A stretch of DNA of 37,480 nt from the IMG/VR virus record IMGVR_UViG_3300037189_023166, positions 1-37,480 of that record; one strand, given 5' to 3'. A program made the translations under genes and the position numbers. This DNA is from a virus. The notes below the pieces were generated by a model. It made no database searches. It saw only the letters and a list, made by a program, of their open reading frames with translations, and was not told the origin of the DNA. Of the stretch, positions 1-37,480 are shown piece after piece. Every line of letters starts with the position of its first letter. The stretch's first letter is position 1.

Positions 1-405
1 TCTTTACACTCAAAGATGGGTTGTCTATTATTCAGACATATGTGTGAAGAATTTCCTGAATTATTAGAAGAAGCTAAAGCTGACATATACAAAGCAGCTG
101 AACTTATCAGAGATTTAGAACATAAGTTTATTGACAAGATTTTTGAAATGGGTGATTTAGATAATCTTAAAAAGAATGACTTAAAAGAATTCATAACAAA
201 AAGAGTTAATGAAAAGTTAGCAGAGTTAGGATACAATCCAATTAAGGGTGGTAGCGACTACTTTGAATTTAACGAAAAGAAAGCATCTGAATTAGATTGG
301 TTCTATCATCTTACAGGTGGAGTTACACATACCGATTTCTTTGCTATGAGACCTACTGATTACAGTAAGGCAGGTGAAGGTGAAAATTGGGATGACATTT
401 TTTAA
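1..405 (+). CDS. nrdB: Class I ribonucleotide reductase small (beta) subunit, 3' end of gene
   Basis: C-terminal 134 residues of the class I ribonucleotide reductase beta subunit, the di-iron/radical protein that partners NrdA to make dNTPs. The frame is open from the first base, so the true start lies upstream and the ATG at 16 is internal. The first residues SLHSKMGC match the ESLH helix of the family. The window therefore begins just after the metal-ligand Glu (E238 in E. coli), and the His at codon 4 would be the H241 ligand. The rest is a helical region with ELDWFYHLTGG, ending in the acidic/aromatic tail ENWDDIF. A tail of this type docks into the large subunit. The nrdA gene follows after 19 nt, so the two are probably co-transcribed. 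The ligands nearer the N-terminus cannot be checked here. Confidence 0.93.
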   Translation, partial: SLHSKMGCLLFRHMCEEFPELLEEAKADIYKAAELIRDLEHKFIDKIFEMGDLDNLKKNDLKEFITKRVNEKLAELGYNPIKGGSDYFEFNEKKASELDWFYHLTGGVTHTDFFAMRPTDYSKAGEGENWDDIF

Positions 406-424
406 ATAAAAAAAATTATATATT

Positions 425-2203
425 ATGAAATATTACGGCGAAGAATTTGGCTGGGAGATTGGTGTCGACTACCCTGAATGGGCTAACACCGAGATTTACG
501 TTAAAACAATATCAAAAGGTTATTTACAAGAAGGTGAAAAACCAAAAGATGCATATTGGAGAGTATCAACTGCGGTTGCAAAAAGATTAGGTAAACCTGC
601 TTTAGCAACTAAGTTTTTCGATTACATTTGGAAAGGATGGTTATGTTTAGCCACACCAGTTTTATCAAATACAGGAACGGATAGAGGTTTACCAATCAGT
701 TGTTTTGGTATTGATGTTGGTGATAGTATTTTTGAAATTGGTAACAAAAACTTAGAGTTAATGTTATTGGCAAAGCATGGTGGCGGTGTTGGTATCGGTA
801 TCAACATGATTAGACCTGCAGGTGCAAAAATTACAGGTAACGGAACATCAGATGGCGTTGTTCCATTTGTTAAAATTTATGATTCAACAATTCTTGCAAC
901 AAATCAAGGTTCAGTTCGTAGAGGTGCGGCATCTGTTAATATTAAAATAGACCACAAAGACTTTGATGAATTTTTAGAAATCAGAGAACCAAAAGGTGAT
1001 GTAAATCGCCAATCACTTAACTTACATCAATGTGTTGTGGTTAGTGATAAGTTCATGAAAAAATTAGAAGAAGGCGATAATGAAGCTCGTAGAAAATGGG
1101 GTAAGTTATTACAAAAAAGAAAAGCGACTGGCGAACCTTATATCATGTATAAAGGAAACGTTAACAAACAAAATCCTGACATGTATAAGAAGAACGGATT
1201 GAAAGTTCACATGACAAATATTTGTTCTGAAATTGTTTTGCACACTGACGAACAACATTCATTTGTTTGTTGTTTAAGTTCTTTAAATTTAGCAAAATAT
1301 GATGAATGGAAAGATACTGATTTAGTTTACACCTCAACAATGTTCTTAGATGGAGTTTTAGAAGAATTTATTCAAAGAGCTAAGAATATGCGTGGTTTTG
1401 AAAATGCTGTTCGTTCTGCCGAAAGAGGAAGAGCATTAGGTTTAGGTGTATTAGGATGGCACACTTACTTACAACAAAAAGGGATTCCATTTGAAGGCTT
1501 ACCTGCTCAATTTGAAACTCGTAAAATCTTCTCTCAAATTAAGATTGAATCTGAAAGAGCAAGTAGAGATATGGCTAAAGAATTTGGTGAACCATTATGG
1601 TGTAAAGATTTCGGTATGAGAAATACACACTTAAGAGCTGTAGCACCTACTGTATCAAATTCTAAGTTGAGTGGTAACGTAAGTAGTGGTATTGAGCCAT
1701 GGGCGGCTAATGTATTCACAGAGCAAACAGCAAAAGGAACTTTCATTAGAAAAAATCCTGAATTAAGAAAAGTCTTGAAAAAAATAGGTTATGACACAAA
1801 AGAAGTTTGGGACCAAATTTTAGCTGATGGTGGTTCTGTATTAGGATTAGATTTCTTAGATGATTATTGCTACATTGATACTAAGATTGTTGAAGTAAAA
1901 GATGTGGACGATAGTAATAAATTTAAAATTGTCCCCGTTAAAGATGTTTTTAAAACATTTAAAGAAATAAATCAATTGGATTTAGTAAGACAAGCAGGTA
2001 TTAGACAACAATATATAGACCAAGCGGTATCATTAAATTTAGCGTTCCCTGCTACAGCAGAACCAAAATGGATTAACCAAGTTCATTTGGAAGCGTGGAA
2101 GCAAGGTGTTAAAACACTTTATTATATGAGAACCGAATCGGTTTTAAGAGGCGATATAGCTGCACAAGCAATGAATCCTGATTGTGTTAGTTGTGAAGCA
2201 TAA
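425..2203 (+). CDS. nrdA: Class I ribonucleotide reductase large (alpha) subunit, short form
   Basis: Catalytic subunit that reduces ribonucleoside diphosphates to deoxy forms for phage DNA synthesis. Visible motifs: LSNTG and SCF with Cys93 (equivalent to C225 of E. coli NrdA), NICSEI with Asn265, Cys267 and Glu269 (N437/C439/E441, the thiyl-radical site), Cys282/Cys283 near the C462 position, Tyr566-Tyr567 in LYYMRT (radical-transfer pair), and a C-terminal CVSCEA with the redox pair Cys587/Cys590. At 592 residues it is much shorter than the roughly 750-aa bacterial enzyme. The N-terminus begins almost at the catalytic barrel, so there is no ATP-cone and dATP feedback inhibition is probably absent. 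It lies between nrdB and a thioredoxin gene, which could regenerate the tail cysteines. Confidence 0.95.
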   Translation: MKYYGEEFGWEIGVDYPEWANTEIYVKTISKGYLQEGEKPKDAYWRVSTAVAKRLGKPALATKFFDYIWKGWLCLATPVLSNTGTDRGLPISCFGIDVGDSIFEIGNKNLELMLLAKHGGGVGIGINMIRPAGAKITGNGTSDGVVPFVKIYDSTILATNQGSVRRGAASVNIKIDHKDFDEFLEIREPKGDVNRQSLNLHQCVVVSDKFMKKLEEGDNEARRKWGKLLQKRKATGEPYIMYKGNVNKQNPDMYKKNGLKVHMTNICSEIVLHTDEQHSFVCCLSSLNLAKYDEWKDTDLVYTSTMFLDGVLEEFIQRAKNMRGFENAVRSAERGRALGLGVLGWHTYLQQKGIPFEGLPAQFETRKIFSQIKIESERASRDMAKEFGEPLWCKDFGMRNTHLRAVAPTVSNSKLSGNVSSGIEPWAANVFTEQTAKGTFIRKNPELRKVLKKIGYDTKEVWDQILADGGSVLGLDFLDDYCYIDTKIVEVKDVDDSNKFKIVPVKDVFKTFKEINQLDLVRQAGIRQQYIDQAVSLNLAFPATAEPKWINQVHLEAWKQGVKTLYYMRTESVLRGDIAAQAMNPDCVSCEA

Positions 2204-2207
2204 ACAA

Positions 2208-2220
2208 GTATATTTATTTA
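2208..2220 (+). promoter_or_regulatory. Candidate phage late promoter in front of the thioredoxin gene
   Basis: GTATATTTATTTA, with core TATTTAT at 2211-2217, lies in the 24-nt gap and ends 10 nt before the ATG at 2228. It matches the motif found in seven other gaps of this window. It may give the thioredoxin gene a separate transcript. Confidence 0.4.
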
Positions 2221-2227
2221 AAAAAGT

Positions 2228-2491
2228 ATGTTAGAAGTAAAGAAATTTTCAGCAGCATGGTGTGGTCCTTGTAAAGCTTTGGCCCCCATTATAAACGAAG
2301 TTAAAACACAATTTAACAACGTAATGTTCACTGAACATGATGTAGATAACGATTATGAGGCGGCGACAAAATACAGTATACGCTCAGTCCCAACAGTAAT
2401 AATTCTGAAAGACGGGGTGGAGATTGAAAGAGTCACGGGGTTATCAAGTAAATCTAACTACATGAAGCTAATTAATGAAGCGGTAAAATAA
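2228..2491 (+). CDS. Thioredoxin-like protein (glutaredoxin/thioredoxin fold)
   Basis: Small thioredoxin of 87 residues, slightly shorter than the usual 105. It has the canonical active site WCGPC at residues 11-15 and the cis-proline signature SVPTV, followed by the last strand and helix (ILKDGVEIERVTG). It lacks the first strand and helix of long thioredoxins, as is common for phage versions. Its position directly behind nrdA makes it the likely electron donor that re-reduces the large-subunit C-terminal cysteines; this role is inferred from context. A TATTTAT promoter-like motif lies in the 24-nt gap before the ATG, and a strong terminator follows the stop. Confidence 0.92.
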   Translation: MLEVKKFSAAWCGPCKALAPIINEVKTQFNNVMFTEHDVDNDYEAATKYSIRSVPTVIILKDGVEIERVTGLSSKSNYMKLINEAVK

Positions 2492-2497
2492 GAGTAA

Positions 2498-2530
2498 AGT
2501 CAGGACCAAAAATCCTGACTTCTTTTTTTC
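2498..2530 (+). terminator. Intrinsic terminator closing the ribonucleotide reductase operon
   Basis: Perfect 8-bp stem AGTCAGGA (2498-2505) / TCCTGACT (2513-2520) with a 7-nt loop, followed by TCTTTTTTTC. It lies 7 nt after the thioredoxin stop and separates the nucleotide-metabolism genes from the virion genes. Confidence 0.9.
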
Positions 2531-2547
2531 AGTATACACAACCATTT

Positions 2548-2568
2548 TACCTTTGTTTATATTTATTA
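2548..2568 (+). promoter_or_regulatory. Promoter region of the baseplate operon (host-like -7 box plus TTTATATTTATTA)
   Basis: Two overlapping signals follow the terminator directly. TACCTTTG (2548-2555) fits the Bacteroidetes -7 box TAnnTTTG. TTTATATTTATTA (2556-2568) is the full-length version of the motif repeated across the window. The ATG at 2571 follows after 2 nt, so a transcript from the second signal would have almost no leader. Confidence 0.55.
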
Positions 2569-2570
2569 AC

Positions 2571-3023
2571 ATGGCAGTAAAGTATGGTTTAGATTTCCCC
2601 TTTAGAACGAGTTTAGAGGGACTTTATTTGAAGATGACCACATCTAACGAAAGAGAGGTGCGTGCAAATCTCATTCATTTATTATTAACCAGAAAGGGTA
2701 GTAGATACTTTTTACCTGATTTTGGAACAAGATTATATCAATACATTTTTGACCAAAATGATGCAGTAACATGGGGTTTAATTGAAGAAGAAATAAGAAA
2801 TTCTGTTAGAACATATATTCCTAATTTAGATATTCAAGATATAACAATTGTAGCTGCAGACCAAGACCCTGAACAAAGCACAACCTTTGCGCAACAAGAA
2901 GACGAAAGATTATTTAGAGTGAGTGACCATACAAATGATTCATATACCGCAAAGGTAAAAATAAGCTACAACGTAAATAACGGGACATTCACGTCGTCCG
3001 ATTTTTTAATAATTAACATATAA
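2571..3023 (+). CDS. Baseplate wedge protein, T4 gp25 / P2 gpW-like
   Basis: Protein of 150 residues belonging to the gp25-like family of contractile-tail baseplate wedges, which attach the sheath and inner wedge and are found in T4, P2 and type VI secretion systems. It shows the family core: EREVRANLIHLLLT, then GSRYFLPDFGTRL (residues 43-55, the conserved PDFG motif), then YIF and an amphipathic EEEIRNSVRTYIPNL segment with a C-terminal beta hairpin. A TTG at 2553 would add six residues. I chose the ATG at 2571 because it gives the usual family N-terminus and because the TTG falls inside the promoter motif. The stop shares its last base with the ATG of the gp6-like gene, so the two are translationally coupled. 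Confidence 0.9.
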   Translation: MAVKYGLDFPFRTSLEGLYLKMTTSNEREVRANLIHLLLTRKGSRYFLPDFGTRLYQYIFDQNDAVTWGLIEEEIRNSVRTYIPNLDIQDITIVAADQDPEQSTTFAQQEDERLFRVSDHTNDSYTAKVKISYNVNNGTFTSSDFLIINI

Positions 3024-4855
3024 TGGCAAAAAAAATATCATACGCAGTAAGAGATTTTGCGGGTTTAAGACAAGAATTAGTAAACCTTACAAAAGATTAT
3101 TATCCTGACTTAGTAAAGAATACTAACGACGCATCAATCTATTCAGTTCTTTTAGATTTGAATGCAGCTATCGCAGATAACTTACATTTTCACATTGATA
3201 GAGTTTGGCAAGAAACTATGTTGGATTTTGCTCAACAAAGACAGTCATTATATCATATTGCAAAAACATACGGTATTAAAATACCCGGTAATAGACCATC
3301 GGTTTCATTAGTTGATTTTTCAATAAACGTTCCTGTTAGAGGTGATAAAGAAGATGAAAGATATTTGGGTATCATAAAAACAGGATGTCAGGTTTCTGGC
3401 GGAGGTGCAATATTTGAAACAGTTGATGATATTGATTTTTCAAATCCATTTAATACCAAAGGTGAACCAAATAGATTAAAAATACCAAATTTTGATGCAA
3501 ACAATACTTTGATTTCATATACAATAACAAAAAGAGAAGCGGTTGTTAATGGGGTTACTAAAGTATATAGAAGAGTTATTACAGAATTGGATCAGAAACC
3601 ATTTTTAAAAATTTATCTACCTGAACAAAATGTTTTGGGTGTAACAGCCGTTATTCATAAAGACGGAACTAATTTTGCAACAAACCCATCATCATCAGAA
3701 TTTTTATCATCAAATACTAAATGGTATGAAGTTGATAGTTTGATGCAAGATAAAGTATTCATACCAGACCCAACTGCAATATCCGATACATTAAATTTTA
3801 AAGCAGGTAATTTTTTAACTGTTACAAATAAATTTGTTACAGAAACAACGCCTGAAAATTATTATTCGTTAACATTTGGTTCAGGAACAGTTGACCCAAT
3901 GAATAACTTAGACAATTACATGAGTGGCACAATGAAAGTAAATTTAGCCACATATCTTAATAATGTTTCTTTAGGCGCTGTTCCAAAAGCAAATACAACA
4001 GTTTTTGTAAAATATAGAATCGGTGGTGGTAAAGAATCAAATTTAGGTGTGGACGTCTTATCAAGTATAGATAGCGTTGAATTTGATGTTAATGGCCCTA
4101 ATTCGTCTTATAATGACCAAGTAACACAATCTCTAAGATGCACAAACGTAACACCTGCAATTGGTGGTGCAGACCAACCAACAATAGAGGAATTAAGAAA
4201 TATGATTGCATATAATTTTGCAGCACAAAAAAGAGCGGTAACATTGAATGATTACAAATCAATGGTTGAAAACATGCCTGCAACATATGGTGCACCTGCA
4301 AAAGTTAATGTGATGGAGGAAAACAATAAAATAAAAGTTAAACTTGTTTCATATGATGAAAATGGTAATTTAACTGACATTGTTTCTAACACATTGAAAA
4401 GCAATATTTTAAATTATCTTTCAGGTTATAGAATGATTAATGACTACATCGATATTACAAGTGGTGAGGTTGTCGATATGGGATTAGAAATTGATTTAAT
4501 AATTGATAAAAATCAAATACCAACAGATATTATTAGAGAAAGTGTTGCAACAGCAACTGACTTCTTTGATATTAATAAAAGAAAAATGGGTGACCCATTG
4601 TTTGTTGGAGATTTAATTAGACAAATTGGACAAGTTAATGGTGTTGTTAACGTAGTTGATATCAGAGTTTACGGTAAAACAGGTGGTAGTTATTCTTCTT
4701 CAGAAGTGGCACAAACTTATAAAAACGCTGTAACAAAAGAAATCCAACAGTTTGATATGTCAATCTTTATGAAGAGTAATCAAATATTCCAAATTAGATT
4801 CCCTGGTCAAGATATCAAAGTAAGAACCAAAACTTTAGGAACGACTACATACTAA
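3023..4855 (+). CDS. Baseplate wedge protein, T4 gp6 / P2 gpJ-like
   Basis: Protein of 610 residues, close to T4 gp6 (about 660). The N-terminus (DFAGLRQELVNLTKDYYPDL, then SVLLDLNAAIADNLHFHIDR) is the helical segment shared by gp6/J wedge proteins. It is followed by LYHIAKTYGIKIPG, a typical element of baseplate J proteins. The middle is beta-rich, and the C-terminal third (TLNDYKSMVENMP, then DIIRESVATATDFF and VGDLIRQIGQVNGVVNV) matches the conserved J-protein C-terminal fold. gp6 forms the wedge dimer ring around the central hub. Its order directly after gp25 is the same as in T4-like and P2-like baseplate clusters. Start and previous stop overlap as TAATG. Confidence 0.88.
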   Translation: MAKKISYAVRDFAGLRQELVNLTKDYYPDLVKNTNDASIYSVLLDLNAAIADNLHFHIDRVWQETMLDFAQQRQSLYHIAKTYGIKIPGNRPSVSLVDFSINVPVRGDKEDERYLGIIKTGCQVSGGGAIFETVDDIDFSNPFNTKGEPNRLKIPNFDANNTLISYTITKREAVVNGVTKVYRRVITELDQKPFLKIYLPEQNVLGVTAVIHKDGTNFATNPSSSEFLSSNTKWYEVDSLMQDKVFIPDPTAISDTLNFKAGNFLTVTNKFVTETTPENYYSLTFGSGTVDPMNNLDNYMSGTMKVNLATYLNNVSLGAVPKANTTVFVKYRIGGGKESNLGVDVLSSIDSVEFDVNGPNSSYNDQVTQSLRCTNVTPAIGGADQPTIEELRNMIAYNFAAQKRAVTLNDYKSMVENMPATYGAPAKVNVMEENNKIKVKLVSYDENGNLTDIVSNTLKSNILNYLSGYRMINDYIDITSGEVVDMGLEIDLIIDKNQIPTDIIRESVATATDFFDINKRKMGDPLFVGDLIRQIGQVNGVVNVVDIRVYGKTGGSYSSSEVAQTYKNAVTKEIQQFDMSIFMKSNQIFQIRFPGQDIKVRTKTLGTTTY

Positions 4856-4890
4856 AATGTTTTTTCCTTATAATAGTAGAAAATCGGTTA

Positions 4891-4905
4891 GTTTCTATTT
4901 ATTAT
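4891..4905 (+). promoter_or_regulatory. Candidate phage late promoter before the 1493-aa virion gene
   Basis: GTTTCTATTTATTAT in a 54-nt gap, with core TATTTAT at 4896-4902, 7 nt before the ATG at 4910. Matches the recurrent intergenic motif. No -33/-35 element is recognisable. Confidence 0.45.
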
Positions 4906-4909
4906 AGGT

Positions 4910-7900
4910 ATGGCGCAAAATTACAGAATTTCAACAAATATTGGTAAAGAACAGAAGGTAACCTTCCAAATGAACCAAGACTACGATTTTTTAGAAATCC
5001 TTTCTTTAAAATTCAGTCAAAAAGAGGTTTATACATCCTTATGTTCGGATTATGGAGTTGTTTGTGGTAGAGTTACAGCAAACGATGGATTGGGTATTCC
5101 TAACGTAAAAGTTGCAATATTCATTCCCGTTTCGGAAATTGACAAATTAGACCCCGTTGTTTCAGCGGTGTATCCTTATGAAACGATTACATCTCAAGAT
5201 GCTGATAACATTAGATTTAATGTATTACCTGCAAGAAAACAACATTCAGGACACACACCAACAGGAACATTTCCTGACCAATCAGACTTACTACAACAAG
5301 AAGAATTAATTTATGTTTTTGAAACATATTACAAATACACAGCAAAAACAAATGATGCAGGTGATTTTATGATATGGGGAGTGCCAATTGGTCAGCACAC
5401 AATTCACTTTGATGCCGATTTGTCAGATATTGGTTGTCAATCACTTGTTCCATACGATTTAATGTATGAAGGTGTTTCACAAGAAAAATTTGAAAACAAA
5501 TACACATTTTTATCATCAACAAATTTAGATACACTTCCACAAATTATTTCAATTGATAAAACAATTAATGTTTATCCATTTTGGGGTAATCAAGATTTAT
5601 GTGAAATAGGTATCACAAGAGTTGACTTTGATTTAAAAGAAAGAGGTGTTAGGATTGACCCATATGCATTAATTATGGGCGGAACAGTTAGTGATGGTGT
5701 TGATGATATGATGTCATACAATTGCGATGTTGGTGAAAGACAAGGTGAGAAATGTAGACTTATTACAAAGAAAGGTGATATTGAAGCAATTCGTTTTACA
5801 GGAAAATATGAAACGGATACAAACGGAACACCAAATCCAAGAAGACCAATATTAGAAATGTTCAAAGTAGATAGCACTATTGATGAACACGGAACATTTT
5901 TCTTCAGAGTTCCTATGAACATGAAGTATATTAAAACTGATGAGTTTGGTGAAATTGTGGAATCTAAAGACCCAAATATTGGTATTGCAACAGCGGGAAC
6001 ATATCGTTTTAGATTAACACTTACAGACGAATCAGGTGGTGCTAACAAAGGAATTAATGGAACATACTTAGTTCCAAATATTAGAGAATATCATACAAAC
6101 GACCCATCTTTCATTGGTGCTCCGTCAACAATTGACCCAAAGTCATATGCGTTTAGTCCTAATTTAGATGATTACCCTACGGCAGCACTGGATGAAATAG
6201 TTGGATTAAGTCAGACCGCAATAGACGATAATAAAATTGGAATACCACAAGATTACTTTTATCAATTTAGATACAGTAGAGTATACACGGTAGCACAATT
6301 TATTAATAGATACATGTCAGCCAACGCACATCAAAGTGGGAATTGGTTTTGGTCAAGAACAACAAGAGATAAAGAGTTCTTAGCATTCAAAGACATCTAT
6401 CCCGATAAAGAAACAGATTGTTCTAATACACACGTTCATTTACCAGTGAACGATGCAACAAAGAAAAATAGAGTTAATTTATTTTTAATTACAACATTGA
6501 ATTGGGTTAACTATGGTAACCTTACATATTCTTTAGCAGTAAGAGAATTTAACGTAATGATTAACTGGTTATTTGGAGGTTTTTTTGGTGGTTCAAGTGC
6601 AGCGGCATCAAGAAGAAGAAACAAAGAATATCAGTTTAAAAATATAATGAAACTTAAGTTAACGGTTTATCCTGATTGTTATGATTGTGAAGAAGACACG
6701 CAAACAAATGGTCTTGATTATGGAGTTTCAGCGATTAATATTGGTGATTATACAGGAACAACTTCTTTAAATAATGCTACGTTTTACATGGGCGAAAAGT
6801 ATTATGCTGCAAGAAGTGCTGGCACATGTTCACAATTTACTATTAATAATACAAATAGTGACCCAAAGACAATTACTTACACAGACTGTAATAACAACCC
6901 ACAAACATTAACATTAGCTGCTGCAGAAAATGGTAGAACAATTTGCGCAAAAAGTTTAGGTTCTTTACCTTCAGGAGTATCATCAACCGTTGATGATTCA
7001 TCGTCAAATGCATGTTTAGCTTATGACCCTAATGGTGATTTATATTTTCACAATGATACCAATGGAGTATATGCACAATACAATCTAACTAATTTACCTG
7101 CATCAGCAACATCATCCCTATATGATGGTAAGTTATTAAAACAACAATATGTTATTGGTGTTAATGTTTTAGGTGCAGGTTTACAATATTATACTATTGG
7201 TATCGGACAACAATTTCCAATAGTTTATGATTCAGCAACATCATATTGGAAAATACAAGGTTTATATACCAATATTTCAACACAAATTGCTAACGCTTAT
7301 AACCAACCACTTGATGGTGTTGTGAGTGGAACCGCGCATAATAAAACTAATTTAGTTGATATTGAAAAGATATGGTTGGTAACGTATAACTACACTGGTA
7401 GCACAACTGGTGTAGAACAAGAAACTGGTTGTCAAAAATACGATACGATATACGATAACTATAATGAAGCACCTGGTTTATTTTCACAAGGTAATATGCG
7501 TTTAAGGTCAGTTAAATTTCCTATAACATTAAAAAATGGAACAACGTTAGCAACTTATGTTGATGCGTTGAATTATCTTGAAGAAAATCCACCTGATAAT
7601 TATACGGGTAATGCTGCAAGTGGTTGGACAACAACTAATAATGTGTTATTATGGAATGCATTAGATAATAACTATTACACAGAGATTTATGGATTGAATG
7701 AAGACGAATGTCAACCAAGACCACAATACAATTATGGTGCGGTTACATCTGTTTATGCTAAATGGCCAGGAACTAATTCAGGTAATTTTAGAAACGATGA
7801 TGTGAGATGTGTAAGATATGGAAAATATGCGGGAACATCTGGTAAAGGTAAAGGTAGCTCTAAAGAAATGGTTGACCCGTTAGCCACAACTGGTGGAACA

Positions 7901-9391
7901 ATGTCAGGTTACTCAGAATTTAGAGATGGTGTTTATACAATTGTCCCAATGGCGGGTCGAACTTTTGAAATGTTAGCTGATTTTAGAAGAAGAAAAACAT
8001 TTGCAGCATTTATGTGCGGCGGTATTGTTAATTATACATTCTCTAACTCTTGGATAAATGGTATGTTATACTTCTTTAAATTTGCAAAAAACAATCAAGA
8101 TTTTTGTAAAGATAATGTGTATAAGAAAATTGGTGAAACTGATAATAAAACATATTATTATTATCGTTCAACACCATATAATCCGGGTTATAGTGGTAAA
8201 ACCGATTCAACATATACTCAAATTATAACACAAGCAACAACAAGTCATCTTGAATTACAATATGATTATGACCCTGACACTGGTGTAAAATCATCAACAC
8301 CAAATACTGGTTTAACAAAAACATATTTAAGTCAAACAAATGGTTTCCATGGTCATCAAAGATTATTAGATTTTACTGAAGGTTATGGTGGTTTATGGTT
8401 TTTATTTAGTCCGCTAGCTACTTGGATTAAATTGACTTTATTAGTCTTTGAAGGTAACGATAATTCACTAAAAAGATATAAACGTGAAATAAATTTCCCA
8501 ACAACAATTGTAGATTTAGGTCCAAGACAAACGTGGATTAGAGAAATATGCACAGACCCTTCAATGGATGTCAACTGCGCTATTACAAGAAGTATTGGAA
8601 ACACATCATTTAAGAACATAACAGATTTAATGGAATATGTTATTGGATCTAAAGAACTTAAAGAAAGAGGTCGTTTAACAATTGATTCGTTATTTTCCAA
8701 TAGAGGATTAAATCTAATTGACGGTGACGTTGCTCAACTATTAAATTTCAATACTCAAACAGGTATATATCCATTTGAATATTCGTCAGGCTCAATTTCA
8801 CCTTATGGTCATTTATATGATAATTTATTTGATGGTAGAGGTGCGGTTAATCTTGATTTTGTATATAGTGTTGATGACCCTGATACAAAAACAATTGAAG
8901 CTAATGGTAGAGAAATTAGATTATGTATTAATCAACCTGGTAGATTAGGTGATAATTCACAAAGAGTTCCGTATTTCAAATGGGATACTGTAGGAAATGG
9001 TTATGGTGATTCAAAGTCAACATTATTTGGTATTACACCAACAGATACAAAAACAAGCGAAATGCAAAACTATTTCACAGCTTATGTTTATAACCAAAGA
9101 TTACAAGAATTTAAAGCAAATTTAAATGCAGATGTTAATAATAACATATTAGATAATAATTTCATTGGTAATTCATCAACATCTGTAACTCCGTGGTTAT
9201 TACCACCAATTAGAGATTGTATTGAAATTAATGGTGTTAAGAAAAAAGGTTATGACAACTATAAAGAATATACTGTAGGAGGTAAAGCTCGACATCTTAT
9301 GGAAATAGGCGTTCCTTTCCATTATTGTTTTGGAATTAAAAAAGGCTCAACAGCATATGATAAGTTTTTAGAAAGTTATGGTCCATTATAA
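4910..9391 (+). CDS. Large virion (probable baseplate) protein with N-terminal carboxypeptidase-regulatory-like domain
   Basis: A 1493-residue protein with no family I can name overall. Residues about 48-180 show a split carboxypeptidase-regulatory/CnaB-like beta-sandwich: VCGRVTANDGLGIPNVKVAI at the start, and later TAKTNDAGDFMIWGVPIGQH, the usual second half. A Cys-containing stretch follows at residues about 640-695 (C640, YTDC at 660, RTICA near 680) and looks like a small beta module. The rest is rich in Asn, Thr, Tyr and Gly, as in virion proteins, with no signal peptide or membrane segment. Its position after gp25 and gp6 and its size suggest a peripheral baseplate component, possibly a counterpart of T4 gp7 or gp10; this is inferred from position only. 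The next gene begins 1 nt after the stop. Confidence 0.6.
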   Translation: MAQNYRISTNIGKEQKVTFQMNQDYDFLEILSLKFSQKEVYTSLCSDYGVVCGRVTANDGLGIPNVKVAIFIPVSEIDKLDPVVSAVYPYETITSQDADNIRFNVLPARKQHSGHTPTGTFPDQSDLLQQEELIYVFETYYKYTAKTNDAGDFMIWGVPIGQHTIHFDADLSDIGCQSLVPYDLMYEGVSQEKFENKYTFLSSTNLDTLPQIISIDKTINVYPFWGNQDLCEIGITRVDFDLKERGVRIDPYALIMGGTVSDGVDDMMSYNCDVGERQGEKCRLITKKGDIEAIRFTGKYETDTNGTPNPRRPILEMFKVDSTIDEHGTFFFRVPMNMKYIKTDEFGEIVESKDPNIGIATAGTYRFRLTLTDESGGANKGINGTYLVPNIREYHTNDPSFIGAPSTIDPKSYAFSPNLDDYPTAALDEIVGLSQTAIDDNKIGIPQDYFYQFRYSRVYTVAQFINRYMSANAHQSGNWFWSRTTRDKEFLAFKDIYPDKETDCSNTHVHLPVNDATKKNRVNLFLITTLNWVNYGNLTYSLAVREFNVMINWLFGGFFGGSSAAASRRRNKEYQFKNIMKLKLTVYPDCYDCEEDTQTNGLDYGVSAINIGDYTGTTSLNNATFYMGEKYYAARSAGTCSQFTINNTNSDPKTITYTDCNNNPQTLTLAAAENGRTICAKSLGSLPSGVSSTVDDSSSNACLAYDPNGDLYFHNDTNGVYAQYNLTNLPASATSSLYDGKLLKQQYVIGVNVLGAGLQYYTIGIGQQFPIVYDSATSYWKIQGLYTNISTQIANAYNQPLDGVVSGTAHNKTNLVDIEKIWLVTYNYTGSTTGVEQETGCQKYDTIYDNYNEAPGLFSQGNMRLRSVKFPITLKNGTTLATYVDALNYLEENPPDNYTGNAASGWTTTNNVLLWNALDNNYYTEIYGLNEDECQPRPQYNYGAVTSVYAKWPGTNSGNFRNDDVRCVRYGKYAGTSGKGKGSSKEMVDPLATTGGTMSGYSEFRDGVYTIVPMAGRTFEMLADFRRRKTFAAFMCGGIVNYTFSNSWINGMLYFFKFAKNNQDFCKDNVYKKIGETDNKTYYYYRSTPYNPGYSGKTDSTYTQIITQATTSHLELQYDYDPDTGVKSSTPNTGLTKTYLSQTNGFHGHQRLLDFTEGYGGLWFLFSPLATWIKLTLLVFEGNDNSLKRYKREINFPTTIVDLGPRQTWIREICTDPSMDVNCAITRSIGNTSFKNITDLMEYVIGSKELKERGRLTIDSLFSNRGLNLIDGDVAQLLNFNTQTGIYPFEYSSGSISPYGHLYDNLFDGRGAVNLDFVYSVDDPDTKTIEANGREIRLCINQPGRLGDNSQRVPYFKWDTVGNGYGDSKSTLFGITPTDTKTSEMQNYFTAYVYNQRLQEFKANLNADVNNNILDNNFIGNSSTSVTPWLLPPIRDCIEINGVKKKGYDNYKEYTVGGKARHLMEIGVPFHYCFGIKKGSTAYDKFLESYGPL

Positions 9392-9392
9392 T

Positions 9393-10085
9393 ATGAAGAT
9401 ATTTGATATTTTTAAAAAAAGAAAACCAAATCATTTAATAATTTACGTTGATTATAAAAGACGTGAATTATGGCTTTATAAGCTATTGTCTAAATTAACA
9501 TATAGTGTTGGTCCTTTTACTGAAATGGATAAAGTTATTGATGGCGTTAAAAAATTTATTTACAAATATCCTGAACCATTAAAACAAATAAACATAACAA
9601 GTTTTGGTAGAGGTAGAAATTTAGTTGAAACGATTGAAGGTAGTGAAAAAATAAAAGAACTTGTTGACGCATTACGTCCAATCATTACACCTGAAACAAA
9701 ATTAATGTTCACAACTTGCTTTAGTGGTATTTCATATAGAATGGCGGTAGAAATGTCAGAATATCTTGATGGTATTGAAATCTACGCTATGAAAAGAAGA
9801 TACGGTATAAATGCGTTAATGACAAAATGTCAATGTAAAGAAAGTGGATATAGCCAAAAAGTGATTGATTCAATACCATTAAGCAAAAGAGGGTTTTATG
9901 TTGATGAAAAAAATATGATTGACATTGTTAAGTGGCAACTTAATCAAGAAGTTAATTGGGTAACATCGGGAATGGCATATGAATATAACAAAAGAATGTT
10001 TGAAGATGGTATATGTGATACAAGTAAACAACCTAAAACAGTTTTGGATGGAATAAAAAATTATTTATTTAATACTCAAGATTAA
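9393..10085 (+). CDS. Unknown protein with possible caspase/CHAT-like alpha/beta fold
   Basis: Protein of 230 residues encoded inside the virion cluster. An in-frame ATG at 9378 lies inside the preceding gene. The ATG at 9393 is preferred because it follows the upstream stop (9389-9391) by one base. The N-terminus is basic (MKIFDIFKKRKP). Beyond that the protein shows alternating strands and helices: INITSFGRGRN (residues about 66-76), a helix, KLMFTTCFSG with Cys109, a helix, then IEIYAMKRRYG. This order resembles the strand-GHG / strand-CxxG arrangement of caspase-like, CHAT and DUF4347 domains. Here the expected His of GHG is replaced by Arg (G72-R73-G74), so it may be inactive or not a peptidase at all. 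It is not an obvious structural protein. Role unknown; the fold assignment is tentative. Confidence 0.5.
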   Translation: MKIFDIFKKRKPNHLIIYVDYKRRELWLYKLLSKLTYSVGPFTEMDKVIDGVKKFIYKYPEPLKQINITSFGRGRNLVETIEGSEKIKELVDALRPIITPETKLMFTTCFSGISYRMAVEMSEYLDGIEIYAMKRRYGINALMTKCQCKESGYSQKVIDSIPLSKRGFYVDEKNMIDIVKWQLNQEVNWVTSGMAYEYNKRMFEDGICDTSKQPKTVLDGIKNYLFNTQD

Positions 10086-11935
10086 TGGACGAAAATAAAC
10101 AAATATTACTTCCAAGTAAAAAATATCAAAAAGCTAACGACGAAGATGTTACTATTAGAATGGGGTTGGAAAACACCGAATCTTTAGTTAGAATTGGCGA
10201 TAGAGAAATTGTATTAGACATTGCGGAACAATTTAATACCGAAAGACAAGCAAGCACCAAATATAAAATATACGGTAAAATGAGAATGGTGTTTCGTAAT
10301 ATGTATTCTGGTTCAACAACATATACAAATTTACAACGTAATTTATATTTAAACGGTGACGGTAGTGAAGATATTGCACAATTTCCAAATAAATGGAAAG
10401 AAGGTTATATGTCTTATGAAGAGTTTGCATTGTTAAGAAACGATGTGTTAAGACAATCCTTTAATGTTCAAACAGGTGATACTTTATCATCATTCACCAC
10501 ATCAACAGATTTAATGGGTAATTCATATACGGGCCATACATTATTAACACCAATTACGGCCCCGTATCAAAATTGGAACATATATCTTTCTTATGTGTAT
10601 GCACAAGATAGCTCATTTCCTATGGGTTATTCTTTTTCAGGAACAACCACAGGATGTGGTGATGGAACAACGTTTTGTTTTACATCGGGTGATGGTATTC
10701 CATTTAGAATAACTGATGATGGAAAATATTATACATTAACAAGTCCTGTTGAACATGGATTTAGTGTTGGCCAATATATTTTATTATCAGGCGGAACATG
10801 TAATTTTAACGACTACGCTCATTCATTATTCCAAGTCAACACCGTTGGAAATCAAACATTCAATTCTGACAAATACAGCATTCAAATTAGTAAAGCTCAA
10901 TTTAAATCTACAGCGTCAATAAACGGACAAATATTTGCTTTAGGTAAAAGAGTTACAGATATTAAAGATATAAGCGGTTCAACATCAAATTATTATGTTC
11001 ACAAACATAAAACATTAACAGGTGTTAATGACTATATATTAGATTATGTTGGTTTTGAAAAACCAATATGGGAAGAAGAAAGAAAATTATTATTTGAAAA
11101 TGTTGATGGCACATCAGATTATTTAGTTACTCAAAACAGAATGGAAGCTGTTTTATATGATTTTAAAGATACGTTAGATATATCTGGTTTAACAAATAAC
11201 ATGGGATTCACACCATTGGAAGTATATGTGACAACAATACTAAGAAATGGTAATGGTTATTTTGATTATCCACCTAAAGTTGGATATAAATTTAATTTTC
11301 ATGATTCATGGATAGACCAACACTTTAGTGGAACAACATCATACGAAAAAAGTATGACTGGTAACACATATACATTTAGTCCTAATTCTGCTGTAAGCGG
11401 ATTTCCAACATTTACAGGTGGGACTGCATTACCTATTGGAACAATATTAACTGGTGCTTATGTTGAATATAACCCAAAGGAACACAAAGAAAGAATTATA
11501 AGTGAATCGTTTCATAAGTTTACAATTAAAAAAAGTGTTTTTAATCATAGTCAAGACCAAGGCGTAATTGGATTTTTAGGTGCAACATCCGCAAATCCAT
11601 TTGGGATGTATTACCAACCGCATCATCGTATTAAACTTAGACAATTATCACCATATATTGAAATTGCAAATACTAATGACATTTACAATTTACCTGAAAA
11701 TTGCACCTATGATGCTCACGATGGTGTGTGGAGATGGAGAGATTTATATGACCACGGATATGTTGACCCCGATAATTACGGAACAAACTTTCCATTTGTA
11801 AATGGACAACATTATGTAATGAATGAAATTAATTTTTATTTAAGAAATGAAAAATATTACACAAATAAAAAAGATGGTATTATTGATTTTAATGACATAA
11901 TCAACAATAAGAATAAAAATGTAACAAATTGCTAA
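10085..11935 (+). CDS. Virion structural protein, unknown role (baseplate/fibre region)
   Basis: A 616-residue protein I do not recognise. It starts inside the previous stop (TAATG) and is followed directly by the next ATG at 11936, so it belongs to the virion operon. The composition is typical of tail or baseplate proteins: rich in Thr, Ser, Gly, Asn and Tyr, beta-rich, with no signal peptide and no membrane segment. Visible elements are FSGTTTGCGDGTTFCF and EHGFSVGQYILLSGG in the middle, and a C-terminal part rich in His, Tyr and Trp (RWRDLYDHGYVDPDNYG) that ends in basic and Asn-rich residues. It may link baseplate and fibre proteins; this is inferred from position only. Confidence 0.55.
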   Translation: MDENKQILLPSKKYQKANDEDVTIRMGLENTESLVRIGDREIVLDIAEQFNTERQASTKYKIYGKMRMVFRNMYSGSTTYTNLQRNLYLNGDGSEDIAQFPNKWKEGYMSYEEFALLRNDVLRQSFNVQTGDTLSSFTTSTDLMGNSYTGHTLLTPITAPYQNWNIYLSYVYAQDSSFPMGYSFSGTTTGCGDGTTFCFTSGDGIPFRITDDGKYYTLTSPVEHGFSVGQYILLSGGTCNFNDYAHSLFQVNTVGNQTFNSDKYSIQISKAQFKSTASINGQIFALGKRVTDIKDISGSTSNYYVHKHKTLTGVNDYILDYVGFEKPIWEEERKLLFENVDGTSDYLVTQNRMEAVLYDFKDTLDISGLTNNMGFTPLEVYVTTILRNGNGYFDYPPKVGYKFNFHDSWIDQHFSGTTSYEKSMTGNTYTFSPNSAVSGFPTFTGGTALPIGTILTGAYVEYNPKEHKERIISESFHKFTIKKSVFNHSQDQGVIGFLGATSANPFGMYYQPHHRIKLRQLSPYIEIANTNDIYNLPENCTYDAHDGVWRWRDLYDHGYVDPDNYGTNFPFVNGQHYVMNEINFYLRNEKYYTNKKDGIIDFNDIINNKNKNVTNC

Positions 11936-13312
11936 ATGAAAATTTTAAGAAATTATGTTGACCAAAATATAGTAATTAATACCGAAACCGATATTCAAAC
12001 TAATGCGGGATGGGAAGAAAGTTTACAAGAATTTGAAACTGAAATCCTAAAAGAAATTGTCAACCCAATTGAAAATTATGAAACGGTAAGATATATTCAT
12101 GCGCCATATACAACAACTAATGGTGGGTTAACATTCCAACAAGTTGATTTATGGTTTGAATTTTATTTTTTAAGTGGCGGAACATATTCAACAGACTATA
12201 CTTCGGCAGGTATAACACTTCACGAAAACACACAATTTCTAACTCAATTTAGCAAATCATTTTTTAGAATTGAATTTTATAAAACACCTGGCGTAGTTGT
12301 TAATAATGTTTTAACTTGTCAACCACCAACAAGAACCAATAGAAAATTAGTTTTTGCTAAAAATTTACCAACAACGTTAAGTGAAAAATTTCATTTGAAT
12401 TCAGTTGCAGACACAATACATATACCAATATTTCATGCATCTAACTATAAAAACAGGGAGATGATTTACCAATTTTGGTTCCAAGATGAATCGGTTTTAG
12501 CTGAAACAAATTTAAGTGGAACAACAACAGGTAACACGTTTTTCATGACTGCTAAATTTTACAATACAAAAGATGGTTCTATTGTGGATTTTACAAATGA
12601 CGATTTTTGTCATACGTATGAAATAACTGAACAGTTTGACATGTATTATCAAGTTGATTTTGATTACGTCAATCATAATTACATGATTTATAGATATAAT
12701 GGAACTAAAGGTTCAAGAATTGGTGAAAGTGGTGACCCCATTTTATTTTATGAAAAGGGTGGTAAAATCAATTGTGCAACACCAACACCAACACCTACAC
12801 CAACAAAAACACCAACAAATGGACCAGCGGTTACACCAACGTTAACACCGACTCCAACAATTACACCTACAAGAACATCTTCAACACCATACAGTCAACC
12901 CGTTGATTTTACATTGGCTAATGATTGTGAAAATTTTGGCGTTAGGGTTGCAAACATGACTGGCGGCCATAATCAATTTCAAGGAACTGGTTTGTATTTT
13001 AGTGCGGCAGAAGCCACAGGTGCAACATTCTTTAATATCTCACAAATAAATAACACCACGGGTTATAATGCATCAAGGATATCAGGTAATTTATTTTATG
13101 CAAATGGAGTTACAATGTATGTTGCTGTTAGAGATTTACAAAATCCATCAAACATAAGTGTTAAATCAATTGTTTTATCTAACTGCACACCACCATCTCC
13201 GTCACCACCAGTAAATCCAAGTGATTTATATACTAATACCATAACACTAAGTTACATTTCTTCTTTCCAAAGTAGTAAATGTGAAGCCTACACTAATTGC
13301 ACGTGGGCATAA
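11936..13312 (+). CDS. Fibre-like virion protein with Thr/Pro linker
   Basis: A 458-residue protein in three parts. Residues 1 to about 280 form a globular, beta-rich domain (KILRNYVDQNIVINTETDIQ at the start) of unknown family. Residues about 281-320 form a Thr/Pro linker ([16 protein letters not shown] onward). Residues about 321-458 form a Ser/Thr/Asn-rich C-terminal domain ending NTITLSYISSFQSSKCEAYT. That last piece resembles the first strand and first Cys of the repeated fibre module seen downstream, but it stops at TAA before the module is complete. The following gene is in the same frame with no other stop between them, so this may be a split gene. The ATG abuts the preceding stop. 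Likely part of a fibre or baseplate appendage. Confidence 0.6.
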   Translation: MKILRNYVDQNIVINTETDIQTNAGWEESLQEFETEILKEIVNPIENYETVRYIHAPYTTTNGGLTFQQVDLWFEFYFLSGGTYSTDYTSAGITLHENTQFLTQFSKSFFRIEFYKTPGVVVNNVLTCQPPTRTNRKLVFAKNLPTTLSEKFHLNSVADTIHIPIFHASNYKNREMIYQFWFQDESVLAETNLSGTTTGNTFFMTAKFYNTKDGSIVDFTNDDFCHTYEITEQFDMYYQVDFDYVNHNYMIYRYNGTKGSRIGESGDPILFYEKGGKINCATPTPTPTPTKTPTNGPAVTPTLTPTPTITPTRTSSTPYSQPVDFTLANDCENFGVRVANMTGGHNQFQGTGLYFSAAEATGATFFNISQINNTTGYNASRISGNLFYANGVTMYVAVRDLQNPSNISVKSIVLSNCTPPSPSPPVNPSDLYTNTITLSYISSFQSSKCEAYTNCTWA

Positions 13313-13336
13313 AATATTAAAAAAAATTTAAAAAAA

Positions 13337-13548
13337 ATGTCAAGACCCTGTGATAAAGGAACATATTTTTATGATAGTGTAGGATATTTGGCTGTAGGTC
13401 AAAAGTTTTATGCTACATCTAACGGTGGAGATGTAATGCAAGGCTATTATTCAGGAAAATATAATGGAACTTTTTACATTTTTACTGTTGATGCTGGAGG
13501 ATTTATAACGGCGATGGAAACAATTTCATCATTAGGATGTGCGGGAAC
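13337..13548 (+). repeat. Fibre C-terminal module, copy 1
   Basis: Module with GYYSGKYNG and a terminal Cys (SSLGC). It lacks the usual N-terminal Ser-Thr...Ala-Cys strand, which may be the piece at the end of the preceding gene. Confidence 0.5.
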
Positions 13549-13867
13549 TACACCAGACCCAACACCATCACCAATACCACAAGGTAATTCATTATTATTA
13601 GCGTTTAGAACCACACAAGGGCTTTCTTGCACAATTGGGTCTGAAATCAGTCAAAGAACGGAAATGTGGTCAAACGCTAATGAATCAAGTTTACAAAATG
13701 TAGCAGATTCAATTACACCATCAGATAGTCTATTGGATTTAAATTATTACATGTATGCTGACGTCAATATGACAACCACTAAAAATAACGGATATTATTC
13801 TGATGGAAACTATTGGTATCGTGTATACGGTAGTGCAGGTAAAATAATAGATGCGGGTCGCTGTTAA
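13337..13867 (+). CDS. Small fibre protein made of two Cys-bounded modules
   Basis: A 176-residue protein without signal peptide, made of two beta-rich modules joined by a Pro-rich linker (PDPTPSPIPQG, residues about 74-84). The first ends in GYYSGKYNGTFYIFTVDAGG and a Cys. The second ends in GYYSDGNYWYRVYGSAGK and AGRC at the C-terminus. Both match the module repeated in the downstream fibre proteins, so a receptor-binding or tip function is the best guess. The gene lies in the same reading frame as the gene before it, separated by one TAA and eight A-rich sense codons. It could therefore be the detached C-terminal part of that protein, or be produced by readthrough. ATG 13337 is the only good start. 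Confidence 0.55.
   Translation: MSRPCDKGTYFYDSVGYLAVGQKFYATSNGGDVMQGYYSGKYNGTFYIFTVDAGGFITAMETISSLGCAGTTPDPTPSPIPQGNSLLLAFRTTQGLSCTIGSEISQRTEMWSNANESSLQNVADSITPSDSLLDLNYYMYADVNMTTTKNNGYYSDGNYWYRVYGSAGKIIDAGRC
13583..13864 (+). repeat. Fibre C-terminal module, copy 2
   Basis: Module with GYYSDGNYWY and terminal AGRC. The 17-nt string GGATATTATTCTGATGG at 13790-13806 is identical to 24391-24407 in copy 6, which points to duplication or recombination at the DNA level. Confidence 0.6.
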
Positions 13868-13889
13868 TTCAGGATAAAATAAAAAATCG

Positions 13890-13902
13890 TTTATTTATAG
13901 TA
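13890..13902 (+). promoter_or_regulatory. Candidate phage late promoter before the 1265-aa fibre gene
   Basis: TTTATTTATAGTA with core TATTTAT at 13892-13898, only 5 nt before the GTG start at 13904. A transcript starting the usual few bases downstream would be nearly leaderless. Confidence 0.4.
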
Positions 13903-13903
13903 G

Positions 13904-16900
13904 GTGAAAAGGACAAAATATTCCATAAAAAGAGATAATATAGTATCAGGTTCGTTAATTGATTTAACAACCCACGCATGGCTTGATAGCAATGGTAATA
14001 CTATTCCTTGGAGTGGAATGACAACAGGTAGCTTTCCTGTTAGTGGAAGTGTTATTTATAATACTAATACAGGCAGCCTATACGAAGGTTATTACCAATA
14101 TGATGGCAATTTATGGCATCAAATAACTGGTTCACCATCAGTGGTCTCAAGCAAAATATACCCTGATTATCAAATCCCAATTTATTTGGATTCAAAAGCC
14201 GATGAAATGGGTCAGATGGTTGATTTTGATGGTAATGTTGGTCAAAATACAATCAGTGCAAATTTTGCTTATTCAGGTGTATGTTATGGTAGTGGTTATA
14301 CAATTACCGTATGGAACACAACAAATTTTGGAAAACAAAAAAATAATTTAAAAGCTAATTTTACGGTTGCTTGGGATAAAGACAATTATCACGATGATTT
14401 ACCTGCAAATTCTTCTAAATCTTTTACATATACACAAAACGGGACATATAACTTAAAAATATTCATGCAGGCGCCATGGACTACGGAAGTTATTACTAAA
14501 GAAGTTGTGGTTGTATGTTTCGTTACACCAACACCAACAACTACACCAACAAACACGGTGACACCTACAATTACACCTACGAGTAGTATTACACCAACTA
14601 TTACGGTTACACCAACAATTACACCTACTAATACCTTAACCCCAACAATTACACCAACAGTAACTCATACATCCACAGTAACACCAACGGTTACTCAAAC
14701 ACATACTCCAACAGTTACAGTAACTAAAACACCACTTTATTGTGAATTAGGCGGTAATGCAACTTATGTAATGCCGACACCTACACCAACCGTAACAATA
14801 ACAGTTACACCAACAACCACACCTGCGATAACTCATACACCTACTGTAACACCAACGATTACACATACGCCATTGTATTGTGAATTAGGTGGATCAGCAG
14901 AATACATTATTCCAACACCAACACCTACTCCGACAAATACGGTAACACCTACTTTAACGCCAACAAATACTGTTACACCAACGTTAACACCTACAGTAAC
15001 TAAAACACCACTTTATTGTGAAATGGGTGGTAGTGCAGAGTATATCGCACCTACACCTACTCCAACTGTAACTTCTACAACAACACCAACAGTTACACCA
15101 ACAATTACTATCACTCAAACTGTAACACCTACAAATACACCAACAAACACGGTAACACCTACGGTGACTAAAACGCCGCTTTATTGTGAGCTTGGCGGTA
15201 GTGCAGAATATATAGCCCCTACACCTACACCAACGGCTACACCAACTGAAACGCCAACATTAACACCTACCGCAACTATAACACAAACAGTAACACCTAC
15301 TAGTAGCATTGCACCAACAGTTACACCAACAAACACTGGTACACCAACGTTAACACCTACAGTAACTAAAACACCACTTTATTGTGAATTAGGCGGTAAT
15401 GCTACGTATGTTGCACCTACACCTACCCCAACTGTAACTTCTACAACAACACCGACATTAACACCAACAGTTACACCAACAAATACCATTACATTAACGG
15501 TTACACCTACAAATACAATTACGTCTACTGTAACACCAACAAATACAATTACGTCTACTGTAACACCTACAGTAACTAAGACACCACTTTATTGTGAGTT
15601 GGGAGGTAATGCCACATATGTCGCACCAACACCTACACCAACAAATACAGTTACAACAACACCAACTGTGACCCCAACTATTACTAATACGTCAACTGTA
15701 ACTGTGACTCCAACTAATACTCCAACTGTAACCTTAACTCCTACTAACACACCTACAGTTACACCAACAAACACTGTTACACCAACGTTAACACCTACGG
15801 TGACTAAAACGCCATTGTATTGTGAACTTGGAGGTAACGCACAATATATTGCACCTACACCAACCCCTACACCAACAAATACGGTTACACCGACTGTTAC
15901 AGTAACACCAACATCAGCAGTTACTTCAACACCAACACCTACACCAACCATTACACAAACTATAACACCAACAAGTTCAATTGCTGCAACTTCTACAGTT
16001 ACACCGACAAAATCTGTTGCCGCAACACCAACGGTTACGCCAACAACAACAGTAACACCATCATATACACCAACCAAAACAGTTACACCAACTGTTACAC
16101 CGACTGTGACACCTACAAATACCGTAACACCGACGGTTACGCCAACGTTACCTGCATTAATTCTTTCTGTTTCAAGTTCAACAGTTCAATCATGTTATAA
16201 TGTTAGTGATGCATCATTTACATTAAGTGCAAGTGGTGGTAATGGTGCTTCATATGAATATTCAAAAGATAATGTAAACTGGCAAACAGGCACAACATTT
16301 AGTAGTTTAGCGGGAACAACTTATACAGGTTATGTTAGAAATAGTAATAGAACAGGAACGGTTACATCTGTTTCAGTTGGTAGTTTGGCAAGAAGTGCAC
16401 CAAGTGCAACAATTACAACATCAAACTACAATGGTTATAGTATTGCATGTAATGGTGGAACAGATTCGATTGTAGTTTCAGCATTAACAGGTGGCCAAGG
16501 TGCACCGTATCAAGTTAAATTAAATTCTGGTGGAACATATCAAACAACAACAACATCAAGAACATATTCAAGTTTAGGTGCGGGTTCATATACAATATAT
16601 GTTAAAGATTCTGCGGGTTGTGAAAATACAATTTCAGTTACATTAACTCAACCGTCTGCAGTTACATCAACAATATCAGCATCATCTTTACCAACATGTT
16701 ATAATGGTGCTAATGGTTCAGTAACAGCTACAGCGGGAGGCGGAGTTGGCGGCTATACATATTCTTTAAATGGCGGAGCTTATCAATCAAGTGCTACATT
16801 TAGTAGTTTAGCTAATGGGACATATAGTATCACAGTTAAAGATGCGAATGGTTGCACAGCAACATCGTCTTCAACTACATTGAATAGAACAGCACCAAAT

Positions 16901-17701
16901 GCAACATTTACGGTATCCAACTTTAATGGTTATAGTATAAGTTGTAACGGTGGTGCGGATGGTTCAATTGCTGTAAGTGGAGGCTCAGGTGGTTCTGGCG
17001 CAGGTTACAGTGGTTCAACAGATAATTTAACATATTATTCATTACCAAAAACATTTGGTTCATTAAATGCAGCAAATAGTCCATATACGATATTCATTAA
17101 AGATAGTAGTGGTTGCGTTCAATCATATGATTTCACAATTACACAACCACCTGCACAAACAGCAACAGCTTCAGTTATAACTACCGACGATGGAACTGGT
17201 ATTGGACGTATTGATGTGGCAGTTAATGGAGGCGCAGGATTGAAAACAATTAGATTATATATTGACTCATCAACACCATATACAGATAATAGTAAAACAA
17301 CATTGGTTGCAACAGCGACAAACGTAGCAAACAATACAACATATTCGTTTACCGGATTATTATGTTCAGTTGGCCGTCATTGGGCTGAGATTACGGATGC
17401 AAATGGTTGTGTTAAAAATAGTAACTCAGTTCAACTTTGTGGATACTACTATATCGGTAAGTATACTTCAAGCAATACAATACAATGTACACCATCAGGT
17501 AGCTTAGTTAATACATATTTGTCTTATACCGATTACACAAATTATGTGGCAGGAGGTAATGTATTAGCACCAGGTATGATAGTCTATAAAGATGATATTG
17601 GAACAGTATTCACAACAACGAGAATTTATGACCCTGCAACAACAAATATATGGGGTTTAAGTTCAGGCGTAATTAGTGCTAATCCATACCAAAGCTGTTA
17701 A
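13904..17701 (+). CDS. Long tail-fibre protein: Thr/Pro stalk with CELGG inserts, SprB-like repeats, C-terminal module
   Basis: A 1265-residue fibre candidate. The start is GTG at 13904: the codon just before it is TAG and no ATG occurs near the N-terminus. Order of parts: an N-terminal beta-rich domain (1 to about 205); a Thr/Pro tract with Thr at almost every second position (about 208-749), interrupted by seven copies of a 14-residue insert with core LYCELGG; four SprB-type repeats of about 75-80 residues plus one divergent copy (about 752-1178), each with CNGG...G, YTY/YSL and VKDxxGC elements; and a C-terminal Cys-containing module. SprB repeats are known from the Flavobacterium gliding adhesin. 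An extended, host-adhesin-like stalk with a terminal binding module is inferred. An intrinsic terminator follows. No chaperone gene or autoprocessing motif is apparent. Confidence 0.75.
14525..16150 (+). repeat. Thr/Pro-rich stalk repeat with seven LYCELGG inserts
   Basis: About 540 codons of alternating xThr (TPTVTPTN-like), so a Thr codon recurs about every 6 nt. Inserts begin at 14735, 14873, 15011, 15179, 15377, 15587 and 15815. Spacings are 138, 138, 168, 198, 210 and 228 nt, all multiples of 6 and never decreasing toward the 3' end. Synonymous Thr and Pro codons vary, so the pattern is held at the protein level, although several long blocks are also identical in DNA. Confidence 0.9.
15511..15570 (+). 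repeat. 30-nt tandem duplication inside the stalk
   Basis: The blocks starting at 15511 and 15541 are identical over their first 27 nt (AAATACAATTACGTCTACTG onward) and differ only in the third base of a Pro codon (CCA/CCT). This looks like a recent in-frame duplication that adds ten residues. Confidence 0.9.
16158..17440 (+). repeat. SprB-like repeats in the fibre protein (four clear, one divergent)
   Basis: Units of roughly 75-80 residues with Cys near the start ([22 protein letters not shown]), a Gly-rich turn, a tyrosine strand, FSSL/YSSL and then [12 protein letters not shown] or [12 protein letters not shown]. The fifth unit (about 17160-17440) keeps ITDANGC but is otherwise divergent. 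The pattern matches the SprB repeat family of Bacteroidetes surface adhesins. Confidence 0.8.
17441..17698 (+). repeat. Fibre C-terminal module, copy 3 (divergent)
   Basis: Starts [11 protein letters not shown] and ends PYQSC at the C-terminus of the 1265-aa protein. It keeps the Cys-to-Cys layout and the G..vYkDd strand but lacks a clear GYYSDG. Confidence 0.45.
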
Positions 17702-17725
17702 ACCATGGTATGCAAATAATATAAT

Positions 17726-17753
17726 AAAACCCCTTTATTTAAAGGGGTTTTTT
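17726..17753 (+). terminator. Intrinsic terminator after the long fibre gene
   Basis: 11-bp perfect stem AAAACCCCTTT (17726-17736) / AAAGGGGTTTT (17741-17751) with loop ATTT and a T-rich tail through 17753. The A-rich 5' side makes it potentially bidirectional. It lies 24 nt after the stop. Confidence 0.92.
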
Positions 17754-17770
17754 GTTTAAATTATCTCTGA

Positions 17771-17783
17771 AGATATTTAATAA
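17771..17783 (+). promoter_or_regulatory. Weak candidate late promoter after the terminator
   Basis: AGATATTTAATAA with core TATTTAA (one mismatch to TATTTAT) at 17774-17780, 4 nt before the ATG at 17785. It sits where a new promoter is needed after the terminator. Confidence 0.3.
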
Positions 17784-17784
17784 T

Positions 17785-18348
17785 ATGCCAGACTTGGGAA
17801 CATTAACATTTACAATACCATCTTACTTATTGGAAGATGGGACAAGTGCACCCGCAACCACGGTTAATCAAAATTATTTAAACAATTTAGATTACGTTGC
17901 GAATACAGGTGTAACCGCAGGATATACGGGAATGACATATTATGCCATAGGAGGAAGTCGTATTCAAGAAAAGAAACTTTACGGTGGTGGGTATAGTGGT
18001 GTAACAACTGGAATGACAGAAGACAATGTTATTTACAGCGCATATAGTTTCACCTACAGTGGTCAAACTATGGGTAATCAAACATTATATTATGCCGATT
18101 TTCCTGATGGTCATACAATGATTACGGGGCATACAACAGGTTTTACAGAACAAGCGGTTTTTAATTCTGTCCTAACTCGAAATGAACATTTCCTTGGATT
18201 TGTTGAACAACCAAGAATATATTCGGACATTTTTGTTGAAAGAGGAAAAATGGGAGTTTTAGAGAATAACCACAGATTGGGAGAAATTGGAACATTAGGT
18301 GACCTTGAGTATTATGGAAACAAATACTTTAACGTCAAAAAACTATAA
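17785..18348 (+). CDS. Virion structural protein, unknown (187 aa)
   Basis: A 187-residue protein beginning MPDLGTLTFTIPSYLLEDG. A TTG at 17752 in the same frame would add 11 residues, but it overlaps the terminator T-run, so the ATG at 17785 is chosen. The protein is rich in Gly, Thr and Tyr. It has a middle segment of short strands (YSGVTTGMTEDNVIYSAYSF) and a more conserved-looking C-terminus, VERGKMGVLENNHRLGEIGT then DLEYYGNKYFNVKKL. No signal peptide, no membrane segment, no known family. It lies between the long fibre gene and the 306-aa gene, so a tail or baseplate role is inferred from context. Confidence 0.6.
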   Translation: MPDLGTLTFTIPSYLLEDGTSAPATTVNQNYLNNLDYVANTGVTAGYTGMTYYAIGGSRIQEKKLYGGGYSGVTTGMTEDNVIYSAYSFTYSGQTMGNQTLYYADFPDGHTMITGHTTGFTEQAVFNSVLTRNEHFLGFVEQPRIYSDIFVERGKMGVLENNHRLGEIGTLGDLEYYGNKYFNVKKL

Positions 18349-18350
18349 AA

Positions 18351-18363
18351 TTTATATTTATTA
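18351..18363 (+). promoter_or_regulatory. Candidate phage late promoter, exact consensus
   Basis: TTTATATTTATTA at 18351-18363, identical over all 13 nt to the copies at 2556 and 29121. It lies 10 nt before the ATG at 18374. Confidence 0.5.
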
Positions 18364-18373
18364 ATAAAAAGAT

Positions 18374-19294
18374 ATGGCAGTAGGAAGTTATGGAATGGTA
18401 AGGCCGGCAGATGTATCACCTGCAGATGTAGATATCTATTATCATTTTGTTGCTGATAGAACTACCACATCTCAGGTTACATTACAAAAGTTGTCACCAT
18501 CAGCAAATTATCTAACTCCGGTTTATCAAAACTCAGGAACAACAGATAACCAAAATGCGGTGAATAAAGAATTGTTAGGTGGTTTATATAATTTAAAGCT
18601 AACATCTGATAAATTCTCACAATTAGGTATATACACACTTCACATAAGACCAAAACAAATTAGAGCGTCAATCATGGATTGTGGAGTCTTAAGCTCACTT
18701 CCTTCAGTTAGAGGTTTAGTTATTGATTTAAATAATATAGCGGCTGAAGATAGAGCAAAATTTACCCCACAAGGGATGGTCGGATATCGTGTAGAATATC
18801 TAAACGATGACTACACAAAGACACCTAATTTTTATAGAATTGTTACATCAAGTTTCTATTGTCAACCAATAGTAGCCAATTTATCAAATACAACGGATAA
18901 AGCAATTAGATATAGATATGTTGACCAATCAAGCAACTTAGTTTTTTTAACGTTAACACCAACATCCTCACCATCAAGTAGACCGAACTTTGTTCCGTTT
19001 ATTGGTAAACCTGGTCAAAATATTATATTATCAAATACATATTTCAATCCAACAACAATTGAAGTTGAAATGGTTGAACATGATGCATCTACATTGGCTA
19101 ATGCTCTTTACGGTAATCAAACTAAAGCAGTTGCTCCAGGTATTTACACAATTTACGATAAGGATAATCAAATCTATAAACAATACAACTTATACGAAAT
19201 CAAAGACGAATTCAACGATACTCTATATGAAGTTAGAGAAGAAAGGAATAATATCGATGAGACGCTTGGTTTCAACAACATAACTAACGTTTAA
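18374..19294 (+). CDS. Virion structural protein, unknown (306 aa)
   Basis: A 306-residue protein beginning MAVGSYGMVRPADVSPADVD. It is beta-rich and of mixed composition without repeats or linkers. It includes GIYTLHIRPKQIRASIMDCG, and ends with an acidic, charged segment (YEIKDEFNDTLYEVREERNN) that may be helical and serve as an interaction tail. I cannot assign a family. Its last base overlaps the ATG of the following 1528-aa wedge candidate (TAATG), which suggests equal production and perhaps a shared complex. It could be a small wedge component comparable in position to T4 gp53; that is speculation from location only. Confidence 0.6.
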   Translation: MAVGSYGMVRPADVSPADVDIYYHFVADRTTTSQVTLQKLSPSANYLTPVYQNSGTTDNQNAVNKELLGGLYNLKLTSDKFSQLGIYTLHIRPKQIRASIMDCGVLSSLPSVRGLVIDLNNIAAEDRAKFTPQGMVGYRVEYLNDDYTKTPNFYRIVTSSFYCQPIVANLSNTTDKAIRYRYVDQSSNLVFLTLTPTSSPSSRPNFVPFIGKPGQNIILSNTYFNPTTIEVEMVEHDASTLANALYGNQTKAVAPGIYTIYDKDNQIYKQYNLYEIKDEFNDTLYEVREERNNIDETLGFNNITNV

Positions 19295-22200
19295 TGGCAA
19301 CATCAAGAACGGTAAGATTAAAAATACCAAATCAGGCTGCGAGCGGAGCGGATACATTTAGTGACAATCTTGTTGGTAATCAAATTACCGATGGAACTGG
19401 TCAATTGACCAATAGCAACTTTGCGTTAGATAAAGTAATAGTTGAAAAGGATAGTAAAGAATTTAAAACAGCAAAATTTTCTGAATTCTTAACTTTAGAT
19501 AGTTTAAAAAAAGAAACATCCGCACCAACAACACAAGACACAACTGATGGTTCTGTTAGTCAAACCAAAGATGAAAAAATTAAATTCAGAAGTTCAAAAA
19601 ATGATGCAAGTAGGTCTTTGTTTGGTTCTTTAAAAGACAGAACATTTATTTCGTTAAAAAAAATAATTACAAAGTTTCCTGCCGCCCTTTATGCTGACCC
19701 CGATTCTGTAGTCGGTATTTCTGAATTTACAGCAAAAAATATTACATATAGTAAAGTATCTAATATAACTTCATTTGATATTGAGTATGGTAAAATATAC
19801 AATCCATTAAGTATTAATTTAGTTGCACCAAATAGTGCAGATTCATTAACTACGGATAATGATATTAAAAACATATATTCAGCTTATAAAAAATATGTTT
19901 TAGTTTATAATGGTAATCAATATGATGTTGTGGGATATGTTCAACCAACATCATTAAATTATAACACAACAACATTTAGAGTTAAAGGTTTACCATTTGG
20001 TGATAATACTGGTGTTAGTGACTCTTTCTTAATAAGACCAAATGATGGAATAACTGAAGAGTTTTTCTTAAATTTAGATGATTTAGAATCTTTATTATTG
20101 AATAGAGATACAAGTCCAATTTATCAAGTAAATTTCAAAGTTCCAAGAGATTCGGCAGACTTAACGGGAACCGAAATGACAACATTAAGTTATAACTGGC
20201 CACTATCAAAAGACGGTTATAACATACAAATCGTAGGTTTAGATTACGAGGAATATGTTGACGCTTTAAGTAGCACAGCTCAAGAGATTGATGACTATAA
20301 ATCAAATTTAGTTGTTAGATTTTTAACGGCGCCCCAATTATTTGAATTTGATACCGATGACCAAAGAGCACAAGCAATTTTTCAATTATATGGTCAATCA
20401 TTCGATAGAGTAAAAAAATATATAGATAATATTGCTTACATGAGAAATGTAAGTTATGACGGTATCAATAATGTTCCTGATGTATTATTAAAGAATTTAT
20501 CAGAAACATTAGGGTTCAATACTGTTAATTTATTTGACGAAAAAACATTAGACGAATCATTATATAGAAAACACGATACACAATATACTGCACTTGATTC
20601 AGGTAAAAGCTTAGTTGAGGCTGAAAACGAATTTTATAAAAGATTAATAATTAATCTTGTTCATTTATATAAATCAAAAGGGACTAAAAACGCATTAACA
20701 TTTTTTTTAAAGTTTTTAGGTGCACCCGAACCATTAATTAAAATTGACGAGTATGTTTATGATGTTGATTCATCATCATTACCTACGTCAACACAAGATG
20801 ATATATATAACACAATTAATGGTAATTTTGTTGAAACTATCATTACAGGTTTTTCACAAACAACTTATGCATACTCAACGGGAACAACAATACACACAAC
20901 AGCATTAACTCGAGATGAATATCCAATTGACACATATAATGTCCCAAAAAGTGTTTCAAATGTTAGTGATGACATTTTCTTTCAAAAAGGAGCTGGTTGG
21001 TATGATTTAACAATAGACCATAGGTCACCAAATATTACTGATACAGCAAATTCAGTATTAACTGGTAGAATTAAAAGTGTTGTAACTAAATCAGCACCAT
21101 TTACATATGGAGAAGATTATTTTCAAAATTTTAGAAAATTCCCTGGTTTAGATTATGGGTTTCAACTTACAGCAAGAGTAGTTGATAACAAAGGTGATGT
21201 TGATAATGTATTATCTGATTTTACACTTAATAGAAAAAATATTGGAATATATTTGTCATCAGCACGAGCTGTGGATTATGATATTTGGAGACAATCAAGA
21301 AACTTAGAACTTACTTTTGGTTCGTTGGGACCACAAACAGGATACACATTTGCGGAGTATTTAGATTCAGCATTAAATGAAGTTATTAAAAATTCACATG
21401 TTGCTAAATTTAAACCTCACTATCCTGATTTAGTTACTGTTTACAATTCATATATTAGTAGCACACAAATTACACCATATGATTTTATTGCAATAAATGA
21501 TTTCATTTATAAAATGAGTCCAATGTGGACTCAACTAATTGAACAATTTGTTCCTGCTACAACATTGTGGACTGGCGGTAATTTAATTGAAAACAATAGA
21601 TTCCAAAGGTCAAAATATACATATAAAAAACCTTGTCAAGTATTTGAATTAATTGACGACACGTATCCTGAACCAACAGGAACAACCACTTCATATTTTG
21701 TAGATGAGATAAATTATCTATGGAATCAATTAGGATTTGTGCATGACGGATCTAATGATTATCCTCAATTAAGAGATTGGCTCGAAGATGGCTACATGCA
21801 ATTCTTTCCTATTTTTAAAATAGATGGTGTAACATATTCAGGTTCAACAGACCATGTATTGATTCCACCACCACCAATCCATGCGGGATATGTTGATGCG
21901 GAAAACTATGAAGCTAAAGCAGCTTACACAGGTTATACTGGTTGCACGTATGCACTATTATCAGGCGCAACAACAAATATTAGTCCCGTAAACGGTCAAT
22001 ATGAAAATGCGAGATTATATAAAGATAAAAGTTCAGGAGATGACGAACAAAATATAGATTTTGTAGGATTAAAAGCAATGTGGAAACAAGCAATTGTTAA
22101 CACAGTAAGATACATTAACACATATAGTGGTTATACTGGAACAAATAATCAATTAACATTTACACCTAATGCAGTTGGTAAAGATACTGCTTATGGAAAT

Positions 22201-23880
22201 TCTATCAATAATCCAAGTATTACAGGAACAACAATATTACCAATATTATCATATGAATTTTTTGTTAATAAAGATGGTGTTGAAAAAGTAAGATTTAAAT
22301 CATACAAATATGGTCCACATAATTGCACAGTAATGAATTCATTTGATTTCTTATTTGCATATGGTTATGCGTCACCAGACCCAACACCGACTGTTACACC
22401 AACAATGACGGTAACACCAACACACACACCAACTGTTACACCAACACCGACTGTTACACCAACTATGACCGTCACACCAACAATGACGGTAACACCAACA
22501 CAATCAATACCATGTGTAATTAATGCTAGCGCTGAATATAGAAGTAGCGCATGTCCGGTAACACCAACACCAACACCTACACCAACATCTGCAGCAATTG
22601 CTGTTACGCCTTCAGTTACCGTAACACCATCAACACCTTTACCAGGTTGTGGTAGCACAGTTTCAGGTAGTTGGGCATCAGGAACTAATGTTGTTCAAAC
22701 AAGATATCTTGATTTAACGGCGGCAACAAATGGTGGTTTAATTACATTACATTATACAGCAAATGAAAGACCTGACAGATTTAACATATATGATAGTTCA
22801 GATAATTTAGTTGTTACTAGTGGATGGGTTGGTTCGGATTATAACTATACAGGTCCGTGGACAGGCGGTGGTGGCATTGCTGATACTGATGGCGATGGAT
22901 ATATGTCATTTACATATGATAGTTCTAAAACATATCGTTTAACTGTTGATGTCGGACCATGGAATCCTGCTAATCAACTTTCAGATAGTTGGTCGGTTAC
23001 AATTACATGTGCAGGCGTCATAGCACCAACACCAACAGTTACAACATCACCATCTATGACACCAACACCAACACCAAGACAAAGATACCAAGTGCAATTA
23101 TGTGCAGGTAGTGGTGGTAATGGAACACAAATTTATAACATAGAAATTGCATTATCGGTTACAGTTGGTAAAACATATACATTATTAGGTTATCCTGGTG
23201 CACCTGCATTAATGAATGGTGCAAATTGTTGGAATATTAATAATGCTAATTTTGATAACACATATGATGGAACTGCAACTTATAATGAAGAATATCCAGA
23301 TTGTGCACATTGTTCAGCGGCCCCATTAACCGCATATACGGGTAGCACATTATTAAATGCGTGTAATGGAGTTAATGGTCAAACAACATTATGGTATAGA
23401 GGTAATTTAGGCGTTGGAACTGTATTATATAGTGATAGAAGTTTATTAGCGGATTACTTAGTGCCAACACCGGGTTATTATTACGATGTTGATAATGATA
23501 GAGTTTTACACGTTGGTGTGTTTAGTCAATATCCAAATATTCCATCACCAGAAGATGGGTATGTTACCGACATTCAATATTGTCCTGCACCAACACCAAC
23601 ACCAACACCTTCACCAATTGGAGTAGCGTTAGGTGGATATATGGCATTATCTTATGGTAGCACAGGACCTGGTGCATGTTCAGGAAGTAGTGGAACAATT
23701 AATGTTTATTATGCTTCTACTGATCCACATGGAGGTGATTTATGGTCAGGAACAACATATTATAATTTTAATGGTTTCCCATTTGATGGTAGTTCATATG
23801 GTTATTTTTCCGATGGAGTTAGTTATTATGGAACAATAAGTGAAAATGGTTATTACCAACAAGAAGGAACTTGTGAATAA
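19294..23880 (+). CDS. Probable baseplate wedge protein (P2 gpI / T4 gp7-like core) with C-terminal adhesion modules
   Basis: A 1528-residue protein. The first ~1030 residues look like a structural core. A segment at about 440-485 (EFYKRLIINLVHLYKSKGTK, then ALTFFLKFLGAP) resembles the KGT helix pair of P2 gpI-type tail proteins, the counterpart of part of T4 gp7, and a DEIDDYKSNL-like region lies before it. From about residue 1029 the protein switches to Thr/Pro linkers (TPTMTVTPTHTPT) separating a Cys-bounded segment (SIPCVINASAEYR, like the CELGG inserts upstream), a beta-sandwich with DTDGDGYMSF, a Cys-rich domain (NCWNINNANF), and two copies of the repeated C-terminal module ending GTCE. 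The wedge assignment is moderate; the fused surface modules are clear. It overlaps the previous stop (TAATG). Confidence 0.65.
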   Translation: MATSRTVRLKIPNQAASGADTFSDNLVGNQITDGTGQLTNSNFALDKVIVEKDSKEFKTAKFSEFLTLDSLKKETSAPTTQDTTDGSVSQTKDEKIKFRSSKNDASRSLFGSLKDRTFISLKKIITKFPAALYADPDSVVGISEFTAKNITYSKVSNITSFDIEYGKIYNPLSINLVAPNSADSLTTDNDIKNIYSAYKKYVLVYNGNQYDVVGYVQPTSLNYNTTTFRVKGLPFGDNTGVSDSFLIRPNDGITEEFFLNLDDLESLLLNRDTSPIYQVNFKVPRDSADLTGTEMTTLSYNWPLSKDGYNIQIVGLDYEEYVDALSSTAQEIDDYKSNLVVRFLTAPQLFEFDTDDQRAQAIFQLYGQSFDRVKKYIDNIAYMRNVSYDGINNVPDVLLKNLSETLGFNTVNLFDEKTLDESLYRKHDTQYTALDSGKSLVEAENEFYKRLIINLVHLYKSKGTKNALTFFLKFLGAPEPLIKIDEYVYDVDSSSLPTSTQDDIYNTINGNFVETIITGFSQTTYAYSTGTTIHTTALTRDEYPIDTYNVPKSVSNVSDDIFFQKGAGWYDLTIDHRSPNITDTANSVLTGRIKSVVTKSAPFTYGEDYFQNFRKFPGLDYGFQLTARVVDNKGDVDNVLSDFTLNRKNIGIYLSSARAVDYDIWRQSRNLELTFGSLGPQTGYTFAEYLDSALNEVIKNSHVAKFKPHYPDLVTVYNSYISSTQITPYDFIAINDFIYKMSPMWTQLIEQFVPATTLWTGGNLIENNRFQRSKYTYKKPCQVFELIDDTYPEPTGTTTSYFVDEINYLWNQLGFVHDGSNDYPQLRDWLEDGYMQFFPIFKIDGVTYSGSTDHVLIPPPPIHAGYVDAENYEAKAAYTGYTGCTYALLSGATTNISPVNGQYENARLYKDKSSGDDEQNIDFVGLKAMWKQAIVNTVRYINTYSGYTGTNNQLTFTPNAVGKDTAYGNSINNPSITGTTILPILSYEFFVNKDGVEKVRFKSYKYGPHNCTVMNSFDFLFAYGYASPDPTPTVTPTMTVTPTHTPTVTPTPTVTPTMTVTPTMTVTPTQSIPCVINASAEYRSSACPVTPTPTPTPTSAAIAVTPSVTVTPSTPLPGCGSTVSGSWASGTNVVQTRYLDLTAATNGGLITLHYTANERPDRFNIYDSSDNLVVTSGWVGSDYNYTGPWTGGGGIADTDGDGYMSFTYDSSKTYRLTVDVGPWNPANQLSDSWSVTITCAGVIAPTPTVTTSPSMTPTPTPRQRYQVQLCAGSGGNGTQIYNIEIALSVTVGKTYTLLGYPGAPALMNGANCWNINNANFDNTYDGTATYNEEYPDCAHCSAAPLTAYTGSTLLNACNGVNGQTTLWYRGNLGVGTVLYSDRSLLADYLVPTPGYYYDVDNDRVLHVGVFSQYPNIPSPEDGYVTDIQYCPAPTPTPTPSPIGVALGGYMALSYGSTGPGACSGSSGTINVYYASTDPHGGDLWSGTTYYNFNGFPFDGSSYGYFSDGVSYYGTISENGYYQQEGTCE
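23326..23583 (+). repeat. Fibre C-terminal module, copy 4
   Basis: Starts LTAYTGSTLLNACNG, has VGTVLYSDRS and GYYYDVDNDR, and ends DIQYC. Preceded by a Cys-rich domain and followed by the linker [11 protein letters not shown]. Confidence 0.7.
23641..23877 (+). repeat. Fibre C-terminal module, copy 5
   Basis: Starts MALSYGSTGPGACSG, has YGYFSDGVSYYGTISENGYY and a C-terminal GTCE. Forms the end of the 1528-aa protein. Confidence 0.75.
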
Positions 23881-23895
23881 AAATAAAAAAGAATT

Positions 23896-25470
23896 ATGGC
23901 AATATCGGGAATCATAACAATAGCGGATACAACAACAGCAAGTATAACATCTTTTGATTTATATTCATGCACGTCATCAAGTAATAGTTCTTGTAGTGGA
24001 ACAGCTTTTGCTACGAACGTATCGAGAGCAAGCTTGTTGGATGGTTATTGTAGTGATTTAATTCCAGATGGAACAACATATATAAAAGTTAATGCAAATA
24101 GCGGTGCTTGTCAAAACATTAACCCTGCTATAGTTGAATTATCGGGTGTTCCAATAATACCAACGTCAACACCTACACCAACACCGGCAGCACCAACACC
24201 AACACCAACACCAAGTAAAGCACCGGGTAGCGGATTGACAGCACATTATTTATCAACGGGTTCAACATATGCTGAAGCGTGTGCAAATTTCAGCATACAC
24301 ACGGACCCATATTATGTTTACAATGACGCCACATTACAAGCAGGTAACGTATTATGTCAAAACAATAACTGTTCAACCAAAGCACTTAATGGATATTATT
24401 CTGATGGGACAAATTATTGGCTTGTGGGAGATGGCGTTGGAGGAATTAGTGCAGGACCAACATCATGCTCAATTGTTGATATAACAACAATTGATTTAGG
24501 TGGTGTTAATTGTAGATTAGTTGGTTCTTGTAATGACAACGGCACATGTTCGGTGAGATATAATATTAACTTTGCAAATGGTAGACCATCTGCAACTCAA
24601 GTATTTGTTCAACCTATAGGTAGTAATACAGCATCTGTTGCTGTTTATAACGATTTAGGTAATAACACAGATGTTTATTTAGATTATAGCGAAAGTAATG
24701 GGTCACAATCAATTAATTTTAGATTAATATTAAAATCATTCCCAAGTGGAAATGAAATATGTAGGTCAGGAGATTTAACTTTAAATCACAATCATGGTGG
24801 TGCACCATGGAATATGATTAGTGCATGTAGTAGTGGTACTAGTGGAACTTCAGGTTCGTCAGGTGGTGGTGGAACATCATATTACTCATTCACTGTAGGA
24901 ACTGGTTATACGGCGCATGATGCTTGTGCAGATGCGGTAAATAATACATTAACATTATATACAACCGATAGTGCAAATAGAAATTTGGTTGACCAAACGT
25001 CATATTATAGTAATAATAGTGGAGCATTATTTACAAGCTCAGGATTCATACGCTTCTCTGACGGAACAAATTACGGTATAATAGATCAATATGGTGTTTA
25101 TTATCAAACAGATGCATGCACCAATTTACCGGTATTAGGAACAATTACCGGATTCACATATGATACTCAAGGAACATATGATTACGGTAGCGACACAACA
25201 TCATATGTGACAACCGTAACTGGACATACTAATGGTGTAGGTCCAATTATAGCGGGTGTTTCTAATTTAGCATTAAGTGTTAAAGTATATTCCGCAAATA
25301 GAGATGAATATGCTTACGTGATGTTAGGTGGAACTGTCGGTAGTGGAACGGAGGTAGTCGGTGAATATTCTTGGAATGGTGGATATGACCCGTATATACT
25401 TACATTATGTTTCGACCAATGGTATGCGCAAGCACAAGGTAATGTTGACCCAACATTAAACTGTCATTAA
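23896..25470 (+). CDS. Modular tail-fibre/adhesin protein (524 aa)
   Basis: A 524-residue protein. Residues 1 to about 85 (ISGIITIADTTTASITSFDL... with YCSDLIPDGTTYIKV) form a small domain that also starts the next protein, presumably the attachment end. A Pro/Thr linker ([17 protein letters not shown]) leads to the first repeated module (TGSTYAEACANF ... GYYSDGTNYW ... TSC). Then comes a beta-sandwich of about 110 residues (NCRLVGSCNDNGTCSVRYN, with NHNHGGAPWNM), a Ser/Gly linker (SSGTSGTSGSSGGGG), a second module (YTAHDACAD ... FSDGTNYGII ... DAC), and a final beta-rich domain ending in Cys-His. Likely virion adhesion: the architecture of small domains on flexible linkers suits receptor binding, but no specific receptor can be named. 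Confidence 0.7.
   Translation: MAISGIITIADTTTASITSFDLYSCTSSSNSSCSGTAFATNVSRASLLDGYCSDLIPDGTTYIKVNANSGACQNINPAIVELSGVPIIPTSTPTPTPAAPTPTPTPSKAPGSGLTAHYLSTGSTYAEACANFSIHTDPYYVYNDATLQAGNVLCQNNNCSTKALNGYYSDGTNYWLVGDGVGGISAGPTSCSIVDITTIDLGGVNCRLVGSCNDNGTCSVRYNINFANGRPSATQVFVQPIGSNTASVAVYNDLGNNTDVYLDYSESNGSQSINFRLILKSFPSGNEICRSGDLTLNHNHGGAPWNMISACSSGTSGTSGSSGGGGTSYYSFTVGTGYTAHDACADAVNNTLTLYTTDSANRNLVDQTSYYSNNSGALFTSSGFIRFSDGTNYGIIDQYGVYYQTDACTNLPVLGTITGFTYDTQGTYDYGSDTTSYVTTVTGHTNGVGPIIAGVSNLALSVKVYSANRDEYAYVMLGGTVGSGTEVVGEYSWNGGYDPYILTLCFDQWYAQAQGNVDPTLNCH
24235..24468 (+). repeat. Fibre C-terminal module, copy 6
   Basis: Starts LTAHYLSTGSTYAEAC, has GYYSDGTNYWLVGDGVGG and ends TSC. Shares 17 identical nucleotides (24391-24407) with copy 2. 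Confidence 0.75.
24877..25119 (+). repeat. Fibre C-terminal module, copy 7
   Basis: Starts SYYSFTVGTGYTAHDAC, has RFSDGTNYGIIDQYGVYY and ends TDAC. It follows a Ser/Gly linker rather than a Pro linker. Confidence 0.75.
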
Positions 25471-25480
25471 AACTAAAAAC

Positions 25481-25495
25481 TAATATTTATATAAT
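25481..25495 (+). promoter_or_regulatory. Candidate phage late promoter before the 289-aa fibre gene
   Basis: TAATATTTATATAAT with core TATTTAT at 25484-25490, in a 51-nt gap and 31 nt before the ATG at 25522, leaving room for a short A-rich leader. Confidence 0.4.
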
Positions 25496-25521
25496 AACAA
25501 AAAAATAGTAAATTAAACTAT

Positions 25522-26391
25522 ATGTCATTCTTAACTAAAATAACCCTAACAACTGCAGGATCATCAACTGGACCTTTTGATATATACCAAAATTCGGATA
25601 ACTATGCTACGGCGGTAGCTACAGGTGTAACTAAATCCGATTTAGTTGCGGGGTATACAATTTCAGTAAATGATACTACAACAAGTGTATTGGTCCAATC
25701 TTTAGGTCTATGTAACACAAGTAATATTACATTACCAATAAGTGGATTCCCAACATCAACTCCAACACCTACACCAACATTAACACCAACAGCATCCCCT
25801 GTGGGCGCTGGTGTTAGTCATATATCACTTTCAAGTGGTCATACGGTAGCAAGCGCTTGTACTGGTGCAACTCAAACTTATTACTATTCAGGTTCATTTA
25901 TTAATGGTGCACAATTATGGGTAGACGCTCAATTTACAGATAATGCACCTGGTACAAATGGTAGTCCAGTTTATTATTATTCATACGATTTCAATTCAAT
26001 ATATTATATTAATGATAGTGAAGGTCACAAATATGCTTCATCCGAAGTTTGTCCTACAGCGACACCGGTTGTAAACGCTAATTCATATTGGGTGAGCACA
26101 GTAGATGGGCCAACAGCAGCTACTTGTGGTGGTGATGACGTATTTGGTGTTCCTCACACGCAATTAACAGGTTTTACAGTTTATGGTAGTGCAATTTCAG
26201 GTATTTGTGATGCAACAATGATTGTTGATATGCCTGCAATTGTTAAATCTGAAGTTCCGTTTAATGGCACATTCTGGGTTGGTAAAAAAGTTGGTGGTAA
26301 TTTCTACTATAGAAAATATGTCAGAGATTCGTCAGGAACATCAGCAACACCAGATGGAGCATGCGTAGTTTATAATACTCCTTGTAATTAA
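25522..26391 (+). CDS. Modular tail-fibre/adhesin protein (289 aa), paralogue of the preceding gene
   Basis: A 289-residue protein. Its first ~80 residues (FDIYQNSDNYATAVATGVTK, then GYTISVNDTTTSVLV and [16 protein letters not shown]) line up with the N-terminus of the 524-aa protein, so both probably attach to the same site on the virion. A Pro/Thr linker leads to one repeated module (SSGHTVASACTG ... NGAQLWVDAQF ... SEVC). The C-terminal part is different (GTFWVGKKVGGNFYYRKYV, then GACVVYNTPCN) and ends in a Cys-Asn pair. Together the two genes look like a duplicated fibre set with different tips. The function as an adhesin is inferred from architecture. Confidence 0.68.
   Translation: MSFLTKITLTTAGSSTGPFDIYQNSDNYATAVATGVTKSDLVAGYTISVNDTTTSVLVQSLGLCNTSNITLPISGFPTSTPTPTPTLTPTASPVGAGVSHISLSSGHTVASACTGATQTYYYSGSFINGAQLWVDAQFTDNAPGTNGSPVYYYSYDFNSIYYINDSEGHKYASSEVCPTATPVVNANSYWVSTVDGPTAATCGGDDVFGVPHTQLTGFTVYGSAISGICDATMIVDMPAIVKSEVPFNGTFWVGKKVGGNFYYRKYVRDSSGTSATPDGACVVYNTPCN
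25816..26052 (+). repeat. Fibre C-terminal module, copy 8
   Basis: Starts SHISLSSGHTVASAC, has NGAQLWVDAQF and YYYSYDFNSIYYIND, and ends SEVC. The GYYSDG motif is diverged. Confidence 0.65.
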
Positions 26392-26408
26392 AAAATATAA
26401 ATTAAAAA

Positions 26409-28439
26409 ATGAGCTTTTTAGATAAGAATAACCAAGAATATATAACAGCAAGATTAACGCAAGAAGGTCGTAATGCAATCGCTAAAGGCGATTTTAAAAT
26501 CGATTACTTTGCTGTTGGTGATTCTGAATATAACTATAATTTTACAACAGGTTCACAAATGGTGTTAGCACCAATGGATAAAGATACTCAAGTAAAATAT
26601 CCGTTATTATATCAAAGCGGCTCAGCAACAATATACGGAGTTCCAATTACCGGTTCAACAACTGAAACGATTAAAAATGTGATGGGTGAAGCAGGATTTA
26701 TTTCTGGTAACACATTTTCAGATGGTGCATTAGTTACATCAGGTAGTTTCACAAATATAAGCGGCGCAACTACATTAACATTAACAGTTCCAAGTGGTAA
26801 AACATATTTCGATTCAGGATATATTACATTATTCACAAATGGAGTATCAAATAAAACATTGACATCTTTTTCCAATAGTTACACCTATAAACTATTAAGT
26901 GTTTCAGGATTAACGTCAACAAGCGAAATGTTGACATTAGATAGAGCAACACCAAATTTGTCAGGATTAACTGGTAATTTTTATATTGTTGGTAATAATT
27001 GTGAAAATGAATTCACAGTGGCAAGTGACATCAATAACACTTGTTTACCTCCATTACCTGACCCATCTGCACAACACAATCCTTGGAAGTTGAATACTGT
27101 GTGGTCACAAAATCCAATCGGGTTTAGAACAACAGACGACAAAACAACCGGCTTTGTCAGTGCAAAATATCATTCTGCAAAAGAATTATTAGGTTATTAT
27201 TCAAATAGCGGTCAAACATTTACAGATATAACTGGTGGCACAATATCGGGAATTACATATGTTAATTCATTTGGTGAGGAAATAATGTTAAACCCTAATC
27301 AAGCAAATACAATAGCAATTGTTCATTATTCTGAAATTGGAGATTTTATTAACGACCCTGATAGATATTACAAATATGATGATTACATAGCACATACAGG
27401 ACAAACAGATAATACAAATTTTAAAATACACATTCCTTTCATAAATTATCATAGAAACACTGGAACCACAATTGGTGCATATTTTTATATGGGAACGAGT
27501 AACAAATACATTTCATCCACACCAAATTCTTTACATAAAATAAAATATAGAGATTTGATTGATGAACAAAATATTAAAGTTGGTAAAGTATTTGTTAATA
27601 ATAAATTAATTGTTTTTGATGACCAAGAAATTGCAGCAGTTTTAGACCATAAATCAAATAGAAATTTCACATTACCTGCACCAAAATTAGAATTAACACA
27701 CTCAACAGACGGAACATATCTATTAGGTGGCACAACAGGTGAAACGCTTTATATTTCATATCTATTCTCAGGTGCAACAGGTTTAAATTCATATCCATGT
27801 AATGCAATAACAAACGTAAAATTAGAATACGAAACAGTAAAAGACGAATGTTCTGTTACTGCGATATTACCCCCATCAGATGTTGTGGTTAAATTTACAG
27901 GTAGCACACAATTTGATTTTTTACAAACGGATAACGCTAATTTAAAGAGCGGAGTAACTATGACTAAGTTCTACATCCTTGCACAAAAAACGCAAAACAA
28001 CACGTTACCAACATCAAATGGATGGAGATTAATTGATACTAATACATCATTAACAAATGGTTATATTGCTGAGTCATCAGTTTATAATTCAATAACTAAA
28101 ATTACAAAATATCAATACGATAATGCATCGATATTTTCATTGTCAGACCATACCGGTCAATCATATTCAAATGCGACCACACAATTTGGTGACGAACAAC
28201 CATTTGCAGGTTCAGTTAAATTAACAAGAGCATCCGACATTGAAGAAATGAAATTCTTGGTAAACTTACCATCAGGTAAATTTGCAACATCACAAAATCC
28301 AACACACACAACGGGTAATCCTATGATTACTGAAATTGCGTTATTGGATGAAAGTAAGAATGTTTTGGTTATGGGAAAAACACCTTCACCTATTTCAAGA
28401 AATTCTTCACAAGTATTTGCTGTTAAATTAGACTTCTAA
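26409..28439 (+). CDS. Baseplate/fibre protein with tail-collar-fibre-like N-terminus
   Basis: A 676-residue protein. The first ~45 residues (SFLDKNNQEYITARLTQEGR, then FKIDYFAVGDSEYNY) resemble the start of tail-collar fibre proteins, where a LTxxG...A helix is followed by hGDx. Such domains dock short or long fibres onto the baseplate. The middle is beta-rich and Ser/Thr/Gly-rich (SGNTFSDGALVTSGSF) and contains several surface-like segments. The C-terminal 200 residues include DEQPFAGSVKLTRASDIEEM and end QVFAVKLDF. No Pro linker or repeated module is present, unlike its upstream neighbours. It is the last gene of the virion block; replication genes begin 39 nt later. Family assignment is tentative. 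Confidence 0.55.
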   Translation: MSFLDKNNQEYITARLTQEGRNAIAKGDFKIDYFAVGDSEYNYNFTTGSQMVLAPMDKDTQVKYPLLYQSGSATIYGVPITGSTTETIKNVMGEAGFISGNTFSDGALVTSGSFTNISGATTLTLTVPSGKTYFDSGYITLFTNGVSNKTLTSFSNSYTYKLLSVSGLTSTSEMLTLDRATPNLSGLTGNFYIVGNNCENEFTVASDINNTCLPPLPDPSAQHNPWKLNTVWSQNPIGFRTTDDKTTGFVSAKYHSAKELLGYYSNSGQTFTDITGGTISGITYVNSFGEEIMLNPNQANTIAIVHYSEIGDFINDPDRYYKYDDYIAHTGQTDNTNFKIHIPFINYHRNTGTTIGAYFYMGTSNKYISSTPNSLHKIKYRDLIDEQNIKVGKVFVNNKLIVFDDQEIAAVLDHKSNRNFTLPAPKLELTHSTDGTYLLGGTTGETLYISYLFSGATGLNSYPCNAITNVKLEYETVKDECSVTAILPPSDVVVKFTGSTQFDFLQTDNANLKSGVTMTKFYILAQKTQNNTLPTSNGWRLIDTNTSLTNGYIAESSVYNSITKITKYQYDNASIFSLSDHTGQSYSNATTQFGDEQPFAGSVKLTRASDIEEMKFLVNLPSGKFATSQNPTHTTGNPMITEIALLDESKNVLVMGKTPSPISRNSSQVFAVKLDF

Positions 28440-28454
28440 CACTTTACATTTCAA

Positions 28455-28462
28455 TTAATTTG
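28455..28462 (+). promoter_or_regulatory. Weak candidate host-type -7 box before the resolvase gene
   Basis: TTAATTTG differs at one base from the Bacteroidetes -7 consensus TAnnTTTG and lies in the 39-nt gap, 16 nt before the ATG at 28479. The TATTTAT core is absent here, so this gene may use another class of promoter than the virion genes. Confidence 0.25.
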
Positions 28463-28478
28463 TTTTAATTTTTATACT

Positions 28479-29096
28479 ATGAGTATAGATGTAAAATTTA
28501 AAAACAAGCCAAAAATTTTAGGATTGGATATTTCCACTAAAACTATTGGGTGGGCTTTGTTTGATATGACAGGGTCCAAACTATTGGAGCTAACTCACTT
28601 TTCTCCAAAAATTAAACCTCAACCTGAAGATAAGATTGAAGAGTTAATAAAAAAAGCAGATGCTTTCAAAAAACATTTGGAAGGATATAAGGACATGGGT
28701 ATTGTTCAAGTCGTTATTGAAGAACCATTATTAAGTTCAAATAATGTTTACACAATCCAAACGTTACTACGTTACAACACAATGATTTTGAAATGCTGTT
28801 ATGATACATTAGGTGTAGTTCCAAATTTCATTTCAACATACAACGCAAGAAAATTTGCGTTTCCAAGTTTAGTTGGACCAAACGATAAAGGACGTAATGT
28901 ATTGTTTGGTGGTTATCCAAAAGATATAGATAAAAAACAAGTTGTTTGGGAACACGTTAATGCGGTATGTCCTGATATCGAATGGTTATACGGTAAGACT
29001 GGTAATTTGAAAAAAGAAAATTTCGATATGAGTGATGCTGCTACTGCTGTGATTGGATATGTGAATATGATTAAGTCAGAAAAATCCGGCAACTAA
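28479..29096 (+). CDS. RuvC-like Holliday junction resolvase
   Basis: A 205-residue protein of the RuvC/RNase H fold, which cuts Holliday junctions and other branched DNA during phage recombination and before packaging. Evidence: strand 1 ILGLDISTKTIGWALF with the first acidic residue Asp17; VVIEEPLL with Glu81/Glu82; and a final helix DMSDAATAVIGY with Asp183/Asp186 as the last acidic ligand. The layout strand-Asp, strand-Glu, helix-Asp is the RuvC metal site. T4 uses an unrelated fold, endonuclease VII, for this step. The gene opens the DNA-transaction block: the primase and recombination nucleases follow, after the short RNA candidate. Confidence 0.85.
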   Translation: MSIDVKFKNKPKILGLDISTKTIGWALFDMTGSKLLELTHFSPKIKPQPEDKIEELIKKADAFKKHLEGYKDMGIVQVVIEEPLLSSNNVYTIQTLLRYNTMILKCCYDTLGVVPNFISTYNARKFAFPSLVGPNDKGRNVLFGGYPKDIDKKQVVWEHVNAVCPDIEWLYGKTGNLKKENFDMSDAATAVIGYVNMIKSEKSGN

Positions 29097-29120
29097 AATT
29101 TGTATTTACGCTGAAGTTGA

Positions 29121-29133
29121 TTTATATTTATTA
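29121..29133 (+). promoter_or_regulatory. Candidate phage late promoter in front of the small RNA
   Basis: TTTATATTTATTA, a perfect 13-nt match to the copies at 2556 and 18351. No start codon follows closely; instead two hairpins and a terminator follow. This supports a promoter role rather than a translation signal. Confidence 0.5.
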
Positions 29134-29136
29134 AAG

Positions 29137-29208
29137 GACGGGACGAGGGTTAAAATCCTCGTTTGGTTGGTAGGGAGTCGAGGTGGTGTTCGACTCCCAT
29201 TTTTTTTT
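29137..29208 (+). ncRNA. Small structured RNA candidate between the resolvase and primase genes
   Basis: A roughly 70-nt element with its own promoter-like motif upstream and a terminator at its end. Hairpin 1 pairs ACGAGGGT (29143-29150) with ATCCTCGT (29155-29162), including one G-U pair, around a TAAA loop; two more G-U pairs are possible below. A single-stranded GGTTGGTA (29165-29172) follows. Hairpin 2 is a 9-bp GGGAGTCGA/TCGACTCCC stem with a GU-rich 8-nt loop, then nine T residues. The GC-rich stems stand out in AT-rich DNA. The 5' end is inferred from the motif. It does not fold as a tRNA. It could be a free regulatory RNA or a leader/attenuator of the primase gene. Confidence 0.6.
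29173..29208 (+). terminator. Intrinsic terminator at the end of the small RNA
   Basis: Perfect 9-bp stem 29173-29181 / 29190-29198, loop GGTGGTGT, A, then T9 (29200-29208). It lies 30 nt before the primase ATG, so it ends either the RNA or any read-through from the resolvase gene. Confidence 0.9.
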
Positions 29209-29237
29209 ATCATATTTTTTATGTATATTCTATCATT

Positions 29238-30176
29238 ATGGTAGAACAAGAAACCGATTATTCAGCTGTCGTTGAAATTTTAGAAGACATTTTGGGTGAT
29301 TATAGAAATCACAACGACTATCGCGGTCAAATATCTTTTGATTGTCCTACATGTTCCTATGATATAAAAGGATTGGATGAATTGGATGGTAAAGGTAATC
29401 TTGAGGTAAATTATAAGCACAATGTTTACAAATGTTGGGTGTGCGCTGAAACTCATGATACACATGGTTCTGTTTACAAATTAATAAAAAAATTTGGTAA
29501 TCCTCGTCAGTTAAAGAAATATTTGTTACTAAGACCTGATGAAGATGAATCGGTGCAAAGAGTTTATAAGACTGTTAAATTACCAAAAGAATTTATACCA
29601 TTCTCATCTGCAAGTGCGGGTTTAAAGATGACACCACAATATAGACAAGCATACAACTATATTAAAAGTAGAAACATAACTGAATTGATGTGTCAAAAAT
29701 TCAACATTGGTTTTTGTTACACTGGTTTATATGAAAATAGAATTATAATACCATCTTACGATGAAAATGGATTCGTAAATTATTTTGTTGCTCGTTCTTA
29801 TTTGCAAAAGACGAAAAGAAAATATATGAATCCCGAAGCCCAAAAGGAAATATTAATATTCAATGAAAAATTAATTAATTGGGAAGAACCAATCTATTTG
29901 GTTGAAGGTGCATTTGATAGTATTTTTTTAAATAACGCAATTCCAATGCTTGGCAAGTATATGAGTGAACACTTATATAATACGCTTTATAATAAGGCGG
30001 TTAAAATTATAATAGTATTAGACCCCGACGCATGGGGTGATGCTGAAAGATTATATCACAAACTTAATTGTGGTAAACTTATGAACAAAATTTGGATTAT
30101 TAAATTAGAAGGAAACCAAGACATAGCTGATTTACAAGGAAAAATTAATGAAAACGATATAAAACAATTAGATTAA
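29238..30176 (+). CDS. DNA primase (zinc finger plus TOPRIM)
   Basis: A 312-residue primase that makes RNA primers for lagging-strand synthesis, comparable to T4 gp61 and bacterial DnaG. The zinc-binding N-terminus has CPTC (Cys36/Cys39) and CWVC (Cys66/Cys69). The catalytic core has IGFCYTGLYENRIIIPSYDE, and the TOPRIM motifs YLVEGAFDS (Glu223) and VLDPDAWGDA (Asp262/Asp264). The open frame extends upstream to a TTG at 29163, but that start would lie inside the hairpin RNA, and ATG 29238 gives a clean primase N-terminus. No helicase domain is fused; a separate helicase would be needed elsewhere in the genome. The stop overlaps the next ATG (TAATG). Confidence 0.9.
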   Translation: MVEQETDYSAVVEILEDILGDYRNHNDYRGQISFDCPTCSYDIKGLDELDGKGNLEVNYKHNVYKCWVCAETHDTHGSVYKLIKKFGNPRQLKKYLLLRPDEDESVQRVYKTVKLPKEFIPFSSASAGLKMTPQYRQAYNYIKSRNITELMCQKFNIGFCYTGLYENRIIIPSYDENGFVNYFVARSYLQKTKRKYMNPEAQKEILIFNEKLINWEEPIYLVEGAFDSIFLNNAIPMLGKYMSEHLYNTLYNKAVKIIIVLDPDAWGDAERLYHKLNCGKLMNKIWIIKLEGNQDIADLQGKINENDIKQLD

Positions 30177-31045
30177 TGACAATTAAAAATTTAGAAGAAG
30201 TTTCTTTAGAGATTAAGGACCTACTTGAAAAAAGAAGACAAAATTTAGAATTAACTTTCGTAGAAGAAAAACACATTTACTTTATGAAAGATAATGATGG
30301 TAAATTAAAATCAAATTTCCCATCTGTTTCTAAGTTAGTTAAGAAATTCCACAAACCATTTGATGCGGAAGGTATGGCCCTTAGAATGAGTAAAGGTGAC
30401 CCTGAAGCTGCTAAGTTGTTACAAGAACAATGGAGAAAAGCCGGTGACTTATCTACCAACATGGGTAGTCGTGTCCACTTTGAATTGGAATCTGATTTAA
30501 TTGGAAGATATGGTGATTATAAAGAAGTAAGACAACCAATCTTTGAAATTGACGATGAACAAAAACGCAAGAGTGATAATATGATTCAAGCAGGTAAAAG
30601 CTTCTTGGATATTATGCATGATAGAGGTGCAACATTATTGGATACCGAAATTGTGTTGGGTGACCCTAACTTGCAATACACTGGCCAACCTGATAAAGTA
30701 TGGTTGATGATGAACAAAGATAAAAATGATTTTGGTTTTGTTATTACGGATTGGAAATCAAACCAACCTAAGAATTTTGAAGTGCAACACTACACAGGTA
30801 AAATGTATTCACCATTCGCTAACGTTCACGATAACGCTTTAGGTCATTACTATTTACAATTACCATTTTATGGTAGATTATTATTAAAAATGTTGGAAGG
30901 AACAAAATTCAATGATAAAAAATTGTTAGGTTCAGTTATTGTCTTATTGAAAGATGATGCAACATATAATGAATACAAAGTTCCACCTGAAGTTCAAAGG
31001 AATGTATTCAACTTGGATTTAAACAAATATATTAACAGATGGTAA
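30176..31045 (+). CDS. PD-(D/E)XK nuclease, RecB/Cas4-like
   Basis: A 289-residue nuclease of the RecB/lambda-exonuclease-like PD-(D/E)XK superfamily. Visible motifs are a helix with TNMGSRVHFELESDL (the early Gly-His-type motif), LDTEIVLG, GQPDKVWL with Asp173, ITDWKSN with Asp192 and Lys194 (the D-x-K part), and a downstream YYLQLPFYGRLL with Gln228-x3-Tyr232, the QxxxY motif typical of RecB and Cas4 members. It probably processes DNA ends in recombination or repair. The neighbours are primase and the SbcD-like gene, which it overlaps by 7 nt. An iron-sulfur Cys set as in Cas4 is not seen. Confidence 0.85.
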   Translation: MTIKNLEEVSLEIKDLLEKRRQNLELTFVEEKHIYFMKDNDGKLKSNFPSVSKLVKKFHKPFDAEGMALRMSKGDPEAAKLLQEQWRKAGDLSTNMGSRVHFELESDLIGRYGDYKEVRQPIFEIDDEQKRKSDNMIQAGKSFLDIMHDRGATLLDTEIVLGDPNLQYTGQPDKVWLMMNKDKNDFGFVITDWKSNQPKNFEVQHYTGKMYSPFANVHDNALGHYYLQLPFYGRLLLKMLEGTKFNDKKLLGSVIVLLKDDATYNEYKVPPEVQRNVFNLDLNKYINRW

Positions 31046-31848
31046 AGAAAATTATACATATTGCTGATTTACATATCAGAACCATTCAATTGCATGATTT
31101 GTATAAAACACAATTTGAAAAGTTATTAATTGATTTAACCGTTCAATTGAGTGATGTTAATTATGATGAAACCAGAATAGTAATTGCAGGAGATATTGCA
31201 CACCAAAAAATTAACATTTCTAACGAACAATTAATGTTAACAAGTTGGTTTATTAAATCATTATGCGAACTTGGTCAGGTGGTTATTATACCAGGTAATC
31301 ACGATTTCTTAGAGAATAACACACAACGATTAGATAGTATTAGTCCTGTTGTTGATTTATTGAGTAATTCAAACATTACGTATCTAAAAGATAGTGGAGA
31401 CTATGTTGATACCGATGGAGGTATCCAATGGGTTGTTTATTCATTATATCAACACAATGTTAGACCTGAATTTACAAAACAAGAAGGGTTATTAACTGTG
31501 GGATTATTTCACGGACCAATTCAAGGTCTATCAACCGATTTGGGATATGAGTTTGAAGATGCGTATGACCAATTAAATTTTGTTGGGTTAGATTTATTAT
31601 TATGTGGCGATATACATAAACGCCAACAATTTGTTTTACCTAATGGCGGTAAAGCTGTTATGATTGGAAGTTTAATACAACAAAATTTTGGGGAGACAGT
31701 AAAACATCATGGTTACGGTATATATGATGTAGAGAATGATGAATATGAATTTTTTGATTTACCAAATGAACAACCATTCCTTCATTTCTCAATAAACGAT
31801 ATTAAAGACATTGAAAATGGCGCAGAAGAGCACCTTAACCTTGGATAA
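31039..31848 (+). CDS. SbcD/Mre11-like nuclease subunit, T4 gp47 counterpart
   Basis: A 269-residue calcineurin-like metallophosphoesterase, the nuclease half of the SbcCD/Mre11-Rad50 (gp46/gp47) complex that resects DNA ends for recombination-dependent replication. All metal motifs are present: HIADLHI (Asp10, His12), IAGDIAH (Asp52), IPGNHDF (Asn87, His88), LFHGPI (His158) and CGDIHKR (Asp191, His193). It is shorter than T4 gp47 (about 340), so the C-terminal capping region is reduced. The partner ATPase is encoded 2.1 kb downstream after four other genes, rather than adjacent. Confidence 0.9.
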   Translation: MVKKIIHIADLHIRTIQLHDLYKTQFEKLLIDLTVQLSDVNYDETRIVIAGDIAHQKINISNEQLMLTSWFIKSLCELGQVVIIPGNHDFLENNTQRLDSISPVVDLLSNSNITYLKDSGDYVDTDGGIQWVVYSLYQHNVRPEFTKQEGLLTVGLFHGPIQGLSTDLGYEFEDAYDQLNFVGLDLLLCGDIHKRQQFVLPNGGKAVMIGSLIQQNFGETVKHHGYGIYDVENDEYEFFDLPNEQPFLHFSINDIKDIENGAEEHLNLG

Positions 31849-32344
31849 GGAATTTATAAGTTACTGTGAATTAAATGATATTGCCGATATTAATAGTTTA
31901 GCAAAAAAAACTTTTGATAGAGGCTTTACCATTTTAAAATATGGTGAAACACCAAAAGGTAATTTTGAAGAAGTAGTTGTTGAAAAAGAAATCATAAAAG
32001 AAGTCATCAAGGAAGTGGTGGTTGAAAAAATTGTTGAGGTTCCTGTTGAAGTAATCAAAGAGGTTATTAAAGAAGTAAAAGTTGAAGTTCCTGTTGAAGT
32101 TATAAAAGAAGTTAAGGTTAAAGGTAAAAGCAACACAATAACTAAAGAAATTATTAAAGAAGTTCCTGTTGAAATTATTGTAGAAAAAATAGTGGAAGTG
32201 ATAAATGACAAAGAGATTGAAATTTTGAAACAAGAGAATGAAAGACTTAAAAATGAATTAGACAATATAACTTCATCGCTTAGTAGATTTACCAAAGCTA
32301 AATTTATGAAAAACAGCGACATGTCTGACTTATATGGTGAATAA
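31817..32344 (+). CDS. Repeat-rich KEVPVEV protein, unknown
   Basis: A 175-residue protein. ATG 31817 is chosen over a TTG at 31811; either way it overlaps the end of the SbcD-like gene by about 30 nt. Residues 1 to about 50 (LTLDKEFISYCELNDIADIN, then TFDRGFTILKYGETPKG) form a small helical domain of a type I have the impression is common in phages. Residues about 50-130 are imperfect repeats of EVPVEVIKEV / EVVVEKIVEV with alternating charged and branched residues, which could form a long beta-solenoid or fibrous stalk. The C-terminus has a heptad-like stretch EIEILKQENERLKNELDNI, a likely coiled coil. No catalytic motif, no membrane segment. Perhaps a scaffold or oligomerising factor linked to the replication complex; function unknown. 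Confidence 0.65.
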   Translation: MAQKSTLTLDKEFISYCELNDIADINSLAKKTFDRGFTILKYGETPKGNFEEVVVEKEIIKEVIKEVVVEKIVEVPVEVIKEVIKEVKVEVPVEVIKEVKVKGKSNTITKEIIKEVPVEIIVEKIVEVINDKEIEILKQENERLKNELDNITSSLSRFTKAKFMKNSDMSDLYGE

Positions 32345-32375
32345 ATTTTCGGCAATATAATTTTTTATTACCCAT

Positions 32376-32400
32376 AATTTTTAGTATATTTTATATAATA
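32376..32400 (+). promoter_or_regulatory. AT-rich putative promoter in the 67-nt gap before the membrane-protein gene
   Basis: AATTTTTAGTATATTTTATATAATA contains TATTTTAT, one base longer than the TATTTAT core. The gap is the only one of this size between the SbcD-like and SbcC-like genes. Weak support. Confidence 0.25.
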
Positions 32401-32411
32401 AATGCAATGTT

Positions 32412-32720
32412 ATGATACTATTATTATGGATTTTATCGGCCTACGGAATGACCAGTATTCTTGTTTGGGGCTCAATATTTGAAGGTTTAAGAACGTGGTT
32501 AAAAAAACATTCTAACTTTTTTGGAACATTAATTGGATGCACATTGTGCACATCGACATGGGTAGGATTTTTCATGTCATTTGTATTCGGTGGTTTAACG
32601 AATCATTATTTAAACTGTCCTTGGTTTGTATGCTTTTTCTTTGATGGAATGGCCACTGCAGGTGGGGTATGGGCTCTTAACGCCATAATCGAATTCTTCG
32701 AAGAGAGTCGTATTAAGTAA
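32412..32720 (+). CDS. Small membrane protein, DUF1360-like
   Basis: A 102-residue protein with two or three hydrophobic helices: MILLLWILSAYGMTSILVWG (residues 1-20), a second helix from FFGTLIG with GCTLCTSTWVGFFMSFVFGG, and a third around NCPWFVCFFFDGMATAGGVW. The Cys-x2-Cys-x3-Trp-x-Gly element resembles the DUF1360 family of small inner-membrane proteins, some of which occur in phages. A short cytoplasmic tail EESRIK ends the protein. The gene overlaps the next one by one base (TAATG). The role is unknown; lysis or host-membrane modification are possible but not supported by more than topology. Confidence 0.6.
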   Translation: MILLLWILSAYGMTSILVWGSIFEGLRTWLKKHSNFFGTLIGCTLCTSTWVGFFMSFVFGGLTNHYLNCPWFVCFFFDGMATAGGVWALNAIIEFFEESRIK

Positions 32721-33190
32721 TGAGAAAATTAGACACATACACAGTTGATTGGTTTAAAATTGCAGAAGGATTTAGATTACCCATTGACCAAACAATACAA
32801 TGCTTTTATGATGGTAGAATGATGGGTAGGATTGGGGAATTCATGCACAAAGTAGAAACAGGTGGAGAAAGGGAAGGTGAAAATTCAAGTTTTGATATTA
32901 CTGAATCAGACGGTATTAGAAGTGAAGTTAGGTCGATAACCAATAAGGTTAGTTTTGCACCATCTAAACAAACTGGTTTTGGTAGAAAAGTAACTGAAGA
33001 AGGGTTCCAAGAAAAATTAAGAAATCTTGATAGATTTGTTTTATTGGATTTGAGAGAATTAGAAGATGGTATTATTCATAGTATTGAAGTAACAAAAGAA
33101 GATATATTTAATTTACCTTTAGGAAAAAACAAAGCAATCAATTCCAAAAAGTTTTACGAAATTTATGATAGAGCTCAACAAAATTTATAA
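32720..33190 (+). CDS. Possible restriction-like endonuclease overlapping a methyltransferase gene
   Basis: A 156-residue protein that I cannot name with confidence. Its centre, GRIGEFMHKVE, then SSFDITESDGIRSEVRSIT (Asp59, Glu69-Val-Arg71), then SKQTGFGRKV and RFVLLDLRELE, has the layout of small PD-(D/E)XK enzymes: helix Glu, strand Asp, strand E-x-K/R, then a strand with hydrophobic-D. Arg in place of the usual Lys is a deviation that may mean altered or lost activity. The gene overlaps the DNA methyltransferase gene by 26 nt, the common arrangement for restriction-modification partners, and it follows the small membrane gene with TAATG. An unrelated small phage protein is the alternative. 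Confidence 0.45.
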   Translation: MRKLDTYTVDWFKIAEGFRLPIDQTIQCFYDGRMMGRIGEFMHKVETGGEREGENSSFDITESDGIRSEVRSITNKVSFAPSKQTGFGRKVTEEGFQEKLRNLDRFVLLDLRELEDGIIHSIEVTKEDIFNLPLGKNKAINSKKFYEIYDRAQQNL

Positions 33191-34016
33191 TGAAAATTGT
33201 TTAGATACTTTAGCTAAGATAAAGGACAACACAATTGATTTAACAATAACATCACCACCATATGATGATTTAAGAACATATAATGACCATATTAAAGGTA
33301 ACAAAACCGAATTCAATGGTTATTCATTTGATTTTGAAAACATCGCAAGAGAATTATATCGAACCACCAAGAAAGGTGGTGTTGTTGTTTGGGTGGTAGG
33401 TGATGGCACTGAAAATGGTAGTGAAACGGGAACTTCTTTTAGACAAGCTTTGTTTTTTAAAGAAATTGGGTTTAAATTGCACGACACCATGATTTATATG
33501 AAGAACAACTTCTCAAATCCGTCGTCAACAAGATATCATCAAATTTTTGAATATATGTTTGTGTTTTCAAAAGGAAAACCAAATACATTTAATTCAATTA
33601 AGGATAGAAAGAACATTTATGCGGGCGTAGTTCCATGGGGTAAAAATACTGTTACTCAAAAGGATGGAACAAAAATCGAAAGACCAAAAAAAGCATACAG
33701 CGATTATGGCCAGAGATATAACATATGGAAGTATAAAACATCTAAGAACGGACAGGAAGATGAAATTGCTTATCAACATCCTGCTATATTTCCTTTACAA
33801 TTAGTTAAAGATCATGTAATTTCTTGGAGCAATGAAAACGATTTAGTCTATGACCCATTTATGGGTAGCGGGACCACAGCTAGAGGTTGTAAACAACTTA
33901 ATCGTAATTTTATCGGTAGTGAATTGAACCCTGATTACGTTAAAATAGCTGAAGAAAGGTTGACATTAAAAGATAAAGAAATTAAAAACTCATACATTAG
34001 TGACGAATCTGAATAA
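33165..34016 (+). CDS. DNA methyltransferase, beta-type (N4-cytosine or N6-adenine)
   Basis: A 283-residue DNA methyltransferase with the beta-class order of motifs. The catalytic motif IV TSPPYDDLRTY (Ser30-Pro31-Pro32-Tyr33) comes first, and the S-adenosylmethionine-binding DPFMGSGTT (Asp230 to Thr238) is near the C-terminus, followed by FIGSELNPDYVKIAEERL. TSPPY is seen in N4-cytosine and some N6-adenine enzymes, so the base cannot be settled. The central part (GVVPWGKN, YNIWKYKTSKNG) likely carries target recognition. It could protect phage DNA from host restriction, or pair with the overlapping upstream gene as a modification/cleavage set. The gene ends inside the start of the SbcC-like gene, overlapping it by 17 nt. 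Confidence 0.88.
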   Translation: MIELNKIYNENCLDTLAKIKDNTIDLTITSPPYDDLRTYNDHIKGNKTEFNGYSFDFENIARELYRTTKKGGVVVWVVGDGTENGSETGTSFRQALFFKEIGFKLHDTMIYMKNNFSNPSSTRYHQIFEYMFVFSKGKPNTFNSIKDRKNIYAGVVPWGKNTVTQKDGTKIERPKKAYSDYGQRYNIWKYKTSKNGQEDEIAYQHPAIFPLQLVKDHVISWSNENDLVYDPFMGSGTTARGCKQLNRNFIGSELNPDYVKIAEERLTLKDKEIKNSYISDESE

Positions 34017-36345
34017 TCCATTTATAAAGGTAACGTGGTCAGACACAGCCGAAAACTTTACTCCTGAAAAAATCAGGAGAGTTAAATCGTATTTTCAAAA
34101 CAAATACAATACTAAGCACGTTCAGGTTATCACAAAGAATTTAACGCACATTGAAAACACTCGTTTACATTCTTTGGAAGTTACTGATAGCATATTAGAC
34201 CCACAATATCAAAAAACCTTAATGAAGGATTTCATTAAAGAAAACAATATTGATATCAAATGGGAATTGGTTAATCGTTTGGATGATAAGGTTAACAAAC
34301 AAATAGATAAGGTTAATGAGAATAAAATTAGATACAATAAATGGTATATTAAAAAAGTTGAATTCTCCAACTTTCTTTCATTTGGTGATAATAATGTTAT
34401 TGATTTTACAAATCTTGACGGCATTACTGTAATTGAATCAACACCTAAGAACTTCGGTGGTAAGTCAACATCATCTGTTGATTTGTTGTTATTTTTATTT
34501 TTCAACACAACAACGAAGACAAAAACAAATGCTGAAATTTTTAATAAATTTACGGACAAGAATGAAGTTAGCGTTCGCGGTGAAATATCAATTGATGGTA
34601 ACGATTATGTAATTGAAAGAAAAACATTAAGAAAGCAAAGTAAATCAGGTGATTATACTGTTACCAACAAGCTTGAGTTCTATCAAATGAATGATGATGG
34701 AACTGTTGTGAATTTATCTGGTGAACAAAGAAGAGAAACTGAAGCATTCATTGCATCTGCAATTGGAACCGAAGAAGATTTCTTATCAACAATCATGACC
34801 ACTGGTAATAACTTAGAACAATTGGTTGATTCTAAACCAACTGCTCGCGGACAAACTCTTACCAAGTTCTTGGGGTTAGAAAATCTTAAATCAAAAGAAG
34901 AAGTTGCTAAAGGAATATTTGACGAATGGAAAGTTAAGTTGGTTTCAAATAGTTTTGACAAAGCACAATTGGAAAATGACATTGAAACTTTTGAAGCAAG
35001 TATTGAAAATTCAAATAACGAAATCGAAAGATTATCAATTGAATTAAATAAGTTCAAAGATAAATTAGGTTCATTAAATGAAGAAAGGGACGAAGCGTTA
35101 AAGTCAAGAAACAACGATATTGACAGAGAATTAATTAATACCAATCCAACAACACTTCAAAATGAAATTAAAACATTAACGACGCAAAGAAATTTAAGTC
35201 AAACAAATGCTAATGGTGTTAATGTTGTTGAACCATCACAATATTATCACGAGGACCAACACAAAGAATTAAGAGGCCAAATGGCTGAATTACAAGGAAT
35301 TGATGTTGCGGGAAAATATGAGAAAGGTGAAAAAGAAAAGTTAATCAAAAAATTTGAAGAAGGAACCGTTTGCCCTACTTGTAATCGTGCATTAGATGAT
35401 GTCGACCATACGGATGAAATTGAGAAGATTAAAAAGGAAATTGAAGACATCACAAAAATCTTAGAACAAAATCAAATTGCGTTTGATTCATTAAAAGAAC
35501 AATCGGAGGCATTTGATAAATTAAAAGCCGAGTTTGAAACTTACGAAAGAAATAAACTTCGTAAAGAAAGATATGAGTTGGAAGTTGAGCAGAAACAATT
35601 GGAGATTGATGGTAAGCAAACTCGTCTTGATAGATATGAAGAGAACAAGAAAAAATTAGAAGACAACCAAAAAATCGATGCTTTGGTTATTGCTTTAAAA
35701 ACTCAAATCGAAACAACTGAAGGTGATATTAGATTAACAAATACGCTTACTGAAAGACACACTAACAACATTCAAACCATGAATGAAAAAATTGGTGTTA
35801 ATAAAGATTTGATTGTTAAGATAACACAAGAAGAAGAATTAATGGCAGTCTTTAAAACATATCTAACCATTTATGGTAAGAACGGTATTTCAAAAGTAAT
35901 CATGAAAAACATGATACCACTTTTAAATCACGAACTTTATCGTTTGTTGGTGGATAGTTGTCATTTTATTTTGGAGCTTAATGTCAATGATAAGAACGAA
36001 GTTGAATTTGTGATGATTGATACCGAAACAAGAATTGCTAAACCATTAAATGCGGGTTCAGGTTATGAACGAACAATTTCGTCGTTGGCTTTAAGAAGTG
36101 TGTTAACTAAAATTTCATCATTACCTAAACCAAATATTGTGGTAATGGACGAAGTATTTGGAAAGATTGCTGATGAGAACCTTGAAATGGTCGGTGAATT
36201 CTTTAAAAAGATTAAAGATTACTTTGAACACATACTTGTCATATCACATAATCCTTTAATACGTAACTGGTCGGATAACATCATTATGATTAAAAAAGAA
36301 GACAACGTCTCCTCAATAGATTTTATTACAACAAAAATTTCTTAA
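34000..36345 (+). CDS. SbcC/Rad50-like ATPase, T4 gp46 counterpart, with N-terminal extension
   Basis: A 781-residue ATPase of the SMC/Rad50 type, the partner of the SbcD-like nuclease. Start GTG at 34000 lies within the end of the methyltransferase gene; no ATG is nearby. Residues 1 to about 120 form an extra domain (EKIRRVKSYFQNKYNTKHVQ) not found in gp46. The ATPase begins at VEFSNFLSFGDNNVIDF. Walker A is TPKNFGGKST (Lys155), lacking the usual first Gly. Then come a coiled coil, the zinc hook VCPTCNRA (Cys458, Cys461), the returning coil, the signature NAGSGYERT (near Gly688), Walker B NIVVMDEVFG (Asp717/Glu718) and ISHNP (His750). At 781 residues it is longer than T4 gp46 (560), through the extension and longer coils. 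Confidence 0.9.
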   Translation: MTNLNNPFIKVTWSDTAENFTPEKIRRVKSYFQNKYNTKHVQVITKNLTHIENTRLHSLEVTDSILDPQYQKTLMKDFIKENNIDIKWELVNRLDDKVNKQIDKVNENKIRYNKWYIKKVEFSNFLSFGDNNVIDFTNLDGITVIESTPKNFGGKSTSSVDLLLFLFFNTTTKTKTNAEIFNKFTDKNEVSVRGEISIDGNDYVIERKTLRKQSKSGDYTVTNKLEFYQMNDDGTVVNLSGEQRRETEAFIASAIGTEEDFLSTIMTTGNNLEQLVDSKPTARGQTLTKFLGLENLKSKEEVAKGIFDEWKVKLVSNSFDKAQLENDIETFEASIENSNNEIERLSIELNKFKDKLGSLNEERDEALKSRNNDIDRELINTNPTTLQNEIKTLTTQRNLSQTNANGVNVVEPSQYYHEDQHKELRGQMAELQGIDVAGKYEKGEKEKLIKKFEEGTVCPTCNRALDDVDHTDEIEKIKKEIEDITKILEQNQIAFDSLKEQSEAFDKLKAEFETYERNKLRKERYELEVEQKQLEIDGKQTRLDRYEENKKKLEDNQKIDALVIALKTQIETTEGDIRLTNTLTERHTNNIQTMNEKIGVNKDLIVKITQEEELMAVFKTYLTIYGKNGISKVIMKNMIPLLNHELYRLLVDSCHFILELNVNDKNEVEFVMIDTETRIAKPLNAGSGYERTISSLALRSVLTKISSLPKPNIVVMDEVFGKIADENLEMVGEFFKKIKDYFEHILVISHNPLIRNWSDNIIMIKKEDNVSSIDFITTKIS

Positions 36346-36361
36346 TTATTAAAAGTTTCAC

Positions 36362-36369
36362 TATATTTG
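36362..36369 (+). promoter_or_regulatory. Host-type promoter (-7 box) before the ClpP-like gene
   Basis: TATATTTG exactly fits the Bacteroidetes -7 consensus TAnnTTTG and lies 17 nt before the ATG at 36387. A TTTC at 36338-36341, 20 nt upstream, may serve as a poor -33 element (consensus TTTG). It differs from the late-type motif in its final G. Confidence 0.5.
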
Positions 36370-36386
36370 TTCAATAAACATAAAAT

Positions 36387-37100
36387 ATGACACAAAATCA
36401 ATTTAAACACGACTTTGAGCTATACGCTCGCAGCAGCGGTATCGGCTCATTAAATTTGCACAATTACGAAAAGCAAATCGAATCCCAAAGAAGTGGTGCT
36501 AAAAACAGTTTAACACCTTATATTCTTGAAGAGAGAAGCTTAAATGTGACAGTGATGGATGTATTCTCACGCTTGATGATGGAACGCATCTTGTGGGTTG
36601 CAGGTGAAGTAAACGACAACATGTCAACAATTGTCCAAGCACAATTGAAATTTTTAGAGAGTGTTGACCACAACACTATTACTATGCATATCGATAGTCC
36701 TGGTGGCAGTGTTAAATCGGGTTTATCTATGGTAAACGTAATGAAATGCATCGTTCCTAAAATCAGAACAATTAACACAGGTATGGCCGCTTCAATGGGT
36801 TCAGTTTTATTGGGTGCAGGTTCTAAAGGATTAAGAGGTTCATTAGAAGATTCTGAAACAATGTTACACCAATCATCGGGCGGTGCGGTTGGTAATATTC
36901 AAGACGCCGAAATTAGTATGAAACAATGGAGAAGAATAAATGACCGTTTATTTTTCCTTTTGGGTAAATTTAGCGGAAAAACTGGTGAACAAGTAATGAA
37001 GGATGCCACAAGAGATTTATGGCTTACAGCAGAAGAAGCCAAAGATTATGGAATAATCGACGAAATTATATATATGGATTTGTCAGAATACGATAAATAA
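36387..37100 (+). CDS. ClpP-like serine protease
   Basis: A 237-residue protease of the ClpP (S14) family. The catalytic triad is complete: Ser136 in GMAASMGSVLL, His161 in MLHQSSGG, and Asp210 in TRDLWLTAEEAKDYGIID. The strand MHIDSPGGSVKSGLSMVNVM is the family's oxyanion and substrate-binding segment. An N-terminal extension of about 60 residues (MTQNQFKHDFELYARSSGIG) is not part of the ClpP core; it could regulate assembly or replace the usual propeptide. It could act as a head-maturation protease or as a proteolytic subunit that uses or modifies the host Clp system. No capsid genes lie in this window, so the role is open. Own promoter upstream, terminator downstream. Confidence 0.88.
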   Translation: MTQNQFKHDFELYARSSGIGSLNLHNYEKQIESQRSGAKNSLTPYILEERSLNVTVMDVFSRLMMERILWVAGEVNDNMSTIVQAQLKFLESVDHNTITMHIDSPGGSVKSGLSMVNVMKCIVPKIRTINTGMAASMGSVLLGAGSKGLRGSLEDSETMLHQSSGGAVGNIQDAEISMKQWRRINDRLFFLLGKFSGKTGEQVMKDATRDLWLTAEEAKDYGIIDEIIYMDLSEYDK

Positions 37101-37102
37101 TA

Positions 37103-37127
37103 AAAGGGGCCAAAAGCCCCTTTCTTT
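37103..37127 (+). terminator. Intrinsic terminator after the ClpP-like gene
   Basis: 8-bp stem AAAGGGGC (37103-37110) / GCCCCTTT (37116-37123) with loop CAAAA, followed by CTTT. The late-type motif starts inside the T-rich tail. Confidence 0.85.
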
Positions 37128-37138
37128 ATATTTATATA
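37125..37138 (+). promoter_or_regulatory. Candidate phage late promoter before the spanin-like gene
   Basis: TTTATATTTATATA with core TATTTAT at 37129-37135, 15 nt before the ATG at 37151. It follows the terminator without a gap. Confidence 0.5.
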
Positions 37139-37150
37139 AAAACGTATAAT

Positions 37151-37480
37151 ATGAAGATTTTAAAATATATAGCATTTATCGTTCTTGCGTGTTTAGTTGG
37201 GTATAACTTGTTTACCAATAATGGCATTAAAACGGACGTTGACGCTTATAATCGAAAAATTGATTCCATTCAAAAGGAAATTGATTCTGTTGAAACCGAA
37301 AACTTAAAATTAAACCAACATATTGCTCAAGTTGATAATGAAATTACAAAAATTGAGGGTAATGTTACTAATGTTTATAAAAATATAACCGAAATTAAAA
37401 ATCAAACACATGAAAAAGTTAGCGCTGTTAACGATTATACTATTCACGACCTTATCAAGTTTTTCTCAGACCGTTACGAA
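37151..37480 (+). CDS. Membrane-anchored coiled-coil protein, Rz/inner-spanin-like, 3' end outside the window
   Basis: The first 110 codons of a gene running off the right edge. Residues 1-5 are basic/polar (MKILK), then one hydrophobic segment YIAFIVLACLVGYNLF (6-21) anchors the protein. After that a long charged heptad-type stretch follows (KIDSIQKEIDSVETENLKLN, then HIAQVDNEITKIEGNVTNVY). The visible end is HDLIKFFSDRYE; FFSDRY-type endings are common in small phage proteins of this shape. The layout fits an inner-membrane spanin or other lysis helper, but no partner gene is visible and the stop is missing. Cys14 lies in a lipobox-like context (VLAC) but sits too early for a typical lipoprotein. 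Confidence 0.6.
   Translation, partial: MKILKYIAFIVLACLVGYNLFTNNGIKTDVDAYNRKIDSIQKEIDSVETENLKLNQHIAQVDNEITKIEGNVTNVYKNITEIKNQTHEKVSAVNDYTIHDLIKFFSDRYE

Follow-up and report, generated by a model that had tools for sequence, protein, structure and literature searches.

A two-cysteine module of about 70-90 residues occurs some eight times on stalked proteins encoded among the tail genes of one uncultured phage

The window, i.e. the complete stretch of DNA analyzed here, is an IMG/VR virus record of 37,480 bases and carries genes for ribonucleotide reductase, thioredoxin, a gp25 baseplate protein, a wedge-family protein, a RuvC-like resolvase, a primase and SbcCD. Judged by this gene content, the window represents the baseplate region of a large phage with a contractile tail and T4-like organization. 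When the N-terminus of g19294 was used as the query, 41 related loci were found, none of them in the GenBank phage collection; the largest related contig comprises 211,784 bases (designations such as L002 and L046 are labels of the other loci and contigs compared). The genes of interest, g13337, g13904, g19294, g23896 and g25522, reside in a block that also features the gp25 and baseplate-wedge families and is collinear with the related loci. Pfam, PHROG and NCBIfam did not provide an informative match for the module in any of the five encoded proteins.

The initial annotation described a module of about 75-90 residues with two cysteines that is used about eight times in these five proteins, and this description largely holds (Table 1). 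At the coordinates given, each of the eight stretches is an open, in-frame sequence. Seven of the copies, located in four proteins, are firmly established, while the eighth (copy 3), located in the fifth protein, is only a possible member. That the copies share a domain was borne out by an independent profile built from 16 modules of other phages, with sequences from the window and its close clade excluded, which recovered copies 1, 2 and 4-8 at 11.0-56.7 bits and matched nothing else in the 81 ORFs of the window. The highest score among 306 block-shuffled or reversed controls was 7.2 bits, compared to 11.0 bits for the weakest copy. The external modules had been collected by GYYSDG-type DNA patterns, with both motif and seed profile derived from the window; the resulting profile spans the whole domain, and the cysteines are absent from the collecting pattern. 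In a leave-one-out analysis restricted to the window, four copies scored above all 1999 shuffles, three were marginal and copy 3 failed, as 487 of the 1999 shuffles scored equally high. Copy 3 belongs to a separate group that is conserved at the C-terminus of proteins of about 2000 residues in relatives and, as far as the sequence goes, could be a distant version of the module.

Table 1. Module copies, anchors, dock domains and stalks in the window (aa, residues of the encoded protein)
Feature	Position	Strand	Evidence or remark
Conserved anchor of g11936 (aa 1-276)	11936..12763	+	Relatives L006, L010, L012, L022, L028 and L030 stop at the anchor and lack both stalk and tip
Copy 1, at the N-terminus of g13337; short, opening strand missing	13337..13540	+	External profile 11.8 bits, i-E 9e-4
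Copy 2, C-terminus of g13337, long inserted loop	13583..13864	+	External profile 29.0 bits, i-E 4e-9
Conserved anchor of g13904 (aa 1-204)	13904..14515	+	Relatives L006, L010, L012 and L022
C-terminal block of g13904 (aa 751-1265, repeats and putative copy 3)	16154..17698	+	52-60% identity
Putative copy 3 at the C-terminus of g13904; related distantly or not at all	17441..17698	+	Missed by external profile; hhalign against module profile: probability 34.5%, E 4e-4; poor model, pLDDT 61
Conserved anchor of g19294 (aa 7-1029)	19312..22380	+	46-57% identity in relatives
Second shuffled domain, g19294 (aa 1118-1241)	22645..23016	+	42-48% identity; separate genes in L028, L030 and L034
Copy 4, g19294	23326..23583	+	External profile 15.4 bits; leave-one-out 0/1999 shuffles
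Copy 5, C-terminus of g19294	23641..23874	+	External profile 11.0 bits; leave-one-out 0/1999
N-terminal dock domain of g23896 (GPF..Y family)	23911..24183	+	Iterated profile i-E 3.5e-21
Thr/Pro stalk before copy 6	24142..24225	+	Sequence
Copy 6, g23896, AlphaFold-modelled copy	24235..24468	+	External profile 56.7 bits; pLDDT 93.7, pTM 0.83
Copy 7, g23896, behind Ser/Gly linker	24877..25119	+	External profile 20.3 bits; leave-one-out 0/1999
N-terminal dock domain of g25522 (GPF..Y family, as g23896)	25531..25773	+	
Thr/Pro stalk before copy 8	25750..25800	+	Sequence
Copy 8, g25522	25816..26052	+	External profile 13.8 bits; 36/85 identical to module on the L002 homologue of g19294

Several details of the original description need correction. 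The opening strand ascribed to the module is missing from copy 1, and the copies do not usually reside at or near the C-terminus: such a position applies to copies 2, 3 and 5 only, whereas copy 1 lies at the N-terminus and copies 6, 7 and 8 lie inside their proteins. Candidates for a ninth copy at the N-terminus of g13904, in the middle of g11936 or at the C-terminus of g25522 were rejected, as they emerged only from drifted iterations or with shuffle-level scores. The truncated copy 1 is preceded by a strand-like tail of g11936 with a Lys-Cys pair (13223-13340), which lies in the same frame and is separated by one TAA and eight codons. A module split between this tail and copy 1 found no support: 1581 of 1999 shuffles score as high as the tail or higher, and the score of copy 1 drops when the tail is added to it. 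A recoded stop between g11936 and g13337 was likewise rejected as a special case: all 27 main window genes examined end with TAA, and the gap between the two ORFs resembles ordinary A-rich intergenic DNA.

AlphaFold predicts a compact and confident structure for copy 6 (26 aligned sequences), in which strands 4-12, 27-32, 56-59, 63-67 and 73-80 and a helix formed by residues 15-21 follow each other in the order strand-helix-strand-strand-strand-strand. Invariance is confined to Cys19 and Cys81 (26/26 aligned sequences, from many contigs), which probably form a disulfide in the modelled fold; the Tyr/Gly hairpin 56-61 (GYYSDG) is the next most conserved element. Foldseek did not match the model to any PDB entry (best E 3.3). 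About 20 matches were obtained in BFVD with probabilities of about 0.8-1 and query-normalized TM-scores of 0.5-0.8, at E-values of only 0.002 to 2; almost all of them stem from uncultured tailed phages and one is S0A289 from Cellulophaga phage phi17:1. A Pfam search with 26 module members (E<=0.1) returned nothing except one weak match to T4_Spackle, and PHROGs did not match the module. As far as the libraries searched (Pfam, PHROGs and PDB) are concerned, the domain family appears undescribed, and the family, the fold predicted for it and the use of the domain on several neighboring proteins of a single phage appear to be new.

The proteins carrying the module are composite. A dock domain of about 80 residues is common to g23896, g25522 and proteins from L112, L046, L103, L028, L030 and L106. 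The C-terminal block of g13904 sits on a different N-terminus in L002, L007, L008 and L032, and in several relatives the N-terminus of g13904 is fused with g17752 in a single gene. The true start of g17752 may be a later ATG. Between g13904 and g17752 (17722-17751), a hairpin-like repeat (AACCCCTTTATTTAAAGGGGTT) is followed by T residues and looks like an intrinsic terminator. In g13904, seven 13-residue beads of the type PLYCE(L/M)GG(N/S)A.Y(V/I) are placed between Thr/Pro stretches (14732-15850), and a similar C.LGG.A motif ends a Thr-rich protein in L112. The C-terminal repeats of g13904 (16154-17430) resemble by eye the SprB-type repeats of gliding Bacteroidota; Pfam did not report a SprB match. 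The label "wedge-like" that had been attached to g19294 is not supported, since PHROG and Pfam did not match the protein, although genes of the gp25 and wedge families do occur in the block.

The proposal that the module constitutes a cassette system is, on comparison of the sequences, well supported: the module is found on different anchors within and between phages, anchors carry differing tips and the nearest relatives of the copies mostly reside in other phages. The stretch of g25522 that includes copy 8 (aa 97-267) and the C-terminus of the L002 homologue of g19294, the tip of another anchor, share 37% identity, and copy 6 agrees at 32 of 51 positions with a module that an unrelated L046 protein carries. 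Homologues of g11936 and g19294 end differently in each lineage, such that the anchor is kept and the tip differs. In pairwise comparison, which is informative for all copies but copy 3, copies 1, 2, 4, 6 and 8 score best against another phage, copy 5 does so narrowly, and copy 7 has copy 5 as its nearest relative. As most copies find their best match in another phage and a related phage has one cassette on a different anchor, sequence comparison indicates that the copies are dispersed and exchanged rather than recent duplicates. The second shuffled domain of g19294 and the shared dock domain exhibit an exchange pattern like that of the module. The window contains seven or eight modules as compared to none or one in related contigs, most of which are fragments.

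The 17 identical bases noted earlier for copies 2 and 6 are present; they are, however, merely the codons for GYYSDG (P=0.064 for the pair upon codon resampling) and thus no sign of recent duplication. Shared DNA words of at least 12 bases do not occur in any other pair of copies. Recent duplication inside the phage was therefore rejected, given that shared words are limited to this one motif and nearest relatives are mostly found elsewhere. A diversity-generating retroelement target was also considered and discarded, as a reverse transcriptase (PF00078) was not found in the 33 records, several of which are fragments.

Relatives of the module are present in cultured phages, where they were reached by fold search only; tblastn of phage GenBank entries with canonical modules or module proteins did not yield matches. 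S0A289 corresponds in length to gp62 of phi17:1 and has homologues in phi12:1, phi18:1, Calle and phi38:1. The module makes up the C-terminal half of a small protein in these phages (gp62 in phi17:1 and phi18:1, gp86 in phi38:1). The A3 profile matches with E-values of 1e-6 (phi38:1) and 6e-5 (phi18:1) and more weakly for phi17:1, and hhalign assigns the Cellulophaga C-terminal halves to the module with a probability of 81% (E 1e-5). The C-terminal half of phi17:1 gp62 exhibits profile similarity, paired cysteines and the G-I-Y-D plus YY...G...C pattern of the family. In Helsingorvirus (39 kb) as well as in Pervagoviridae (72 kb), the module gene is located directly 3' of a tail or tail-fiber gene with overlapping stop and start codons. 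In Maribacter phage Molly, a BACON domain replaces the module on a shared N-terminal domain. This arrangement in cultured Cellulophaga and Maribacter phages is the best evidence that the module may occupy a surface-tip position. In phi18:1, MS/MS notes accompany the neighboring gp58-61 but are lacking for the module gene gp62. Bacterial genomes gave 36 pattern matches, of which only a locus in Pedobacter sp. BS3 is convincing; the identical protein sequence is present in an IMG/VR record. The module relatives in Cellulophaga phages and the single Pedobacter locus suggest a host among the Bacteroidota. Some divergent relatives detected by the iterated profile sit inside very large proteins, the one in L049 with a membrane-like stretch by eye.

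Further genes in the vicinity deserve mention. Glycosyltransferase genes (PF11397, GT6, GT2) are located beside Thr-rich module genes in L065 (1522-2823), L112 (5388-6134) and L046 (1568-2383), a hint at possibly glycosylated stalks in distant phages. A phrog_4417 protein of unassigned function adjoins module genes in L044 (297-2291), where it is fused to a radical SAM/SPASM part, and in L105 (4561-5502); similar-looking proteins are encoded beside module genes in L106, L107, L046 and L112, so that several unrelated contigs show this arrangement.

It is well known that phage tails swap domains. The closest parallel is provided by the BACON repeats in tail proteins of crAss-like phages, likewise a small, beta-rich domain present in several copies among tail genes of Bacteroidota phages. 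Eight BACON repeats are present in crAssphage, the domain has partly spread by horizontal transfer in other lineages and its role may be that of a linker and not of a binder (PMC6949934). The two are nevertheless distinct: the module profile does not pick up the BACON protein of Molly, the module has no BACON or other Pfam match, BACON copies are arranged in tandem in one crAssphage gene whereas module copies are distributed over four or five window genes, and the invariant cysteine pair is a feature of the module only. The C-terminal halves of Cellulophaga gp62 and gp86 are members of the module family; unlike the window proteins, gp62 and gp86 are short dedicated proteins with a single module and another N-terminal domain, and they are annotated as hypothetical only. 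Modular receptor-binding proteins such as tail fibers and spikes resemble the window proteins in combining a conserved N-terminal attachment part with exchanged distal domains, and shuffling of their domains is established (PMC10684548). In the window, by contrast, one tip occurs on several neighboring proteins of one phage at once, and trimeric fiber, lyase or chaperone domains were not recognized in these proteins.

Our preferred and, on sequence and model, somewhat probable reading is that the module serves as an adhesive tip, exposed at the surface and open to exchange, on tail or baseplate proteins of Bacteroidota phages, as suggested by its position, modularity, stalks and alternation with BACON. 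The module proteins are presumably part of the virion. Conserved anchors or the dock domain would carry Thr/Pro or Ser/Gly stalks, each with one or two modules at its end or along its length; the baseplate would be surrounded by copies that differ in their variable loops and might bind host surface structures, and recombination between phages would swap C-terminal parts and change the set of tips. Receptor binding is plausible by position, because the genes reside in the baseplate/tail region and, in isolates, after fiber genes, where the module alternates with BACON. Counted against the adhesive tip are the missing MS/MS note for phi18:1 gp62, the divergent relatives inside very large proteins, the possible linker role of BACON and the fact that the most conserved part, the GYYSDG hairpin, could be structural.

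It is this last point, i.e. conservation being strongest in the core hairpin and the cysteines, that speaks for the module as a structural cap or a folding or assembly domain of tail-fiber-like proteins, which ends or spaces stalks while another domain binds. The internal position of several copies and the location of the Cellulophaga gene directly after the fiber gene, as in fiber-associated small proteins, fit this idea as well. A fixed structural part should track its anchor, however, whereas the module moves between unrelated anchors, singly or in pairs, and relatives lack it on the same anchors; we thus regard such a role as unlikely. Still less probable are decorations that bind environmental or host polymers (capsule, mucus, particles) or carry phage-made glycans and serve retention near hosts rather than specific receptor recognition. 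The stalks are indeed rich in Thr/Pro and glycosyltransferase genes adjoin module genes in more distant phages, but just two records out of 33 contain PF11397, both from outside the window and its clade, and the baseplate position favors host contact. That the copies merely converged on a low-complexity Gly/Tyr/Ser/Thr composition, as their low pairwise identity and the leave-one-out significance of only four copies might indicate, is hardly credible in view of the independent profile, the controls, the invariant cysteines and the confident fold, which contradict it for seven copies, copy 3 excepted.

A bolder and rather doubtful extension of the adhesive-tip reading is that a new adhesin fold, structurally unrepresented so far, circulates in Bacteroidota phages of differing tail types as a clip-on tip on mucin-like Thr/Pro stalks, possibly O-glycosylated by the phage in some lineages; each particle would then display many tips, and host specificities would be gained and lost by swapping. 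The family is searchable, confidently folded and missing from Pfam, PHROGs and PDB. In many uncultured phages of Bacteroidota, whose tail-tip proteins usually escape recognition, it flags candidates for host contact, and with Cellulophaga phages phi17:1, phi18:1 and phi38:1 as cultured members the function of the module is directly testable.
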